This document shows positions 1-64,000 of a stretch of DNA of 64,000 nt, one piece after another. The translations under genes and the position numbers were made by a program. The notes below the pieces were generated by a model that ran no database searches, was not told where the DNA came from, and saw only the letters and a program-made list of their open reading frames with translations. Origin of the DNA: Pseudodesulfovibrio pelocollis (lineage in GTDB: Bacteria > Desulfobacterota > Desulfovibrionia > Desulfovibrionales > Desulfovibrionaceae); assembly GCF_030282845.1 (NCBI RefSeq), contig NZ_JASTWE010000004.1, forward strand, positions 1 to 64,000. The letters are read 5' to 3'. The stretch's first letter is position 1. The number at the start of each line of letters is the position of its first letter.

Positions 1-43
1 CTTTGAAAAGGGCTTTCCCTCTCCCCTTCCCCCCGGCAGCCTG

Positions 44-1441
44 CTACGCTCGCAATTCCAGCAGGGCCACTGTCTCGATGTGGTGGGTGTGGGGGAACAT
101 GTCCACGGCCCGGGCGCGGGTGACATCGTACCTGTCGGCCAGCCGTTTGACGTCGCGTGCCAGGGTGGCGGGATCGCAGGACACGGCCACGATCCGGGGC
201 GCGCCAAGGGTCAGCAGGGCCTGGGCCGTGTTCTCGTGCATGCCGGAGCGGGGCGGATCGACCACTACCACGTCGGGCACGGCCTCATCGCCCGAGCCGT
301 CCATGCCCGGAATGCCCTGCTCCAGGGAACCCGCGATGAAGGTGCAGTTGGACAGGCCGTTGAGCCGGGCGCTTTCGCGCGCCTTGGTCACGGACTCCTC
401 GCTCAGTTCAACGCCGATGACGCGGCCCGCCTCGCCAGCCAGATAGATGCCGATGGCTCCGGTGCCGCAATAGAGATCGAGCAGCACCTGGGTCTCGGAC
501 AGGGCGCAGAACTCGGCCACGGTGGCGAACAGTTCGCCCGCGCCGCCGGTGTTGGTCTGGAAAAAGGCGTTGGGCGAGAGGCGATAGCGCACCTGACGTT
601 CGCCCCGGGCCAGCCGCTCTTCCACAAAACCGTTGCCCAGGGTCTGGACGATCTTCTCGCCACAGGCCACGGCAGTGCGCTTGACGCGGGTGGAGTGGAC
701 AAAGGAGGCCATCTCCGGGAACCGTTCGAGGAACAGCGCGGCCATGTCACCGATCAGGTTGTCCTTGCGCTCGTCCCGGGCGGTGATGAGGTGGGCCATG
801 ACCTCGCCCGCGCCGGTGTGGCGGATGACCAGATGCCGCCAGTAGCCGGTGTCGGCAGCCGGGTCGTGGGCGGGCACGCCAGAGGCGCGGCAGAACTCGC
901 GCACCGCGGCCATGATCTCCACGTCCCAGGGGGCGCACAGGTGGCACTCGGTGATGTCGAGTACCGGACCGGGCCGGTTGGCTCCCTCGGGCGTGGGCTG
1001 GCGCAGGCCCAGATGCAGGCCGTCTGGACGCTGCTCAAAGGAAAATTCCATCTTGTTGCGATAGCCCCAGACCTCGGGCGATGCGGCGGGCGGGTCCATG
1101 ACCAGTCCCTGCACTCCGCCAATGCGGGCCAGGGCAGCAGCCACCTGCGCGTTCTTCTGGGCCAGCTGCTCGGGATAGTCGAGGTGCTGGAGGGAGCAGC
1201 CGCCGCAGGTGCCGAAATGGACGCAGCGCGGCTCCACGCGATGGGACGAGGGCGTGGTCACGGCCTCGACCACCCCTTCGGCGAACCGCTTCTTGGACCG
1301 GACGATGCGGGCACAGACCGTATCGCCTGGCAGGCCGCCCGCCACGAAGACCGCCATGCCGTCCACATGGGCCACCCCCCGGCCGCCGTAGGCCAGGGAT
1401 TCGATGTCGCAATTCACGAGGGAGTCTTTGGGCAGTGGCAT
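44..1441 (-). CDS. rlmD: 23S rRNA (uracil-C5)-methyltransferase, RlmD/RumA family
   Basis: 465 aa, usual family length. A TRAM-like N-terminal domain (about residues 5-60) is followed by the iron-sulfur cysteine pattern CVHFGTCGGC (C73, C79, C82), with a further cysteine near ECHLC. The SAM-binding motif LLDLYCGTGAIG and the motif VVVDPPRSG precede the catalytic SCDPATLARD segment near the C-terminus, whose cysteine attacks uracil C6. Known family role: SAM-dependent m5U formation in 23S rRNA. TrmA-type tRNA specificity or RlmC cannot be excluded from sequence alone. The start is ATG at 1441 with GGAG 6 nt upstream. The gene ends 43 bp from the window edge and is divergent from the next gene. 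Confidence 0.87.
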   Translation of the reverse strand: MPLPKDSLVNCDIESLAYGGRGVAHVDGMAVFVAGGLPGDTVCARIVRSKKRFAEGVVEAVTTPSSHRVEPRCVHFGTCGGCSLQHLDYPEQLAQKNAQVAAALARIGGVQGLVMDPPAASPEVWGYRNKMEFSFEQRPDGLHLGLRQPTPEGANRPGPVLDITECHLCAPWDVEIMAAVREFCRASGVPAHDPAADTGYWRHLVIRHTGAGEVMAHLITARDERKDNLIGDMAALFLERFPEMASFVHSTRVKRTAVACGEKIVQTLGNGFVEERLARGERQVRYRLSPNAFFQTNTGGAGELFATVAEFCALSETQVLLDLYCGTGAIGIYLAGEAGRVIGVELSEESVTKARESARLNGLSNCTFIAGSLEQGIPGMDGSGDEAVPDVVVVDPPRSGMHENTAQALLTLGAPRIVAVSCDPATLARDVKRLADRYDVTRARAVDMFPHTHHIETVALLELRA

Positions 1442-1472
1442 GACGCGCTCCGGGTTGAGGTGAGAGGGTCGT

Positions 1473-1502
1473 TTGACACGGATCGAACCGGCTGTCTATG
1501 GT
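1473..1502 (+). promoter_or_regulatory. Candidate sigma-70 promoter that would give a leaderless mRNA
   Basis: A perfect -35 TTGACA (1473-1478) lies 18 bp before TATGGT (1497-1502). A transcription start 7-8 nt downstream would fall on the ATG at 1510, and no Shine-Dalgarno sequence precedes that ATG. This is a motif match only. Confidence 0.4.
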
Positions 1503-1509
1503 AATATGC

Positions 1510-1815
1510 ATGATCGACAAGACCACGGCCATGGAAACCGTCATGCGCAGACTGGAAAAGCTGCCGGTGGGCCACGCCATCGACCTGCGCACCTACAAGC
1601 GCAACCGCTCAGTGGTCATCGCCCGCACCGGCCCCGACGCTTTTGACGTGGTGGAGAACGGCTTTGCCCAAGGCCGCTTCGAGGCCACGACCGGCTCCAT
1701 GAAAAAGCTGCTCAAGACGCTCCTCAAGCGCGAATTCCCGCGCAGCACCAAGATCAGGCTCTACGACCTCGGCCCGGCCGAGGCGGATGTGGTCGTGGCC
1801 CGCAAAACCCTGTGA
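1510..1815 (+). CDS. Conserved-looking hypothetical protein, about 101 aa
   Basis: I do not recognise a named family. The protein is small, basic and probably soluble, with a beta-rich middle (RSVVIARTG, AFDVVENGF) and a lysine-rich stretch MKKLLKTLLKREFPRSTK. No membrane segment, signal peptide or metal motif is seen. Codon use matches the neighbours, so it is probably a real gene. Starts at ATG 1498, 1510 or 1531 are all possible. None has a clear ribosome site, and 1510 coincides with the predicted transcription start of the promoter just upstream. It is divergent from rlmD. Function unknown. Confidence 0.6.
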   Translation: MIDKTTAMETVMRRLEKLPVGHAIDLRTYKRNRSVVIARTGPDAFDVVENGFAQGRFEATTGSMKKLLKTLLKREFPRSTKIRLYDLGPAEADVVVARKTL

Positions 1816-1980
1816 AGCAAGCCGCGCCCACCCGTCAGGCTGGTAAGGAAGCGTGTGCCGCGCAGGCCACGGGCATCATGGGTAATGTCGGGAGCGCAGC
1901 GCGGGAGGCGGCGAGGACACGCCGCAAGACAAGACCCGGCAAGGCACGCAAGGAAGGCCACCGCCACGGGGCGGGTGCCG

Positions 1981-2298
1981 CTATTCCCCGCTGCCGCCGT
2001 TTTTGATCTGGTTGAGAAGAGCGACCACGCGCTCGGGATCGTCGAAGACCGCCCGCCGGACCGCCTCGGACACCTTGCCGGTCATGGCCAGGAGCAACTC
2101 CGGATCGTCACCCAGCTCCTGGGCCAGGGCGATGATCCGTTTTTCGCACAGCGAGGCAGGCTCGCCCCGCTCGATCTTGCTCAGGTACGAGTGGTGGATT
2201 CCGATGCGCTTGGCCACCCGGCGGATGGAATACTCCGGATCGTGTTTGCGCTTGGATTCTCGTTTCGCTCTGATGTAATCGCCAAAAAGCTTGCTCAC
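1981..2298 (-). CDS. XRE/Cro-type helix-turn-helix regulator
   Basis: About 105 aa. A helix-turn-helix occupies roughly residues 5-70, with the XRE hallmark IGIHHSYLSKIERGEPAS, in which SYLSKIERG is the recognition-helix region. The C-terminal 35 residues look helical (VSEAVRRAVF) and may dimerise. The GTG start at 2298 follows AGGGG by 6 nt. An in-frame extension reaches 2466 but reads through a cysteine/arginine-rich stretch without family character, so I reject it. A palindrome about 47 bp upstream could be its operator. Nothing in the context shows a target. Confidence 0.75.
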   Translation of the reverse strand: MSKLFGDYIRAKRESKRKHDPEYSIRRVAKRIGIHHSYLSKIERGEPASLCEKRIIALAQELGDDPELLLAMTGKVSEAVRRAVFDDPERVVALLNQIKNGGSGE

Positions 2299-2344
2299 GC
2301 CTACCCCTGAGAGTATACTGACAGGTTTCCCACCATTCTTGCGT

Positions 2345-2358
2345 CTACTATACAGTAG
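2345..2358. promoter_or_regulatory. Inverted repeat, candidate operator of the XRE regulator
   Basis: CTACT-N4-AGTAG lies 47 bp upstream of the XRE start. A TATACT-like -10 element on the minus strand sits between it and the gene (about 2312-2317). The position suits autorepression by the adjacent helix-turn-helix protein. This is inferred from symmetry only. Confidence 0.35.
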
Positions 2359-2473
2359 CCAACAACCCATCGACAAGATTGAACAAGATCGGTTGGCGAA
2401 CATTTCACACGCACAGCGACGGACCCCGCGCGCCAGGATGGCGGCGGCCCGTCGGGCACGATGCAATGGAGAA

Positions 2474-3289
2474 TCAGTTGGCAGCGGCAGGGGTTGGCGG
2501 CTGATAATCGACCAATTCCAGGGTGAAATGGCCGACCACGACCTTGGAGCGGACCTTGACCGGGATGCGGCGGCTGTCGGCAGAGAACCAGACGATCAGC
2601 TCGGCCCCGGGGCTCTTGCGGAACACGCCGGAGAGGTTGCGCACATCAAGCCTGACCCTGAAGCAGGGAATGTCGCCCATGGGGGTCTTGATGGTTTCCG
2701 TGTCCTCCACATAGGCCTCGCCCACCACGCTGACCTTGCCGTCGGTCACATTGGCCCCGAAGCGCATGGTCTTGTAGAGAATCTCCTTGCGGAAGGCGAA
2801 GAGTACGGACATGGGGTCAAAGACGTATTCCGGTTGCTCCAGCTCGTGCCGCAGGTCGCCCTCAATGGAGCGGTAGGTGCGCCGGGCGGCCGGGTCGAAG
2901 ACGATCTCCGCCTTCTTGCTGTACTTGCCCTCATTCTGGTCGCTGATGTAGCGCAGGGAGTGGGTCACGTCGCGATCGGTCCACGCCTCCATGACGTCGC
3001 GCACCTTGTAGAACTTGTCCACCCAGGGCACGGTGCTGGCAGTGCCGCGAAAGTAACGGGCCGGCACGCCGTCCACCTCGGTGTCGGGCATGACTTCGAG
3101 CACGGCGTTGCCCGCGTGGATGAAGGTCCAGTGGATTTCGTAGGTCAGTTTCTCGCCGGGGCCAAAGGGCAGCGGCTGCGCCTGGGCGGGCCGGGGCTGG
3201 ACAAGGGCGAGGGTCAGAAGTACGGCCAGGGCGGCGGCCAGGACGAGACGGGAAGGAACCTGGGACGGGCTGGTCTTGAGTATCGGCAT
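2474..3289 (-). CDS. DUF3108 domain protein, exported
   Basis: 271 aa. The N-terminus is a basic stretch plus a hydrophobic core (LVLAAALAVLLTLALV) ending in a typical AQA signal-peptidase I site near residue 38. The mature part matches the DUF3108 pattern: GEKLTYEIHW at its start, YRSIEGDL, and the C-terminal PVKVRSKVVVGHFTLELVDY. Proteins of this family are periplasmic beta-rich envelope proteins of unknown biochemical role. It is a single gene, divergent from the CBS protein. No good ribosome site precedes ATG 3289, so the exact start is uncertain. Confidence 0.75.
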   Translation of the reverse strand: MPILKTSPSQVPSRLVLAAALAVLLTLALVQPRPAQAQPLPFGPGEKLTYEIHWTFIHAGNAVLEVMPDTEVDGVPARYFRGTASTVPWVDKFYKVRDVMEAWTDRDVTHSLRYISDQNEGKYSKKAEIVFDPAARRTYRSIEGDLRHELEQPEYVFDPMSVLFAFRKEILYKTMRFGANVTDGKVSVVGEAYVEDTETIKTPMGDIPCFRVRLDVRNLSGVFRKSPGAELIVWFSADSRRIPVKVRSKVVVGHFTLELVDYQPPTPAAAN

Positions 3290-3352
3290 GGGGAATGTTT
3301 TCCCGGCTTTGCGCCCCGAGTCAAGACAAACCGGCCAAGAGACCGCCGGTTA

Positions 3353-3381
3353 TGGACAAACCTGGCCCAAAAGGCTAGAAG
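3353..3381 (+). promoter_or_regulatory. Candidate sigma-70 promoter for the CBS gene
   Basis: TGGACA (3353-3358), a 17-bp spacer and TAGAAG (3376-3381) lie 43 bp upstream of the CBS-protein start, in the divergent gap with the DUF3108 gene. Confidence 0.4.
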
Positions 3382-3424
3382 TCCAGACAGACCCCATGGA
3401 AACGCCCGCCTGTGAAAGGAGAGA

Positions 3425-3919
3425 ATGGACATGATGCTGAGAAAACGCGCCTGGGACATGATGCGCGACGAATTTCCCACCGTGCAGGAGGACGCGAGCC
3501 TGGCCGAGGCCATCCGCGTCATGCGCCTCGCCATGACCGACGCCCCGGACTGCCAGGTGGTGGTGGTTCAGAACAAGGGCGGCAAGCTCGTGGGCGCCAT
3601 CAACCTGTGGAATCTCTTCAAGGCGGTCAAGCAGTCGGTGCTCAGGGACGACAATCTCAAGGCCGACGGCGAGGTGGACTGGGACCAGCAGTTCGCCAAC
3701 GCCTGCCTGCTGTGCACCCAGCTGCGCCTTGACGACTACCTGATCACCAGCCCGCCCACACTGCGGCCCAACGAGCCCATCCTGCTCGTGCTCGACACCT
3801 TCATCAAGACCAAGCGCGACTGGGCCCTGGTGGTGGAAAACGACAAGGTCATGGGCGTGGTCTACGTCACCGACGTCTACCGCGAGATGACCCGCGACAT
3901 GGTCCCGCTCTTCAAATAG
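3425..3919 (+). CDS. CBS-domain pair protein
   Basis: 164 aa, consisting almost entirely of two CBS repeats (about residues 14-70 and 105-160): MRDEFPTVQEDASLAEAIRVM opens the first, and PILLVLDTFIKTKRDWALVV with VMGVVYVTDVYREM makes the second. CBS pairs bind adenine nucleotides and act as energy or ligand sensors. No effector domain is attached, so the target is unknown. A conserved-looking CLLC lies between the repeats. The AAAGGAG site favours ATG 3431 by spacing, but ATG 3425 also fits. A bidirectional terminator follows. Confidence 0.8.
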   Translation: MDMMLRKRAWDMMRDEFPTVQEDASLAEAIRVMRLAMTDAPDCQVVVVQNKGGKLVGAINLWNLFKAVKQSVLRDDNLKADGEVDWDQQFANACLLCTQLRLDDYLITSPPTLRPNEPILLVLDTFIKTKRDWALVVENDKVMGVVYVTDVYREMTRDMVPLFK

Positions 3920-3940
3920 CCAAGACGGAACAGGAAACGG

Positions 3941-3977
3941 AAAACGCCCCCCACATGCAGCGGGAGGCGTTTTTTTT
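3941..3977. terminator. Bidirectional rho-independent terminator
   Basis: The stem AAAACGCC / GGCGTTTT flanks a 20-nt loop region and is followed by a T-run on the plus strand. The complementary A-run gives a T-run on the minus strand. It lies between the converging CBS and HD-GYP genes. Confidence 0.75.
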
Positions 3978-3996
3978 GCGTCCGCCACGGGGAGCG

Positions 3997-5010
3997 TCAC
4001 GCCTTCATCTTCAGGTCCACCATGAGCAGCAGTTGGAGCGCCTTGGTGATCTCCTTGTCATAGCGGGCGTCGCCAGCCAGATCGGCCGCAGCCTTGAGAA
4101 AGGGCAGGCCCGGCGAGTGGGGCCTGTCGCTGATCATGGCGCAGAAGGAATCGACCACCGCGCAGAGCCTGCCCGGAAACTCGATCTTCGAGGTCTTCAT
4201 GGGATAGCCAGAGCCGTTGAGCCGCTCGTGATGCTCCATGACGCACTGCTCCACCTCGGGATACTTGAGGTTGAGCTTGCCGAGCATTTCGTAGCCCACC
4301 TTGGTGTGGGCGTTGATCTTGGTGCGCTCGTCGCCGGTCAGGGGCTTGTCCTTGGAGCGGATGAAGGCAGGCACCTTGGCCATGCCCAGATCGTGCAGGA
4401 AGAGCCCGGCCGCCAGCCTGTCAAAGGTCTTGCGCCGCGTGCTGTCGCGAAAGTTCTTTTCCTTGAGCTTGCCGAGCAGGGCCAGACCAAGAAAACCGCT
4501 GTTGACGCTATGGTTTTCCAGCGAGTGCTCCTTGTGCATGCGCCGGACCAGCGCCCGGGCCCTGCGGATGTCCTCGTAGAGGTATTCGGTGAGCACCATC
4601 AGGTCCACCCAGAGCTTGTCGAAGACCACGGGCACGGGCTGGTCGAAGAACTCCTTGAGCTTGCGCGTCAGGGCCTGGGTGAAGATGTCGGCGATCTCCT
4701 TTTCCTTGAGATTGCCGTCCACCAGCACCAGATCGAGCTGGTAGCTGATGTGCTTGACGTAGACCGGGTGATCCTCGCGCGAGACAAAGATCAGCCCGTC
4801 GTTTGTCAGGGACAGCAGTTCATCCACCTGCTCGTTGCTCAGCCGCCCGCCCACCTTGTAGTAGGGCATGATCCGGGCCACATCCTCCTTGAACAGAAAG
4901 ATGTTCAGCGGTGGGCGGTACTTGTTGAAGCTGCCGAGAATGTCCGCGCTGATCTGGTAGTATTCCTCGTTCAGCCCGTCGGGGATGTCGTGCTTCTGCT
5001 TGGCGCTCAT
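3997..5010 (-). CDS. HD-GYP-type phosphodiesterase domain protein
   Basis: 337 aa. The C-terminal half carries HD-GYP signatures: LFLHDLGMAKVP (the HD pair), a conserved histidine in INAHTKVGYEML, and EHHERLNGSGYP, which contains the GYP motif. HD-GYP enzymes hydrolyse cyclic di-GMP or related dinucleotides. The first ~140 residues match no receiver or PAS domain that I recognise and may be a divergent sensor region. The gene overlaps the end of pyk by 4 bp (ATGA), so the two are translationally coupled. AAGGGG precedes the start. Catalytic activity is likely because the metal-ligand residues are present. Confidence 0.82.
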   Translation of the reverse strand: MSAKQKHDIPDGLNEEYYQISADILGSFNKYRPPLNIFLFKEDVARIMPYYKVGGRLSNEQVDELLSLTNDGLIFVSREDHPVYVKHISYQLDLVLVDGNLKEKEIADIFTQALTRKLKEFFDQPVPVVFDKLWVDLMVLTEYLYEDIRRARALVRRMHKEHSLENHSVNSGFLGLALLGKLKEKNFRDSTRRKTFDRLAAGLFLHDLGMAKVPAFIRSKDKPLTGDERTKINAHTKVGYEMLGKLNLKYPEVEQCVMEHHERLNGSGYPMKTSKIEFPGRLCAVVDSFCAMISDRPHSPGLPFLKAAADLAGDARYDKEITKALQLLLMVDLKMKA

Positions 5011-6467
5011 CGTTCCCCTTCTTGGTCTTTTGGGTCCCTGCCGAGCTTTTCGTAGAGCTTGACCACGTTGGTCTGGGTCATGGCCCTGCCCTTTTCCGGC
5101 TGACCCGCAGTGACGATGACGATGTCGCCTTCGTCAAAGGCTGGGCTCTGGCGCACGAAGACCTCGGCGCGCTCCTGGTGGTCGTCGATGACGTCCAGCG
5201 GTGCGGCCGGGATGACACCCCACGAGAAGTTGGTGAAATGCCTGACTATGTGGTCGCGGCTCAGGGCGTAGATGGACTGCTTGGGACGGCAGGAGGCCAG
5301 GATGCGCGCCGTGCCGCCCGAGGTGGAGTGGCAGACGATGGCCTTGGCCCCGGTCTTGCCCGCCAGCATGGCTGCGGCATAGGCCAGGAAGGTCGAGGGA
5401 TTGTCCTGCTCGCCGCCCCGGTCCACCTCGGCCCGGCCCGACTCGAACATGAAGGCCTCGGTCTCGTAGGCGATCTTGCGCATGAAGCGCACCGTCTCGC
5501 CGGGATAGCGGCCAATGGCGGTCTCTTCCGAGAGCATCACGCAGTCAGCGCCGTCAAGGATGGCGTTGGCCACGTCCGTGGTCTCGGCCCGGGTGGCCAT
5601 GGGCGAGTTGACCATGGAGAGCAGCATCTGGGTGGCCACGATGACCGGCTTGCCCGCCTCGTTGCATGCCTTGATGATGCGCTTCTGGGCCACGGGCAGC
5701 TCGGCCAGGTCCAACTCCAGGCCCAGGTCGCCCCGGGCCACCATGATGCCATCGGCCTCTTGCAGGATCTCGGTCAGGTTCTTGAGGGCTGCCGTGCGTT
5801 CGAGCTTGGCCACAATGGGCAGGCGGCGGTTGTACTTGACCATCTCCTGGCGCAGCCCGCGGATGTCCTCCGCCTTCTGGACAAAGCTCATGGCCACCGC
5901 GTCCACCCCAAGCTCCATGCCGATGGCCAGATCGGCCTTGTCCTTGTCGGTCAGCGCAGCCAGCGGCGTGGTCTTTCCGGGGAAGGTGATGCCCTTGCGC
6001 GGCGGGCACAAGCCCGAGTTGGTGGCGCGCAGGCGCAGCAGAAATTCCTCTTCCACCTTGACCACAGTGAAGCGGATCATGCCGTCGGACAGGGCCACGG
6101 AGTCGCCCTCCCTGACCCCGACGTAGAGGTCGGGGATGTCAAGGCAGATGAACGGGCCGTCCACCTTGGCCGCCTTGTCCGAGGTGCCGAGCATGACCTC
6201 GGTACCCTTCTCCACCTCGAAGACCGGCAGGCCGAGATCGCAGGTGCGGATCTTGGGACCTGACAGGTCCTGGAGGATGGTCAGGGTCAGCCCGGTCTCT
6301 GCCTCCAGCCGCCGGACGATACCCACCATCTGCTCGAAGAACTCGCGGCCGCCATGGGAGAAGTTGAGACGAAAAATCTTGGCCCCGGAATCCACCAGCT
6401 CCTTGACGGCCTCGTAGGAACCGGTCCCCGGCCCCAGCGTGGCAATGATCTTGATATGCCTGTCCAT
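5007..6467 (-). CDS. pyk: Pyruvate kinase
   Basis: 486 aa, normal length. It converts phosphoenolpyruvate and ADP to pyruvate and ATP. The N-terminus KIIATLGPGTG and FRLNFSHG are family hallmarks. The active-site signature is IVAKLERTAAL with the catalytic lysine, followed by GIMVARGDLGLEL (Mg/K ligands), KPVIVATQML and MLSEETAIGRYP. The C-terminal regulatory domain (AIVCHSTSGGTAR, VIVTAGQPE) is present. It is the first gene of a two-gene unit with the HD-GYP protein. A candidate promoter lies at 6594-6622. Confidence 0.95.
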   Translation of the reverse strand: MDRHIKIIATLGPGTGSYEAVKELVDSGAKIFRLNFSHGGREFFEQMVGIVRRLEAETGLTLTILQDLSGPKIRTCDLGLPVFEVEKGTEVMLGTSDKAAKVDGPFICLDIPDLYVGVREGDSVALSDGMIRFTVVKVEEEFLLRLRATNSGLCPPRKGITFPGKTTPLAALTDKDKADLAIGMELGVDAVAMSFVQKAEDIRGLRQEMVKYNRRLPIVAKLERTAALKNLTEILQEADGIMVARGDLGLELDLAELPVAQKRIIKACNEAGKPVIVATQMLLSMVNSPMATRAETTDVANAILDGADCVMLSEETAIGRYPGETVRFMRKIAYETEAFMFESGRAEVDRGGEQDNPSTFLAYAAAMLAGKTGAKAIVCHSTSGGTARILASCRPKQSIYALSRDHIVRHFTNFSWGVIPAAPLDVIDDHQERAEVFVRQSPAFDEGDIVIVTAGQPEKGRAMTQTNVVKLYEKLGRDPKDQEGER

Positions 6468-6593
6468 GACAACCCCGTGCGGGCGCCATGACGCGCCCTG
6501 TTACCAATCAAGGCGAAATGCCTTGGAATTATTTGCTTTTTCTGCTGACCGAAAGAGCGCCGCCCGATGTCGCCCACCCGTCATTTTGGCCGA

Positions 6594-6622
6594 AGTCTAT
6601 GCGCCCGGCCCCGAAAAATCAA
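6594..6622 (-). promoter_or_regulatory. Candidate sigma-70 promoter for pyk
   Basis: On the minus strand TTGATT (6622-6617), a 17-bp spacer and TAGACT (6599-6594) give a leader of about 120 nt before the pyk ATG. Confidence 0.33.
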
Positions 6623-6663
6623 TGATACTTGCGGTATTTTGCCTGTGTTTTTTCTCTTTGCGG

Positions 6664-6738
6664 TTGACTTTCTCTTTTTTTTCAAGCACCGGTGGAAAGA
6701 AGTGGAACTTAGTGTAAAACTAGGGTAAGAATGTGGGG
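6664..6738 (+). promoter_or_regulatory. mraZ control region: 10-bp-phased GTGGAA repeats
   Basis: Copies begin every 10 bp: GTGGAA at 6692 and 6702, GTGTAA at 6712, AGGGTAA at 6722 and TGTGGGG at 6732. The phasing of one helical turn matches MraZ-box arrays upstream of mraZ in other bacteria, where the MraZ ring binds successive repeats. A TTGACT (6664-6669) just upstream could be a -35 element, but I see no convincing -10. The last repeat ends about 25 bp before the mraZ ATG. Confidence 0.7.
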
Positions 6739-6762
6739 CAAGCAACCACTCCGGGGGGAACG

Positions 6763-7209
6763 ATGAAATTTCGAGGTCACGCACACAGAAGCCTGGACGA
6801 CAAGGGTCGGCTCATCCTGCCGCCCGAGTTCCGGGACTTGATCCGCTCCGGCGTGCCGGAAGCGGTCATCGTGCTGACCATCTTCGACAAGCACGTCATT
6901 GGCATCACCCCCACCCAGTGGGCGCGGATGGAAGACGAGCTGGAGAAGGTCAAGGCCCCCAGCCGGGAGCTGCAAAACACCATCCGCATCCTCTACTCCG
7001 GCTACACCGAGACGCCGGTGGGCGCGCAGGGGCGCATCGCCATCCCCGCCCACCTGCGCAAGAGCGGCAAGCTGGACAAGGATGTGGTGGTCATGGGAGC
7101 CGGACGCAGATTCGAGATATGGCCCGCCGAGAGCTTCGAGCAACTGCTCGACGAGGACTACGACGTGTCCCGCGAGTTGGCCGAAAACAACGTCAGCCTG
7201 CCCTTCTAG
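6763..7209 (+). CDS. mraZ: MraZ transcriptional regulator
   Basis: 148 aa, two SpoVT/AbrB-like half domains. The N-terminal half has FRGHAHRSLDDKGRLILPPEFR and the second half has TPVGAQGRIAIPAHLRK; both contain the conserved DxxGR / QGR motif. MraZ binds phased repeats at its own promoter and controls the division and cell-wall cluster. The start is ATG 6763 after GGGGGGAA. An upstream in-frame start at 6733 would lie in the repeat array and is rejected. It is the first gene of the dcw cluster, 2 bp before rsmH. Confidence 0.92.
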   Translation: MKFRGHAHRSLDDKGRLILPPEFRDLIRSGVPEAVIVLTIFDKHVIGITPTQWARMEDELEKVKAPSRELQNTIRILYSGYTETPVGAQGRIAIPAHLRKSGKLDKDVVVMGAGRRFEIWPAESFEQLLDEDYDVSRELAENNVSLPF

Positions 7210-7211
7210 CG

Positions 7212-8189
7212 ATGGAAGGCCGCGTTGATCCCGCGTCCATCCACACGACGGTTCTTTTACATGAGGTGATCGAGTGGCTCCGGCCAGTGCCCGGAGGACG
7301 GTACCTGGACGGAACTCTTGGCATGGGCGGCCACAGCCTTGCGCTCATGGAGCGCGCCGGGGCCGGTGCCGAGCTTGCCGGACTTGATCGCGACGCGCGA
7401 GCCCTGACCCTGGCCGGGGAGCGGCTCGCAACGCTGGGCGACCGCGCCCATCTTTTCCACCTGCCGTTTTCGAGGTTTGAGGAAGCCTTGGACACACTGG
7501 GGTGGGACACGGTGGACGGGGCCGTCCTCGACCTGGGCGTCTCGTCACTCCAGCTCGATGAAGCCGAACGGGGATTCAGCTTCATCAGCGACGGGCCCCT
7601 GGACATGCGCATGGACCCGCAGAGCGGCCCCTCGGCCGCGGATCTGGTCAATACGCTCAAGCATGGTGATCTGGCGCGGATCATCAGGGCCTACGGGGAA
7701 GACCCCCTGGCTGGGAAAATCGCGTCGGCGATACTGAAGGCACGGGACAAGGGAGCGATCACCAGAACGCTCCAGCTGGCCGAGATAGTGCGGCTGGCCT
7801 ATCCGCCCAAGATGCGGCACACGGCCCGCAACCATCCGGCGACCCGGACCTTTCAGGGACTGCGCATAGCAGTCAACAGGGAAACTGAGGAACTTGAACA
7901 CTACCTTGAAACCATAGTCGGGCGGCTTGCGCCCGGTGCGAGGGTGGCCATCATCTCGTTTCACTCCCTGGAGGACAGGGCCGTGAAACGTGCCTTCCTG
8001 GCGGCAGCCAGGGGATGCCACTGCCCGTCGCACCAGCTGCACTGCACCTGCGACGGCGTGGCCGCGCTCAAGGTGCTCACCCGCAAGCCGCAGACGCCAT
8101 CCGACGACGAGATGGCCCGAAACCCCCGCAGCCGCAGCGCCAAACTGCGCGTGGCCGAGCGGCTCGGGCCTGACGGAGAAGAGGCATGA
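7212..8189 (+). CDS. rsmH: 16S rRNA (cytosine1402-N4)-methyltransferase
   Basis: 325 aa. It transfers a methyl group from SAM to N4 of C1402 in 16S rRNA. The SAM motif YLDGTLGMGGHS lies near the N-terminus, followed by the family motifs VDGAVLDLGVSSLQLD and GFSFISDGPLDMRMD. RTFQGLRIAVNRE and ISFHSLEDRAVKR mark the C-terminal half. The start ATG 7212 is 2 bp after the mraZ stop. The mraZ-rsmH pairing is the near-universal head of the dcw cluster. The end overlaps ftsL by 4 bp. Confidence 0.95.
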   Translation: MEGRVDPASIHTTVLLHEVIEWLRPVPGGRYLDGTLGMGGHSLALMERAGAGAELAGLDRDARALTLAGERLATLGDRAHLFHLPFSRFEEALDTLGWDTVDGAVLDLGVSSLQLDEAERGFSFISDGPLDMRMDPQSGPSAADLVNTLKHGDLARIIRAYGEDPLAGKIASAILKARDKGAITRTLQLAEIVRLAYPPKMRHTARNHPATRTFQGLRIAVNRETEELEHYLETIVGRLAPGARVAIISFHSLEDRAVKRAFLAAARGCHCPSHQLHCTCDGVAALKVLTRKPQTPSDDEMARNPRSRSAKLRVAERLGPDGEEA

Positions 8190-8470
8190 GCACGACGGAC
8201 AAAACACTTATCTGGATGATCCTCACCCTGCTGGGCGGGGCGCTCTCCCTCGGGCTCGGCGCGGTCTGGCTCAACATCGAACGCATGGATCTGGCCTACG
8301 ACCTGCGCAAGATGGAGAAGAGCCTGAACCAGAAGGAGGCTCTGGCCGTGAAACTCTCGGTTGAGAGGAACAACCAGGTTTCACCCTATCAACTCAAGAG
8401 GCTCGCCGGGCATTTGGACCTGGGCGTGGCCGCGCCGGGACAGATACGGCGCATCACCGACACGCAATAG
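8186..8470 (+). CDS. ftsL: FtsL-like cell division protein
   Basis: 94 aa. One N-terminal transmembrane helix (about residues 8-29, LIWMILTLLGGALSLGLGAV) is followed by a short coiled coil (DLRKMEKSLNQKEALAVKL) and a small periplasmic tail ending near the LxxxAxxxLGV-like segment LAGHLDLGVAAPG. Size, topology and position between rsmH and ftsI identify FtsL. Primary sequence is poorly conserved in this family, so the call rests on context. It starts with ATG overlapping the rsmH stop. Role: divisome scaffold with FtsQ and FtsB. Confidence 0.82.
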   Translation: MSTTDKTLIWMILTLLGGALSLGLGAVWLNIERMDLAYDLRKMEKSLNQKEALAVKLSVERNNQVSPYQLKRLAGHLDLGVAAPGQIRRITDTQ

Positions 8471-8519
8471 TCGGCGTCAGGCATACTACCGGCGCCTATA
8501 CGGGAACACAGGGAACAGG

Positions 8520-10478
8520 ATGGCTCAGGACGGCCAGGGGCGCAAGGATCACAGCAGGGTGAAGATAGGGCTCGTCGCGGCCCTTTTCGCGCTTGCTTTC
8601 GCCGGGCTTTGGGTCCGCGCGGGCTGGGTGCAGCTGCACCTGGGCGACGCGCTGCTGACCCAGGCCTCGCGTCAGAGCCTTGCCGCCGAGTTCGAATACG
8701 GCGAGCGCGGCCGCATCTTCGACCGCAATGGCGAGATGCTGGCCACCAGCGTTCAGGCCAACTCGGTCTACGCCAGCCCCTTCGAGATCGCCGACCTCGA
8801 CGCGGCGGCCACTGCCGTTGCCAAGGCCCTGTCCCTGCCCCGCAAGGATATCCGGCAGAAGCTGGCCTCCAAGAAGCAGTTTGTCTGGATCAAGCGGCAG
8901 GTCAGCGATCGCGAGGCCGCCGCCCTGACCCGGGCCGACATCCCGGGCATCCGGCTGACCACCGAATATTCCCGCATCTACCCCAACGGCCATCTGGCCG
9001 GACAAACGCTGGGCCTCGTGGACATCGACGGCCACGGCCTCGAAGGCGTGGAGCGCCTCTATGACGCGCGCATGCAGCCGGGCAAGGCCAAGTTCGTGGT
9101 CCAACGCGACGCCAAGGGCAGCCGCCTCTATCTCGACGCCCTGGGCCGCGAGGTGAACATCAACGGCCTGGACGTGCGCCTGACGCTGGACACCCACATC
9201 CAGCACGCCGCCGAGCAGGCCCTGGCCAACGCCATCGCCCAGTACAAGGCCCGGGCCGGCATCGTCCTGGTGGTGGAGGTGGACAGCGGCGACATCCTGG
9301 CCATGGCCAACCAGCCCTTTTTCAATCCCAACGCGGTCAAGGGGTCAAACCCCGGCCAGCGCAGACTGCGCGCCGTGACCGACGTGTACGAGCCCGGCTC
9401 CACCCTCAAGCCCTTTCTCTTCGCCGCCGCCCTGGAGGAAGGTGCCATCGAGACCGACACGCTCATCAACTGCGAGAACGGCCGCTGGCGCGTGGCCAAC
9501 AAGACCATCCGCGACACCCACCCCAGAGGCTGGCTGCCCGCCCATCAGGTTCTGCGCTACTCCTCCAACATCGGCTGCGCCAAGATCGGCCTGGACATGG
9601 GTGCGGACATCTACGCCAACTACCTGACCAAGCTCGGCTTCGGCGAGAAGACGGACCTCGGCCTGTCGGGCGAATCCGCCGGGCTGGTCATGCCTCCGGC
9701 CAAGTGGACCAGCGTGGATCTGGCGGCCATCAGCTTCGGCCAGGGCATCGGCGTCACCGCCGTGCAGCTGGCCAGGGCCTTTCTCTGCCTCGCCAACGAG
9801 GGTGTGACCCGCGAACTCAACCTGGTGCGGACCCCCGCGCCCAACCGCCCCAACGCGGCCGTGCGCGTCTTCAGCCCCGAGACCGCGGCCACGGTGCTCA
9901 AGATGATGCGCGACGTGGTCCACGAGGACGGCACCGGCCGCACCGCCCGCATCCCGGGCATCACCATGGCCGGCAAGACCGGCACGGCCCAGAAGGCGGC
10001 CAAGGGCGGCTACGGCGACCAGTACCTCTCGTCCTTCGTGGCCATGGTTCCGGCCGACGATCCGAAACTTCTGGTCATCACCATGATTGACGAACCGCAA
10101 ACGGCCAACTACGGCTCCATGGTCGCGGCGCCGGTCTGCCGCGAGGTGACCGTACGCACCCTGGCCTACTACGGGAAAGTCTCCGAAACCCTGGAATCGG
10201 TGGTTGCCGAGAGAGTGTCCGTGGACCTGCTGGCGGACTCCCCGCTGGATCAGGCCATGGCCCTCCCGACCGAACACCCTGAGACCGACACCGTGCCCAA
10301 CATCCAGGGCCTTTCGGTACGACGCGCGCTGGAACTCCTGGCCAGACGGGGCATCGTCCCGGTGCTCAAGGGCCAGGGCATGACGGTCAGGGACCAGAAA
10401 CCCCGTGCCGGACAACCGTGGCCCACGGAACAACAAACGGAGGGAACGGATGATGTTTTTATTCTCTGGCTCTCATAG
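8520..10478 (+). CDS. ftsI: Septal peptidoglycan transpeptidase FtsI/PBP3 with a PASTA domain
   Basis: 652 aa, class B penicillin-binding protein. One transmembrane helix (about 15-37) and the pedestal domain (RGRIFDRNGEMLATS at 64-78) precede the transpeptidase domain with its three motifs: STLK (S294 nucleophile), SSN (348-350) and KTGT (486-489). A C-terminal PASTA-like module (about 590-652, VPNIQGLSVRRALELLARRG) follows, resembling SpoVD-type enzymes rather than E. coli FtsI. The ATG at 8520 follows CAGGGAACAGG, a weak ribosome site. The 3' end overlaps the preferred murE start by 29 bp. It cross-links septal murein. Confidence 0.93.
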   Translation: MAQDGQGRKDHSRVKIGLVAALFALAFAGLWVRAGWVQLHLGDALLTQASRQSLAAEFEYGERGRIFDRNGEMLATSVQANSVYASPFEIADLDAAATAVAKALSLPRKDIRQKLASKKQFVWIKRQVSDREAAALTRADIPGIRLTTEYSRIYPNGHLAGQTLGLVDIDGHGLEGVERLYDARMQPGKAKFVVQRDAKGSRLYLDALGREVNINGLDVRLTLDTHIQHAAEQALANAIAQYKARAGIVLVVEVDSGDILAMANQPFFNPNAVKGSNPGQRRLRAVTDVYEPGSTLKPFLFAAALEEGAIETDTLINCENGRWRVANKTIRDTHPRGWLPAHQVLRYSSNIGCAKIGLDMGADIYANYLTKLGFGEKTDLGLSGESAGLVMPPAKWTSVDLAAISFGQGIGVTAVQLARAFLCLANEGVTRELNLVRTPAPNRPNAAVRVFSPETAATVLKMMRDVVHEDGTGRTARIPGITMAGKTGTAQKAAKGGYGDQYLSSFVAMVPADDPKLLVITMIDEPQTANYGSMVAAPVCREVTVRTLAYYGKVSETLESVVAERVSVDLLADSPLDQAMALPTEHPETDTVPNIQGLSVRRALELLARRGIVPVLKGQGMTVRDQKPRAGQPWPTEQQTEGTDDVFILWLS

Positions 10479-11973
10479 CGAAAAGAAGACCAAGCGAGGC
10501 GCTATGGAATTCGATGCCCTGCTCAAGGAGGCGGCCAAGGGCCTTGTGGTCCGCACCGACTCGCGCAAAATCCTGCCCGGCGAGTGCTTTGTGGCCATGC
10601 CCGGCACCTCGGTGCGAGGCATGGACTACATCCCCGGCGCGCTGGATCGCGGCGCGGCCTACATCGTGGCCCCGGCCTCGGCCCGCGACCTGGTGGCCCC
10701 GGTAGCCGAAAAGCGCGCCATGGTGGCCTACCACGAGAACCCGGCCGTGGCGCTGGGCGAACTGGCCCGCGCCCACTTCCACCTGCCCGACCGCGATCTC
10801 AAGCTGGTGGGCGTCACCGGCACCAACGGCAAAACGACCACCACCTACATCATCGAACATCTGCTGGCCGCCACCGGCCTCAAGGTGGGCGTGCTCGGCA
10901 CGGTCAGCTACCGCTGGCCCGGCTTCTCCATGAACGCGCCCCTGACCACGCCCGACTGCTGGATGCTCCACGAGCTGCTCTTCAACATGAAGAAAGCGGA
11001 CGTGGACGTGGCGGTCATGGAGGTCTCCTCCCACGCCCTGGACCAGTACCGCGTGGCCGGGCTCGACTTTGACGCGGGCGTGCTGACCAACGTCACCCAG
11101 GACCACCTGGACTACCACGGGGACATGGAAACGTATTTCAGGGCCAAGTCCCGGCTCTTCACCGGCTGCCTGCGCCAGGGCCGGTCAGGCATCATCAATT
11201 ACAACGACCCCTATGGGCGCAGGCTGCTGGCAACCCTGGACGGCGGGGTGGGATACGGCATCGGCGACGCGTCCATCGTCACCCACGAGGTGGGCGACAA
11301 GCCCATGGTCCAGGGCCGCATCCTCTCCCTCACAGGCCAGGGCATGGAGATCGAGACCTCGTACAAGGGCAAGAGCTGGACCGTGCAGTCGCCGCTCATC
11401 GGCGCGTACAACGCCATGAACCTGCTGGCCGCCCAGGCCGTGGGCCTGCAACTGGGGCTCAACTGCAAGGACATGCGCGCCCTCAAGGACTTCGCTGGCG
11501 TGCCCGGCCGCCTGGAGCGCGTCATCAACGACCAGGGCCTGGACATCTTCGTGGACTACGCCCACACGCCCGATGCCCTGGAGAACGTCCAGCACACCCT
11601 GAAGAGCCTCGACTTCAAACGGCTGATCACCGTGTTCGGCTGCGGCGGCGACCGCGACCGGGCCAAGCGGCCGCTCATGGCCCGGGCCGTGGCCCGTTAC
11701 GCCGACGTGGCCGTGCTCACCTCGGACAACCCCCGCAGCGAGCGGCCCGAGGCGATCATGGACGACGCCCGGCCCGGACTGGCCAGAGCCGCCCAGGTCA
11801 TCGAGCACCCGGACCGCCAGACCGCCATCACCCTGGCCGTGGCCGAGATGGAACCCGGCGACGTGCTGCTCATCGCGGGCAAGGGGCACGAGGACTACCA
11901 GCAGATCGCCGGAACCACCATCCACTTCTCGGACAGGGAAGCGGCACTCAAGGCCATCGAGGAGACGCGATGA
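10450..11973 (+). CDS. murE: UDP-MurNAc-L-Ala-D-Glu ligase (amino-acid-adding, MurE)
   Basis: About 507 aa. It adds the third stem-peptide residue, presumably meso-diaminopimelate. The DNPR motif, here in LTSDNPRSERPE, is the signature of mDAP-specific MurE. The ATP loop is GVTGTNGKTTTTYI. N-terminal substrate residues are in VRTDSRKILPGECFVA. GKGHEDYQ near the C-terminus is also typical. ATG 10450 follows GGAGGGA by about 4 nt and overlaps ftsI. An internal ATG at 10504 would give a length closer to some homologues, so the start is uncertain by 18 codons. Confidence 0.93.
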   Translation: MMFLFSGSHSEKKTKRGAMEFDALLKEAAKGLVVRTDSRKILPGECFVAMPGTSVRGMDYIPGALDRGAAYIVAPASARDLVAPVAEKRAMVAYHENPAVALGELARAHFHLPDRDLKLVGVTGTNGKTTTTYIIEHLLAATGLKVGVLGTVSYRWPGFSMNAPLTTPDCWMLHELLFNMKKADVDVAVMEVSSHALDQYRVAGLDFDAGVLTNVTQDHLDYHGDMETYFRAKSRLFTGCLRQGRSGIINYNDPYGRRLLATLDGGVGYGIGDASIVTHEVGDKPMVQGRILSLTGQGMEIETSYKGKSWTVQSPLIGAYNAMNLLAAQAVGLQLGLNCKDMRALKDFAGVPGRLERVINDQGLDIFVDYAHTPDALENVQHTLKSLDFKRLITVFGCGGDRDRAKRPLMARAVARYADVAVLTSDNPRSERPEAIMDDARPGLARAAQVIEHPDRQTAITLAVAEMEPGDVLLIAGKGHEDYQQIAGTTIHFSDREAALKAIEETR

Positions 11974-13367
11974 GGCTGACCCTGGGCGATGTCCAGCACT
12001 GCCTCACCGGGCTGACCGAGGCCTGCCGCGAGTGCGCCGTGATCAATGCGGTGCGCACCGACAGCCGCGCGGTGGAGCCTGGCGACCTCTTCATCTGCAT
12101 CGAGGGCTGGAACTTCGACGGCCACGAGTTCGCGCCCCAGGCCGAGGCCCGGGGAGCCGTGGCCGTGGTCGCCTCGCGTCCGCTGGTCGGGCTCTCCATC
12201 CCGGTCATCGTGGTCCGCGACACGGTGCGTGCCCTGGGCCGGCTGGCCTCCTGCTGGCGCGACCTGTGCGGTGCCAAGCTGGTGGCCGTCACCGGCACGG
12301 CGGGCAAGACCACGGTCAAGGAAATGCTGGCCGCCGTGCTCTCCCGCAAGTTCCCCGTGGCCAGGAACTACCGCAACCTGAACAACCAGATAGGCCTGCC
12401 CCTGTCCATGCTCAAGGCCGACGACACCCAACCGGTGTGGGTCATGGAGCTTGGCATCTCGGTCAAGGGCGACATGGAGGAACTGGCCGTCATCGCCAGC
12501 CCGGACGTGGCCGTGATCACCAATGCTGGGCCCGGCCACCTGGAGGGACTGGGCGACGTGACCGGCGTGGCCAGGGCCAAGAGCAGCCTGCTCAAGTACC
12601 TGCGTCAGGACGGCACGGCCGTGATCAGCCAGGACTACCCCGAGCTGTGGGAGGCCGCCGCCGCGCTGGTGTCCGCCCCTGCGGGCTTTTCCACCCGGGA
12701 CGAATCCGCCCCCTACTACGCCGTGGCCCTGGGCACGGACGACGATGGCCGGGGCCGCTTCCGGCTGCGCACCCCGGACGGCGACGGCGAGTTCACCGCC
12801 CCCTTCTGCGGCGAGCACTATGCCGAGAACGTGGCCTGCGTGGCCGCAGCCGCCAAGGCCCTGGGCCTGTCGCGCGACGACGTGGTGGCGGGTGTCCAGA
12901 CCGTGGAGCCGGACTGCCAGAGATTTTGCTGCCGCACGAGCGGAAGCGCCCTGGTCATCGACGACACTTACAACGCCAACCCCCTGTCCATGGGCCGGTC
13001 CATCCGCACCGCAGCGACCATGACCAAGGGCCGCCCCCTGGTCCTGGTGCTGGGCGACATGCGCGAACTGGGCGGGCAGGCACAGGAGCGTCACGAGGAG
13101 CTTGGCCGCCTCATCAGGGAGGTCGCGCCCCTGGCCGTGTTCTACAAGGGCGGGCACCTGGACGACGTGGCCCGTGGTCTTGAAGACGGTGCTCCCCTGA
13201 CCTCCATCGAGGAACCGGAAGCGTTCATGGCCGCGTGGCGGGCCCTGGAAGCCCCGGACGCCGTGGTGCTGGTCAAGGGATCGCGGTCGCTGAAAATGGA
13301 AGCCTTTGCCGCCGCCCTGTGCCGGGAGCTTCAGGACGGACCCGCAACAAAGGGAGGTGCCCGGTGA
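11970..13367 (+). CDS. murF: UDP-MurNAc-tripeptide:D-Ala-D-Ala ligase
   Basis: 465 aa. It adds the D-Ala-D-Ala dipeptide to finish UDP-MurNAc-pentapeptide. The ATP-binding loop is [29 protein letters not shown] and the metal/ATP residues in [15 protein letters not shown] fit Mur[14 protein letters not shown] is the family-specific C-terminal motif, followed by [12 protein letters not shown]. The start overlaps the murE stop by 4 bp (ATGA) and the end overlaps mraY (GTGA). No ddl is present in the cluster, so D-Ala-D-Ala must be supplied from elsewhere. Confidence 0.95.
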
Positions 13368-14440
13368 TCTACAATCTTCTCGTCCCGCTCAGCAGCGATG
13401 TCGGCGTGTTCAACGTCTTCCGCTACATCACCTTCCGCTCGGTGTGGGCGCTGCTGACCGCGCTGATCATCTCCATCATCTTCGGCCCGGCCATGATCCG
13501 CTGGCTCCAGCGCATCAAGTGCGGCCAGTACATCCGCGAGGACGGCCCCAAGCATCAGGCCAAGCAGGGCACCCCGACCATGGGCGGGATCATGATCCTC
13601 TTCGCGGTCTGCGTCTCCACCCTGCTCTGGGCCGACCTGACCAACGTCTACGTCTGGCTGACGCTGCTGGTTTTCGCGGGCTTCGGCGCGGTGGGCTTTG
13701 CCGACGACTATCTCAAGGTGGTCAAGCGGCGCAACGAGGGGCTTTCGGCCAAGGCCAAGTTCGTGCTCCAGTGCGCGGTGGCGGCCGCTGCCATCGCCCT
13801 GCTCATCCAGGAGCCCGCCTACTCCACCCAGCTGGCCGTGCCCTTCTTCAAGAATTTCAACCCGGACCTCGGCTGGTTCTACCTGCCCTTCGCCCTGGTG
13901 GTCATGGTCGGGGCGAGCAACGCAGTCAACCTCACCGACGGCCTGGACGGCCTTGCCATAGGCCCCATGGTGGTGGCCATGGCCTGCTTCGCCATCTTCA
14001 TCTATGTCTCCGGCCACGCCCAGATGGCCGAATACCTGGCCGTTCCCAAAGTGGTCGGCATCGGCGAGGTCACGGTCTTCTGCGGGGCCGTGGTGGGCGC
14101 GGGCCTCGGCTTCCTCTGGTTCAACGCCCATCCGGCCCAGGTCTTCATGGGCGATGTGGGCTCCCTGTCGCTGGGCGGGGCGCTGGGCTTCGTGGCCGTG
14201 CTGGCCAAGCAGGAGCTGCTGCTGGCCATCGTGGGCGGCGTGTTCGTCTTCGAGACCCTCTCGGTCATCCTCCAGGTGGGCTACTTCAAGCTCTCCGGTG
14301 GCAAGCGCATCTTCAAGATGGCCCCCCTGCACCATCATTTCGAGCTCAAGGGCATCCCGGAATCCAAGATCATCGTCCGGTTCTGGATTCTCTCCATACT
14401 CATGGCGCTCATGGCGCTCTCGACTCTCAAGCTGAGGTAG
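13364..14440 (+). CDS. mraY: Phospho-MurNAc-pentapeptide transferase
   Basis: 358 aa, with about ten transmembrane helices. It transfers phospho-MurNAc-pentapeptide to undecaprenyl phosphate to make lipid I at the inner membrane. Signatures are [12 protein letters not shown], the DD pair in [24 protein letters not shown] with active-site aspartates, [15 protein letters not shown], and the HHHFE motif in [10 protein letters not shown]. The GTG start at 13364 overlaps the murF stop and has AGGGAGG upstream. Longer in-frame readings into murF are rejected because family similarity begins at the GTG. Confidence 0.96.
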
Positions 14441-14443
14441 GCA

Positions 14444-15745
14444 GTGAACCGCATCGTCAGACAATTCATCGAGCAGCGCACCCTGGCGGGCAAGCTGGGC
14501 GTGGTGGTGGGCACAGGCCGCTCCGGTCTGGCCGCCGCGCGGCTGCTCGACAAGCTGGGATGCAAGGTGCGCGTGGCCGACAGCGATGAAACCGTGACCG
14601 CCGAGCGCCTCGGCCCCCTGGCCGGACGCGTGGAACTGATCACCGGCCCGCACAAGCCCGAACACTTCCGCGACGCGGACATGATCGTGCTCTCGCCGGG
14701 CGTGCCCGTGAAGCGGCTGGCCAGCGCCCTCGAGGGCGTCCCGGCCCGCACCATCGTGGCCGAACTGGAGTTGGCCTCCTGGTTCATCGAAGCCCCGGTG
14801 CTGGCCGTGACAGGCACCAACGGCAAGACCACGACCACCACCCTGATCAGCGAGATTTTCCGGCACGCGGGTGTCAGCGCCTTCACCGGCGGCAACATCG
14901 GCACGCCTTTGTGCGAGTACCTGCTCGACATGGAGCAGGCCGAGGTCATCGTGCTTGAGGTGTCGAGCTTCCAGCTCCAGAACTGCCACCTGTTCAAGCC
15001 CCGCGTGGCCCTCTTCCTCAACTTCGCGGCCAACCACCTCGACTACCACGAGGACATGGACGAATACCTGGACGCCAAGCTGCATCTCTTTGCCCGCATG
15101 ACCGGCGACGACACCGCCCTGCTGCATGAATCCCTGCGCCCGGCCATAGGCGACAAAGGGTTCACCAACGCGCGCGTGGAATGGTTCGGCCCCACGGACC
15201 GGTTCGAGGCCCCGCACCTGCCCGGCGAGCACAACCGCTCCAATGTGGAGGGCGCGTGGCAGGCCGTGCGCCGCTTCGGCGTGACCGAGGCCCAGGCGGC
15301 CGAGGCCATCCGCGAGTTCCACCCCCTGGCCCACCGCATCGAGCGCGTGGCCGAGGTGGGCGGCGTGCTCTACGTGGACGACTCCAAGGCCACCACCCTG
15401 GACGCGGTCCTGGCGGCCGTGCGCAGCTGCAACACGCCGGTGCGCCTGCTCATGGGCGGGGTGTGGAAGGGTGGCGACGTGGCCGCCTTTGCCCGCGAGA
15501 TCAGTGACTCGGTCATCCACATCGGCCTGTTCGGCGGCAGCCGCGAGGTGTTCGAGCCGGAACTCTCCAAGACCTTTCCCGTGACCTGGGATCAGACCCT
15601 GGAACAGGCCGTGCGACGGCAGGCGGCCATGGCCCGGCCCGGCGAGACCGTGCTGCTCTCCCCGGCCACGTCGAGCTTCGACCAGTACACGGGCTACGGC
15701 GCGCGCGGCGACGACTTCAAGCGCGTGGTGAGGGAGCTGTCATGA
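14444..15745 (+). CDS. murD: UDP-MurNAc-L-Ala:D-glutamate ligase
   Basis: 433 aa. It adds D-glutamate to UDP-MurNAc-L-alanine. The N-terminal Rossmann segment GVVVGTGRSGLAAARLL is followed by the ATP loop AVTGTNGKTTTTTLIS, GGNIGTPL, and VLEVSSFQLQ, the MurD hallmark. The C-terminal domain carries VDDSKATTLDAVLAA and LLSPATSSFDQY. The GTG start at 14444 is 3 bp after mraY, and the stop overlaps ftsW by 4 bp. Confidence 0.95.
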   Translation: MNRIVRQFIEQRTLAGKLGVVVGTGRSGLAAARLLDKLGCKVRVADSDETVTAERLGPLAGRVELITGPHKPEHFRDADMIVLSPGVPVKRLASALEGVPARTIVAELELASWFIEAPVLAVTGTNGKTTTTTLISEIFRHAGVSAFTGGNIGTPLCEYLLDMEQAEVIVLEVSSFQLQNCHLFKPRVALFLNFAANHLDYHEDMDEYLDAKLHLFARMTGDDTALLHESLRPAIGDKGFTNARVEWFGPTDRFEAPHLPGEHNRSNVEGAWQAVRRFGVTEAQAAEAIREFHPLAHRIERVAEVGGVLYVDDSKATTLDAVLAAVRSCNTPVRLLMGGVWKGGDVAAFAREISDSVIHIGLFGGSREVFEPELSKTFPVTWDQTLEQAVRRQAAMARPGETVLLSPATSSFDQYTGYGARGDDFKRVVRELS

Positions 15746-16857
15746 GCGGCACACTCAACGCCAAATCGACCGCGGGCCGCCCGGACCCCTGGCTGGTCAC
15801 GGCCACCCTGTTCCTGGGCGGCTTCGGCCTGATCATGGTCCTCTCGTCGAGCGGCATCATGGCCGAGCGCGTGTACGGCGACACCTACTTCTTCTTCAAG
15901 CGCCAGCTACTCTACACCGGCGTGGGCCTGGTGGCCATGGCGGTGTGCATGCAGATGCCGCGCCGCCTGCTCTACGGCATGACCTATGTCTGGATCATGG
16001 CCGCCCTGGCTCTGCTCGCCCTGTGCCTGACTCCGGTCGGGTTCAGCGTCAACGGTGCCAGCCGCTGGATCAGGCTCGGCCCGGCCCACATCCAGCCGCT
16101 GGAGTTCGCCAAGGTCGCCCTGGTCCTGTATCTGGCCTACTTCTTCGCCCGCAAGCAGGAGCTGGTGCGCACCTTCTCAGTGGGCTTCCTGCCCCCCTTC
16201 ATCGTCACCGGGGTCCTCTGCGTCCTGCTCCTGCTCCAGCCGGACTTCGGCGGGGCCGTGGTCCTGGCCGGACTCCTTTTCTTCATGTGCCTCGTGGGCG
16301 GCACCCGGTTCAGCTATCTCTTCCTCTCGCTCCTCTTCGCCGCAGGAGCGGGATGGCTGCTCATCTCGTCCTCGCCGTACCGCTTCAAGCGCTGGACCGC
16401 CTTCCTCGACCCCTTTGCCTCGGCCCAGAACGAGGGCTATCAGCTGGTCCAGTCCCTGTACGCCTTCGGCTCGGGGCGCATCTTCGGCACCGGGCTTGGC
16501 GCGGGCAAGCAGAAGCTCTTCTTCCTGCCCGAGGCGCACAACGACTTCATCATGGCCGTGGTGGGCGAGGAACTGGGCTTTGTGGGCATGTCGCTGTTCT
16601 TCATCGCCATCGGCTTCTTCCTGTGGCGGGCGCTTCGGATCTGCATCAAGCTCGAAGACCTCCAGGACCGGTTCACGGCCTTTGGCGTCACCTGCGTCCT
16701 GGCGCTGGGCATGCTCCTCAACCTGGCCGTGGTCCTGGGCACGGTACCGCCCAAGGGCGTGGCCATGCCCTTCATCAGCTACGGCGGCTCGTCCCTGACC
16801 GCGTCCTTCATCTGCGCGGGCATCCTGCTCAACCTCTCCCGGAGGGTGCCTTCATGA
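15742..16857 (+). CDS. ftsW: Septal peptidoglycan polymerase FtsW (SEDS family)
   Basis: 371 aa, with about ten transmembrane helices. FtsW is the glycosyltransferase partner of FtsI in septal murein synthesis. Family signatures are NGASRWIRLGP, QPLEFAKVALVLYLA, QPDFGGAVVLA with the essential aspartate, GTGLGAGKQKLFFLPEAHNDFIMA with the conserved H-D segment, and the C-terminal PFISYGGSSL. The position between murD and murG argues for FtsW rather than RodA. It overlaps both neighbours by 4 bp. Confidence 0.95.
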   Translation: MSGTLNAKSTAGRPDPWLVTATLFLGGFGLIMVLSSSGIMAERVYGDTYFFFKRQLLYTGVGLVAMAVCMQMPRRLLYGMTYVWIMAALALLALCLTPVGFSVNGASRWIRLGPAHIQPLEFAKVALVLYLAYFFARKQELVRTFSVGFLPPFIVTGVLCVLLLLQPDFGGAVVLAGLLFFMCLVGGTRFSYLFLSLLFAAGAGWLLISSSPYRFKRWTAFLDPFASAQNEGYQLVQSLYAFGSGRIFGTGLGAGKQKLFFLPEAHNDFIMAVVGEELGFVGMSLFFIAIGFFLWRALRICIKLEDLQDRFTAFGVTCVLALGMLLNLAVVLGTVPPKGVAMPFISYGGSSLTASFICAGILLNLSRRVPS

Positions 16858-17942
16858 CCCTTGAGCGGGTGCTCATCGCCACCGGCGGCACCGGGGGACA
16901 CATCTTCCCGGCCCTGGCCGTGGCCGACGAACTGGCCGCCCGCAATCCGGGCGCGGCCATCCTCTTCGCGGGCGGCGCAGGCCCCGAGGGCGCCATGGCC
17001 CGTGACCACGGCCTCGACTTCCTGGAGCTTCCGGCCCGGGGCATCATGGGGCGCGGCCTGTCCGGGCTGCTGGGCGGGCTGTCCTGGCTCGGCCGAAGCC
17101 TGCCCATGGCCCTGCGCGAAGTCCGGCGCTTCCGGCCCGACGCGGCCATCGGCTTCGGCGGATATGCGGGATTCTGCCCGGTGCTGGCCGCCGCCCTCCT
17201 CGGCGTGCCCACGGCCGTGCATGAGCAGAACTCGGTGCCCGGCATCACCAACAAGGTCCTGGGCAAGATGGTCAAACGGATTTTCCTGAGCTTTCCCGAC
17301 ACCCGGGGCGTCTTCCCGGCCGGGAAAACGGCCCTCACGGGCAACCCGGTGCGCGCGGCCATCGTCGCGGCGGGCGATGTTCGCATGGCAGATGCCAGCC
17401 GCACGCCCGGCAAGGGGGTGCTCGTGCTGGGCGGCAGCCAGGGGGCGCGGCCCGTGAACGACGCGGTCATCGCCGCCCTGCCCCTGCTCATGGACCAGGG
17501 CGTGGCCCTGACCCATCAGGCGGGCCGGGCCGACGCCGAGCGGGTGCGCGCGGCCTATGCGTCGGCCGGGGCCGATCCGGCCCAGGTGCGCGATTTCATC
17601 GACGACATGGCGGGCGAGTATGCGCGCGCCGATCTGGCCCTGTGCCGGGCGGGCGCGACCACGGTGTTCGAGGTGGCGGCGGCCGGGGTTCCGGCCCTGT
17701 TCGTGCCCTTTCCCCAGGCCACCCACGACCACCAGACCATGAACGCGCGCGCCATGGCCGACATGGGCGCGGCCCGGCTGCTCCCCCAGGCCGGGCTGAC
17801 CGGCGCGGCCCTGGCAGAGGCCATCCAGGCCCTGCTTGGCGACGCGCAGCAACTGAAGACAATGGAGCGCGCGGCCCGGGCCTTTGCCCGGCCGGACGCG
17901 GCATCGGAAATAGCCAAGGGCCTGGAGGCCCTGGCGGCCTAG
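16854..17942 (+). CDS. murG: Lipid II synthase: MurNAc-(pentapeptide)-PP-undecaprenol GlcNAc transferase
   Basis: 362 aa, GT-B fold peripheral membrane enzyme that adds GlcNAc to lipid I. The N-terminal glycine loop [45 protein letters not shown] and GNPVRA are family motifs. The C-terminal UDP-GlcNAc site has [34 protein letters not shown] and [10 protein letters not shown]. The start ATG 16854 overlaps the ftsW stop and has CGGAGGG upstream. Murein precursor supply is thus encoded beside its polymerase. Confidence 0.96.
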
Positions 17943-17971
17943 CCCCCCGGGCAAGGCACAGGAGAAACGCC

Positions 17972-19447
<1,476 letters not shown>

Positions 19448-19451
19448 GCGC

Positions 19452-20333
19452 ATGGCACTGCAACTGATCCCCGACCCGTCGCTGGCCGAGCGCACGACCC
19501 TTCGCCTGGGCGGCCATGCCGAGGTGGAGGCAGTGGTGCGCGACGCGGCAGACCTCGACGAGCTGGGGACATTCCTGACCCGCCAGACCCTGCGGCCCTT
19601 TGTCATCGGCCGGGGCAGCAACCTGCTGGCCCGCGACGGCCGGTGCGACCTCGCCCTGATCCGCGTGGCAGACACGCCCGGTCCGGTGCGCGTGGAGCGC
19701 ACGGGCGAAAGGCTCACGGTGCGCTGTGGCGCGGCCCTGGGCCTGCCCGGCCTGCTCGGCTGGGCGCAGCGGGCCGGGATGACCGGCCTGGAAGGGCTCA
19801 CCGGCATCCCCGGCACCGTGGGCGGGGCCGTGGCCATGAACGCGGGCTCCTACGGGGTGGAGTTCGGCCAGCGGGTGAGCCGGGTGCGGCTGTGGTCACC
19901 CGCGGGCGGCCTGACCTGGGTGGACGCGGACAGGTGCGTGTTCAGCTACCGCCATTTCTCGGCACCCGATCTCCCGGCCGGACGGCTGGTCTGGGAGGTG
20001 GAGCTGCTGCTCGACGAATCAAGCCCCAGCGCCGTGCGCAGGGCCATGCGCGAGGTCTATGACAAGAAGCGCGCCACTCAGCCGGTCACGGCCCGCAGCG
20101 CCGGTTGCGTCTTCAAGAACCCGGAGGGCGACAGCGCCGGGCGGCTCCTTGACCGGGCAGGCATGAAGGGCATGCGGCGCGGCCACATGGCCTTCTCGGA
20201 CATGCACGCAAATTTTCTGATCAACCTGGGCGGCGGCACCAGCGCCCAGGCCCTGGAACTGATCGAACTGGGCCGCGAGGCGGTCAAGACCCGCTTCGGC
20301 GTCACTCTCGAAATGGAGGTCATCGTCCTATGA
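19452..20333 (+). CDS. murB: UDP-N-acetylenolpyruvoylglucosamine reductase
   Basis: 293 aa, FAD/NADPH-dependent reductase making UDP-MurNAc. FAD-binding motifs are FVIGRGSNLLARD and LEGLTGIPGTVGGAVAMNAGSYG, and the catalytic region includes YRHF and SAGCVFKNPEGDSAG with the proton-donor serine. HANFLINLGGG is also typical. The length and lack of the inserted YRxSxF loop suggest the type II (short) form. It starts 4 bp after murC and overlaps ftsQ by 4 bp. Confidence 0.94.
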   Translation: MALQLIPDPSLAERTTLRLGGHAEVEAVVRDAADLDELGTFLTRQTLRPFVIGRGSNLLARDGRCDLALIRVADTPGPVRVERTGERLTVRCGAALGLPGLLGWAQRAGMTGLEGLTGIPGTVGGAVAMNAGSYGVEFGQRVSRVRLWSPAGGLTWVDADRCVFSYRHFSAPDLPAGRLVWEVELLLDESSPSAVRRAMREVYDKKRATQPVTARSAGCVFKNPEGDSAGRLLDRAGMKGMRRGHMAFSDMHANFLINLGGGTSAQALELIELGREAVKTRFGVTLEMEVIVL

Positions 20334-21211
20334 GCACCCTGACCATGAACAACCAGGGCCGTCTCGGCCTGGGCGGCAAACGCGGCAACTCGCTGCACAG
20401 GCGCAAGCCGAGCACGAGCCGGTCCCTGTCCCACAGCGGATTTTCCGGCTCCGTCTTTGCGGGCGCTGGCCGGATGGTGGTGCGGCTGGTCATGACCATG
20501 CTCGTCCTCTCGCTGGTGGCGGTGCTGGGCGTGGGCCTGCTCTACGGCTACCGGGTGCTCACCTCGCATCCCTATTTCGCCCTGGACGAAATCCACGTCA
20601 CGGGCAACACCCGCGTCTCGCGCGGGGACATCCTCAAGGCGGCAGGCGTCGGCCTTGGTCTGAACAGCTTCGAGATGAAGGTTGACCTCGTGGAACGCAA
20701 AATCTCGGACAACCCGTGGGTCAAATCAGCCACGGTCCGGCGCGAGTTTCCCAACAGGCTGCGCATCGCGGTGGTGGAGAAGGTGCCCGCCTTCTGGCTG
20801 CGCCAGGGCGACGCCATGTACTTCGCCGATGCCGCAGGCCGAGTCATCGCGCCCATGCACCCGGGCGAGTTCGCCTCGCTGCCCGTGCTCAATGTGGCCG
20901 AGGGCGTGGACGACGGCGGGCCGGTGCTGGCCGGGCTGCTCCGGAAAATGGAGCAGCGCCAGACGCCGTTCACCCAGAGCCAGGTGGCCTGGGTGCGGCT
21001 GACCAGCGCCCACGACCTCGAAATCCACCTGGACGCTCAGGAGGGCGGGCTGACCCTGCGACTGTCCATGGATCGCTGGGAGGTCCAGCTTGACAGGCTC
21101 AAGGTGGTCTGGCGCGACCTGATGCGCCGGGGCGAGTTCGCGGACGCGGCCATCATCGCGGCCAGCGGCGACAAGGTATGGATAAAGAAGCGTCCCACCC
21201 AGGGCGCGTAG
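20330..21211 (+). CDS. ftsQ: Cell division protein FtsQ (POTRA domain)
   Basis: 293 aa. A basic cytoplasmic N-terminus (about 45 residues) precedes one transmembrane helix (about 52-72, LVMTMLVLSLVAVLGVGLLY). A POTRA domain begins at FALDEIHVTGNTRVSRGDIL and continues with the FtsQ-type beta domain (NRLRIAVVEKVPAFWL, YFADAAGRVI). FtsQ links FtsL/FtsB to the divisome. It lies between murB and ftsA in the usual order. The start ATG overlaps the murB stop. Confidence 0.92.
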   Translation: MSTLTMNNQGRLGLGGKRGNSLHRRKPSTSRSLSHSGFSGSVFAGAGRMVVRLVMTMLVLSLVAVLGVGLLYGYRVLTSHPYFALDEIHVTGNTRVSRGDILKAAGVGLGLNSFEMKVDLVERKISDNPWVKSATVRREFPNRLRIAVVEKVPAFWLRQGDAMYFADAAGRVIAPMHPGEFASLPVLNVAEGVDDGGPVLAGLLRKMEQRQTPFTQSQVAWVRLTSAHDLEIHLDAQEGGLTLRLSMDRWEVQLDRLKVVWRDLMRRGEFADAAIIAASGDKVWIKKRPTQGA

Positions 21212-21292
21212 GAAATCATACGGCGACAACCGAATCAATTGCGGCGGGGAGCCGGGGCAGCGGCCCCGGGGAAGCTGCGGAGGAGACAGATC

Positions 21293-22531
21293 ATGGCCAG
21301 AAATGAGCTTATTGTGGGCCTGGACGTGGGCACCACGAAAATATGTACCGTGGTGGGCGAGGCCACCGAAAACGGCGTGGACATCATCGGCATCGGCACG
21401 TCCCCGTCCACCGGCCTGCGCCGGGGCGTGGTGGTCAACATCGAGAAGACCGTCCAATGCATCAAGAAATCCCTCGAAGACGCCGAGCTGATGGCCGGAT
21501 GCGACATCCGTACCGTGTACGCGGGCATCGCGGGCAGCCACATCCAGGGCTTCAACTCCCACGGCGTCATCGCGGTCAAGGGCGGCGAGGTCACCCAGCG
21601 CGACGTGGACCGCGTCATCGAGGCGGCCAAGGCCATCGCCATCCCCATGGACCGCGAGGTGCTGCACACCCTGCCCCAGGAATTCATCGTGGACGACCAG
21701 CGCGGCATAGCCGATCCGCTGGGCATGGCCGGGGTGCGCCTCGAGGTCAAGGTCCACATCGTCACCGGCGCCGTGACCTCGGCCCAGAACATCATCCGCT
21801 CCTGCAACCGCTCCGGCCTCGACGTCTCCAACATCGTGCTTGAATCACTGGCGTCGAGCAAGGCCGTGCTCTCGCCCGAGGAGCGCGAAATCGGCGTGGC
21901 CCTGGTGGACCTGGGCGGCGGGACCACGGACATCGCCATCTTCTCCAAGGACTCCATCAAGCACACCTCGGTGCTGGCCCTTGGCGGGCACAACCTGACC
22001 AACGACATAGCCTACGGCCTGCGCACGCCCATGATGAGCGCCGAGAAGATCAAGATGCAATACGGCTGCGCCATGGCCGACCTGGTCACCAGCGACGAGA
22101 TCATCGAGGTGCCCAGCGTGGGCGGACGCGAGTCGCGCCGCATGAGCAAGCGGGTGCTGGCCGAGATATGCGAGCCGCGCTGCGAGGAGATTTTGGCCCT
22201 GGTGGACCAGGAGCTGATCAAATCAGGATTCAAGAACATGATCGCGGCGGGTGTGGTCCTCACGGGCGGCACCTGCCTGATCGACGGCATTCAGGAACTG
22301 GCCGAGCAGATATTCGATCTGCCAGTGCGCATCGGCGTGCCCGGCGAGGGCATCGGGGGACTGACAGAGGAAGTCAGGAGCCCGAAATACGCCACCGCCG
22401 TGGGCCTGCTGCTCCACGGGGCCGAGGAGCAGGGCCTGCACAACAAGGTGCGCCCCTTCAAGATTCGCGATGATTCCGGTTTCGACCGCATCCTCTCGCG
22501 CATGAAGAAGTGGTTCACCGACATCGCCTAG
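21293..22531 (+). CDS. ftsA: Cell division protein FtsA (actin-like)
   Basis: 412 aa. Actin-fold ATPase that tethers FtsZ to the membrane. Motifs are VGLDVGTTKICTVVGE (phosphate 1), ALVDLGGGTTDIAIF (phosphate 2) and the adenosine motif VVLTGGTCLIDG. The SHS2 1C domain spans about 85-165. The C-terminal end FDRILSRMKKWFTDIA forms an amphipathic membrane-targeting helix. ATG 21293 has CGGAGGAGA upstream; an 81-bp gap separates it from ftsQ. Confidence 0.96.
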   Translation: MARNELIVGLDVGTTKICTVVGEATENGVDIIGIGTSPSTGLRRGVVVNIEKTVQCIKKSLEDAELMAGCDIRTVYAGIAGSHIQGFNSHGVIAVKGGEVTQRDVDRVIEAAKAIAIPMDREVLHTLPQEFIVDDQRGIADPLGMAGVRLEVKVHIVTGAVTSAQNIIRSCNRSGLDVSNIVLESLASSKAVLSPEEREIGVALVDLGGGTTDIAIFSKDSIKHTSVLALGGHNLTNDIAYGLRTPMMSAEKIKMQYGCAMADLVTSDEIIEVPSVGGRESRRMSKRVLAEICEPRCEEILALVDQELIKSGFKNMIAAGVVLTGGTCLIDGIQELAEQIFDLPVRIGVPGEGIGGLTEEVRSPKYATAVGLLLHGAEEQGLHNKVRPFKIRDDSGFDRILSRMKKWFTDIA

Positions 22532-22587
22532 ACATGAGGAATGACAGGGAACATCTAACAGGGAAGAGGATTTGAGGAGGAAGACAC

Positions 22588-23835
22588 ATGCAATACTTCG
22601 AGATCGAACACGAGAGCAACGCCAAGATCAAGGTCGTGGGTTGCGGCGGCGGCGGAGGCAACGCGGTCAACAACATGATCCTGTCCGCGCTCAAGGGCGT
22701 CAAATTCATCGTGGCCAACACCGACAGCCAGGACATCCAGAAATCCCTGGCCGAGCACAAGATCCAGATCGGCGAGAAGCTGACCAAGGGCCTTGGCGCG
22801 GGCGCAAACCCGGAGATCGGGCGCAGCGCGGCCATGGAGTCCGTGGACCAGATCCGCGCCGCCCTTGAGGGCTCGGACATGGTCTTCATCACCGCGGGCA
22901 TGGGCGGCGGCACGGGCACCGGCTCCGCCCCCGTGGTGGCCGAGGTGGCCCGGGAGCTGGGCGCGCTGACCGTCGGCGTGGTCACCAAGCCCTTCTACTT
23001 CGAGGGCAAGCGCCGCCTGGAGCAGGCCGAGGCAGGCACCCGCGCCCTGGCCGACGTGGTGGACTCCATCATCACCATCCCCAACGACCGGTTGCTTCAG
23101 CTGGCCGCCAAGAAGGCGTCCTTCTCCGACATGCTCAAGAAGGCGGACGAGGTGCTCTACTACGCGGTCAAGGGCATCGCCGACCTGATCACGGTCCACG
23201 GTCTGATCAACCTCGACTTCGCGGACGTCAAGGCCGCCATGTCGCAGTCGGGCATGGCGCTGATGGGTACCGGCATCGCCAGGGGCGAAGGCAGAGCCAA
23301 GGAAGCGGCCATGAAGGCCATCACCAGCCCGCTGCTCGAAGACGTGTCCATCGAAGGTGCCAAGGGCGTGCTCATCAACATCACCTGCGGCCCGGACATG
23401 CTCATCGACGAGGTCTCTGAGGCGGCCGACATCATTTACAAAGAGGCCCACGACGACGCCGAGATATTCTTCGGCACCGTCTTTGACCCGGATGCGGGCG
23501 ACGAGATGCGCATCACGGTCATCGCCACCGGCATCCAGGCCGCCATGGAAGAGCCCGAGCCCGCCATGAGCAAGGCCGAACAGCAGAAGCTGCTGCTCCT
23601 CGGACCCCGGGGCACGGACAAGGCCCCGGCGCGCCGCCCCGGCCACCAGAAGGTCATCGCCCAGGACCGGAACATCCCCGCCTACCTGCGCAAGGCCGGG
23701 GGCGACATGACCACCCCCGAAATCACCCAGACCCGCCGCAGCCAGCGCGCCGTGGCCGGGCCGGGCGAAGAGGAGTTCATCTTCGAAGAGGACAATTACG
23801 ACGTGCCCGCCTTCATCCGCAAGAACGTGGACTAG
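22588..23835 (+). CDS. ftsZ: Cell division GTPase FtsZ
   Basis: 415 aa, tubulin homologue forming the Z ring. The nucleotide site has VVGCGGGGGNAVNNM near the N-terminus and the tubulin signature GGGTGTGSA (106-114). The catalytic T7 loop is NLDFADV. A disordered linker (about 325-395) ends in the conserved C-terminal peptide YDVPAFIRK that binds FtsA and other partners. The start follows GGAGGAAGACAC. It is the last gene of the dcw cluster. A 9-bp inverted repeat (23839-23847 / 23880-23888) follows but lacks a T-run. Confidence 0.97.
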   Translation: MQYFEIEHESNAKIKVVGCGGGGGNAVNNMILSALKGVKFIVANTDSQDIQKSLAEHKIQIGEKLTKGLGAGANPEIGRSAAMESVDQIRAALEGSDMVFITAGMGGGTGTGSAPVVAEVARELGALTVGVVTKPFYFEGKRRLEQAEAGTRALADVVDSIITIPNDRLLQLAAKKASFSDMLKKADEVLYYAVKGIADLITVHGLINLDFADVKAAMSQSGMALMGTGIARGEGRAKEAAMKAITSPLLEDVSIEGAKGVLINITCGPDMLIDEVSEAADIIYKEAHDDAEIFFGTVFDPDAGDEMRITVIATGIQAAMEEPEPAMSKAEQQKLLLLGPRGTDKAPARRPGHQKVIAQDRNIPAYLRKAGGDMTTPEITQTRRSQRAVAGPGEEEFIFEEDNYDVPAFIRKNVD

Positions 23836-23911
23836 GACCGGACGCATCAGACGAGAATACTGGTGATCCTCAGCGGCTCATGCGTCCGTCGATGTCGGCG
23901 GGCCGAGCGGT

Positions 23912-25660
23912 GTGCGCCCCATGCGGAGCGCCCGGCCCGGCCACGTCGGCCCTGGCGACGGTGCGCCGCCGAATGATCACAAGCGCGAAGCGGGGGCCAT
24001 CATAGACACGCGAGTCCTGTATCACGGCACGTCCGAGCCATCGGCTCCGGACCTCGGCGGGCGGCTGCCCGTGGCCATCGCCATCCCTGGGGGCGAGGCT
24101 GCGGCCATCTCCACGCTGGGCTGGCAGGCCGTCTACAGGATGCTCGCCGAAGAGCCCGGACTTGCCGTCGAACGTGTCTTCCCGGACAAGCTCGGCCTCA
24201 CCGAGGGCCACGAACCCGCAACGCGCGAATCACGAAGCCCACTATCCTCATTCCCTGTGATAGCCTGGAGCGTCATATTCGAGGAGGACTTCCTCAACCT
24301 CCCTCGAATGCTCCGGGCAGCGGGCGTTCCGCCACTGTCGGCGGAACGCCCGTTCCTTCCCCTGGTCATGGCCGGGGGACCGCCCGCCTTTCTCAACCCC
24401 GCGCCCATCGCGCCATTTGTCGATCTCTTCTGGGTGGGCGAGGCCGACGACCACTTCATCCCCTTTTTCCTCAAGCTGCGCCGCCTCTTCTTTGACGGCG
24501 CGGACAAGGCCGCCATCCTCGACGCCATCAAGGACGACCCTGCCATCTATGTGCCGGGCCGCACCAAAACCCCGGTCCGACGCGTGGTCACGGGCCGCTC
24601 GGGCGCGCCCCTGCCCGATCCCGCATTCTCCTGCTTCATCAGCGGCCAGGCCGCCTTTCGCGATACGCTGCTCCTGGAGGTCAACCGGGGGTGCCCCTAC
24701 GGCTGCAGGTTCTGCGCCGCCGGGTTCATCTACCGCCCGCCCCGCCATGCCGATCTCGACGAGCTCAAGCGCATCGTCACCCTGACCGACCCGCCCAAGG
24801 TGGGGCTGGTGGGCACGGCCCTGACCGACTGGCCCGACCTGCTCCCTTTCCTCAAATGGCTGCACGGGCAGAAGAAAAAATTCGCCCTCTCGTCCATGCG
24901 CGCAGACGGAATCACCGAGGAGCTGCTCGTCTACCTGCGCGAGCGTGGCATCCGCACCGTGACCCTGGCCCTGGAAGGTGCCAGCGAGCGGCTGCGGCAC
25001 ATGATGAGCAAGAAGCTCAAGCCCGAGGATTTCCTCAATGCCGTCCGCTTGTGCGCCCGCTACGGGGTCAACCACCTCAAGCTCTACCTCATCGCGGGCT
25101 GGCCCGGCGAGACAGACGCGGACTACGACGAACTGCGCGAGTTCCTGGCCGGGATCATCCGCATCCGCGCCGAGGAGCCGGGAGGCCGCAAGAAGCAGTT
25201 CATGCGCATCACCATCGGCGTCAGCTCCCTGGTGCCCAAGCCCTTCACCCCGTTCCAGTGGGCGCCCATGGCCTCAGAGGGTGCCCTTGAGGCGCGCATG
25301 AAGCAGCTCACCGCCATGGTCAAGCCCTACAAGGGCGTGACCCTGCATCACGACGCCCCCTTTCAGGCCCGGCTGCAGGGATTGCTCGCCCGAGGCGGCG
25401 AGGAAATGGCCGAGTTCATCCTCCTGGCCGCTGACCACGGCGGCTGGAAAAAAGCCCTCAAGCTCTGGCCCGGCGACCAGTCCGCCATCATCGACCGCGA
25501 ACGCGGCGAGCACGAGCCCTTCCCCTGGGAGGTCATTGATGTCGGCGTCACCCGCGAGCATTTGTGGAAGGAATGGCAACGCGCCAAGGAGGCGGTTGTC
25601 TCGGCAGGGTGCCCGCCCAAGGGGTGTGAGAAGTGCGTCGGGTGCGGGATGACGGAGTAG
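23912..25660 (+). CDS. Radical SAM protein with N-terminal B12-binding-like region
   Basis: About 582 aa. The radical SAM cluster motif is CPYGCRFC (CxxxCxxC) within LLEVNRGCPYGCRFCAAG near residue 260. The N-terminal ~200 residues resemble the cobalamin-binding-like part of TIGR03960-type proteins, with GGPPAFLNPAPIAPFVDLF. LYLIAGWPGETDADY is a typical radical SAM segment. The C-terminus ends in a cysteine-rich tail CPPKGCEKCVGCG that may bind metal or a second cluster. Substrate unknown; a tRNA or sulfur-insertion role is only a guess. Starts at GTG 23912 and ATG 23921 are both weak. It follows ftsZ in the same direction. Confidence 0.78.
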   Translation: MRPMRSARPGHVGPGDGAPPNDHKREAGAIIDTRVLYHGTSEPSAPDLGGRLPVAIAIPGGEAAAISTLGWQAVYRMLAEEPGLAVERVFPDKLGLTEGHEPATRESRSPLSSFPVIAWSVIFEEDFLNLPRMLRAAGVPPLSAERPFLPLVMAGGPPAFLNPAPIAPFVDLFWVGEADDHFIPFFLKLRRLFFDGADKAAILDAIKDDPAIYVPGRTKTPVRRVVTGRSGAPLPDPAFSCFISGQAAFRDTLLLEVNRGCPYGCRFCAAGFIYRPPRHADLDELKRIVTLTDPPKVGLVGTALTDWPDLLPFLKWLHGQKKKFALSSMRADGITEELLVYLRERGIRTVTLALEGASERLRHMMSKKLKPEDFLNAVRLCARYGVNHLKLYLIAGWPGETDADYDELREFLAGIIRIRAEEPGGRKKQFMRITIGVSSLVPKPFTPFQWAPMASEGALEARMKQLTAMVKPYKGVTLHHDAPFQARLQGLLARGGEEMAEFILLAADHGGWKKALKLWPGDQSAIIDRERGEHEPFPWEVIDVGVTREHLWKEWQRAKEAVVSAGCPPKGCEKCVGCGMTE

Positions 25661-25669
25661 CCGTGTTTT

Positions 25670-25726
25670 ACCGTACGGGAAGGCGGCTTGACTTTTTTCT
25701 CAAAGGCCGTATTTTCCCGTACGGGA
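25670..25726 (+). promoter_or_regulatory. hipBA promoter with two palindromic operators
   Basis: -35 TTGACT (25688-25693), a 16-bp spacer and -10 TATTTT (25710-25715). A perfect palindrome CCCGTACGGG (25716-25725) abuts the -10 and overlaps the GGGAGG ribosome site. A second copy, CCGTACGG (25671-25678), lies just upstream of the -35. The copies are 46 bp apart centre to centre and share TTTT-flank context, as expected for cooperative HipB autorepression. Confidence 0.7.
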
Positions 25727-25733
25727 GGTCGCC

Positions 25734-26150
25734 ATGACGACACGATCACCAAATGCCTCTCAACCCGACACTGAGCCGACCGAGGCCGAACTCCAGGCAA
25801 AGGCGGCAGCGATAACAGGAAAACGGGCCCAAAAGGCTGACGATCCTGGAAAAACACTCCTCGCTTTGGGGGGGATCGCCCTTGGCGGGTGGGTCCTTAA
25901 ATCCCTGCTCTCCACTCCGGGCAAACGATTCAGGGCCGATGCCGCCGGAACGGCCAAGGCCATCGGCGAGGCCATCAGACTGCGGCGGCTCGACCTGGGG
26001 ATGACCCAGCAAGAACTGGCTACCCGCAGCGGCACGCGTGAGCGTTTCATCTCCGAGGTGGAACGAGGCAAGGAAACCGCCGAAGTCGGCAAGGTGCTTG
26101 ATCTGCTGGACGCGCTGGACCTTGAGGCGCGCATCATCCCGAGGAGCTAG
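25734..26150 (+). CDS. hipB: HipB-like antitoxin/repressor with N-terminal extension
   Basis: 138 aa, longer than the ~70-100 aa usual for HipB. The XRE helix-turn-helix is at about 74-130: AIGEAIRLRRLDLGMTQQEL, TRERFISEVERGKE, and DLLDALDLEARI, typical of the HipB fold. The first ~73 residues hold a polar stretch and a hydrophobic segment LLALGGIALGGWVLKSLL (42-59) that could be membrane-associated or buried. It probably neutralises HipA and represses the operon through the flanking palindromes. ATG 25734 has GGGAGG upstream. The stop is 3 bp before hipA. Confidence 0.82.
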   Translation: MTTRSPNASQPDTEPTEAELQAKAAAITGKRAQKADDPGKTLLALGGIALGGWVLKSLLSTPGKRFRADAAGTAKAIGEAIRLRRLDLGMTQQELATRSGTRERFISEVERGKETAEVGKVLDLLDALDLEARIIPRS

Positions 26151-26153
26151 CCC

Positions 26154-27398
26154 ATGAGCGAGCGCCTGTGCGTTTGGCTCGACAGCAACCATGTCGGCAC
26201 CCTGACCCGCAAGGGGCGGACCGCGCTCTCCTTCGCCTATGACGCTGGCTGGATGTGCTCCGGGTTCCCGCTTTCCCTCAGCCTGCCTTTTCAGGAACAC
26301 CCCTTTGACGATAGCCGCTCAAGGGCGTTCTTCGACAACCTGCTCCCGGAGCAGGCAGTGCGCGACAAGGTGTCCAAACGGCTCCATGTGTCACAAAAGA
26401 ACGTGTTCGGCCTGCTGGCGGCCCTTGGCGGCGAGTGCGCGGGCGCATTGACGATTCTTCACGAAGGCGAAATCCCGGCTGCCAGGCCCGTATACGAGGA
26501 AATCAGCAGGGACCGGCTCGGCGAAATCATCTCGCTGCTGCCCCAGCGTCCGCTGCTGGCCGGGGAGGAAGGGCTGCGCCTGTCCCTGGCCGGGGCGCAG
26601 ACCAAGCTGCCCATCGCCCGCCTGGGCAGCACCTATCTGCTGCCCACCCAGGGCGCGCCCAGCACGCATATTCTCAAGCCGCCCATCGACGACCTGCCTG
26701 GAAGCGTCGAAAACGAGGCATTTTGCATGGCCCTCGCCAAGCTCGTGGACCTCGATGCTCCAAAAGCCGAGATCACCGAGACATACCCGCGCGGCTATCT
26801 GGTCGAGCGGTACGACAGGGTTGTTCACCCGGACGGTATCAGGCGGATTCACCAGGAGGATTTCTGCCAAGCCATGGGGTTGCCCGCCGAGTTGAAATAC
26901 CAGAACGAGGGCGGGCCGGGCACCAGGGAGTGTTTCGATCTGCTGGAACATTCCGCCACCCCGGTTGGGGACCGGACTCAGCTTTTCCGCCTCGTGGTCT
27001 TCAACCACCTGATCGGCAACACCGACGCCCACGCCAAGAACCTCTCACTGCTCTACGACGCGCCACCCCGGCCGCGGCTTGCGCCATTCTACGACCTCCT
27101 GTGCGTCGGCATGTTCGAGGCACAGGGCCTGGGGCAGAAGAACGCCATGAAGATCGGCGGGCAGTACGACCCGAAATTCATCATGAAACGCCACTGGCTC
27201 CGCCTCGCGGACGAGGCCGGGCTTGGCCACCCCGATGCCCTGACGATGATCACCGCCCTGGCGAAAACCCTGAGCACTGGCGCGGGATATGTTGCCGAGG
27301 CCTTCCGGGAACGATACGGGAAATCCCGCGCCGTCCCCCGCATCGTCGAGTTCATCCAGGAACGATGCCGGTTGACTCTGGAGAGGCTCGCACAATAG
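26154..27398 (+). CDS. hipA: HipA-family serine/threonine kinase toxin
   Basis: 414 aa. HipA kinases phosphorylate a translation target (GltX in E. coli), inducing dormancy. Features are the couple_hipA N-terminal domain, the Ser-containing loop LRLSLAGAQTKLPI (S144, autophosphorylation site in E. coli HipA), the ATP lysine in HILKPP (K175), the catalytic aspartate in GNTDAHAKNLSLL (D291, with N296) and the Mg aspartate in PFYDLL (D314). All key residues are present, so it is probably active. It is co-transcribed with hipB. A gltX gene lies about 13 kb away; that is no evidence of linkage. Confidence 0.9.
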   Translation: MSERLCVWLDSNHVGTLTRKGRTALSFAYDAGWMCSGFPLSLSLPFQEHPFDDSRSRAFFDNLLPEQAVRDKVSKRLHVSQKNVFGLLAALGGECAGALTILHEGEIPAARPVYEEISRDRLGEIISLLPQRPLLAGEEGLRLSLAGAQTKLPIARLGSTYLLPTQGAPSTHILKPPIDDLPGSVENEAFCMALAKLVDLDAPKAEITETYPRGYLVERYDRVVHPDGIRRIHQEDFCQAMGLPAELKYQNEGGPGTRECFDLLEHSATPVGDRTQLFRLVVFNHLIGNTDAHAKNLSLLYDAPPRPRLAPFYDLLCVGMFEAQGLGQKNAMKIGGQYDPKFIMKRHWLRLADEAGLGHPDALTMITALAKTLSTGAGYVAEAFRERYGKSRAVPRIVEFIQERCRLTLERLAQ

Positions 27399-27420
27399 AT
27401 GGGGGAATGGAGAGTGGGAG

Positions 27421-27451
27421 AAAAGAGAAGAGAGCGACCCTCAGGCCGCTC
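27421..27451 (-). terminator. Probable terminator of glyA
   Basis: On the minus strand the stem GAGCGGCC / GGTCGCTC (27451-27444 and 27439-27432, one G-T pair, TGAG loop) is followed by a pyrimidine-rich TCTTCTCTTTT. It lies between the converging hipA and glyA genes. Confidence 0.5.
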
Positions 27452-27479
27452 CCTTCATTCGAATCAATTCAGTCTCGAT

Positions 27480-28718
27480 CTACCAAGCGTAGAGCGGGAA
27501 CTCGCGGGCGAACTCCTCGACCTCTTCGCTGATCTCTTTCAGAATCTTGTCATCCCCGATATTCTCCAGCGCGGCGGTGATGGCCTCTGCCACCACGATC
27601 ATGTCTTCCTCGATCATGCCACGGGTGGTCAATGCGGGAGTGCCCAGCCGGATGCCGGAGGTCTGGAACGGCGACTTGGTCTCGAACGGGATGGTGTTCT
27701 TGTTGACGGTAATGCCCGCCTTGTCCAGGGCGATCTGCGCGTCCTTGCCGGTGTAGTCCCTGTCGGACAGGTCGATGAGCATGAGGTGGTTGTCCGTGCC
27801 GCCGGACACCAGCTTGTAGCCCGCCTCCTGCATGCTGGCGGCCAGCACCTTGGCGTTCTTGACCACCTGCTGCTGATACTCGGTGAAGCCGGGCGACAGC
27901 GCCTCGCCAAAGGACACGGCCTTGGCCGCGATGACATGCATGAGCGGACCGCCCTGAATGCCGGGGAAGATATTGGAGTTGAGCTCCTGCTCCAGCTCCT
28001 CGCCGCCCAGGATCATGCCGCCGCGCGGGCCGCGCAGGGTCTTGTGGGTGGTGGTGGTGGTGTAGTGGGCGTGCTCGATGCAGGACGGGTGCTCGCCCGC
28101 GGCGATGAGGCCCGCGATGTGGGCCATGTCGACCATCAGCTTGGCGCCCACCTCGTCGGCGATGGCGCGGAAGCGGGCGAAATCGATGATGCGCGGGTAG
28201 GCCGAGGCCCCGGCGATAATCATCGTGGGCCGGTGTTCCTTGGCCAGGGCTTCCACCTGATCGTAGTCTATGGTCTGGGTCTCGCGGGAGACGCCGTAGT
28301 GCACCATGTTGAAGAGCTTGCCCGAGAAGTTGACCGGGCTGCCGTGGGTCAGGTGGCCGCCGTGGGAGAGGTCCATGCCGAGCACGGTATCGCCGGGCTT
28401 GCAGACCGCGAAGTAGACGGCCATGTTGGCCTGGGAGCCGGAGTGCGGCTGGACGTTGGCATAGCCAGCGCCGAACAGCTCGCAGGCGCGCTCGCGGGCC
28501 ATGTCCTCGACCATGTCCACGAACTCGCAGCCGCCGTACCAGCGCTTGCCGGGGTAGCCCTCGGCGTACTTGTGGGTCAAGACGCTGCCCTGGGCCTGAC
28601 GCACGGCCGTGGACACGAAATTTTCGCTGGCGATGAGCTCAAGCTTGCTGACCTGACGGTCGACCTCGTTGGCAATGGCCGCTGCGATCTCTGGGTCTTG
28701 TACGAACAACTCTTCCAT
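27480..28718 (-). CDS. glyA: Serine hydroxymethyltransferase
   Basis: 412 aa, PLP enzyme interconverting serine and glycine with tetrahydrofolate. Motifs are [20 protein letters not shown]-like [43 protein letters not shown], and the PLP lysine in [34 protein letters not shown] is also conserved. ATG 28718 has GAGG upstream. It is a monocistronic-looking gene downstream of the fabF terminator, with an unusually structured leader. Confidence 0.96.
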
Positions 28719-28870
28719 GGTGTGAACCTCGTTTTGGGTGTGAATGCGAATGGCTTTCCCACCGCCTCATGCGGTGCGGCCGGTTTCTGGCGGCAGCCGT
28801 GCGCGGGGACATTCATCCCCGGGGCCACCGCGCCCGCCGTCCCATGCGGGGGTGGAGATCCGCGTTATAT
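28719..28870 (-). promoter_or_regulatory. Structured GC-rich leader upstream of glyA, function unknown
   Basis: About 150 nt on the minus strand between the fabF terminator and glyA holds at least two hairpins: CGGGGA-TGAATG-TCCCCG, and CACCGC-ATGAG-GCGGTG about 45 nt before the ATG. It could be a regulatory leader or simply GC-rich DNA. I could not match it to the folate, ZTP, SAM or glycine riboswitch consensus. Confidence 0.2.
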
Positions 28871-28871
28871 A

Positions 28872-28901
28872 TCAAAAAAGGGAGGCCGTTCAGCCTCCCT
28901 T
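28872..28901 (-). terminator. Terminator after fabF
   Basis: Perfect 9-bp stem AAGGGAGGC / GCCTCCCTT with a 6-nt loop, followed on the minus strand by TTTTTT. It closes the yceD-to-fabF operon, 5 bp after the fabF stop. Confidence 0.85.
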
Positions 28902-28905
28902 GTCG

Positions 28906-30144
28906 TTATCCCGTGAAGCGCTTGAACAGGACACAGGCGTTGGTGCCGCCGAAGCCGAAGGAGTTGCTCAGGGCGTACTCGGCCTGCTTTTGTCGCGGGC
29001 CGTCGGCACAGACGTCGAGGTCGCATTCGGGGTCTGGCGTGTCGCGGTTGATGGTGCCGGGGATGATGCCCTCGGCCAGGGTCTTGACCGCGAAGACAGC
29101 CTCCACGCCACCGGCCGCGCCGAGCAGGTGGCCCATCTGGGACTTGTTGGCGCAGATGGCGATGTTGTAGGCGTGGTCGCCGAAGACCTTCTTGATGGCC
29201 CGGGTCTCGCAGAGGTCATTGAGCTTGGTGGAGGTGCCGTGGGCGTTGATGTGGTCGATGGCCGACGGGTCCACCTTGGCCTCGCGGATGGCGGCGGCCA
29301 TGGCCAGGGCCATGCCTGAGCCGTCCTCGGGCGGGGCGGTCATGTGGTAGGCATCGCCGGACGCGCCAAATCCGACCACCTCGGCCAGGATGGTGGCCCC
29401 GCGCGCCTGGGCGTGCTCCAGGGATTCGAGGAGCAGCAGGCCCGCGCCCTCGCCCATGATGAAGCCGGTGCGGTCCGCGTCGAACGGGCGCGACGCCTTC
29501 TCGGGCTCGTCGTTGCGCACCGAGAGCGCCTTCATGGCGTTGAACCCGGCCACGCCGAGCTCCGAGATGGTGGATTCCGCGCCGCCGCAGATCATGACGT
29601 CTGCCCGGCCAATGGCGATGTCGGTATAGGCCGCGCCGATGGCGTGGGTGCCCGAGGCGCAGGCCGTGGTGGTGCAGATGTTCGGCCCCATGGCCCCGGC
29701 CTCGATGGACACCTGCCCGGCGGCCATGTTGGCGATGAGGATGGGGATGAAGAAGGGCGAGATGCGGCTTGGTCCCTTTTCCAGCAGCTTGCTGTGCATC
29801 TCCTCGATGCTGTGCAGGCCGCCAAGGCCGACGCCGATGATGGTTCCGGCCCGGTCCTTCTCGGATTCGGGGATGGACCACCCGGCGTCGCGAAAGAGCA
29901 TCTTGCAGGCGCAGACCGCGAACTGGGTGAAGGTTTCCATGCGCCGGGCTTCCTTCTTGTTGATGTAGATGGTGGGGTCGAAATCCTTGACTTCGCCAGC
30001 GATCTTCGTGTCGTACTCGGCGGTGTCGAATTTCGTGATCAGCCCCACGCCGGACTTGCCAGCCAGAAGATTCTGCCAACTGGTCTCAACGTCGTTGCCA
30101 AGCGGGGAAACGGCCGCGACGCTGGTGACGACAACCCTTTTCAT
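28906..30144 (-). CDS. fabF: Beta-ketoacyl-ACP synthase II
   Basis: 412 aa, condensing enzyme for fatty-acid elongation. The catalytic triad is the cysteine in TTACASGTHAIG, the histidine in NAHGTSTKLND and the histidine in NKSQMGHLLGAAGG. The N-terminus RVVVTSVAAVSPLGND and C-terminus NSFGFGGTNACVLF are typical. Cys-His-His identifies KAS I/II rather than FabH. It follows acpP, with a hairpin in the 105-bp gap. The ribosome site is weak. Confidence 0.95.
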   Translation of the reverse strand: MKRVVVTSVAAVSPLGNDVETSWQNLLAGKSGVGLITKFDTAEYDTKIAGEVKDFDPTIYINKKEARRMETFTQFAVCACKMLFRDAGWSIPESEKDRAGTIIGVGLGGLHSIEEMHSKLLEKGPSRISPFFIPILIANMAAGQVSIEAGAMGPNICTTTACASGTHAIGAAYTDIAIGRADVMICGGAESTISELGVAGFNAMKALSVRNDEPEKASRPFDADRTGFIMGEGAGLLLLESLEHAQARGATILAEVVGFGASGDAYHMTAPPEDGSGMALAMAAAIREAKVDPSAIDHINAHGTSTKLNDLCETRAIKKVFGDHAYNIAICANKSQMGHLLGAAGGVEAVFAVKTLAEGIIPGTINRDTPDPECDLDVCADGPRQKQAEYALSNSFGFGGTNACVLFKRFTG

Positions 30145-30171
30145 AATGGATATCCGTGCTGTCTGCGTTTC

Positions 30172-30219
30172 AAAAAAGATAAGAGGAGCGCCTTACACCA
30201 ATGTGTGCATAAGACGCTC
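30172..30219 (-). terminator. Intra-operon hairpin between acpP and fabF
   Basis: On the minus strand GAGCGTCTTA / TAAGGCGCTC (30219-30210 and 30195-30186, one G-T pair) is followed 8 nt later by TTTTTT. It may be a partial terminator or an RNA-stability element that keeps acpP transcripts more abundant than fabF. Confidence 0.45.
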
Positions 30220-30249
30220 TCGTGATTCGTCGCGTTTGGTCCGGGCCGG

Positions 30250-30486
30250 TTAGCCCACGGCCTTTTCAATGTGGGCGATGGCGTCCTGGACCTTGATGAT
30301 CTTCTGCGCCTGCTCGTCGTCGATCTCCAGGTCGAATTCCTCTTCCATGGCCATGATCAGTTCGGTCAGGTCCAGGGAATCCGCGCCCAGATCCTCGACA
30401 AAGGCGGCGCCATCGACAACTTCATCGGCGCTCACGCCAAGCTGCTCCACAATGATCTCTTTGACTTTTGCGGCTACGTCGGACAT
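30250..30486 (-). CDS. acpP: Acyl carrier protein
   Basis: 78 aa, acidic four-helix carrier. The phosphopantetheine site is the serine in [18 protein letters not shown]. The N-terminus [18 protein letters not shown] is typical. ATG 30486 follows TTGGAGGAAACC, a strong ribosome site; an in-frame ATG four codons upstream lies inside that site and is rejected. It lies between fabG and fabF, as in many bacteria. It carries growing acyl chains for FabF, FabH and PlsX. Confidence 0.96.
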
Positions 30487-30524
30487 GGTTTCCTCCAATA
30501 CGATTGTTTTTTGTTTTATTTCAA

Positions 30525-31268
30525 TTACATATACATGCCGCCGTTGACCCCGAGCACCTGACCGGTGATGTACCCGGCACCTGGCCCGGCGAGGAAGGAG
30601 ACGGCGGCGGCGATGTCCTCGGACTGCCCGAGGGTATTGAGCGGAATCTGCGCGAGCATGGACTGGACCACGGCCTCGGGCAGTTGGTCGGTCATATCGG
30701 TCTGGATGAACCCCGGGGCCACGGCGTTGACCGTGATGCTGCGTCCGGCCAGTTCGCGGGCGGCGGACTTGGTCAGGCCGATGAGCCCGGCCTTGGCCGC
30801 ACAGTAGTTGGCCTGGCCCGCGTTGCCCATCTGGCCCACGATGCTGGTGATGTTGATGATGCGGCCGAAGCGCTGCTTGCCCATGATCTTGGAGGCTTCC
30901 TTGAGAAAGGCGAAGCAGCCGGTGAGGTTGATGCGCAGGACCGTGTCCCAGTCCTCGTCCTTCATGCGCATCATCAGGCCGTCGCGGGTGATGCCCGCGT
31001 TGTTGACCAGCACCTCAAGGGTGGCCTTGCCCTTGATCTCGTCCCTGAAGAACCCGGCAATGGCGTCGCGGTCGCCGGAATCGAGCCGGAAGGCCCGGGC
31101 CTTTCCGCCGTCCGCCTCGATGGCGGCCACGACCTTGTCCGCCTCCTCGGGGCGGCTGACATAGGTCAGAAAAACCTCGAATCCGTCGCTGGCCAGCCGC
31201 TCGGCCACCTTGCGGCCGATACCGCGTGAACCGCCGGTAACCAGGGCGACTCTGGGAAGATCACTCAT
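30525..31268 (-). CDS. fabG: 3-oxoacyl-ACP reductase
   Basis: About 247 aa, short-chain dehydrogenase. The NADPH motif is [16 protein letters not shown] near the N-terminus and [10 protein letters not shown] follows. The catalytic serine is in [12 protein letters not shown], and Tyr-Lys are in [22 protein letters not shown] at the C-terminus is usual. The ribosome site ATGAGGT favours ATG 31268; ATG 31274 would give two more residues. A candidate internal promoter is at 31305-31332. It is the reduction step of each elongation round. Confidence 0.95.
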
Positions 31269-31304
31269 CGACATACCTCATGGTTGGCTCGTTGGTCAGC
31301 CCCC

Positions 31305-31332
31305 AATATACCAATCCCGACCGGACTGCAAA
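31305..31332 (-). promoter_or_regulatory. Candidate internal promoter for fabG-acpP-fabF
   Basis: On the minus strand TTTGCA (31332-31327), a 16-bp spacer and TATATT (31310-31305) lie in the 157-bp fabH-fabG gap, the largest within the operon. Confidence 0.42.
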
Positions 31333-31425
31333 CACTTGGGGGCGCAGGGTCCGGGGTATGCCACGACGCTTCCGCGCGGGCATGACCGGCAGATGACGAT
31401 CACGCAACCGGCCGGTGACGCCTGC

Positions 31426-32415
31426 CTAGAACTGGACAAGCATGGCGCCCCAGGTGAAGCCGCCGCCAAAGGTGGGCACAAGCACCCGGTGGCCCGGCTT
31501 GATCACGCCCAGGTCCAGCGCCTCGGACAGGGCCACGGGCACCGAGGCGGCCGAGGTGTTGCCGTACCTGTCCACATTGGAGAAGACGCGCTCAAGGGGA
31601 ATCCCGAGCTTGCGGCCCACGGCATCGATGATGCGCCAGTTGGCCTGATGGGGGATGAGCACATCCACATCGGCGCTGGTCATGCCGTGCCGGGTCAGCA
31701 GCGTCTCGCTGATGCTGGTCATATGGCGCACGGCGTGCTTGAACACCTCGCGCCCCTGGAACTCGACGAAATATTCCTCGCCCACGGACTGGCCCAGCTT
31801 GTAGGAGATGGCCGAGCCGCCGCCGCGCACGGTGAGCAGGTCGCCCAGGGCTCCGTCCGCGCCGAGCATGATGTCCACCACCCTCGGGGTCTCGTCCGCA
31901 TCGCCGCTGGTGAGTACGGCCGCGCCAGCCGCATCGCCGAAGAGGACGCAGGTGGCTCGGTCCTCCCAGTTGACCCGGCTGGTGACCACCTCGGCGGCCA
32001 CCACCAGCACCCTGGCCGAGGGATTCAGGGCCACATAGCCCCGCGCCGTCTCCATGGCGTAGAGAAACCCGGAGCAGGCGGCCTGCACGTCGAGGCACAT
32101 CTGGCCCACGATGCCCAGCTTCTCCTGGAGCACGCAGGCGGCCGAGGGAATGGCGTAGTCCGGGGTGAAGGTGGCGAAGACGATGTGGGTCAACTCCGAG
32201 GGCTCCAGGCCCGCCGAGGCCAGCGCCTTGCGCGCAGCCACAAGGCCCAGGTCCGAGGAGGTTTCACCCTCGGCCACGATATGGCGCTGCTTGATGCCGG
32301 TGCGGGTGGTGATCCACTCGTCTGTGGTATCGACGATCTTTTCGAGGTCCGCGTTGGTCAGCACGCGCTCGGGCGCGTAGTGGCCGAAACCCCGGATGAT
32401 GAAATTGGTGTGCAT
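31426..32415 (-). CDS. fabH: Beta-ketoacyl-ACP synthase III
   Basis: 329 aa, initiates fatty-acid synthesis from acetyl-CoA and malonyl-ACP. The triad is the cysteine in VQAACSGFLYAM, the histidine in LIPHQANWRIIDAVG and the asparagine in YGNTSAASVPVALSEA. ITTRTGIKQRHI is the usual N-terminal motif. The ATG at 32415 has no clear Shine-Dalgarno sequence, so the start could be a few codons off. It lies 88 bp downstream of plsX. Confidence 0.94.
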   Translation of the reverse strand: MHTNFIIRGFGHYAPERVLTNADLEKIVDTTDEWITTRTGIKQRHIVAEGETSSDLGLVAARKALASAGLEPSELTHIVFATFTPDYAIPSAACVLQEKLGIVGQMCLDVQAACSGFLYAMETARGYVALNPSARVLVVAAEVVTSRVNWEDRATCVLFGDAAGAAVLTSGDADETPRVVDIMLGADGALGDLLTVRGGGSAISYKLGQSVGEEYFVEFQGREVFKHAVRHMTSISETLLTRHGMTSADVDVLIPHQANWRIIDAVGRKLGIPLERVFSNVDRYGNTSAASVPVALSEALDLGVIKPGHRVLVPTFGGGFTWGAMLVQF

Positions 32416-32503
32416 AGGTGGGTGGTGTAAGCGTTTGGTCTCCCCGGGTCAAGCGGCGCGACCCGGAGCCCTCGCCCCGGCCGCAGCCCGTCCGGGGTTT
32501 GCG

Positions 32504-33562
32504 TCAGGCCGCGTCCTTGGAAGTCTTCTCGAATTTCCCGGCCAGCCCGCTGTGGGCGGCCAGCCCCTCGGCCAGGTGTTCGTGCATCTTGTTGCGCACG
32601 CTGGTGGCGGCCATCCTGATGGCGTTGACAATGGCCAGCTCGTTGGACTTGCCGTGGCAGACCACCACAATGCCCTTGAGGCCGAGCAGCGGCGCGCCGC
32701 CGTACTCGGCGTAGTCGACCATCTTCTTGAACCGCCCGAAGGCGCGGATGGAAAGCAGGGTGCCCAGCCTGGAGAGCCAGCTCGACTTGAGCTGCTTCCT
32801 GAGGATGTTGCTCATGGACTTGGCCAGCCCCTCGGACAGCTTGAGGGCCACGTTGCCCACAAAGCCGTCGCAGACCACCACGTCCACATCGCCGGTGAAG
32901 ATGTCGCGTCCCTCCACATTGCCGATGAAGCGCAGGTCGGACTGGCGCATCAGCTCGAAGGTGTCGCGCACGATGGCGTTGCCCTTGCCCTCCTCCTCGC
33001 CGATGGAGAGCAGCCCCACGGCCGGGTTGGCCACGCCGAGCACGCACCGGGAGAGCACGTCGGCCATCAGGCCGAACTGGAGCAGGTGCAGGGGCTTGGA
33101 GTCCACGTTGGCGCCCACGTCGATGAGCACCACCGGATTCTTCTCGGTGGGCATGATGCCCGCCAGGGCCGGGCGCATGACGCCCTTGATGCGGCCGAGC
33201 ACGAACATGCCGCAGGCCACGGTGGCCCCGGAGTTGCCCGCGCTGACCACGCCGTCGGCCCCGCCCTCGGTCACGCAGCGGCAGGCCACCTGGATGGACG
33301 AGTCCTTCTTGCGCCGCAGCGCGTCCGAAGGCTTGTCATCCATCTCGACGACCTGCGATGCGGGCATGACGGTGATGTCCAGCCCGGCGGTGTTGAGCCC
33401 GGAAAGCTCGCTCTCGATGCGCGCCGCGTCGCCCACCAGGACGATGGCGATGCCGTCTCGCGCGGCCTCGACCGCAGCGGGCACGACAACCTGGGGGCCG
33501 AAATCGCCCCCCATGGCATCCACGGCGATGCGCGGAGCGATATTCGTCCCGGTGCTAGGCAT
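32504..33562 (-). CDS. plsX: Phosphate acyltransferase PlsX
   Basis: 352 aa. It makes acyl-phosphate from acyl-ACP for membrane phospholipid synthesis. Signatures are RIAVDAMGGDFGP near the N-terminus, VSAGNSGATVACGMFVLGRI, LIDVGANVDSKP, VDVVVCDGFVGNVALKLSEG and GGAPLLGLKGIVVVCHG. The start overlaps the rpmF 3' end by 8 bp. The order rpmF-plsX-fabH-fabG-acpP-fabF is a classic ribosome-lipid operon that links translation capacity to membrane supply. Confidence 0.95.
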   Translation of the reverse strand: MPSTGTNIAPRIAVDAMGGDFGPQVVVPAAVEAARDGIAIVLVGDAARIESELSGLNTAGLDITVMPASQVVEMDDKPSDALRRKKDSSIQVACRCVTEGGADGVVSAGNSGATVACGMFVLGRIKGVMRPALAGIMPTEKNPVVLIDVGANVDSKPLHLLQFGLMADVLSRCVLGVANPAVGLLSIGEEEGKGNAIVRDTFELMRQSDLRFIGNVEGRDIFTGDVDVVVCDGFVGNVALKLSEGLAKSMSNILRKQLKSSWLSRLGTLLSIRAFGRFKKMVDYAEYGGAPLLGLKGIVVVCHGKSNELAIVNAIRMAATSVRNKMHEHLAEGLAAHSGLAGKFEKTSKDAA

Positions 33563-33734
33563 CGTCGCCGCTGACGACCTGACGACCCTTGTAGTTGCCG
33601 CACACGGAACAGGCGCGGTGAGGAAGGTTGGGCTCGCCGCACTCGCAGTAGACGACGTTGGGAACGGCCACGTGATCGTGGGACCGGCGCATGCCCTTGC
33701 GGGAGCGGGAAGTCCGTTTCTTGGGAACTGCCAT
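33555..33734 (-). CDS. rpmF: 50S ribosomal protein L32
   Basis: 59 aa. MAVPKKRTSRSRKGMRRSHD is the L32 N-terminus. Two CxxC pairs (CECGEPNLPHRACSVC pattern: C-x-C and C-x-x-C) indicate the zinc-binding C+ form. An upstream in-frame extension is rejected because L32 always starts at this MAVPKK. It is co-transcribed with yceD upstream and overlaps plsX. Confidence 0.96.
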   Translation of the reverse strand: MAVPKKRTSRSRKGMRRSHDHVAVPNVVYCECGEPNLPHRACSVCGNYKGRQVVSGDDA

Positions 33735-33814
33735 GATGTATACCTCGCTAAAAACTGGTTGTGGTCGTATTAGTGCAGGGCGTCCCGGCTGGCAAGGGCC
33801 AATTGCCCGGGTCG

Positions 33815-34336
33815 CTACTTTATCTTCAAGGAACGGAAGACCGCAAGACGTTCGTCGCCCTCGTCGTCGGCGCAGGCGCAGGCCTCGGCGTTGCGGTCCG
33901 CCCCGCAGCCGGGGCACACGCCCCGGCACGACTCGTCGCACAGGGGCTTGACCGGCAGGGCCAGAGCGAACTCCTCCCACAGCAGCGCGCCCATGTCGAG
34001 CTGCAATTCCCCGCCATGCTCGCGCACCCGGGGTTCCTCGCCCTCGCCGCCCTCCTCGCCGGGCAACTCCTCGAAGAGGTCGTAGCCGGTGTCGATGGCA
34101 AACTCGAAGTCGGCAGCACAACGGTCGCAGGGCAGGAAGACCGAGCCCTTGAGGGTCCCGCGCACCAGCGCTCCCCCAGCCTGGGGCTGGATCGTGTACA
34201 CGGCCACGAGGTCGCGCCCGGGCTTCACGCGCAGGGAATACGTCTCGCACCCCTCACGCCAAAGCGTCTGGTCGTCGAAGACAAAATCCCTGCCGTGGGC
34301 GGGAATGTCGCTGATGGTAATCCAGTGTTCCTGCAT
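33815..34336 (-). CDS. yceD: YceD/DUF177 family protein (23S rRNA accumulation protein)
   Basis: 173 aa. DUF177 proteins are almost always encoded next to rpmF and are linked to 23S rRNA accumulation. Key features are [20 protein letters not shown] in the middle, an acidic stretch (about 105-120), and the C-terminal cysteine cluster [23 protein letters not shown], probably zinc-binding. The start ATG 34336 follows GGAGGACACA; an upstream in-frame start at 34432 lies in the promoter. It is the first gene of the operon. Confidence 0.88.
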
Positions 34337-34386
34337 TGTGTCCTCCGCCCGATGGCCGGAGATTCCGGCGCGGGCAACCGATGCTT

Positions 34387-34414
34387 CGTATATGGGAACT
34401 TTTTCCCTTGTCAA
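34387..34414 (-). promoter_or_regulatory. Strong promoter of the yceD-rpmF-plsX-fab operon
   Basis: On the minus strand a perfect TTGACA (34414-34409), a 16-bp spacer and TATACG (34392-34387) give a leader of about 45 nt before yceD. It is back-to-back with the rpmB promoter region. Confidence 0.65.
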
Positions 34415-34425
34415 GAAAAAACCCC

Positions 34426-34454
34426 TTGCCATTTGGTCTTCAACTGGGTAAAGA
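34426..34454 (+). promoter_or_regulatory. Candidate rpmB promoter
   Basis: TTGCCA (34426-34431), a 17-bp spacer and TAAAGA (34449-34454) lie about 90 bp before the rpmB ATG. The -35 is good and the -10 is weak. Confidence 0.35.
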
Positions 34455-34545
34455 ATCTCTCCCGCTGCACGGAGGGTTCAGGCTCGGCGGCGGCGGTGAA
34501 GCAAAATTTTTCCAACGATTCATGCAGAGTACCCAGGAGGTCGCC

Positions 34546-34758
34546 ATGTCCCAGGTTTGCGATATATGCGGTAAGGGCCCCCAGACCGGCCACAACGTCA
34601 GCCACTCCCACATCAAGACCAAGCGCCGCTTCATGCCCAACTTGCAGAAGGTGCGTCATCAGCTTGAGTCCGGCCAGGTGGTCAGCGTCAAGGCCTGCAC
34701 CCGCTGCATCCGCAGCGGCGCCATCATCAAGCCCGTGGTCAAGAAGGCCGAAGCCTAA
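34546..34758 (+). CDS. rpmB: 50S ribosomal protein L28
   Basis: 70 aa. [20 protein letters not shown] and [14 protein letters not shown] are L28 signatures. The two cysteine pairs CxxC (CDIC and CTRC) show the zinc-binding C+ form. The start at 34546 follows CAGGAGG. Longer in-frame readings upstream cross the promoter region and are rejected. It is monocistronic with a strong terminator. Confidence 0.96.
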
Positions 34759-34785
34759 CCCAAAAGCCACACAAATGCACCCAGC

Positions 34786-34817
34786 GCTGCCGCCGATTCC
34801 TCGGCGGCAGCTTTTTT
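34786..34817 (+). terminator. Rho-independent terminator of rpmB
   Basis: Perfect 11-bp stem GCTGCCGCCGA / TCGGCGGCAGC with a TTCC loop and TTTTTT directly after it, 27 bp past the rpmB stop. Confidence 0.93.
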
Positions 34818-34846
34818 GCGTTTCAGCACCCTGCCAAGACACAGCC

Positions 34847-34897
34847 TTGTGCAAAACTACGCAACCCGACCCGGCAACATGCTGCACTTTTGCACAA
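34847..34897. promoter_or_regulatory. Inverted TTGTGCAAAA pair, probable enhancer-protein sites
   Basis: TTGTGCAAAA (34847-34856) and its exact inverse TTTTGCACAA (34888-34897) have centres 41 bp apart, about four helical turns. They sit 50-100 bp upstream of the sigma-54 promoter, the usual place for upstream activator sites. Confidence 0.55.
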
Positions 34898-34947
34898 TTC
34901 GCACCCAGGCAGAAAACACAATTCGCTGTTTTTGTTGGGTTAAAAAC

Positions 34948-34965
34948 TTGGCACGCCTCCTGCTA
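34948..34965 (+). promoter_or_regulatory. Sigma-54 promoter
   Basis: TTGGCAC-N5-CTGCT: -24 GG at 34950-34951 and -12 GC at 34962-34963 with the required 10 bp between. Only one core base (C for T) departs from TGGCAC-N5-TTGCW. Predicted start about 34975. The next convincing gene on this strand is about 900 bp away. Confidence 0.7.
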
Positions 34966-34974
34966 ACTTGAGAA

Positions 34975-35124
34975 CAACAGGGCGAAACCGTTGTGACCGA
35001 TGATTCCGAAGCAGCAAGGGATAAACCGGCACAAGCCCGGAATACGATTTTCTCTACAGCGTAGCAGCGCGACACCTCCCCCTTGTGAAGAGCCCCCTGC
35101 CGTCTCAGTCCCGGCAGGGGGCTC
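34975..35124 (+). ncRNA. Candidate small RNA from the sigma-54 promoter
   Basis: About 150 nt between the predicted sigma-54 start and a perfect 13-bp hairpin (35090-35102 with 35112-35124). No credible open frame with a ribosome site is seen in it. The hairpin lacks a T-run, so it may be an attenuator, a processing site or just a stable 3' end. The call is an inference from promoter plus hairpin. Confidence 0.3.
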
Positions 35125-35868
35125 GCCGCTTGGGGGTCGGGCCGCCGCCCGCGTCTCAAGGTCCTCCCGACCAATCGCCCCCCTCGACTTGTGACATCGC
35201 CACCTCCAGACAATCATTGTGCCAAAACGAGCACAGTCGTGCAAAACCGTGTTACTGATGCGATTATTTGCATTCCTTTGGCAGGAGCCTATCGTGCAAT
35301 CGAGTCAAAGGAGTGCGGACCACGATGCAATACGCGACAAACAGACGGGGAACGGCCGCCGGGGCCGGACCCGCCACCCCGATCCGGGCTGGTGGACCGT
35401 CTTGCCTCGCGTTGCGTCCCGGGCTGATCGTTGCCCGCCCACCTCTCCATCAAACACTCCTGTCGAGCCTGCCCTCCCCCCGGGCCACGAACCACGACAA
35501 CCTGAGAAGCCAGTTCCTCGGGCCGCGCATCGCGGCCTGGCGACTCTGACTGACGCGCCATGGGAATCAGGTCTGGTCCCCTTCATACCCCGCCCCGCAG
35601 AGCAGCCACACGGCCCGTCAAGCCACGGCCCTCGCTCCGGGAGAGGACACCACACCCGGCAAAGCCTAGGCTTGCGCCCTTGCGTCCGGCCCGCTGGCCG
35701 GACCTTTCCCTGAATACGATCCCGACCCTTTTCCTGTCTGCCCCTGCACCAGCCCCGCGCCACGCGCGTGGCTGTCGGCCAGGGGCGGCTTTCATGCGCC
35801 CTTTTTCCAGACAACCCAGGATACGTCCCGCCCATGCGGGATGCTCAATACCGTCAGAGGAGGTGTGA
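35125..35868 (+). other. 744-bp gene-poor region upstream of the fdh genes
   Basis: No convincing gene. It holds a second pair of GTGCAAAAC motifs (TTGTGCCAAAAC at 35217-35228, GTGCAAAAC at 35239-35247), with a poor sigma-54-like element at 35282-35299. There is a 74-codon open frame at 35325-35549 with an AAAGGAG site 11 nt before it but atypical codon use. Several palindromes follow: AAGCCTAGGCTT (35662-35673), an 8-bp hairpin (35684-35703), GCCACGCGCGTGGC (35759-35772) and TCCCGC-CCAT-GCGGGA (35826-35841), just ahead of the next ribosome site. This may be a long structured leader of the fdh operon. Confidence 0.4.
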
Positions 35869-36093
35869 GTGTTTTTGTCAACCGGCACAACAGACGCGTC
35901 ATCTTTGCACACGGCCGCGCCGCCCCCGTTTTCCGGACTGGGGCACGCGCTGGAGGCAGCGGAGGTCATCGCCCTGGCCATGCGTCCCCACTGGGATGTC
36001 CATGACCAACCCGAGGCGATACCCATCCCGCCGCCCAAGGCGCACGGCTACGGCCTGCTGCTCGCCCTGAGCCGCGAGATCCGCGGAAGATGA
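35869..36093 (+). CDS. Small hypothetical protein preceding fdhA
   Basis: 74 aa, GTG start with AGAGGAGG 5 nt upstream, a strong ribosome site. I recognise no family. It has a helical stretch (LGHALEAAEVIALAM), a proline-rich segment (EAIPIPPPKAHGYG) and LLLALSREIRG at the end. There is no twin-arginine motif, so it is not the known formate-dehydrogenase-region Tat target. The stop is 26 bp before fdhA, which suggests co-transcription and perhaps a maturation or regulatory role; that is inferred from position only. Confidence 0.6.
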   Translation: MFLSTGTTDASSLHTAAPPPFSGLGHALEAAEVIALAMRPHWDVHDQPEAIPIPPPKAHGYGLLLALSREIRGR

Positions 36094-36119
36094 CACAACC
36101 GACAACCCGAGGAGTTCCA

Positions 36120-39100
36120 ATGAAGATCAACAGGAGACGATTTCTCAAACTGACGGCCGCCACTGCGGTGGCCACGGCCTTTGGCGGGCTGGGCTTCGTG
36201 CCCGACGCCCAGGCGCTCGACAGGGTGGCCATGCTCGGCCCCAAGTGGAGCAGGCAGACCACCAGCATCTGCCCATACTGCGGCGTGGGCTGCGGCCTGA
36301 TCGTCAACACCGACCTGAAGACCAGGCGGGCCATCAACACCGAGGGCGACCCCGACCACCCCATCAACGAAGGCTCCACCTGCGCCAAGGGCGCGTCCAT
36401 CTGGCAACTGGCCGAGAATGACGAGCGCCCCCCGCGGCCCAGGTACCGCGCCCCCTACTCCACCGAATGGAAGGAGGTGTCCTGGGAATGGGCGCTGGGC
36501 GAGATCGCCAAGCGGGTCAAGAAAACGCGCGACGCCACCTTTACCTTGAAGAACGCCAAGGGGCAGGTGGTCAACCGGTGCAACGGCATCGCCTCGGTGG
36601 GCTCCGCAGCCATCGACAACGAGGAGTGCTGGGCCTATCAGTCCATCCTGCGCTCCCTCGGGCTGGTCTATGTCGAGCATCAGGCCCGCATCTGCCACAG
36701 CTCCACAGTGCCCGCCCTGGCCGAGAGCTTCGGCAGAGGGGCCATGACCAACCACTGGAACGACATCGCCAACAGCGACTGTGTCCTGGTCATGGGCAGC
36801 AACGCGGCCGAAAACCACCCCATCTCCTTCAAATGGGTGACCCGGGCCATGCACAAGGGGGCCAAGCTCATCAACCTCGACCCGCGCTTCACCCGCACCT
36901 CGTCCAGGGCGGACCTCCATTGCCATATCCGCGCGGGCACGGACATCGCCATCCTCGGCGGGCTCATCAAGTACATTCTGGACAACGACCTGATCCAGAA
37001 AGACTACGTGCTGACCCACACCAACGGTTCGACCCTGGTGGGCGAGAAGTTCGGCTTCAACGACGGCCTGTTCACCGGATACACCAAAAACGGCGACGAC
37101 CAGGACTACGCCGGTTCCTACGACAAGTCCCAGTGGGCCTTCGACAAGGACTCGGATGGACTGCCGAAGAAAGACCCCTCCCTCAAGCACCCCCGATGCG
37201 TCATCAATCTGCTCAAGAAGCACTACGAGCGCTACGACATCGACACCGTTTCCTCGGTGTCCGGCGCAGACAAGCAGAAGCTGCTTGAATTCTACAGGCT
37301 CTACTCGGCCACCGGCAAGCCGGACAAGGCCGGGACCATCCTCTACGCCATGGGCTGGACCCAGCACACCGTGGGCGTGCAGTACATCCGCACCATGGCC
37401 ATGGTCCAGCTGCTCCTTGGCAACATCGGCGTGGCCGGTGGCGGCGTCAACGCCATGCGCGGCGAATCCAACGTCCAGGGTTCCACGGACCACGCCCTGC
37501 TGTGGCACCTGCTGCCCGGCTACCTGGCTACCCCCAACGCGGGCCTTGCCGACTACAAGACCTACATCGACGCCAAGACCACGCCGCACCTTGAGGGAGC
37601 CAAGGACCCCATGAGCGCGGCCTGGTGGCAGAACACCCCCAAATACATGGCGAGCCTGCTCAAGGCCATGTACCCCAACGCCACGGCGGAGCAGGCCTAC
37701 GCATGGCTGCCCAAGGCCGAGGACGGCAAGACCTATACCTGGCTCCAGCTCTTTGACGCCATGTCCAAGAGCGAGTTCAAGGGGTTCTTCGCCTGGGGCA
37801 TGAACCCTGCCTGCGGCGGAGCCAATGCGGGCAAGAACAGGAAGGCCATGGCCAACCTCGACTGGATGGTCAACGTCAACATCTTCGACAACGAGACCGG
37901 CTCATTCTGGCGCGGTCCCGGCCAGGACCCCAAGAAGATCAAGACCGAGGTCTTCTTCCTGCCCTGCGCCGTGTCCATCGAGAAGGAAGGCTCCATCATC
38001 AACTCGGGCCGCTGGATGCAGTGGCGCTACGAGGGGCCGGTTCCTCGCGGCGAGTCCAAGTCCGACGGCCACATCATGACCGAGCTGTACGACGCCATCC
38101 GCTCCCTCTACGCCAAGGAGAGCGGCGCATTCCCCGAGCCCATCAAGAACCTGTCCGTGGACATGTGGAAGGGCGGCCACGGCTTTGACGCACACAAGGT
38201 GGCCAAGCTGATCAACGGCCACTTTACCCGCGACGTGACCATCGACGGCAAGACCTACAAGAAGGGAACCCAGGTGCCGAGCTTTGCCCTGCTCCAGGAC
38301 GACGGCTCCACGGCCTCGGGTAACTGGCTCTATTGCAACTCCTACACCGAGAGCGGCAACATGGCCGCCCGCCGGAGCAAGGAGCAGACCCCGGAGCAGG
38401 CGAACATCGGCCTGTTCCCCAACTGGGCCTGGTGCTGGCCCGTGAACCGGCGCGTCCTCTATAACCGCGCCTCCTGCGACAACACCGGCAAGCCGTATGC
38501 CCCGCAAAAGGCCGTCGTCCGCTGGGACGGCGGCAAGTGGATCGGCGACGTGCCCGACGGCGGTTGGGCGCCCGGCACCAAGTACGCCTTCATCATGCAG
38601 GCGGCTGGCCTTGGCCAACTCTATGGCCCGGGCCGCCAGGACGGCCCCTTCCCTGAGCACTACGAACCCATGGAGACGCCCTTCAAGGCCCACAGCTTCT
38701 CCAAGCAACTGAACAACCCCGCTGTCCTGCGCTTTGCCCGCGAGGCCCTGGCCGTGGCCGATCCAAACTACCCCCTGGTGGCCACCACCTTCCGCGTCAC
38801 CGAGCATTGGCAGACCGGCCACATGACCCGGCACACGCCGTGGCTGCTTGAGGCCATGCCCCAGATCTTCGTGGAGATGAGCGAGGAACTGGCCAGGGAA
38901 AGGGGCATCGAAAACGGCGAAAAGGTGATGGTCGAGAGCATCCGGGGCAGCGTCTGGGCCGTGGCCATGGTCACCAAGCGCCTGCGCCCGCTCACGGTCA
39001 TGGGCAGGACAACCCACCAGATCGGCCTGCCCTGGCACTTCGGCTGGCAGATGCCCCACGACGGCAGCGGCGGCGATTCGGCCAACCTGCTGACCCCGTC

Positions 39101-39167
39101 GGTGGGCGATCCCAACACCGGCATCCCGGAAACCAAGGTCTTCGTGGCCAACGTCCGCAAGCTGTAA
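36120..39167 (+). CDS. fdhA: Periplasmic formate dehydrogenase, catalytic alpha subunit (Cys form)
   Basis: 1015 aa, Mo/W-bis-pterin oxidoreductase oxidising formate (or reducing CO2). The twin-arginine signal RRRFLKLTAATAVA directs folded export. The proximal 4Fe-4S cluster motif is CPYCGVGCG with STCAKG. The catalytic position is TGC (36693-36695, residue 192) in HQARICHSSTV; related Desulfovibrio enzymes use selenocysteine (TGA) here. The following histidine is conserved, and GMNPACGGANAGKNRKAM and a molybdopterin-dinucleotide-binding C-terminus (about 885-1015, RGIENGEKVMVES) are intact. ATG 36120 follows CGAGGAG by 6 nt. Confidence 0.94.
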   Translation: MKINRRRFLKLTAATAVATAFGGLGFVPDAQALDRVAMLGPKWSRQTTSICPYCGVGCGLIVNTDLKTRRAINTEGDPDHPINEGSTCAKGASIWQLAENDERPPRPRYRAPYSTEWKEVSWEWALGEIAKRVKKTRDATFTLKNAKGQVVNRCNGIASVGSAAIDNEECWAYQSILRSLGLVYVEHQARICHSSTVPALAESFGRGAMTNHWNDIANSDCVLVMGSNAAENHPISFKWVTRAMHKGAKLINLDPRFTRTSSRADLHCHIRAGTDIAILGGLIKYILDNDLIQKDYVLTHTNGSTLVGEKFGFNDGLFTGYTKNGDDQDYAGSYDKSQWAFDKDSDGLPKKDPSLKHPRCVINLLKKHYERYDIDTVSSVSGADKQKLLEFYRLYSATGKPDKAGTILYAMGWTQHTVGVQYIRTMAMVQLLLGNIGVAGGGVNAMRGESNVQGSTDHALLWHLLPGYLATPNAGLADYKTYIDAKTTPHLEGAKDPMSAAWWQNTPKYMASLLKAMYPNATAEQAYAWLPKAEDGKTYTWLQLFDAMSKSEFKGFFAWGMNPACGGANAGKNRKAMANLDWMVNVNIFDNETGSFWRGPGQDPKKIKTEVFFLPCAVSIEKEGSIINSGRWMQWRYEGPVPRGESKSDGHIMTELYDAIRSLYAKESGAFPEPIKNLSVDMWKGGHGFDAHKVAKLINGHFTRDVTIDGKTYKKGTQVPSFALLQDDGSTASGNWLYCNSYTESGNMAARRSKEQTPEQANIGLFPNWAWCWPVNRRVLYNRASCDNTGKPYAPQKAVVRWDGGKWIGDVPDGGWAPGTKYAFIMQAAGLGQLYGPGRQDGPFPEHYEPMETPFKAHSFSKQLNNPAVLRFAREALAVADPNYPLVATTFRVTEHWQTGHMTRHTPWLLEAMPQIFVEMSEELARERGIENGEKVMVESIRGSVWAVAMVTKRLRPLTVMGRTTHQIGLPWHFGWQMPHDGSGGDSANLLTPSVGDPNTGIPETKVFVANVRKL

Positions 39168-39177
39168 GGAGAACGCT

Positions 39178-39903
39178 ATGAGTGGTAAGACCTTCTTTGT
39201 CGATCTGACCCTGTGCACGGCGTGCCGGGGATGCCAGGTCGCCTGCAAGCAATGGAAAAAACTCCCGGCCGAGAAGACGGTCAACTGGGGCTCCTACCAG
39301 AACCCCAGGGACCTCTCGTCCAAGACAATACGGCTGGTCCGTTTCTCCGAGGTGGAGGCGGGCGGCATGCTGCGCTGGCTGTTCTTCCCGGAACAGTGTC
39401 GGCACTGCATTGATCCGCCGTGCGCCGACGTCAATGCGAATCCGGCCTCCATCATCCACGACGAGGCCACCGGAGCGGTGGTCTACACGGACCAGACAGC
39501 CAAGGAAAAAGACGACTCCCTGCGCATGGGCTGCCCCTACGACATCCCGCGCACGGACCCGGAGACCGGGGTGGTGGTCAAGTGCGACATGTGCATCGAC
39601 CGCGTCAGGGCGGGCATGCTCCCGGCCTGTGTCCAGTCCTGCCCCACCGGCACCATGAACTTCGGCGACAGGGACGACATGCTCGAACTGGCCGAGAAGC
39701 GGCTGGCCGAAGTCAGAAAGCAGTATCCTACGGCCATGCTCATCGATCCTGATATGGTCCGGGTGATCTATCTGGCGGCCTTCCCGCCCGAGAGCTACTA
39801 CGAATACATGGAGGCCGACGCCTCGGGCGTGAAGCCCGGGCCGCTGACCAGGAAACAGTTCCTGGCCAAGCTCGGCTCGCCCTTCAAGCGCATGACCTCG
39901 TAA
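39178..39903 (+). CDS. fdhB: Formate dehydrogenase iron-sulfur beta subunit
   Basis: 241 aa, ferredoxin-like electron-transfer subunit. Cysteine groups are CTACRGCQVACKQW near the N-terminus, CRHCIDPPC, GCPYDIPR with CDMCIDRV, and PACVQSCPTGTMNFG, enough for three to four 4Fe-4S clusters. There is no signal peptide or membrane anchor, so it is probably co-exported with FdhA as a soluble heterodimer that passes electrons to periplasmic cytochrome c. AAGGAG precedes ATG 39178, 10 bp after fdhA. A C-terminal gamma/membrane subunit and fdhE/fdhD are absent from this locus. Confidence 0.94.
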   Translation: MSGKTFFVDLTLCTACRGCQVACKQWKKLPAEKTVNWGSYQNPRDLSSKTIRLVRFSEVEAGGMLRWLFFPEQCRHCIDPPCADVNANPASIIHDEATGAVVYTDQTAKEKDDSLRMGCPYDIPRTDPETGVVVKCDMCIDRVRAGMLPACVQSCPTGTMNFGDRDDMLELAEKRLAEVRKQYPTAMLIDPDMVRVIYLAAFPPESYYEYMEADASGVKPGPLTRKQFLAKLGSPFKRMTS

Positions 39904-39952
39904 CGCACCGTCCTGGCCGTGCCCGCCCGCGCGGAACACGGACCTATACCCT

Positions 39953-39978
39953 GCGGCCCGGGAGCGATCCCGGGCCGC
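39953..39978 (+). terminator. Hairpin after fdhB, probable transcript end
   Basis: Perfect 11-bp stem GCGGCCCGGGA / TCCCGGGCCGC closed by a GCGA (GNRA) tetraloop, 50 bp after the fdhB stop. The following CCTCCTTT is only weakly T-rich. Confidence 0.5.
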
Positions 39979-40000
39979 CCTCCTTTGCCAGCCCGACGAG

Positions 40001-40035
40001 AAAACGCCCCTGCCGGAGAGATTCCGGCAGGGGCG
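40001..40035 (-). terminator. Terminator of gltX
   Basis: On the minus strand the 13-bp stem CGCCCCTGCCGGA / TCCGGCAGGGGCG with a 5-nt loop is followed by TTTTC. It lies 26 bp past the gltX stop. Confidence 0.8.
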
Positions 40036-40061
40036 ATCCGATGTCTTTGCGGGTGGACGGA

Positions 40062-41465
40062 CTAGAGGGCCAGGGCGCGTTCCAGGCGGGCCAGGGTCTG
40101 TTCGCGGCCCAGCACGGCCATGGTCTCGAAGAGGCCCGGAGACTGGGTCGTGCCCATGATGGCCACGCGAATGGGCTGGGCGATCTCCTTGAACTTGATG
40201 CCGCGTTCCTCGATGAACGCCTTGTGCATGGCCTCAAGGGAAGCCTCGCTGAATTCGGGCAGCGCCTGCATGCGCCGGGCAACGGCTTCGAGCAGGGGCT
40301 TGGTCTCGTCGGTGAGGAATTTCCTCACGGCCGCCTCGTCGTAGTGAAGGAAGCTGGCGTCCATGATGAAGGGCCGGGCCTGCTCAAGCATGTCCACCAC
40401 GGACTTGGCCCGGGGCTGAAGCAGGGGTGCGATCTTGGCGAAGGTGGCCCGGTCCACTTTGGCGGCTTCCTCGGCCCCCACCTCGCGGGCCAGGAAATCG
40501 CAGAGCAGCCCGGCCAGCCGGTCAGGGTCGGCCTTTTGCATGTACTGGCCATTGACCCACTCGAACTTGGTCAGGTCAAAGACCGAGGGCGACGAGCCGA
40601 GATTGTCGGGATTGAAGAGGGCCTGCATCTCGTCCATGGTGAAGAGTTCCTGGTCGCCGTGGGACCAGCCCAGCCGGGCCAGGTAGTTGCACACGGCCTC
40701 GGGCAGGTAGCCCATCTTCTCGTATTCCATGACCGAGAGCGCGCCGTGGCGCTTGGAGAGCTTTTTCTTGTCCGGGCCGAGGATCATGGGCACATGGCCG
40801 AACTCGGGCACGTCCCAGCCCATGGCCTGATAGATGAGGATCTGGCGCGGGGTGTTGTTGACGTGGTCGTCGCCGCGCAGGACCGTGGTCACGCCCATGT
40901 CGTGGTCGTCCACCACCACGGCCAGGTTGTAGGTGGGCGTGCCGTCGCTGCGGCGCAGGATCATGTCGTCCATCTCGGCGTTCTCCACCACGATGGGTCC
41001 CTTGACCATGTCCCTGAAGGCCGTGGCTCCCTCAAGCGGCGCCTTGAGCCGGACCGCGCCCGAGGTCAGCCCGCGCTCGCGGCAGGTGGTGTCATACTTG
41101 GGCTTGCGGCCCTCGGCCATGGCCCTTTCGCGCATGGCGTCCACGTCTTCCTTGGAGCATTGACAGTAATAGGCGTGGCCCGAGGCGATCATCTGGTCGA
41201 TGACCTCGTTGTGGCGGTCGGCCCTCTCGGACTGGTGGACGATCTCGCCGTCATGGTCCAGGCCGAGCCACTTCATGGAGTCGATGATGGCCCGGGTGGC
41301 CTCGTCTGTGGAGCGCTCGCGGTCGGTGTCCTCGATGCGCAGGCGGAACTCGCCGCCGCGGGAGCGGGCGATGAGCCAGGAAAAGAGCGCGGTGCGCGCG
41401 CCGCCGATATGCAGAAATCCCGTGGGGCTCGGGGCGAACCGGGATACGATCTTGCCCATGGGCAT
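40062..41465 (-). CDS. gltX: Glutamyl-tRNA synthetase
   Basis: 467 aa, class I synthetase charging tRNA-Glu (and perhaps tRNA-Gln for the amidotransferase route). The HIGH-type motif is FAPSPTGFLHIGGART and the KMSKS-type motif is PDKKKLSKRHG. LRGDDHVNNTPRQ and ARLGWSHGD are typical. The ribosome site AAGGAG lies 3 nt before ATG 41465 and 9 nt before ATG 41459, so either may be used. In E. coli, GltX is the HipA target, and a hipA gene is present at 26.2 kb. Confidence 0.94.
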   Translation of the reverse strand: MPMGKIVSRFAPSPTGFLHIGGARTALFSWLIARSRGGEFRLRIEDTDRERSTDEATRAIIDSMKWLGLDHDGEIVHQSERADRHNEVIDQMIASGHAYYCQCSKEDVDAMRERAMAEGRKPKYDTTCRERGLTSGAVRLKAPLEGATAFRDMVKGPIVVENAEMDDMILRRSDGTPTYNLAVVVDDHDMGVTTVLRGDDHVNNTPRQILIYQAMGWDVPEFGHVPMILGPDKKKLSKRHGALSVMEYEKMGYLPEAVCNYLARLGWSHGDQELFTMDEMQALFNPDNLGSSPSVFDLTKFEWVNGQYMQKADPDRLAGLLCDFLAREVGAEEAAKVDRATFAKIAPLLQPRAKSVVDMLEQARPFIMDASFLHYDEAAVRKFLTDETKPLLEAVARRMQALPEFSEASLEAMHKAFIEERGIKFKEIAQPIRVAIMGTTQSPGLFETMAVLGREQTLARLERALAL

Positions 41466-41537
41466 GGTCTCCTTGCAGGTGAACTCGTTTCAACAGGGCG
41501 CCCGGACAAGGGGCGCGGCCCAACGGCCAATCAAAGG

Positions 41538-41762
41538 CTAATCGACGGCCTCGACGGCCTTGACCTCTTTGATTTCCTTGAGAATGATCCGCTCGATGCC
41601 GTTTCGCAGCGTCATCTGGGACATGGGGCACCCCTTGCAGGCTCCGGTCATGCGCACCTGGACGATGCCGCCCTCCGTGATGTCCACCAGCTCCACGTCG
41701 CCGCCGTCAGCCTGGAGCGCGGGCCGGACCTTGTCGAGCACCTTCATGACTTTCTCGCGCAT
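41538..41762 (-). CDS. NifU C-terminal domain (Nfu-type) iron-sulfur scaffold
   Basis: 74 aa, the stand-alone Nfu domain. MKVLDKVRPALQADGGDVEL and the cluster-binding CKGCPMSQMTL (CxxC) are diagnostic. Such proteins carry or deliver 4Fe-4S clusters. ATG 41762 follows CGGAGGGAACGCC; nine codons upstream in frame are rejected. It is 73 bp upstream of gltX in the same direction. The dispersed repeat at 41813-41934 sits in its promoter region. Confidence 0.88.
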   Translation of the reverse strand: MREKVMKVLDKVRPALQADGGDVELVDITEGGIVQVRMTGACKGCPMSQMTLRNGIERIILKEIKEVKAVEAVD

Positions 41763-41812
41763 GGCGTTCCCTCCGTATGGGTTTATCAAGTTGTTGAAAA
41801 AGTCATTTTCTC

Positions 41813-41934
41813 AGGCTGTTCAAAAATGTTCGAGGGCAAGGCGCGAAAAAAGTTCAAGACCGAAGCGTACTTCCAGTACGTGAGGATTTGAACTTTTTGA
41901 AGCAACGCAGCTATCGGGCATTTTTCAACAGCCT
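41813..41934. repeat. 122-bp palindromic dispersed repeat, copy 1
   Basis: Three nested inverted repeats: outer AGGCTGTTCAAAAATG / CATTTTTCAACAGCCT (15 of 16 pairs), middle AAAAAGTTCAA / TTGAACTTTTT, and central CGTAC-TTCCA-GTACG. It carries no gene. A second copy lies at 51745-51865. A partial end-like fragment (TTGTTGAAAAAGTCATTTTC, about 41790-41810) precedes it. It is a MITE/REP-like element. Confidence 0.85.
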
Positions 41935-41972
41935 GTTATGGGTGGCACAAGTACGGGGTTCAGCCCCCCCTG

Positions 41973-42626
41973 TCAATTGACCGGGCCGCCGCGCCCGGAC
42001 TGGAAGATGAAGTGGGGGTTGTTTTCCTTTTCGTGGATCACGGTGGTCATGGGGCCGTGGCCCGGGTAGACGCGGGTGTCGTCGGGCAGGATGAAGATGC
42101 GCGAGCGGATGGAGCCGATGAGTTCCGGCCCGCTGCCGCGCGGCAGGTCGGTGCGGCCCACGGCGATCATGAAGAGCAGGTCGCCCACAAAGACGGACCC
42201 GGCGGCCGGAAAGAAGAAGGACAGGCTGCCCGGGGTGTGGCCCGGGGTATCGAGGACCACCATGGGCTGGCCGAGCACGGTGCGCCGCCCGGGCCCCAGC
42301 GGCTCGCAGGGGAAGTCCAGGAACTTTGCCAACTCGCGCACCCCGCCCGCCTCAAGGGAGATGTCCTTGAGGAAATCGTCGTGGGGGCTGGCGAAGACGG
42401 GCGCGCCAAACCGCCGGTGCAGTTCCCCGGCCCCGCCCGCGTGGTCGATGTGGAAATGGGTCAGGTACACCCCGCGCAGGGCCAGCTCCTGTGCCTCGAT
42501 GCGCGCCACAAGCCGCGCGGGGTCCACGCCCGCGTCGATGACCACGGCCTCGCCGCCTGCCGAGAGCAGGTAGCAGTTGGTCTCGTCCGGGCCGAGTATG
42601 AAGGTCTCGACGGTCAGTGTGCTCAC
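41973..42626 (-). CDS. Metallo-beta-lactamase-fold hydrolase (GloB-like)
   Basis: 217 aa. The zinc motif THFHIDHAGG (HxHxDH) and later metal ligands DTPGHTPGS, FVGDLLF and YPGHGPMTTV are all present, as in glyoxalase II-type MBL hydrolases. NPHF near the C-terminus fits the YcbL subgroup of small GloB homologues. Substrate unknown; thioester hydrolysis is likely by family. The GTG start at 42626 follows AGGAAGC. It is 16 bp after the response regulator, so it may be in the same operon. Confidence 0.85.
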   Translation of the reverse strand: MSTLTVETFILGPDETNCYLLSAGGEAVVIDAGVDPARLVARIEAQELALRGVYLTHFHIDHAGGAGELHRRFGAPVFASPHDDFLKDISLEAGGVRELAKFLDFPCEPLGPGRRTVLGQPMVVLDTPGHTPGSLSFFFPAAGSVFVGDLLFMIAVGRTDLPRGSGPELIGSIRSRIFILPDDTRVYPGHGPMTTVIHEKENNPHFIFQSGRGGPVN

Positions 42627-42642
42627 GCTTCCTGCCTTGGGA

Positions 42643-44028
42643 TCAGCGGCGGGTCAGGCCGAATTTCTTGAGCTTGTATTGCAGGGTGCGGCGGCTGATG
42701 CCCAGGGCGTCGGCCGTGCGCTCGCGGTGGTTGCCGTTCTCCTCCAGGGCGCGCAAAATGGCGAGTTTTTCCGCCTCCTCCAGCGAGGCGGGGGAGGTCA
42801 TGGCGTGGCCGTAGACAGGGGCCATGTCCACCACGGCCTCGCGCGCGCCAGCCACCTGGGGTGGCAGCAGATCCGGCCCCAGCGCGTCGGAGCGCGACAG
42901 GATCAGGGCGCGCTCCAGCACGTTCTCCAGCTCGCGCACGTTGCCGGGCCAGTCGTAGCCGGACAGGGCGTCGAGAAAGGCCGGGGTCACGGTGCGGATG
43001 ATCTTGTTGTTCTTGTTGCCCAGCTTGCGCATGAGGAAGCTGACAAGGAGCGGCAGGTCCTCCTTGCGCTCGCACAGGGGCGGGATGCGGATCTCGAGGA
43101 CCGCAAGCCGGTAGTAGAGGTCTTCGCGGAAGCGCCCGGCCTCCACCTCGCGCTTGAGGTCGCGGTTGGTGGCCGCGATGATCCGGGTGTCCACCTTGAC
43201 GGTCTTGACCGAGCCCAGCGGCTCGATGGTCTTCTCCTGGAGCACGCGCAGCAGCTTGGCCTGGAGCGCGCCCGGCATCTCGCCGATCTCGTCGAGAAAC
43301 AGCGTGCCGCCATCGGCCAGTTGGAAGCGGCCGGGCTTGTCCTTGACCGCGCCGGTAAAGGCGCCCTTTTCGTAGCCGAACAGCTCGCTCTCCAGCAGAT
43401 CGTCGGGCAGGGCCGCGCAGTTGACCTTGATCAGGGGGCGCGAGGCGCGGTTGCTGGCCCGGTGCAGCCCCTCGGCCACCAACTCCTTGCCCGTGCCGGA
43501 CTGGCCCAGGATGAGCACCGTGGCCTCGCTCGGCCCGGCCTGGGCGATGAGGTCGCGCACCCGCTCGACGCCGGGGCTGGCCCCGATGAACTTGAGGTCG
43601 CCGCCCACCTCGGCCTTGAGGCGCACGTTCTCCCGCACCAGCTTGTGGTACTCGAAGGCCTTGCCCAGGACCACGGTCAGCTCCTCGTTGTCCGCAGGCT
43701 TGGTCAGGTAGTCGAAGGCCCCGCGCTTCATGGCGTCCACGGCGCTGCCCACGCTGCCAAAGGCGGTCAGCAGGACCACGGGCATTCCCTGACGGCGCAT
43801 CTGCAACTCCTTGAGCAGTTGCATGCCGTCCATGCCGGGCATCTTCATGTCCACCAGGGCCACATCGGGCAGGGTGCCGGATTCGGTGGCCTCGGCCAGC
43901 ACGGTCAGGGCACGCTCGCCCGAGGAGGCGTCGAGCACGGTCCAGCCGTCGTCCTCAAGCACGGCCCGGACCATGAGCCGGTGTCCCGGCTCGTCGTCCA
44001 CCACGAGTACCACGCGTTCTTCGGTCAT
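42643..44028 (-). CDS. NtrC-family sigma-54 response regulator, ZraR-like
   Basis: 461 aa. Receiver domain 1-120 with phospho-acceptor D60 in [14 protein letters not shown]+ domain about 145-375 with Walker A GQSGTGKE (175-182), the sigma-54 contact loop GAFTGA (222-227) and Walker B GTLFLDE (241-247). Fis-type helix-turn-helix at the end ([20 protein letters not shown]). All activation residues are present. It overlaps the kinase stop by 4 bp, so they form a cognate pair. It probably activates the zraP-like gene through the sigma-54 promoter at 46819-46833. Confidence 0.92.
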
Positions 44029-45995
44029 GTATCCTCCCGACGGCCCGCCCCGGTCTGCCCGGGCACGAGGCCGTCATGTCCTTGTGATGCCGGGCCGTCG
44101 GCCCGGCCGGGCTCGGAATCGGACTCGCCATGGGGTTCGCCATGGGGCTCGCCGTCGGGCGGTCCGTCGGGGAAAAAGAGACGCACTGTCACGCCCAGGC
44201 CCGGCTGGGATTCCATCTCGGCCCGGCCCCGGTGGGCGCGCATGATGTTCTGGACGATGGCCAGCCCCAGGCCCGTGCCGGTCTTCTTGCCGGTGACAAA
44301 GGGCTTGAACACGTCGCCGGCAATGTCCGGGTCCATGCCCGGGCCGTCGTCAGCCACCAGGACGCACACCCCGCCCTCGACCCGCTCGCTGGTCAACCGG
44401 ATGAGGCCGGGCCTGTCGCAGTCCTCGCAGTTGTCGATGGCGTCCAGGCTGTTGCTGATGAGATTGAGCAGCACCTGCCGCAGCGCGTCCTGATCGGCAT
44501 AGACTACGGGCTGGGCAAAGTCGAACTCCGGCTCGACCCGCTTGCTCTTGAAGTCGAAACGCATGAGCTGGCGCAGGGACTCGCCCACGGCGATCAGGTC
44601 CGTTTCCTCGGGGTCGAGCCGCCGGGGCCGGGCCAGATAGAGCAGGTCAGTGACCACGCGATTGAGGCGGTCGGCCTCCTGGACCATGGTGGCCGCGTAC
44701 TGATCCAGCGGGGGCTGGCCCTTGAGCTTGGTCGCGAAGAGCTGGGCAAAGCCGCGCAGGGAGCTCAAGGGATTGCGCACCTCGTGGGCCACGCCCGCAG
44801 CCAGGGAGCCGATGGCGGCCAGCCGCTTGGCCTCGTTCAGGTCCTCCTCCAGGGAGCGGACCTGGGTGCGGTCGCGGATGAGCACCAGCCGCTGGCCCAG
44901 CTCGGGCGCAGCGTCCTCGTCCAGGCCCTGGAAGGGAAGGGAAAGGATCTCCAGGCGACGGCCCTGGTAGTCGAACTGCTCCCAGTTGTAGGACGCGGAC
45001 CCGGCCTTGCCGCCCGGCTCGCGGGCAAAGGGGAAGTCGGCCCAGTCCACGCCGAGGATCTCGGGCGCGCCATCCTCCCCGGCCGGGGCGAGCAGCCGCT
45101 TGGCCGAGTGGTTGGCGGCCATGATCTCGCCGGTCTCGGACAGGGTGACCAGCCCATCGGGCATGTTGTCGAGGAGTTTGCTCTGGAAGCGCTCCATGCG
45201 CACCAGCTTGCGCCCCTCGTCGCGCCGTCTCAGGTAGGCGAAGGCCAGGGACCACAGCCCCACCGCCGCCAGGAAGACATAGCCCGTCTGATAGGTGGCG
45301 GCTCTGCGATACTGGCGGAACTGGGCCAGATGCTTCTCGGCGTTGAGGCCCACCAGCAGGTAAACCGGGGCCACGTCGATGTCGAGGGGACCGTCAAGGC
45401 CCAGATCACGGCCCGTGCCCGGTCCCATCATGCCCTGCTCCATCATGCCTGGGGCCATGCCGCGCCCGCCGCTGCGGCCGGAGTCGCGCATTGGCACAGG
45501 CTCGCCCCGGCTGAGCAGGGCCGAGTCTGCCCGGACCCTGATGCCGGAGATGAGCACGGCCCGCTTGTTCATCTCGGCCATGGCGTGGAAGGCCCGGCCG
45601 GGCTCCAGGTCGCGGGTGACCATGTCGGGCAGGGAGATGATGGGGCTGCCCGTCTCCCTGTCGGAAGAGGCCAGGGGCATGCCGTCTGCGTCGCACAGGG
45701 CGATGAAGACGATGTCATCGGATTTGGAAAGCTCGGTGAACAGATCCTCGGCCATGGAGGGAAAGATGGGGGCCACTTGGGGATTGACGCGCAGGGAGCG
45801 GACGATGCGCGAGAGGTTGTTGTCCACCCCGCGCAGGATGGAGCCACCGGTCATGATGATGTGGCCCTCGACGATCTCGCGCTGATGCGCGATGGATCGC
45901 CACGTCAGATACAGGCTGCCCAGGCCCAGCACGATGAGGGCCAGGACCAGGGCCACCAGAGGGCCTTTCTCTTTGCCTGTGGTATTGATTTCCAT
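44025..45995 (-). CDS. Sensor histidine kinase, ZraS-like, with Met-rich periplasmic loop
   Basis: 656 aa. Transmembrane helices at about 12-32 and 236-256 flank a 200-residue periplasmic sensor domain. That domain has a methionine-rich insert GMAPGMMEQGMMGPG (179-193). A PAS domain (about 268-370) and HisKA with H404 in GVAHEVRNPL follow, then the HATPase domain with N box NLISNSLDAI, DDGPGMD and GTGLGLAIVQ. The acidic/His tail (615-640) has repeated GEPHGE units. It pairs with the response regulator by a 4-bp overlap. The metal ligand is unknown. Confidence 0.9.
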   Translation of the reverse strand: MEINTTGKEKGPLVALVLALIVLGLGSLYLTWRSIAHQREIVEGHIIMTGGSILRGVDNNLSRIVRSLRVNPQVAPIFPSMAEDLFTELSKSDDIVFIALCDADGMPLASSDRETGSPIISLPDMVTRDLEPGRAFHAMAEMNKRAVLISGIRVRADSALLSRGEPVPMRDSGRSGGRGMAPGMMEQGMMGPGTGRDLGLDGPLDIDVAPVYLLVGLNAEKHLAQFRQYRRAATYQTGYVFLAAVGLWSLAFAYLRRRDEGRKLVRMERFQSKLLDNMPDGLVTLSETGEIMAANHSAKRLLAPAGEDGAPEILGVDWADFPFAREPGGKAGSASYNWEQFDYQGRRLEILSLPFQGLDEDAAPELGQRLVLIRDRTQVRSLEEDLNEAKRLAAIGSLAAGVAHEVRNPLSSLRGFAQLFATKLKGQPPLDQYAATMVQEADRLNRVVTDLLYLARPRRLDPEETDLIAVGESLRQLMRFDFKSKRVEPEFDFAQPVVYADQDALRQVLLNLISNSLDAIDNCEDCDRPGLIRLTSERVEGGVCVLVADDGPGMDPDIAGDVFKPFVTGKKTGTGLGLAIVQNIMRAHRGRAEMESQPGLGVTVRLFFPDGPPDGEPHGEPHGESDSEPGRADGPASQGHDGLVPGQTGAGRREDT

Positions 45996-46246
45996 GAACG
46001 CGCCTGTGTCCCCTTGGTGCCGCGACCGGGATGTCGCGGGGCGGAATCGGGCGGGGGGAGCCGTCCGGCCCGATCACGGATGTACCATTATTCCGCGCCG
46101 GAAGAAACCGCAAGCCGCCTGCGCAGGGCATCCCTGAAGGCGGCACGCCGGGCTCATGCCCCGACACACGGGAAACGGAGCGGCATTCCCGATGAATGAC
46201 CGCCCCGCCCGTCCTGTTTTCCGCGGTGTTCGGAAATGTCTGTGCC

Positions 46247-46747
46247 TTAGGAGCGGCGCGGCTCACCGCAGGGGCCGCAGCCCTTGCCGTAGCCCTTGCC
46301 GAAGGCGGGGCAGCCGTCAGGCCCGAAGCCCGGACCGAAACCACGGCCCTTGCGGCCAAAGGGCGCCTCGATGCCGGTCTCCTTGGTCAACTCGTCGTTC
46401 ATGTCGGCGCGCAGCTCGCCCATCTTCTCGCGCAGGGAGCGCAGTTCGGCCACCAGGGCACCGAGCTTCTTCTCGTCGGCCTTGCCGCCGTTGATCATGG
46501 CCTGCATGGTGGCGTGCTTGGTCCACAGGGAGTCGCGGAGCTGCTCCATCTGCGGGCGGTACTTGTCAAAGATGGCCTCCACGGCCGCCTGCTTCTCCGG
46601 GGTGAGCTGGGCGTAGGGATTCTGACCGCTGAAGCCGGGGCCGCCGCAGCCGCCGCGACCATAGCCTGGACCGGCCACGGCCCAGGACGCCAGGGCCAGG
46701 ACAAGGATCGCCGCCAGGGCGGTGGTGGTGATGTTTCTCTTGGTCAT
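46247..46747 (-). CDS. ZraP/Spy-like periplasmic zinc-resistance-associated protein
   Basis: 166 aa. A signal peptide (TTALAAILVLALASWAVAGP, cut near residue 26) is followed by a helical LTxxQ-like core, LTPEKQAAVEAIFDKYRP, and LVAELRSLREKMGELRADMNDE, as in the ZraP/CpxP/Spy chaperone family. Both ends are Gly/Cys-rich (GRGGCGGPG; CGPCGEPRRS) rather than His-rich as in E. coli ZraP. ATG 46747 follows TGGAGGAATC. It probably buffers metal or unfolded proteins in the envelope and feeds back on the adjacent kinase. Confidence 0.82.
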   Translation of the reverse strand: MTKRNITTTALAAILVLALASWAVAGPGYGRGGCGGPGFSGQNPYAQLTPEKQAAVEAIFDKYRPQMEQLRDSLWTKHATMQAMINGGKADEKKLGALVAELRSLREKMGELRADMNDELTKETGIEAPFGRKGRGFGPGFGPDGCPAFGKGYGKGCGPCGEPRRS

Positions 46748-46818
46748 GATGATTCCTCCAAAGAGATGGGGTGTGTTTATCGGGGGAAGCCGGGGTCGGC
46801 CTGCCTGCCCCTCATGTA

Positions 46819-46836
46819 GCACACCGCATGCCAATG
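46819..46836 (-). promoter_or_regulatory. Sigma-54 promoter of the zraP-like gene
   Basis: On the minus strand TTGGCAT-N5-GTGCT: -24 GG at 46832-46831, -12 GC at 46820-46819, spacing 10 bp. Predicted start about 46807, giving a 60-nt leader to the ATG at 46747. Confidence 0.7.
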
Positions 46837-46897
46837 ACGTTTGTTGTTGTATTTCAAACTGATAAAAACTGTCTCCCCAGGTCAACCACGCCAATAG

Positions 46898-46937
46898 TGC
46901 ACCATACTGCACATTCGGCACACTAAAACTTGCACAC
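46898..46937. promoter_or_regulatory. GTGCA-type repeat cluster, probable activator sites for zraP-like gene
   Basis: TGCAC at 46898-46902, 46908-46912 and 46931-46935 plus GGCAC at 46917-46921. The first three are about 10 bp apart. They lie 65-105 bp upstream of the sigma-54 promoter and resemble the TTGTGCAAAA sites at 34.85 kb. Confidence 0.45.
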
Positions 46938-47055
46938 ATCGGCGCCGCCTTCAAGCCCTGGGCGGTCCGTCGGACACATGATCATTTCCTTTCCGCAGGA
47001 GACATGATAGGGGGAGCTTGCCTCGCCTGACCAAGCAGCGAGCCGTGGAGGAACC

Positions 47056-47514
47056 ATGCCCGAGAGACTGCCCTGGCCCGAATATTTCATGCGCATCGCC
47101 CATCTGGTGGCCCAGCGGTCCACCTGCACCCGCCGCGCCGTGGGGGCCATCGCCGTGCGCGGCAAGCGCATCCTGGCCACCGGCTACAACGGCGTGCCCA
47201 CCAACATCGCCCATTGCGAAGAGGTGGGCTGCCTGCGCGACAAGCTGAACATCCCCTCGGGCGAGCGCCATGAGCTGTGCCGGGGCCTGCACGCCGAGCA
47301 GAACGTCATCATCCAGGCCGCCACCCACCACCTGGACCTGACCGGCTGCGACATCTACTGCACCACCAAGCCCTGCATCCTGTGCACCAAGATGCTCATC
47401 AACTGCGAGGTGAAGACCATCTACTTCGCCCAGAGCTATCCCGACGAGCTTTCCGAGCAGATGCTCGACGAAGCCGGAGTCAAGCATGTGTTCATGGAAG
47501 GCGACTTCAGCTAA
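47056..47514 (+). CDS. comEB: Deoxycytidylate deaminase, ComEB-like
   Basis: 152 aa. It deaminates dCMP to dUMP. The zinc site is the histidine in GLHAEQNVI (HAE) and the cysteines in [13 protein letters not shown] (PCxxC). [19 protein letters not shown] and TGYNGVP are standard for dCMP deaminases. The start ATG 47056 follows GTGGAGGAACC. The 3' end overlaps the ribD start by 29 bp. It is divergent from the zraP-like gene, 308 bp away. Confidence 0.92.
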
Positions 47515-48619
47515 CGCCGCCTTCATGGCCCGGGCCGCGGAACTGGCCCGGCTGGGGCGCGGGGCCGCGGCCCCCAACCCCTGCGTGGGCGCGGTGCTGG
47601 TGCGCGACGAGCGCATCGTGGCCGAGGGCTGGCACATGCGCTACGGCGGCCTGCACGCCGAGCGCGAATGCCTGGTGGACGCCCGCAGCAGGGGAATCGA
47701 CCCGCGCGGGGCCGACATGTACGTCACCCTGGAGCCCTGCAACCACCACGGCAAGACCCCGCCCTGCACCCAGGCCCTCATCGACGCGGGCGTGGCCCGG
47801 GTCGTGGTCGGCACCCGCGACCCCAATCCTGTGGCCGCCGGGGGCGTCGAGCGCCTCGCGGCCGCAGGTATCGAGATCGAGGTGGGCGTGCTCGAAGAGT
47901 TGTGCCGCGACCTCATCGCCGATTTCCTGGTCTGGCAGACCACCCACTCCACCTTCAACATCATCAAGATGGCCGCCACCCTGGACGGCAAGATCGCCTC
48001 GCGCCAGCGCAGGCCCGAGCCCGTGTCCTGCCCGGAATCCTTTGCCCGGGTTCACGAACTGCGCGCCCGGGTGGACGCGGTCATCGTGGGCGGGACCACC
48101 TTCCGGGCCGACGACCCGAGCCTGACCTGCCGCGCCCCGGACCTGCCCGAGGATTTTGTTCAGCCATACGGCGTGGTCATCACCTCGCGCCTGCCAGTCC
48201 ATCCGGACGACCATGTCCTGACCCGGACCCGGCCGGAACGGGCCATCTTCATGACCACCAGGGAGAGCGCCCATGGAGCCGAGGCGGACAGGCTGCGCGG
48301 CCGGGGCACCAGTGTCTGGCCCCTGCCCGGCCCGCCGGGCGGGTTCAACCTCGCGGTGGGATTCGAGCGGCTGCGCTTCGACCTGGGCTGCCACACCACC
48401 CTGTGCGAGGGCGGCGGGCGGCTGGCCCTGCAATGCATCGACCAGGGGCTGGCCGACGAGATCGTCCACTTCGTGGCCCCGCGCATCCTGGGCGACGACT
48501 GCGCGCCCTCGGCCTACGGCGGACGCGGCGAGGTCTCCATGCAAGAGGCCACCAACTTCCGCATCATCGACGCGCGCCCCTCGGGCGACGATGTCATGCT
48601 CACCCTGCGGCCCAGGTAG
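47486..48619 (+). CDS. ribD: Bifunctional riboflavin deaminase/reductase RibD
   Basis: 377 aa. The N-terminal deaminase (about 10-150) has the zinc ligands HAERECLVD and [13 protein letters not shown], and the C-terminal reductase (about 155-377) has [28 protein letters not shown] and [11 protein letters not shown]. It performs the second and third steps of riboflavin synthesis. ATG 47486 has GGAG 6 nt upstream, inside the end of the dCMP deaminase gene, so the overlap is probably real. A later ATG (47525) has no ribosome site. Confidence 0.94.
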
Positions 48620-48664
48620 ACAGGCGGGCCGACGATTTACACTGCCCCGCCCGCCTGTTATAAT
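48620..48664 (+). promoter_or_regulatory. Consensus promoter of ribE inside an inverted repeat
   Basis: TTTACA (48636-48641), 17-bp spacer, perfect TATAAT (48659-48664). Predicted start about 48671, ahead of the ribE ATG at 48697. A perfect 10-bp inverted repeat ACAGGCGGGC / GCCCGCCTGT (48620-48629 and 48649-48658) brackets the -35 and abuts the -10. Confidence 0.7.
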
Positions 48665-48696
48665 GGCAGACGACAACGCATCAAGCAGGAGACGCC

Positions 48697-49374
48697 ATGT
48701 TTACGGGACTGATCATGGGCATGGGCCGCGTGGAGGCGGCAGACGCGCGCGGCGCTGAGACCCGGCTGCGCATCCGCGCCCTCTTTCCCCTCGCCGACAT
48801 CGAGGCGGGCGAATCCATCGCGGTCAACGGCACCTGCCTGACCGTGGAGACCTTTGGCGACGGCTGGTTCACGGCCTACGCCAGCCGCGAAACCCTGTCC
48901 GTCACCAGCCTGGGCGGTCTCAAGGTGGGGTCAAAGGCCAACCTGGAGCGGGCCATGGCCATGGGCGACCGCTTCGGCGGGCACATCGTGTCCGGCCATG
49001 TGGACTGCCTGGCCGAGGTGGCAGGGGTGCGCCCGGCCGGGGAGTCGCGCATCTTCCGGCTGACCTTCCCTGCCGACCAGGGGCGCTATGTCATCCCCAA
49101 GGGATCGGTGGCCCTGGACGGCATCAGCCTGACGGTCAACGACTGCGGCCCAGACTGGCTTGAGGTCAACATCATCCCCGAAACCCAGAAGGCCACCACC
49201 ATCGCCGAGTGGACCCCGGGCCGGCGCGTGAACATGGAAACCGACATCATCGGCAAGTATGTGGAGCGCATGGTCGCCCCCTGGACCCACTCGCGGACCG
49301 ACAGCCCGACCGGTGCGTCGGACAGCGGAAAATCCGCCATCACCATGGAATACCTGCGCCAGCACGGCTTCTGA
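48697..49374 (+). CDS. ribE: Riboflavin synthase, alpha chain
   Basis: 225 aa, slightly longer than usual (about 210). It dismutates two lumazines to riboflavin. MFTGLIMGMGRVEA is the invariant start of the N-barrel. SIAVNGTCLTVE and GGHIVSGHVDC end it, and the second barrel has GSVALDGISLTVN and NIIPETQKATT. The extra C-terminal ~15 residues (RTDSPTGASDSGKSA) are not conserved. CAGGAGACGCC precedes the ATG. It has its own promoter. Confidence 0.94.
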   Translation: MFTGLIMGMGRVEAADARGAETRLRIRALFPLADIEAGESIAVNGTCLTVETFGDGWFTAYASRETLSVTSLGGLKVGSKANLERAMAMGDRFGGHIVSGHVDCLAEVAGVRPAGESRIFRLTFPADQGRYVIPKGSVALDGISLTVNDCGPDWLEVNIIPETQKATTIAEWTPGRRVNMETDIIGKYVERMVAPWTHSRTDSPTGASDSGKSAITMEYLRQHGF

Positions 49375-49545
49375 GCACCGCGCCGCCAACCCCCTGCCGC
49401 CTTTTCCCTTTTTTCTCCCCCTGACCCTAAAGCCCGTGGAGCCGCGAGCCGATACGGCTAGATGAAAGGCCGTATATCCGGCCATTCGACAATTCAGGGC
49501 CCCACGGCCCATCAGCCCCGCATGGACGCGGGAAGGGAGCGGGAC

Positions 49546-50301
49546 ATGGCCAGGGACGGCGACATCCTCTTTTCGATCATCACGCCCACAGCGGGCAACC
49601 GGCCCAGGGCGCTGCGCAAGGCCGTGGAATCAGTGGAACGGGCCGCCCGCTTCGCCGGACTGGAAACGGGACAGGTGGAAATGCTTATCGGCTTTGACGG
49701 AGTCCGGGGCGAATGCCCGGCCTCGGCCTATGCCGTGCACGGGTTCAACCTGCCCGCCGACCGCAACGGCGGCAACGGCATCCGCGCCCTGCTCACCAAC
49801 CTGGCCCAGGGCGACAAGCTCATCTACCTCGACGACGACAACGTCCTCAAGCCCCTGGCCCTGCGCCTGTACATGAAACACTTCAACACCGAGCTGATCA
49901 TCGGCCGCATCGACACCCAGCTGACCCTTGACGCGCCACAGCTGCCCCGGCCAGGAGGCGACGTGGTCCGTCCGGGCAACGTGGACCCCCTGTGCGTCTG
50001 CGTCTCGCGCAGGCTGGTCACGGCCCGCTGCGGCGGCTGGCGCTATCGCGACCGCCACGACGCGGACTTCATGAACATCCTGGACTGGCACGTCAACGCC
50101 CACAGCGAGACCGTGGTCGAGGATGTGGTGGGCATGTTCGACGCCGGGCGCAGCCTCGACGCCTCGGCCCTGTCGCCCCGACAGGCCGCCCTGCTCGACA
50201 GGCTGGCCGGGGCGCGGGATTGTCCGGCAAGCCTGCCCGACACCCTCTGCCGCCTGACCGGGAATCAGCCTCGCCCCGCCACCAGCGCCACCCGGGCCTG
50301 A
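49546..50301 (+). CDS. Glycosyltransferase family 2-like protein
   Basis: About 251 aa, GT-A fold by motif: ILFSIITPTAGNRPRALRKA at the N-terminus and IYLDDDNVLKP (DxD metal/nucleotide-sugar site). The acceptor half has LCVCVSRRLV, RHDADFMNIL and ETVVEDVVGMFD. No transmembrane helix is seen, so it is cytoplasmic. Substrate unknown. ATG 49546 follows GGAAGGGAGC by 7 nt; an earlier in-frame start (49462) lies in a 7-bp hairpin. It interrupts the riboflavin genes and is probably unrelated to them. An 8-bp hairpin (50291-50310) overlaps its stop. Confidence 0.65.
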   Translation: MARDGDILFSIITPTAGNRPRALRKAVESVERAARFAGLETGQVEMLIGFDGVRGECPASAYAVHGFNLPADRNGGNGIRALLTNLAQGDKLIYLDDDNVLKPLALRLYMKHFNTELIIGRIDTQLTLDAPQLPRPGGDVVRPGNVDPLCVCVSRRLVTARCGGWRYRDRHDADFMNILDWHVNAHSETVVEDVVGMFDAGRSLDASALSPRQAALLDRLAGARDCPASLPDTLCRLTGNQPRPATSATRA

Positions 50302-50458
50302 CGGCCCGGGGCGGCCCCCCGGCTCCCACCGCATCGGCAAACCGCCTCATAGCCCTGATTTTTCATTAGAAATTTTCCCCTTCCCCAGCGGTGTCATTTG
50401 CGGTAAGTAGTGTGGTTCCGCGAGGCCGGGCGCGCCGGAAAATGAACAACGAGGTACT

Positions 50459-51685
<1,227 letters not shown>

Positions 51686-51744
51686 CTATAGTAGGGCTGA
51701 CCATATTTCATCTTAACTGACCGTTGAAATGAGTCATAATATGG

Positions 51745-51865
51745 AGGCTGTTCAAAAATGGTGAGATGCTAGGCGCGAAAAAAGTTCAAGGCCGAAGCGT
51801 ACTCCATGTACGCGAGGGTTTGAACTTTTGAAGCAACGACGCAGATCGCCGTTTTTCAACAGTCT
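51745..51865. repeat. 121-bp palindromic dispersed repeat, copy 2
   Basis: It shares the outer AGGCTGTTCAAAAATG end, the AAAAAAGTTCAAG core, the CGTAC-TCCAT-GTACG centre and the TTTTTCAACAG end with the copy at 41813-41934, with scattered differences. It lies between ribBA and ribH, 19 bp upstream of the ribH start, so it is probably transcribed and folds as a long hairpin. Confidence 0.85.
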
Positions 51866-51883
51866 CACACGGGAGATTCCATC

Positions 51884-52351
51884 ATGCCCCTGAAGACCAT
51901 CGAAGGACAGCTCAACGCCCAGGGCCTCAAGGTGGCCATCGTGGCCGCGCGCTTCAACGACTTCATCGTGGACCGGCTCATCTCCGGCGCGGTCGATTAT
52001 CTGGTGCGCCACGGCGGCAGCGAGGAAAACCTGACCCTGGTGCGGCTGCCCGGCGCCTTTGAGCTGCCCCTGGCCGCCCAGAAACTGGCCCGCTCCGGCA
52101 ACTACCACGGCGTGGTGGTGCTCGGCGCGGTCATCCGCGGGGCCACCCCCCACTTCGACTACGTCTGCAACGAGTGCGCCAAGGGCGTGGCCCAGGCCAG
52201 CATGGAGACCGGCGTGCCCATGGGCTTTGGCCTGCTCACCTGCGATTCGCTGGATCAGGCCATCGAGCGGGCCGGGAGCAAGGCGGGCAACAAGGGTGTC
52301 GAGGCCGCCTCGGCCATGCTCGAGACCATCCGGGTCCTGGAACAGCTCTAG
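51884..52351 (+). CDS. ribH: 6,7-Dimethyl-8-ribityllumazine synthase
   Basis: 155 aa. It condenses DHBP with the RibD product to lumazine. [34 protein letters not shown] and [15 protein letters not shown] (with the catalytic histidine region) are diagnostic. [17 protein letters not shown]-type [17 protein letters not shown] follows. The start ATG 51884 follows CGGGAGATTCC. It is 3 bp upstream of nusB, a common ribH-nusB pairing. Confidence 0.95.
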
Positions 52352-52354
52352 CCC

Positions 52355-52828
52355 ATGCACGGCAAGAAAAAGGGCAACAGGCCCGGCGTGCGCAGGGTCG
52401 GACGGACCCTGGCCTTTCAGGTGCTTTACGGCGTCCACTTCGACGACCCAAAGAACCCGGTGGACATCACGACCGCCTTTGACCGCAACCCCATGGTCGA
52501 GGAGCAGGAGTCCGATACCGCGCGCGAGTTCGCGCGCAGCCTCGTCATGGGCGTGGAGGCCAACCGCGCCCGCATCGACGCGGTCATCGGCGAGCACTCC
52601 CAGCACTGGAAGTTCGACCGCATCGCGGTCATCGAGCTGTCCATCCTGCGCCTCTCCCTCTACGAGATGCTGTTCACCGACATCCCGGTCAAGGCCGCCA
52701 TCAACGAGGCCATCGAACTCTCCAAGCTCTTCGGCGACGAGAAATCGCGCGGGTTCGTCAACGGCATCCTCGACGGCGCGGCCCGCAGCGAGATGAAGGG
52801 ACCGGCCCAAGACACGGGCAAAGAATAA
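52355..52828 (+). CDS. nusB: Transcription antitermination factor NusB
   Basis: 157 aa, all-helical RNA-binding protein of the rRNA antitermination complex. [13 protein letters not shown] near the N-terminus, [19 protein letters not shown] and [20 protein letters not shown] are conserved. [11 protein letters not shown] is the usual end. The basic N-terminus ([14 protein letters not shown]) suits RNA contact. It starts 3 bp after ribH and precedes leuS by 20 bp. Confidence 0.93.
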
Positions 52829-52848
52829 TTCCACAAGGAAAGACGATC

Positions 52849-55350
52849 ATGGCCTTAGGCAAATACGATCCCCAGGCGATCGAGCGCAAGTGGCAGCGCA
52901 TCTGGCAGGAATCCGGCTGTTTCGAGGTGGAGGTCGATCCGGCCAGGCCCAAGTACTATGTGCTTGAGATGTTCCCCTACCCCTCGGGCAAGATCCACAT
53001 GGGCCACGTGCGCAACTACTCCATCGGCGATGTGGTGGCCCGGTTCAAGTCCATGCAGGGCTTCAACGTGCTCCACCCCATGGGCTGGGACGCCTTCGGC
53101 CTGCCCGCCGAAAACGCGGCCATCAAGAACAACACCCACCCCGCCACATGGACCTATCGGAACATCGCCGAAATGCGCGAGCAGCTCCAGCGGCTCGGCT
53201 ACTCCTACGACTGGCGGCGCGAGATCGCGTCCTGCCGCCCGGAATACTACAAGTGGGAGCAGAAATTCTTCCTGAAATTTCTCGAAAAGGGGCTGGCCTA
53301 CCGCAGGCACTCGCCCCAGAACTGGTGCCCGGACTGCAACACCGTGCTCGCCAACGAGCAGGTGGAGGATGGACGCTGCTGGCGGTGCGACTCCGAGGTG
53401 GAGCAGAAGGACATGGAGCAGTGGTTCCTGCGCATTACCGACTACGCGGACGAACTGCTGGCCGACCTGGACAGCCTCGAAGGCGGCTGGCCCGAGCGCG
53501 TGCTGACCATGCAGCGCAACTGGATCGGCCGCAGCTACGGCGCGGAGCTGACCTTCCGGGTCAAGGACACGGACCAGACCATCCCGGTCTTCACCACCCG
53601 GCCCGACACCCTGTTCGGGGCCACCTTCATGTCCCTGGCCGCCGAGCATCCCCTGGTGGACGTCCTGACCGCCGACGCCCCAAACAAGGGCGAAATCGAC
53701 GCCTTTGTGGCCAGCATCCGCAACATGGACCGCATCAAGCGCGGCGCGGACGACCTGGAGAAGGAAGGCATCTTCACCGGCAAATACTGCGTCAACCCGG
53801 TCACCGGCGCGCTCATGCCCATCTATGTGGCCAATTTCGTGCTCATGGGCTACGGCACGGGCGCGGTCATGGCTGTCCCGGCCCACGACCAGCGCGATTT
53901 CGAGTTCGCCCGCAAGTACGGCCTGCCCCTCAAGGCGGTCATCAACCCGGCCGGTCTGCACGCCCGTGGCGAGGTGCTGGCCGAGGCGGACCTGACCGAG
54001 GCCTACACCGACCCCGGCTTCCTGGTGAACTCCGGCGAGTTCGACGGCATGGACAACGAATCGGCCAAAAAGGCCATCGTCGAGCACCTGGACGCCTCCG
54101 GCCTGGGCAAGATGGCCGTCAACTACCGGCTGCGCGATTGGAATGTCTCGCGCCAGCGGTTCTGGGGCGCGCCCATCCCGGTCATCTACTGCGACGCCTG
54201 CGGCGTGGTGCCCGTGCCCGAGGACCAGCTGCCCATCCTCCTGCCCGAGGACGCCCAGGTCAGGAGCGACGGCAAGTCGCCCCTGCCGGACATGGAGTCA
54301 TTCGTCAACTGCGACTGTCCGACATGTGGCAAGCCCGCCCGGCGCGAGACCGATACCTTTGACACCTTTTTCGAGTCCTCCTGGTACTACCTGCGGTACT
54401 GCGACCCGCGCAACGAGGACACCCCCTTCAGCCAGGAGGCCACCGGCTACTGGATGAACGTGGACCAGTACATCGGCGGCATCGAGCACGCCATCCTGCA
54501 CCTGCTCTATTCCCGCTTCTTCACCAAGGCCCTGCGCGACTTCGGCTTCGTCCAGGCCAGCGAGCCCTTCGCCAACCTGCTCACCCAGGGCATGGTGCTC
54601 AAGGATGGCGGCAAGATGTCGAAATCCAAGGGCAATGTAGTGGACCCCAACTCCATGATCGAGCGCTACGGCGCTGACGCCACCCGGCTGTTCATCCTCT
54701 TTGCCTCGCCCCCGATCAAGGAACTGGAGTGGTCGGACCAGGGCATCGAGGGCGCGTTCCGCTTCCTGAGCCGTCTGTGGCGGCTGGTGGAGGAGCTTGA
54801 GGACCGGCTCGACGCCGCCACCCCCACCTCCCACGCTGCGCCGCAGTCCGACGCCGCCCGTCAGCTGCGCTTCAAGGAGCACGACACCGTGCGCCGCGTC
54901 ACCCGCGACATCGAGAACGAGTTCCAGTTCAACACGGCCATCGCCGCAGTCATGGAGCTGGTCAACGAGATGTATGCCCTCAAGGACGAACTGGCCGACA
55001 GCGAACCGGCCGCGCTTTCCTCGGCCATTGCCACGGCCGTGACCCTGCTCTCGCCCGTGGCCCCGCACCTGTGCGAGGAGCTGTGGCGCATCATGGGCCA
55101 CGCCGAGCCCCTGGCCACCCGCCCCTGGCCGACCTTTGACGAGGCCGCCCTGATCAAGGACCAGGTGACCATGGTGGTCCAGGTCAACGGCAAGGTACGC
55201 GGCAAGTTCGAGGCCCCGAGCGACGCCCCGGCCGCCGAGGTGGAAAAGATCGCCCTCGAACTCGAAAACGTGGCCAAATTCCTCGAAAGCGCCACGGTGC
55301 GCAAGGTCATCGTCATCCCCAACAAGCTCGTCAACATCGTGGCCAACTAG
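52849..55350 (+). CDS. leuS: Leucyl-tRNA synthetase
   Basis: 833 aa, class I synthetase. The HIGH-type motif is [17 protein letters not shown] and the KMSKS motif is [16 protein letters not shown]. The CP1 editing domain has [13 protein letters not shown] and [18 protein letters not shown] zinc-like CPDC / CWRC pair lies in the insertion near 158-185. [13 protein letters not shown] and the C-terminal [13 protein letters not shown] are typical. It starts after AAGGAAAGACGATC. A strong terminator follows. Confidence 0.96.
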
Positions 55351-55377
55351 GCCGCGCCACTCCTATCAGGTAGCAAG

Positions 55378-55413
55378 GCCGGGCGGATCGTGAGATCCGC
55401 CCGGCTGTTTTTT
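55378..55413 (+). terminator. Rho-independent terminator of leuS
   Basis: Perfect 12-bp stem GCCGGGCGGATC / GATCCGCCCGGC with a GTGA loop, followed by TGTTTTTT, 28 bp after the stop. Confidence 0.92.
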
Positions 55414-55453
55414 GCCTTGTGGTGAAGAATGTCCCATAAATTGGCATAAGGAG

Positions 55454-55480
55454 TTGCAACCGATGACACTGTAGTATAAC
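55454..55480 (+). promoter_or_regulatory. Candidate promoter of the HsdR-N-like gene
   Basis: TTGCAA (55454-55459), a 15-bp spacer and TATAAC (55475-55480). The -10 is good; the spacing is short. Confidence 0.35.
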
Positions 55481-55511
55481 AGGTTTTCAATAACCAGCAA
55501 AGAGGTGACAT

Positions 55512-56576
55512 ATGGATTTCGCCGAACGCCTCCACTCCTTGGCCGCCCGCATCCAAGAGCATTCGCATATGCTTTCCAATGAAGAGATGACCAAAAATGC
55601 CTTGGTGCTCCCCTTTCTACAGACCTTGGGTTACGACCCTTTCAATCCTCAAGAGGTTTTCCCCGAATACACTGCGGACATTGGCGTGAAGAAGGGGGAA
55701 AAGGTGGATTTCGCCGTCATGAAAAATGGCGACCCCATCATGCTGATTGAGTGCAAGTCGTGCAAATCGGATTTAAAAAAGGTCAACCCAACGCAATTAT
55801 TGCGTTATTATCAAGTCACCCCCACTGCCAGAATCGGCATTCTCACCAACGGAGTCCAATACCAGTTTTTCACGGACCTCGACCGTGCCAACATTATGGA
55901 CGACAAGCCCTACATGGTTTTTGACTTCAGTTCCCCCGAAGAGAGCTTGGTTACTGAACTTAAAAAACTGACAAAGTCCCAGTTTGACGTAGAAAAAACT
56001 CTCTCGGCCGCGAGCGAGCTCAAGTACACACGGGCCATAAAGCGTCTTTTCGCCGAGGAAATGCAGTCACCTTCTGATGAATTTGTTCGCATTTTCGCGT
56101 GCAAGGTTTACTCTGGGAAACTTATGCCCGCTGTGCGTCAAAAGTTTGCAGAACTGGTCAAGAAAGCCATTGGCATATACATCAACGATGTAATCAATGA
56201 TCGTTTGAAGCATGCCATGATCACACAACCCGACGAGGACATCGAAGAAGTCGCTAACGTCGATGCACCAGATGAAAAATCGGAAATCATCACCACCGAG
56301 GATGAACTTGAGGCCTTTTACATCGTGAAGTCAATCTTGCGCGAAGTTGTTTCGCCTGACCGCGTGGTAATGCGGGACACAAAAAGCTATTGTGGAGTGC
56401 TACTGGATGACAACAACAGAAAACCCCTCTGCCGATTTCATTTCAACACATCGCAGTACTACCTTGGCCTGGTTGCCAATTCCGATAAAGATATGGAAAA
56501 ATTTCCCATTAATGACCTCAACGATATATACACCTATGCGGATCGTCTGAAATCAACCCCTTCCTTCTACGAATAG
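55512..56576 (+). CDS. Orphan HsdR N-terminal-like PD-(D/E)xK protein
   Basis: 354 aa. It resembles the N-terminal nuclease domain of type I restriction R subunits, found here without helicase, hsdM or hsdS. The nuclease core is about 40-130: YDPFNPQEVFPEYTAD, D66 in GEKVDFAVM, E80 and K82 in LIECKSCK, and TQLLRYYQVT (QxxxY). The C-terminal half (about 260-354) has ELEAFYIVKSILREVV and a beta-rich tail. The gene is visibly richer in AT and in AAA/TTT codons than its neighbours, suggesting horizontal acquisition. AGAGGTG precedes ATG 55512. Biological role unknown. Confidence 0.75.
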   Translation: MDFAERLHSLAARIQEHSHMLSNEEMTKNALVLPFLQTLGYDPFNPQEVFPEYTADIGVKKGEKVDFAVMKNGDPIMLIECKSCKSDLKKVNPTQLLRYYQVTPTARIGILTNGVQYQFFTDLDRANIMDDKPYMVFDFSSPEESLVTELKKLTKSQFDVEKTLSAASELKYTRAIKRLFAEEMQSPSDEFVRIFACKVYSGKLMPAVRQKFAELVKKAIGIYINDVINDRLKHAMITQPDEDIEEVANVDAPDEKSEIITTEDELEAFYIVKSILREVVSPDRVVMRDTKSYCGVLLDDNNRKPLCRFHFNTSQYYLGLVANSDKDMEKFPINDLNDIYTYADRLKSTPSFYE

Positions 56577-56708
56577 GCGACGAACGAACCCGGAAGCCTT
56601 ATCCGATGATGGTCAAAGATTCGAGCCTCCTCCTGCCCCGCAAGTGGACTCTTGCGCCGTTTCCCAGTAGTATCCGTCGTCATGACATCGAACCGCCGGG
56701 AGACTGCC

Positions 56709-57218
56709 ATGCCCTTTGTCCGTACCTTGGCCCCGCTGCTGCTCGCGGCCGCCCTGCTCATGCTCGCCGCCTGCGGCTATTCCGTGGGCGGGGCCGGGGA
56801 TCGCTCCGTGCTCGGGCCGGAGTTCCGCACCCTGGCCATCTCCGGGGTGGACAACCCCACCACCCTGCCCTGGCTTGAGCCGCGCATCCGCTCGCTGCTG
56901 CGCGACGAGCTGACCCGACGCGGGGCCATCACCTGGACCGACTCGCGAAACCGGGCCGACGCCCTCATCCACGTCACCATCCACAAATACTTCCGGCCCA
57001 CGGCCGTTGAGGGAGCCAGGGACCAGACCCTGCGCTCCAGCGCCATCTTCCAGTTCTCGGTCGATATCACCTCGGCCACGGACAGCAGCGTGGTCTGGCG
57101 TTCCGGGCAGATATCCCAGGCGTGGCCTTTCTTCTCGGGCCAGGAGGACGAGGCCGACGCCGAAGTCACCAGCCTGGGCATCCGCAGGCTGGCCGATCTC
57201 ATGGAACAGAACTACTAG
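56709..57218 (+). CDS. lptE: LPS-assembly lipoprotein LptE-like
   Basis: 169 aa. A signal peptide ends in the lipobox MLAACGYS (cysteine near residue 20), so it is an outer-membrane-type lipoprotein. The mature part has TLAISGVDNPTTLPWLEPRI, LRDELTRRGAI and IHVTIHKYFRPTAVEG, as in the LptE/RlpB family that plugs LptD for lipopolysaccharide export. ATG 56709 follows CGGGAGACTGCC; an in-frame ATG upstream would spoil the signal peptide. The lptE-holA order is common in proteobacteria. Confidence 0.85.
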   Translation: MPFVRTLAPLLLAAALLMLAACGYSVGGAGDRSVLGPEFRTLAISGVDNPTTLPWLEPRIRSLLRDELTRRGAITWTDSRNRADALIHVTIHKYFRPTAVEGARDQTLRSSAIFQFSVDITSATDSSVVWRSGQISQAWPFFSGQEDEADAEVTSLGIRRLADLMEQNY

Positions 57219-57257
57219 CCCGGCCGCTGCGTGGCCGACACGCGCCAAAAACACACC

Positions 57258-58250
57258 ATGAACCGCACCAGATACCTCATCCTCGTCTGCCCTGACCCGC
57301 AGCTGATCAAGACCCATATCGATCAGCGGCTGGCCGCGTCCGGCCGGGAGGGATGGGAGATCAAGCCGTTCTGGGGCGATGACGACGATCCGCTGCCCGC
57401 CGCCTTCTGGACCGACCTGACCATCAAGAGCCTTTTTCCCCAGCCCAAGGCGCTGGTGATCCGCCGCGCCCACGCCCTCAGGGCCGAGCATTGGGACAAG
57501 CTCGACGCCGGGGTCAGGGGGGTGTCGGGCGACATCCTTCCCATCTTCTGCCTGGAGGGCGAGTGGAAGGGCAAGAAGCCGTCGATTCCGGCCACCCTGT
57601 CGCGCCGGGCCATCTACAAGAAGGCCAGGGACGAGGGGTGGGTGTGGGAATCGGCCGGGCTGGACGCTTCGTCCCTTGGCGCGTTCGTCAAGGCATGGGC
57701 CAAGGAGCGCGGCATCACCTTCGAGCCCGGCGCGGACCGCGCCCTGATCGCGGCCCTGCCCCCGGACGCCGTGGCCGCGCGCCTGGAGCTGGACAAGCTC
57801 GACCTGGCCGCTGGCGATACGCGCACCGTGCGCCGCGAGCATGTGGAGCTGGTGGCCCCGGCGGGCGAGATGGAATTCTTCGAGCTGATGGACGCCCTGG
57901 GCAGGCCCGGCGCCGAGGTCGCTGTCTGGCGGCGGGTGCTGGGCGACCACCTCAAGAAATCCCAGGACCGGATGCTTTTCAACCTCATCGGCTATCTGGC
58001 CGGGCAGGCGCGCATGTACTGGATGCTCCAGGCAGGCGAGGAGGACAAGGTCAAGGCCCACCCCTACGTCAAGAAGCTCAAGACCCAGGTGGCCCGACGC
58101 CTCGGCCCCCGGGGCGTGGCCCGGATGATCGACCTGGCCCTGGAATCGGAGATGAGCGTCAAGACCGGCGCGCGCCATCACGAAGAGGTTCTCGACGTGC
58201 TGGTGGCCGGGCTCATCGACCTGTTCCAGCCGGGCCGGGCGACCCGATAA
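57258..58250 (+). CDS. holA: DNA polymerase III delta subunit
   Basis: About 330 aa, clamp-loader subunit that opens the beta ring. It has the HolA-like N-terminal fold (YLILVCPDPQLIKTHIDQRL, SLFPQPKALVIRRAHAL), a middle helical domain (AVAARLELDKLDLAAG) and a C-terminal collar-like domain (GYLAGQARMYWMLQAGEED). Family identity is moderate and supported by the position after lptE. The start is uncertain: GTG 57231 and ATG 57258 both lack a good ribosome site; 57258 begins the recognisable domain. Confidence 0.78.
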   Translation: MNRTRYLILVCPDPQLIKTHIDQRLAASGREGWEIKPFWGDDDDPLPAAFWTDLTIKSLFPQPKALVIRRAHALRAEHWDKLDAGVRGVSGDILPIFCLEGEWKGKKPSIPATLSRRAIYKKARDEGWVWESAGLDASSLGAFVKAWAKERGITFEPGADRALIAALPPDAVAARLELDKLDLAAGDTRTVRREHVELVAPAGEMEFFELMDALGRPGAEVAVWRRVLGDHLKKSQDRMLFNLIGYLAGQARMYWMLQAGEEDKVKAHPYVKKLKTQVARRLGPRGVARMIDLALESEMSVKTGARHHEEVLDVLVAGLIDLFQPGRATR

Positions 58251-58306
58251 ATCCCGCCGCGTTATAATCCGATTGAAATAATACCCCGACGCTTGACACG
58301 GAAGCT

Positions 58307-58990
58307 ATGAAAGAGAAGGACAAACCGCACTATCTCGGCCACCGCCAGCGGCTCAGGGAAAAACTCCTGCGCGACGGGCGCTCCCTGGCCGACTACGAAC
58401 TGCTGGAGCTGGCCCTGGCCGGAGTCCTTCCGCGCCGGGACACCAAGCCCCTGGCAAAGCTGATGATCGAGCGGTTCGGCTCCCTCAAGGACGCACTCAT
58501 GGCCCGTCCCGACCAGCTGAAAGCGGTCAGCGGCATCGGCCCGGCGGCCGTGGCCCACTGGGGGCTGCTCCAGGAGCTGTTCGCCCGCATGGGCGAGGCC
58601 CGGGCGCGCAGCGGTGCGCCCCTGTCCGATGCGGCGGACGTGGCCCGCGCGGCCATGGCCCGCATCGGCTCCAAGGGGGTGGAGGAATTCTGGGTGGCGT
58701 TTCTTGACACCAAGAACCGGGTCATCGCCTGGGAGCAGGTGAGCAAGGGCACAGTGGACGCCACCCCGGTTTTTCCCCGAGAGATCATGGCCACGGCCCT
58801 GCGGCTGGAAGCGGCGGCGCTGATCCTGGCCCACAACCATCCCGGCGGCGACCCCGCCCCGTCCATGGAGGACCTGGCCCTGACCCAGCGCATCCGCGAG
58901 ACGGCCCGGGGGCTGGATATCCGGGTGCTGGACCATGTCATCGTCACGGACCACGACTACTACAGCTTCAACGAGCACGGAAGATTGTAG
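58307..58990 (+). CDS. radC: RadC family JAB/MPN-domain protein
   Basis: 227 aa. A UPF0758 helix-hairpin-helix N-terminus (GHRQRLREKLLRDG, LKAVSGIGPAAVAHW) precedes the JAMM metal motif ILAHNHPGGDPAPSMED (HxHxxxxxxxxD). These proteins carry the old radC name, although a direct repair role has been questioned. The catalytic glutamate region is WVAFLDTKNRVI. The stop is directly followed by the acylphosphatase ATG. Confidence 0.88.
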   Translation: MKEKDKPHYLGHRQRLREKLLRDGRSLADYELLELALAGVLPRRDTKPLAKLMIERFGSLKDALMARPDQLKAVSGIGPAAVAHWGLLQELFARMGEARARSGAPLSDAADVARAAMARIGSKGVEEFWVAFLDTKNRVIAWEQVSKGTVDATPVFPREIMATALRLEAAALILAHNHPGGDPAPSMEDLALTQRIRETARGLDIRVLDHVIVTDHDYYSFNEHGRL

Positions 58991-59263
58991 ATGAAAGAGG
59001 CGCGCTGCATCATACACGGCAAGGTCCAGGGGGTCTGGTTCCGGGCCTGGACGGCAGACATGGCCCGGGAGCTGGGCATCACCGGCTGGGTGCGCAACCT
59101 GCCCGACGGCGGGGTGGAGGCCCTGGCCCAGGGCGAAAAGGCCATCCTTGAACGGTTCATCGAGCGGCTGCACGACGGCCCGCCCCTGGCCCGGGTGACG
59201 CAGGTGGATATTGACTGGCGCGAGCCGGGCGATAGCTGGGACCGTTTTTCGGTCACGGGCTGA
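58991..59263 (+). CDS. acyP: Acylphosphatase
   Basis: 90 aa, usual length. It hydrolyses acyl-phosphates. CIIHGKVQGVWFRAWTADMA holds the phosphate-binding arginine and GWVRNLPDGGVEALAQG the catalytic asparagine. ATG 58991 abuts the radC stop, so translation is probably coupled. Confidence 0.93.
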   Translation: MKEARCIIHGKVQGVWFRAWTADMARELGITGWVRNLPDGGVEALAQGEKAILERFIERLHDGPPLARVTQVDIDWREPGDSWDRFSVTG

Positions 59264-59358
59264 AGCCGATTTTTGCACGAAAAACATCCTTGCCAAGCCG
59301 TTTTGACGACTTATCTGGGGTAACACACGCACATTTCATCAGCCGAAAGGATACCGTC

Positions 59359-61875
<2,517 letters not shown>

Positions 61876-61906
61876 CGGGAACCGAGCCGCCGAATCGACA
61901 CGCCAG

Positions 61907-61941
61907 GGGGCGCGCCGGATGTCCGGCGCGCCCCTTTGTTT
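61907..61941 (+). terminator. Rho-independent terminator of lon
   Basis: Perfect 12-bp stem GGGGCGCGCCGG / CCGGCGCGCCCC with an ATGT loop, followed by TTTGTTT, 31 bp after the lon stop. Confidence 0.9.
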
Positions 61942-61978
61942 CGTGAACACGGGCGGCCCGGCCCGGGCCATGGCCGGT

Positions 61979-63010
61979 TCAGATGTCGAACTTCAGGTCG
62001 TCCCGGGGTGCGCCGCTGCCGGTCCTTACCCGCCCTGTCTCCGGGGAATCGGTCTGGTCGGGACGGGTATCGGCAAGGGGCTGGTCGGCCGGGGCGGGCA
62101 GCGCCTCGCGGGTCTGGCCGGGCGGGATGGCCTGCTGCCCCCGGGCGGGCGCGCGGTCGCGCATGAAGGCCACCAGCCGGGCCGCCACGTCGTCGGGCAC
62201 GGGCGGCTTGTTGTGCTGCTCGCGCAGGGTGTCGTTGTTGGCCAGCTCCACCAGCAGCTCGCCGAGCTGCCGGGCGGCCGTCAGCCGGGGATTGAGCGAG
62301 CAGCTTTTTCCCAGCGCCTCCACGCACTCGGCCCAGCGGCCGCGCTCGTAGTTGACCCGGGCCAGGTTGTAGAAAAGGTGCTCGTCGTCCTCCACGAACT
62401 CCAGCGCCTTGGCGTAGTAGTCGGCGGCCTCGTCATGAAGCCCGGCCTTGCGCAGGGCGATGCCGAATTCGTTGAACAGGTGCTGGTCCTTTCCTGAAAA
62501 GGCGGACCTGATCTTGAGCAGTTCGCGCATCATGTCGCGCGCCTTGTCCAGCTCGTGCAGGGAGAGGGCGATGAGCCCGAGGTTGAACAGGGCGCGCACA
62601 TTGCCCTCGTCTATGCCCAGGGCACGGCAGAAGCTGTCCTGCGCGCTGTAGAGCTTGCCCTGCTCCCGCTGCTCGGTGCCCTGCTCCAGGTATTCCTGCA
62701 ACAGCTCCATGGCCGGAACCGTGTTGCCCTCGAAGAACTCCACCTCGGGAATGTACCCCTCGATCAGCTCGCGAAGCGGGATGACCCGCTCCTCGCCCGT
62801 GGGCACATGGTGGGAGTTGATCCGGCGCAGGGAAAAGCGATCCTCGGCCAGTTGTTCAACATACCAGAAGATTCGGCTCAAGTGCTTGCGCGTGGTCGTT
62901 CCCGTGCCCACGCGAATCTCATCGCCCGAGGAAAAAACGCATCGGACGCTGCCGCCGTTTCCAGCCAGGGCCAGATGGACGGAGGTGCCGGATTCATCCA
63001 AAGAGTTCAT
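61979..63010 (-). CDS. TPR-repeat protein of unknown function, paralogue 1
   Basis: About 343 aa. The N-terminal ~110 residues form a shared unnamed domain ending near IFWYVEQLAEDRFSLRRIN and HVPTGEERVIPLREL. Then come at least four tetratricopeptide-like helices (VRALFNLGLIALSLHELDKA, HLFNEFGIALRKAGLHDEAA, HLFYNLARVNYERGRW). The C-terminus is proline-rich and disordered. No signal peptide or transmembrane helix. ATG 63010 follows ACGGAGCACG; a longer upstream reading overlaps the next gene. It lies 44 bp after its paralogue. Partner unknown. Confidence 0.72.
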   Translation of the reverse strand: MNSLDESGTSVHLALAGNGGSVRCVFSSGDEIRVGTGTTTRKHLSRIFWYVEQLAEDRFSLRRINSHHVPTGEERVIPLRELIEGYIPEVEFFEGNTVPAMELLQEYLEQGTEQREQGKLYSAQDSFCRALGIDEGNVRALFNLGLIALSLHELDKARDMMRELLKIRSAFSGKDQHLFNEFGIALRKAGLHDEAADYYAKALEFVEDDEHLFYNLARVNYERGRWAECVEALGKSCSLNPRLTAARQLGELLVELANNDTLREQHNKPPVPDDVAARLVAFMRDRAPARGQQAIPPGQTREALPAPADQPLADTRPDQTDSPETGRVRTGSGAPRDDLKFDI

Positions 63011-63054
63011 CGTGCTCCGTTTCCATGCCGCTGTGGCGCCATGGGGTTTCGTGG

Positions 63055-64000
63055 TCACTTCCGCTTGCCGTTTCTGCCCCTGGCCGAGGGTGGAACAAGG
63101 CCGGTGCGCGCGCGGCCACGCTCGATCTTCTGCTCCATTTCCTGTTCCGCCACCTCTCCCGCATCCAGATCCGGTCCACGCCCCCAGTCGCGCTCCAACT
63201 CGCGCTCCAGATCAAGGACCAGGACCTCTTCGTCCAGGGGCAGGACACCGGCCTCTGCGGCCAGCACGTTCCTGGCCCGGCTGGCCACCTCGGGCGGCAC
63301 CGGGGGCTTGCCGTAGCGCGCCAGCAGCCGCTCGTCCTCGGCCAACCCCACAATGACCCGGAACAGCTCGCGGGCCACCCGCAGCCCGGGGTTGAGCCGG
63401 TTGGACATGATCAGCGCCTCAAGGCATCCGTTCCAGTCCCCCCGCTCATAGCGGGTGCGCGCCAGATTATAGAACAGATTTTCGTCATTCTTGACGAAAT
63501 CAAGGGCGCGCCGGTAATAGGCCGTGGCCTCGTCATACAACCCGGACTTGCGCAGTCCGATGCCGAATTCGTTGAACAGGTGCTGGTTCTTGCCGTCAAA
63601 GGCCGCCTTGACATCCACCAGCTCGAAGAGGACCGCCCTGGCGCGCGTGTGTTCGCGACGGTTCAGAAAGATGAGGCCAAGGCCGAACAGGGCGCGCACG
63701 TTGCGCTCCTCGATGCCCCTGGCCCGGCTGTAGCCCAGCTCCGCGCTGTAGAGGCGTCCGTGGGCGCGGTCCCGGTCGGCCCTGTCCAGGGTCTCTTCAA
63801 GGGCCTCCATGGCCGGGAGCACCACGTCCTCGTAGTAGGCGAGCCGGGGGGTGAACTCGTTGAGCAGCCGCCGCAGCGAAATGGTCTCCGGATTGCCAGC
63901 CGGGACATGCTTGGAATTGATCCGGCGTGCCTCGAACTCGTCGTCCTCAACCTGCTCCACGTACCAGTAGATAGTGCTCTCGTGGCGCTGCGAGGTGGAA
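63055..64000 (-). CDS. TPR-repeat protein of unknown function, paralogue 2 (5' end outside window)
   Basis: Partial: at least 314 aa, open to the window edge. The codons beyond the first in-frame GTG still match paralogue 1 (STIYWYVEQVEDDEFEARRIN against SRIFWYVEQLAEDRFSLRRIN), so the true start is outside. The TPR part has VRALFGLGLIFLNRREHTRA, HLFNEFGIGLRKSGLYDEAT and NLFYNLARTRYERGDW. The tail is charged rather than proline-rich (ELERDWGRGPDLDAGEV, then a basic GRNGKRK end). Tandem with paralogue 1, so it arose by duplication. Confidence 0.72.
   Translation of the reverse strand, partial: STSQRHESTIYWYVEQVEDDEFEARRINSKHVPAGNPETISLRRLLNEFTPRLAYYEDVVLPAMEALEETLDRADRDRAHGRLYSAELGYSRARGIEERNVRALFGLGLIFLNRREHTRARAVLFELVDVKAAFDGKNQHLFNEFGIGLRKSGLYDEATAYYRRALDFVKNDENLFYNLARTRYERGDWNGCLEALIMSNRLNPGLRVARELFRVIVGLAEDERLLARYGKPPVPPEVASRARNVLAAEAGVLPLDEEVLVLDLERELERDWGRGPDLDAGEVAEQEMEQKIERGRARTGLVPPSARGRNGKRK

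Follow-up and report, generated by a model that had tools for sequence, protein, structure and literature searches.

Small RNAs driven by sigma-54 promoters are already known, as are regulatory RNAs derived from mRNA 3'UTRs. GlmY of the Enterobacteriaceae is a sigma-54 small RNA under the control of QseE/QseF (PMC6075780), GlnZ is a small RNA from the 3'UTR of the glnA mRNA that is released by RNase E and requires Hfq (PMC9731577), and the rhizobial NfeR1 silences mRNAs at the translation start via CCUCCUCCC motifs (PMC10746234). For Desulfovibrio vulgaris Hildenborough, four sigma-54-dependent ncRNAs are listed (PMC4641369; also PMC3333781).

The locus described here lies in the window, i.e. 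the whole 64,000-nt stretch of the Pseudodesulfovibrio pelocollis genome that was analysed, and its features are collected in Table 1. We consider it fairly probable that the interval between the sigma-54 promoter and the hairpin corresponds to a small RNA of about 150 nt under sigma-54 control, which would have outlived its host mRNA, carry an anti-Shine-Dalgarno motif and stand under ZraSR-like control. This unit resembles GlmY in its sigma-54 promoter, in several upstream sites for an NtrC-type regulator and in a putative link to envelope homeostasis, but GlmY is found directly upstream of its own two-component operon, whereas the candidate pair in the window is about 7.5 kb off (PMC6075780). 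With GlnZ it has in common a regulatory RNA within an mRNA 3'UTR and a conserved seed near the stop codon (PMC9731577); unlike the GlnZ case, the ORF has been lost in the window, which would leave the RNA free-standing, and the Hfq model PF17209 has no match in its genome. The unit has the 3'UTR homology and the conserved seed of 3'UTR-derived small RNAs; of the U-rich terminator and the Hfq that accompany Hfq-type RNAs, the former is missing and the latter was not found. A C-rich anti-Shine-Dalgarno motif is shared with the NfeR1/alpha-r14 RNAs (CCUCCUCCC there, CACCUCYCC in the unit), but the latter fold into three hairpins, each with an unpaired CCUCCUCCC, where the unit has one motif and then one strong hairpin, which places it outside that family; NfeR1, moreover, has LsrB as its activator and NtrC as its repressor (PMC10746234). 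The D. vulgaris ncRNAs, which lie beside DVU0653, DVU0679, DVU2357 and DVU3282 (PMC4641369), likewise belong to response-regulator-driven or other sigma-54 promoters without an annotated gene, in a bacterium related to that of the window (PMC4641369, PMC3333781), a likeness in kind that does not imply homology. In the one literature library searched we found no report of a small RNA in Pseudodesulfovibrio, and among the matches listed nothing on SHOCT proteins in connection with sigma-54, two-component systems or membrane proteins, nor, judged by title, on small-RNA evolution of such a unit. As far as this library shows, the predicted window RNA and the natural set of genomes described below, in which the ORF is intact, broken or lost, are new.

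Table 1. Features of the putative small RNA unit and its candidate regulators, in window coordinates
Feature	Position	Strand	Basis
rpmB terminator, bounding the unit upstream	34786..34817	+	terminator scan; kept in relatives
Upstream activating region, exact inverted pair TTGTGCAAAA ... TTTTGCACAA	34847..34897	+	shuffles and genus comparison
Sigma-54 -24/-12 promoter TTGGCACGCCTCCTGCT	34948..34964	+	pattern versus shuffles; like element in 35/36 genus genomes
Predicted small RNA, ~150 nt	34975..35128	+	placed from promoter and hairpin
72-nt conserved element, putative former 3'UTR of SHOCT mRNA	35057..35128	+	identity to G003, G004
CACCUCCCC motif, putative anti-Shine-Dalgarno seed	35073..35081	+	conservation, enrichment
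13-bp hairpin, 9-nt loop UCUCAGUCC, without U-tract	35090..35124	+	fold
NtrC/ZraR-like response regulator, candidate activator	42643..44028	-	Sigma54_activat, Response_reg, HTH_8 domains
Histidine kinase adjoining the regulator	44025..45995	-	HisKA, HATPase_c
zraP-like Metal_resist protein	46247..46747	-	PF13801, E 3e-16
Sigma-54-like promoter of the zraP-like gene	46818..46834	-	half-sites at -102, -79, -68

Sigma-54 promoters carry GG at -24 and GC at -12 with a spacing of 10 bp, within the sequence TGGCAC-N5-TTGCW. The promoter TTGGCACGCCTCCTGCT agrees with this consensus with a single departure in the -12 box (C for T), and the pattern TTGGCACN6TGCT occurs once in the 64 kb of the window against 0.03 expected from shuffles, which bears out the near-perfect promoter of the original prediction; the shorter TTGGCACN6TGC with one mismatch allowed is at chance level (8 found versus 6.4 expected). 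The exact inverted pair of sites upstream, which had also been predicted, was confirmed as well, occurring once in the window and in 0 of 100 shuffles. Throughout the genus TGGCA and TGC are invariant in 35/35 unit promoters, a set chosen by a pattern that already demands part of both. A half-site is present at -103 to -98 in 34 of these 35 promoters and at -60 to -57 in 28, the seven exceptions including the group of four ORF-less genomes discussed below. Activator sites are expected about 50-150 bp upstream of sigma-54 promoters, and in agreement with this TGTGCA-type half-sites number 2-5 per 150 nt at the unit promoters, the window having 2, where the background averages 0.14. On the upstream side, the terminator scan lists the rpmB terminator, with a stem at 34786-34811 and a T-run.

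Past the promoter, the start of the predicted RNA was placed about 12 nt beyond the -12 GC and its end at the hairpin. The original prediction of a gene-free stretch of about 150 nt that leads up to a 13-bp hairpin agrees with what we found: no frame between promoter and hairpin is preceded by an AGGAGG-like site, the closest being AGGG, 10 nt ahead of a 23-codon GTG frame at 34993, and the hairpin is at 35090-35124. The sequence 34973-35124 (152 nt) has a more stable fold than its shuffled versions (z -2.84, 2/200 as good). Intrinsic terminators consist of a G+C-rich hairpin and a U-tract; the hairpin is present, but no U-tract or T-run follows it in the window and the terminator scan omits it, which makes the 3' end of the RNA uncertain; the hairpins of G020 and G023, unlike that of the window, are followed by T-rich tails. 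Translation of a very short or unusual ORF from the interval would have to use the weakly preceded GTG frame or a 64-codon ATG frame at 35000-35194, but the latter has no Shine-Dalgarno site, crosses the hairpin and has no Pfam match. In G003 the corresponding 73 nt contain no ATG, GTG or TTG, and one-base length differences from G004 within the conserved element put every frame running across it out of register. We therefore see no credible ORF in the sequence between promoter and hairpin, and regard such translation as highly improbable.

Several other identities were considered and dropped. No Rfam family, GlmY/GlmZ included, matches the window at its gathering score, and the eight permissive matches all fall below these scores; four (mir-587, F6, mir-3937, M23) lie on the hairpin and two on the rpmB terminator. 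GlmY acts through protein mimicry, a mode that we do not propose for the window RNA. There is no tRNA or tmRNA within 34000-36500, and a dispersed repeat was dismissed, as a search of the genome with a 401-nt stretch gave one match, making it single-copy. A loose pattern of the hairpin matches two contigs, both from Pseudodesulfovibrio, among 84,980 species genomes, a collection that may omit records of the window's own or a near genome. A terminator of gltX was discarded for the lineage of the window, where fdh sits between the element and gltX, and for an antisense gene using GGGGAGGTG as ribosome-binding site the window, inspected by eye, offers no suitable adjoining start codon.

In order to place the unit in its genus, we compared 36 Pseudodesulfovibrio genomes, among which the window genome is G000. 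A DNA search of 60 genomes (its own and 59 relatives) gave matches in 19, 18 of them relatives; for G003, G004, G005 and G008 the match falls within the 3' part, around the hairpin, and for the remaining relatives within the rpmB terminator. In G004, G005 and G008 a like promoter and a like hairpin flank a protein of 91-110 aa with a hydrophobic middle and a SHOCT-like motif at the C-terminus, and a scan with PF09851 gave 28.1, 23.5 and 16.6 bits for these three members, one of which exceeds the cut-off of 27. Relatives of this protein were found in 32/36 genomes. In 28 of the 36 (loci L026-L053) the protein, of about 90-110 aa, is encoded behind a sigma-54 promoter with TGTGCA-type half-sites, and in most of these units the gene is followed by a C-rich motif of the CACCUCYCC type and then by a hairpin. 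The protein search gave just weaker relatives elsewhere in G019, G020, G023 and G028, and no homologue in G000, G003, G014 and G016. Downstream of rpmB in G028 (L108) the promoter is present and the SHOCT ORF is broken by a TAG and a frame change, by its sequence an apparent intermediate of loss, and in the incomplete assembly of G019 no unit was seen after rpmB. The 36 genomes are thus divided into 28 with an intact ORF, one with an interrupted ORF, six that are ORF-less and one in which the unit was not found. The 1.5-kb flanks of the 28 ORF-bearing loci contain rpmB in 18, gltX in 21, at least one of the two in 25, and fdhA in one (G004); in G031 the unit and rpmB are on different contigs. 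In another genus of the family, a SHOCT gene is preceded by half-sites in both G154 (L080) and G131 (L081), in G154 together with a sigma-54 promoter, and in neither is there a C-rich motif within the 120 nt inspected after the gene. Outside the genus, scanning by pattern the roughly 1 kb that follows rpmB in nine genomes of the order gave neither promoter nor motif.

This comparison accounts for the promoter having been called an orphan, since the same kind of promoter serves a SHOCT-type gene in relatives, and that gene is absent from the window genome. In sequence, the 3' part of the predicted RNA is the counterpart of the 3'UTR of the SHOCT-type mRNA, the ORF being gone and the promoter, the upstream sites and the element retained.

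The original prediction had proposed a comparison with related genomes, and in that comparison the 72-nt element proved unchanged between G000 and G003 (72/72 nt), with no ORF in the interval. At fourfold sites 302/1524 positions differ between these two genomes (0.198), and the identity of the element has a probability of about 1e-7 if its sites are neutral and independent, a rough figure, given the dependence between sites and the uneven rates along a genome. G004 is 92% identical to the window over 83 nt around the hairpin. The 5' half of the RNA is weakly conserved even between G000 and G003, the region between promoter and element having diverged fast. When the six ORF-less units are aligned, the invariant blocks are the promoter core and CACCTCnCC (6/6). 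Among the SHOCT 3'UTRs, CCTC[CT]CC is found in 21/28, compared with a shuffle mean of 0.43 and with 2/139 control 3' flanks of other genes; these 28 come from related genomes and are not independent samples. The strict motif is missing from 7/28 as scored, where G030, one of the seven, was cut too early, no hairpin was found in G010, and G026 lies at a contig edge. The RNA part of the unit is supported, from sequence comparison, as conserved far above expectation although no ORF remains.

It could be argued that the promoter and hairpin are left over from a deleted SHOCT gene and that any residual transcript is functionless. The absence of the ORF and the fast divergence between promoter and element fit such a relic, and the interrupted ORF of G028 indicates that decay does happen; a relic is at odds, however, with 72/72 identical sites against a fourfold divergence of 20%, and with four more ORF-less genomes that retain promoter, half-sites and motif, and we consider it unlikely. 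Alternatively, the motif and hairpin might act in cis only, serving mRNA stability, termination or the mRNA's own ribosome-binding site with no RNA acting in trans. In 28 genomes they belong, or would belong, to an mRNA 3'UTR, but they also survive without any ORF to regulate, and an exclusive role in cis appears very improbable. A functional small RNA gene derived from an mRNA tail is probably what the sequences reflect.

The four further genomes, G014, G016, G020 and G023, possess rpmB, the half-sites, the sigma-54 promoter, a CACCTCTCC motif and the hairpin, with the ORF absent; the distance from the likely start to CACCTCTCC is roughly 55-65 nt, and the half-site spacing deviates in this group. 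In a tree of the gltX protein (28/36 genomes, midpoint root) the deepest split separates these four, with 100/100 support, from the other 24 genomes, among which G000 and G003 are sisters (95/87), adjoined by the ORF-bearing G004 (100/100 for the trio). The sisterhood, and with it a single loss in G000 and G003, rests on the protein tree, because the fourfold distances (G000-G003 0.198, G000-G004 0.186, G003-G004 0.253) do not favour G003. The simplest history is probably that the ORF is ancestral and was lost at least twice, the RNA being kept each time; we take the ORF as ancestral because G154 and G131, from the outgroup genus, possess the SHOCT gene. If G003 and G000 are not sisters the losses would be more numerous, never fewer, and under another placement of the root the four-genome group could have been ORF-less originally.

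The original prediction had left a choice between a small RNA and a long fdh leader, in which the sigma-54 promoter would drive fdh through the hairpin acting as an attenuator. The small RNA is supported, the RNA part of the unit being conserved and also found ORF-less in the four further genomes, and the leader is not. Although fdhAB follows the unit in the window, in G003 and in G004, and readthrough would be possible because the hairpin lacks a U-tract, gltX takes the place of fdh in relatives such as G005, G016 and G020, and just one of the 28 ORF-bearing units has fdhA in its flanks. The identity between G000 and G003 falls to 0.48-0.55 across 35117-35236 (including the last 12 nt of the element) and is 0.78 from 35237, a rise that suggests a separate fdh control region there. 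We reject the leader, which we judge very unlikely, because the unit occurs without fdh and conservation stops after the hairpin. The next real gene, predicted at about 900 nt, is in fact nearer: a conserved 74-aa ORF at 35869-36093, immediately ahead of fdhA, is 72% identical to its counterpart in G003 and 61% to that in G004, with no Pfam match.

The region ahead of fdh has features of its own. At 35217-35330 the half-site-like TTGTGCCAAA and TCGTGCAAAA are found just ahead of a stretch conserved with G003 (0.77-0.78) and G004 (0.63-0.72); here TTGCAT-N16-TATCGT, read by eye, may be the fdh promoter, and a sigma-70 scan around this segment listed nothing. A second strongly conserved stretch of the fdh leader, 60 nt at 35537-35596, is 93% identical to G003 and 90% to G004 with lower flanks, and a 20-mer from it, searched with up to 3 mismatches, has a single site in the genome; the stretch may represent either a regulatory RNA element or a short upstream ORF. 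In the window, the formate dehydrogenase alpha subunit (36090-39167) has a cysteine (TGC) in the sequence ARICHSS, at a position where its relatives usually have selenocysteine.

As to the activator of the small RNA unit, the sequence points to the ZraSR-like two-component system at 42.6-46.0 kb as the likely candidate. TGTGCA-type half-sites are common to the unit promoters and to the zraP-like promoters; among eight zraP-like loci examined, a promoter with half-sites was found in 5/5 of those with the gene start visible, at varying distances. In the window the zraP-like gene adjoins the histidine kinase and the NtrC-type response regulator, and this regulator is encoded near gltX in all seven relatives' loci that contain gltX. 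The zraP-like promoters and the group of four ORF-less genomes have other half-site spacings, which weakens the assignment. In the mechanism that we propose, envelope or metal stress would trigger the ZraSR-like system, which would also drive the zraP-like periplasmic protein and would activate RNA polymerase-sigma-54 at the unit promoter; the C-rich CACCUCYCC would then pair with Shine-Dalgarno regions of target mRNAs and lower their translation, and the stable hairpin would shield or set the 3' end of the RNA.

Pairing with ribosome-binding sites is weakly favoured, because the motif is anti-Shine-Dalgarno-like (CACCUCYCC is similar to the anti-Shine-Dalgarno tail of 16S rRNA) and because rhizobial NfeR1 offers a precedent. 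The predicted accessibility of the seed is mixed, with mean unpaired values of 0.65 in the window, 0.90 in G003, 0.97 in G020 and 0.72 in G023, and of 0.35 in G014 and 0.43 in G016, where the RNA was assumed to end at the first hairpin. Genome-wide, start codons after a full seed match are not enriched (20 versus 20 with the reversed control), and five frames of at least 70 aa are located behind seed-match-plus-start sites in the window's own genome. A 17-nt complement with at most 3 mismatches was found 39 times in G000 versus 14 for the reversed control, and 25 versus 9 times in G003, counts that include the element itself once per genome and sites irrespective of gene. The Shine-Dalgarno site of the 74-aa ORF (35869) matches ACACCUCC over 8 nt when read by eye, and such matches are expected by chance.

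If the ORF was indeed lost at least twice, it is conceivable, and we put it forward tentatively, that each loss yielded a free-standing, Hfq-independent sigma-54 RNA of the anti-Shine-Dalgarno type, which would mimic the 16S tail under the control of an envelope-stress two-component system, the RNA outlasting the protein as the function of the locus. Around one promoter and one RNA tail the genus naturally provides genomes with the ORF intact, broken or missing, and therefore the question of how an mRNA tail becomes an independent small RNA is directly testable in sulfate reducers. The unit points to a post-transcriptional arm of the envelope- or metal-stress response in an organism whose genome gave no match to Hfq, and further 'orphan' sigma-54 promoters of sulfate reducers may, by its example, be small-RNA genes.
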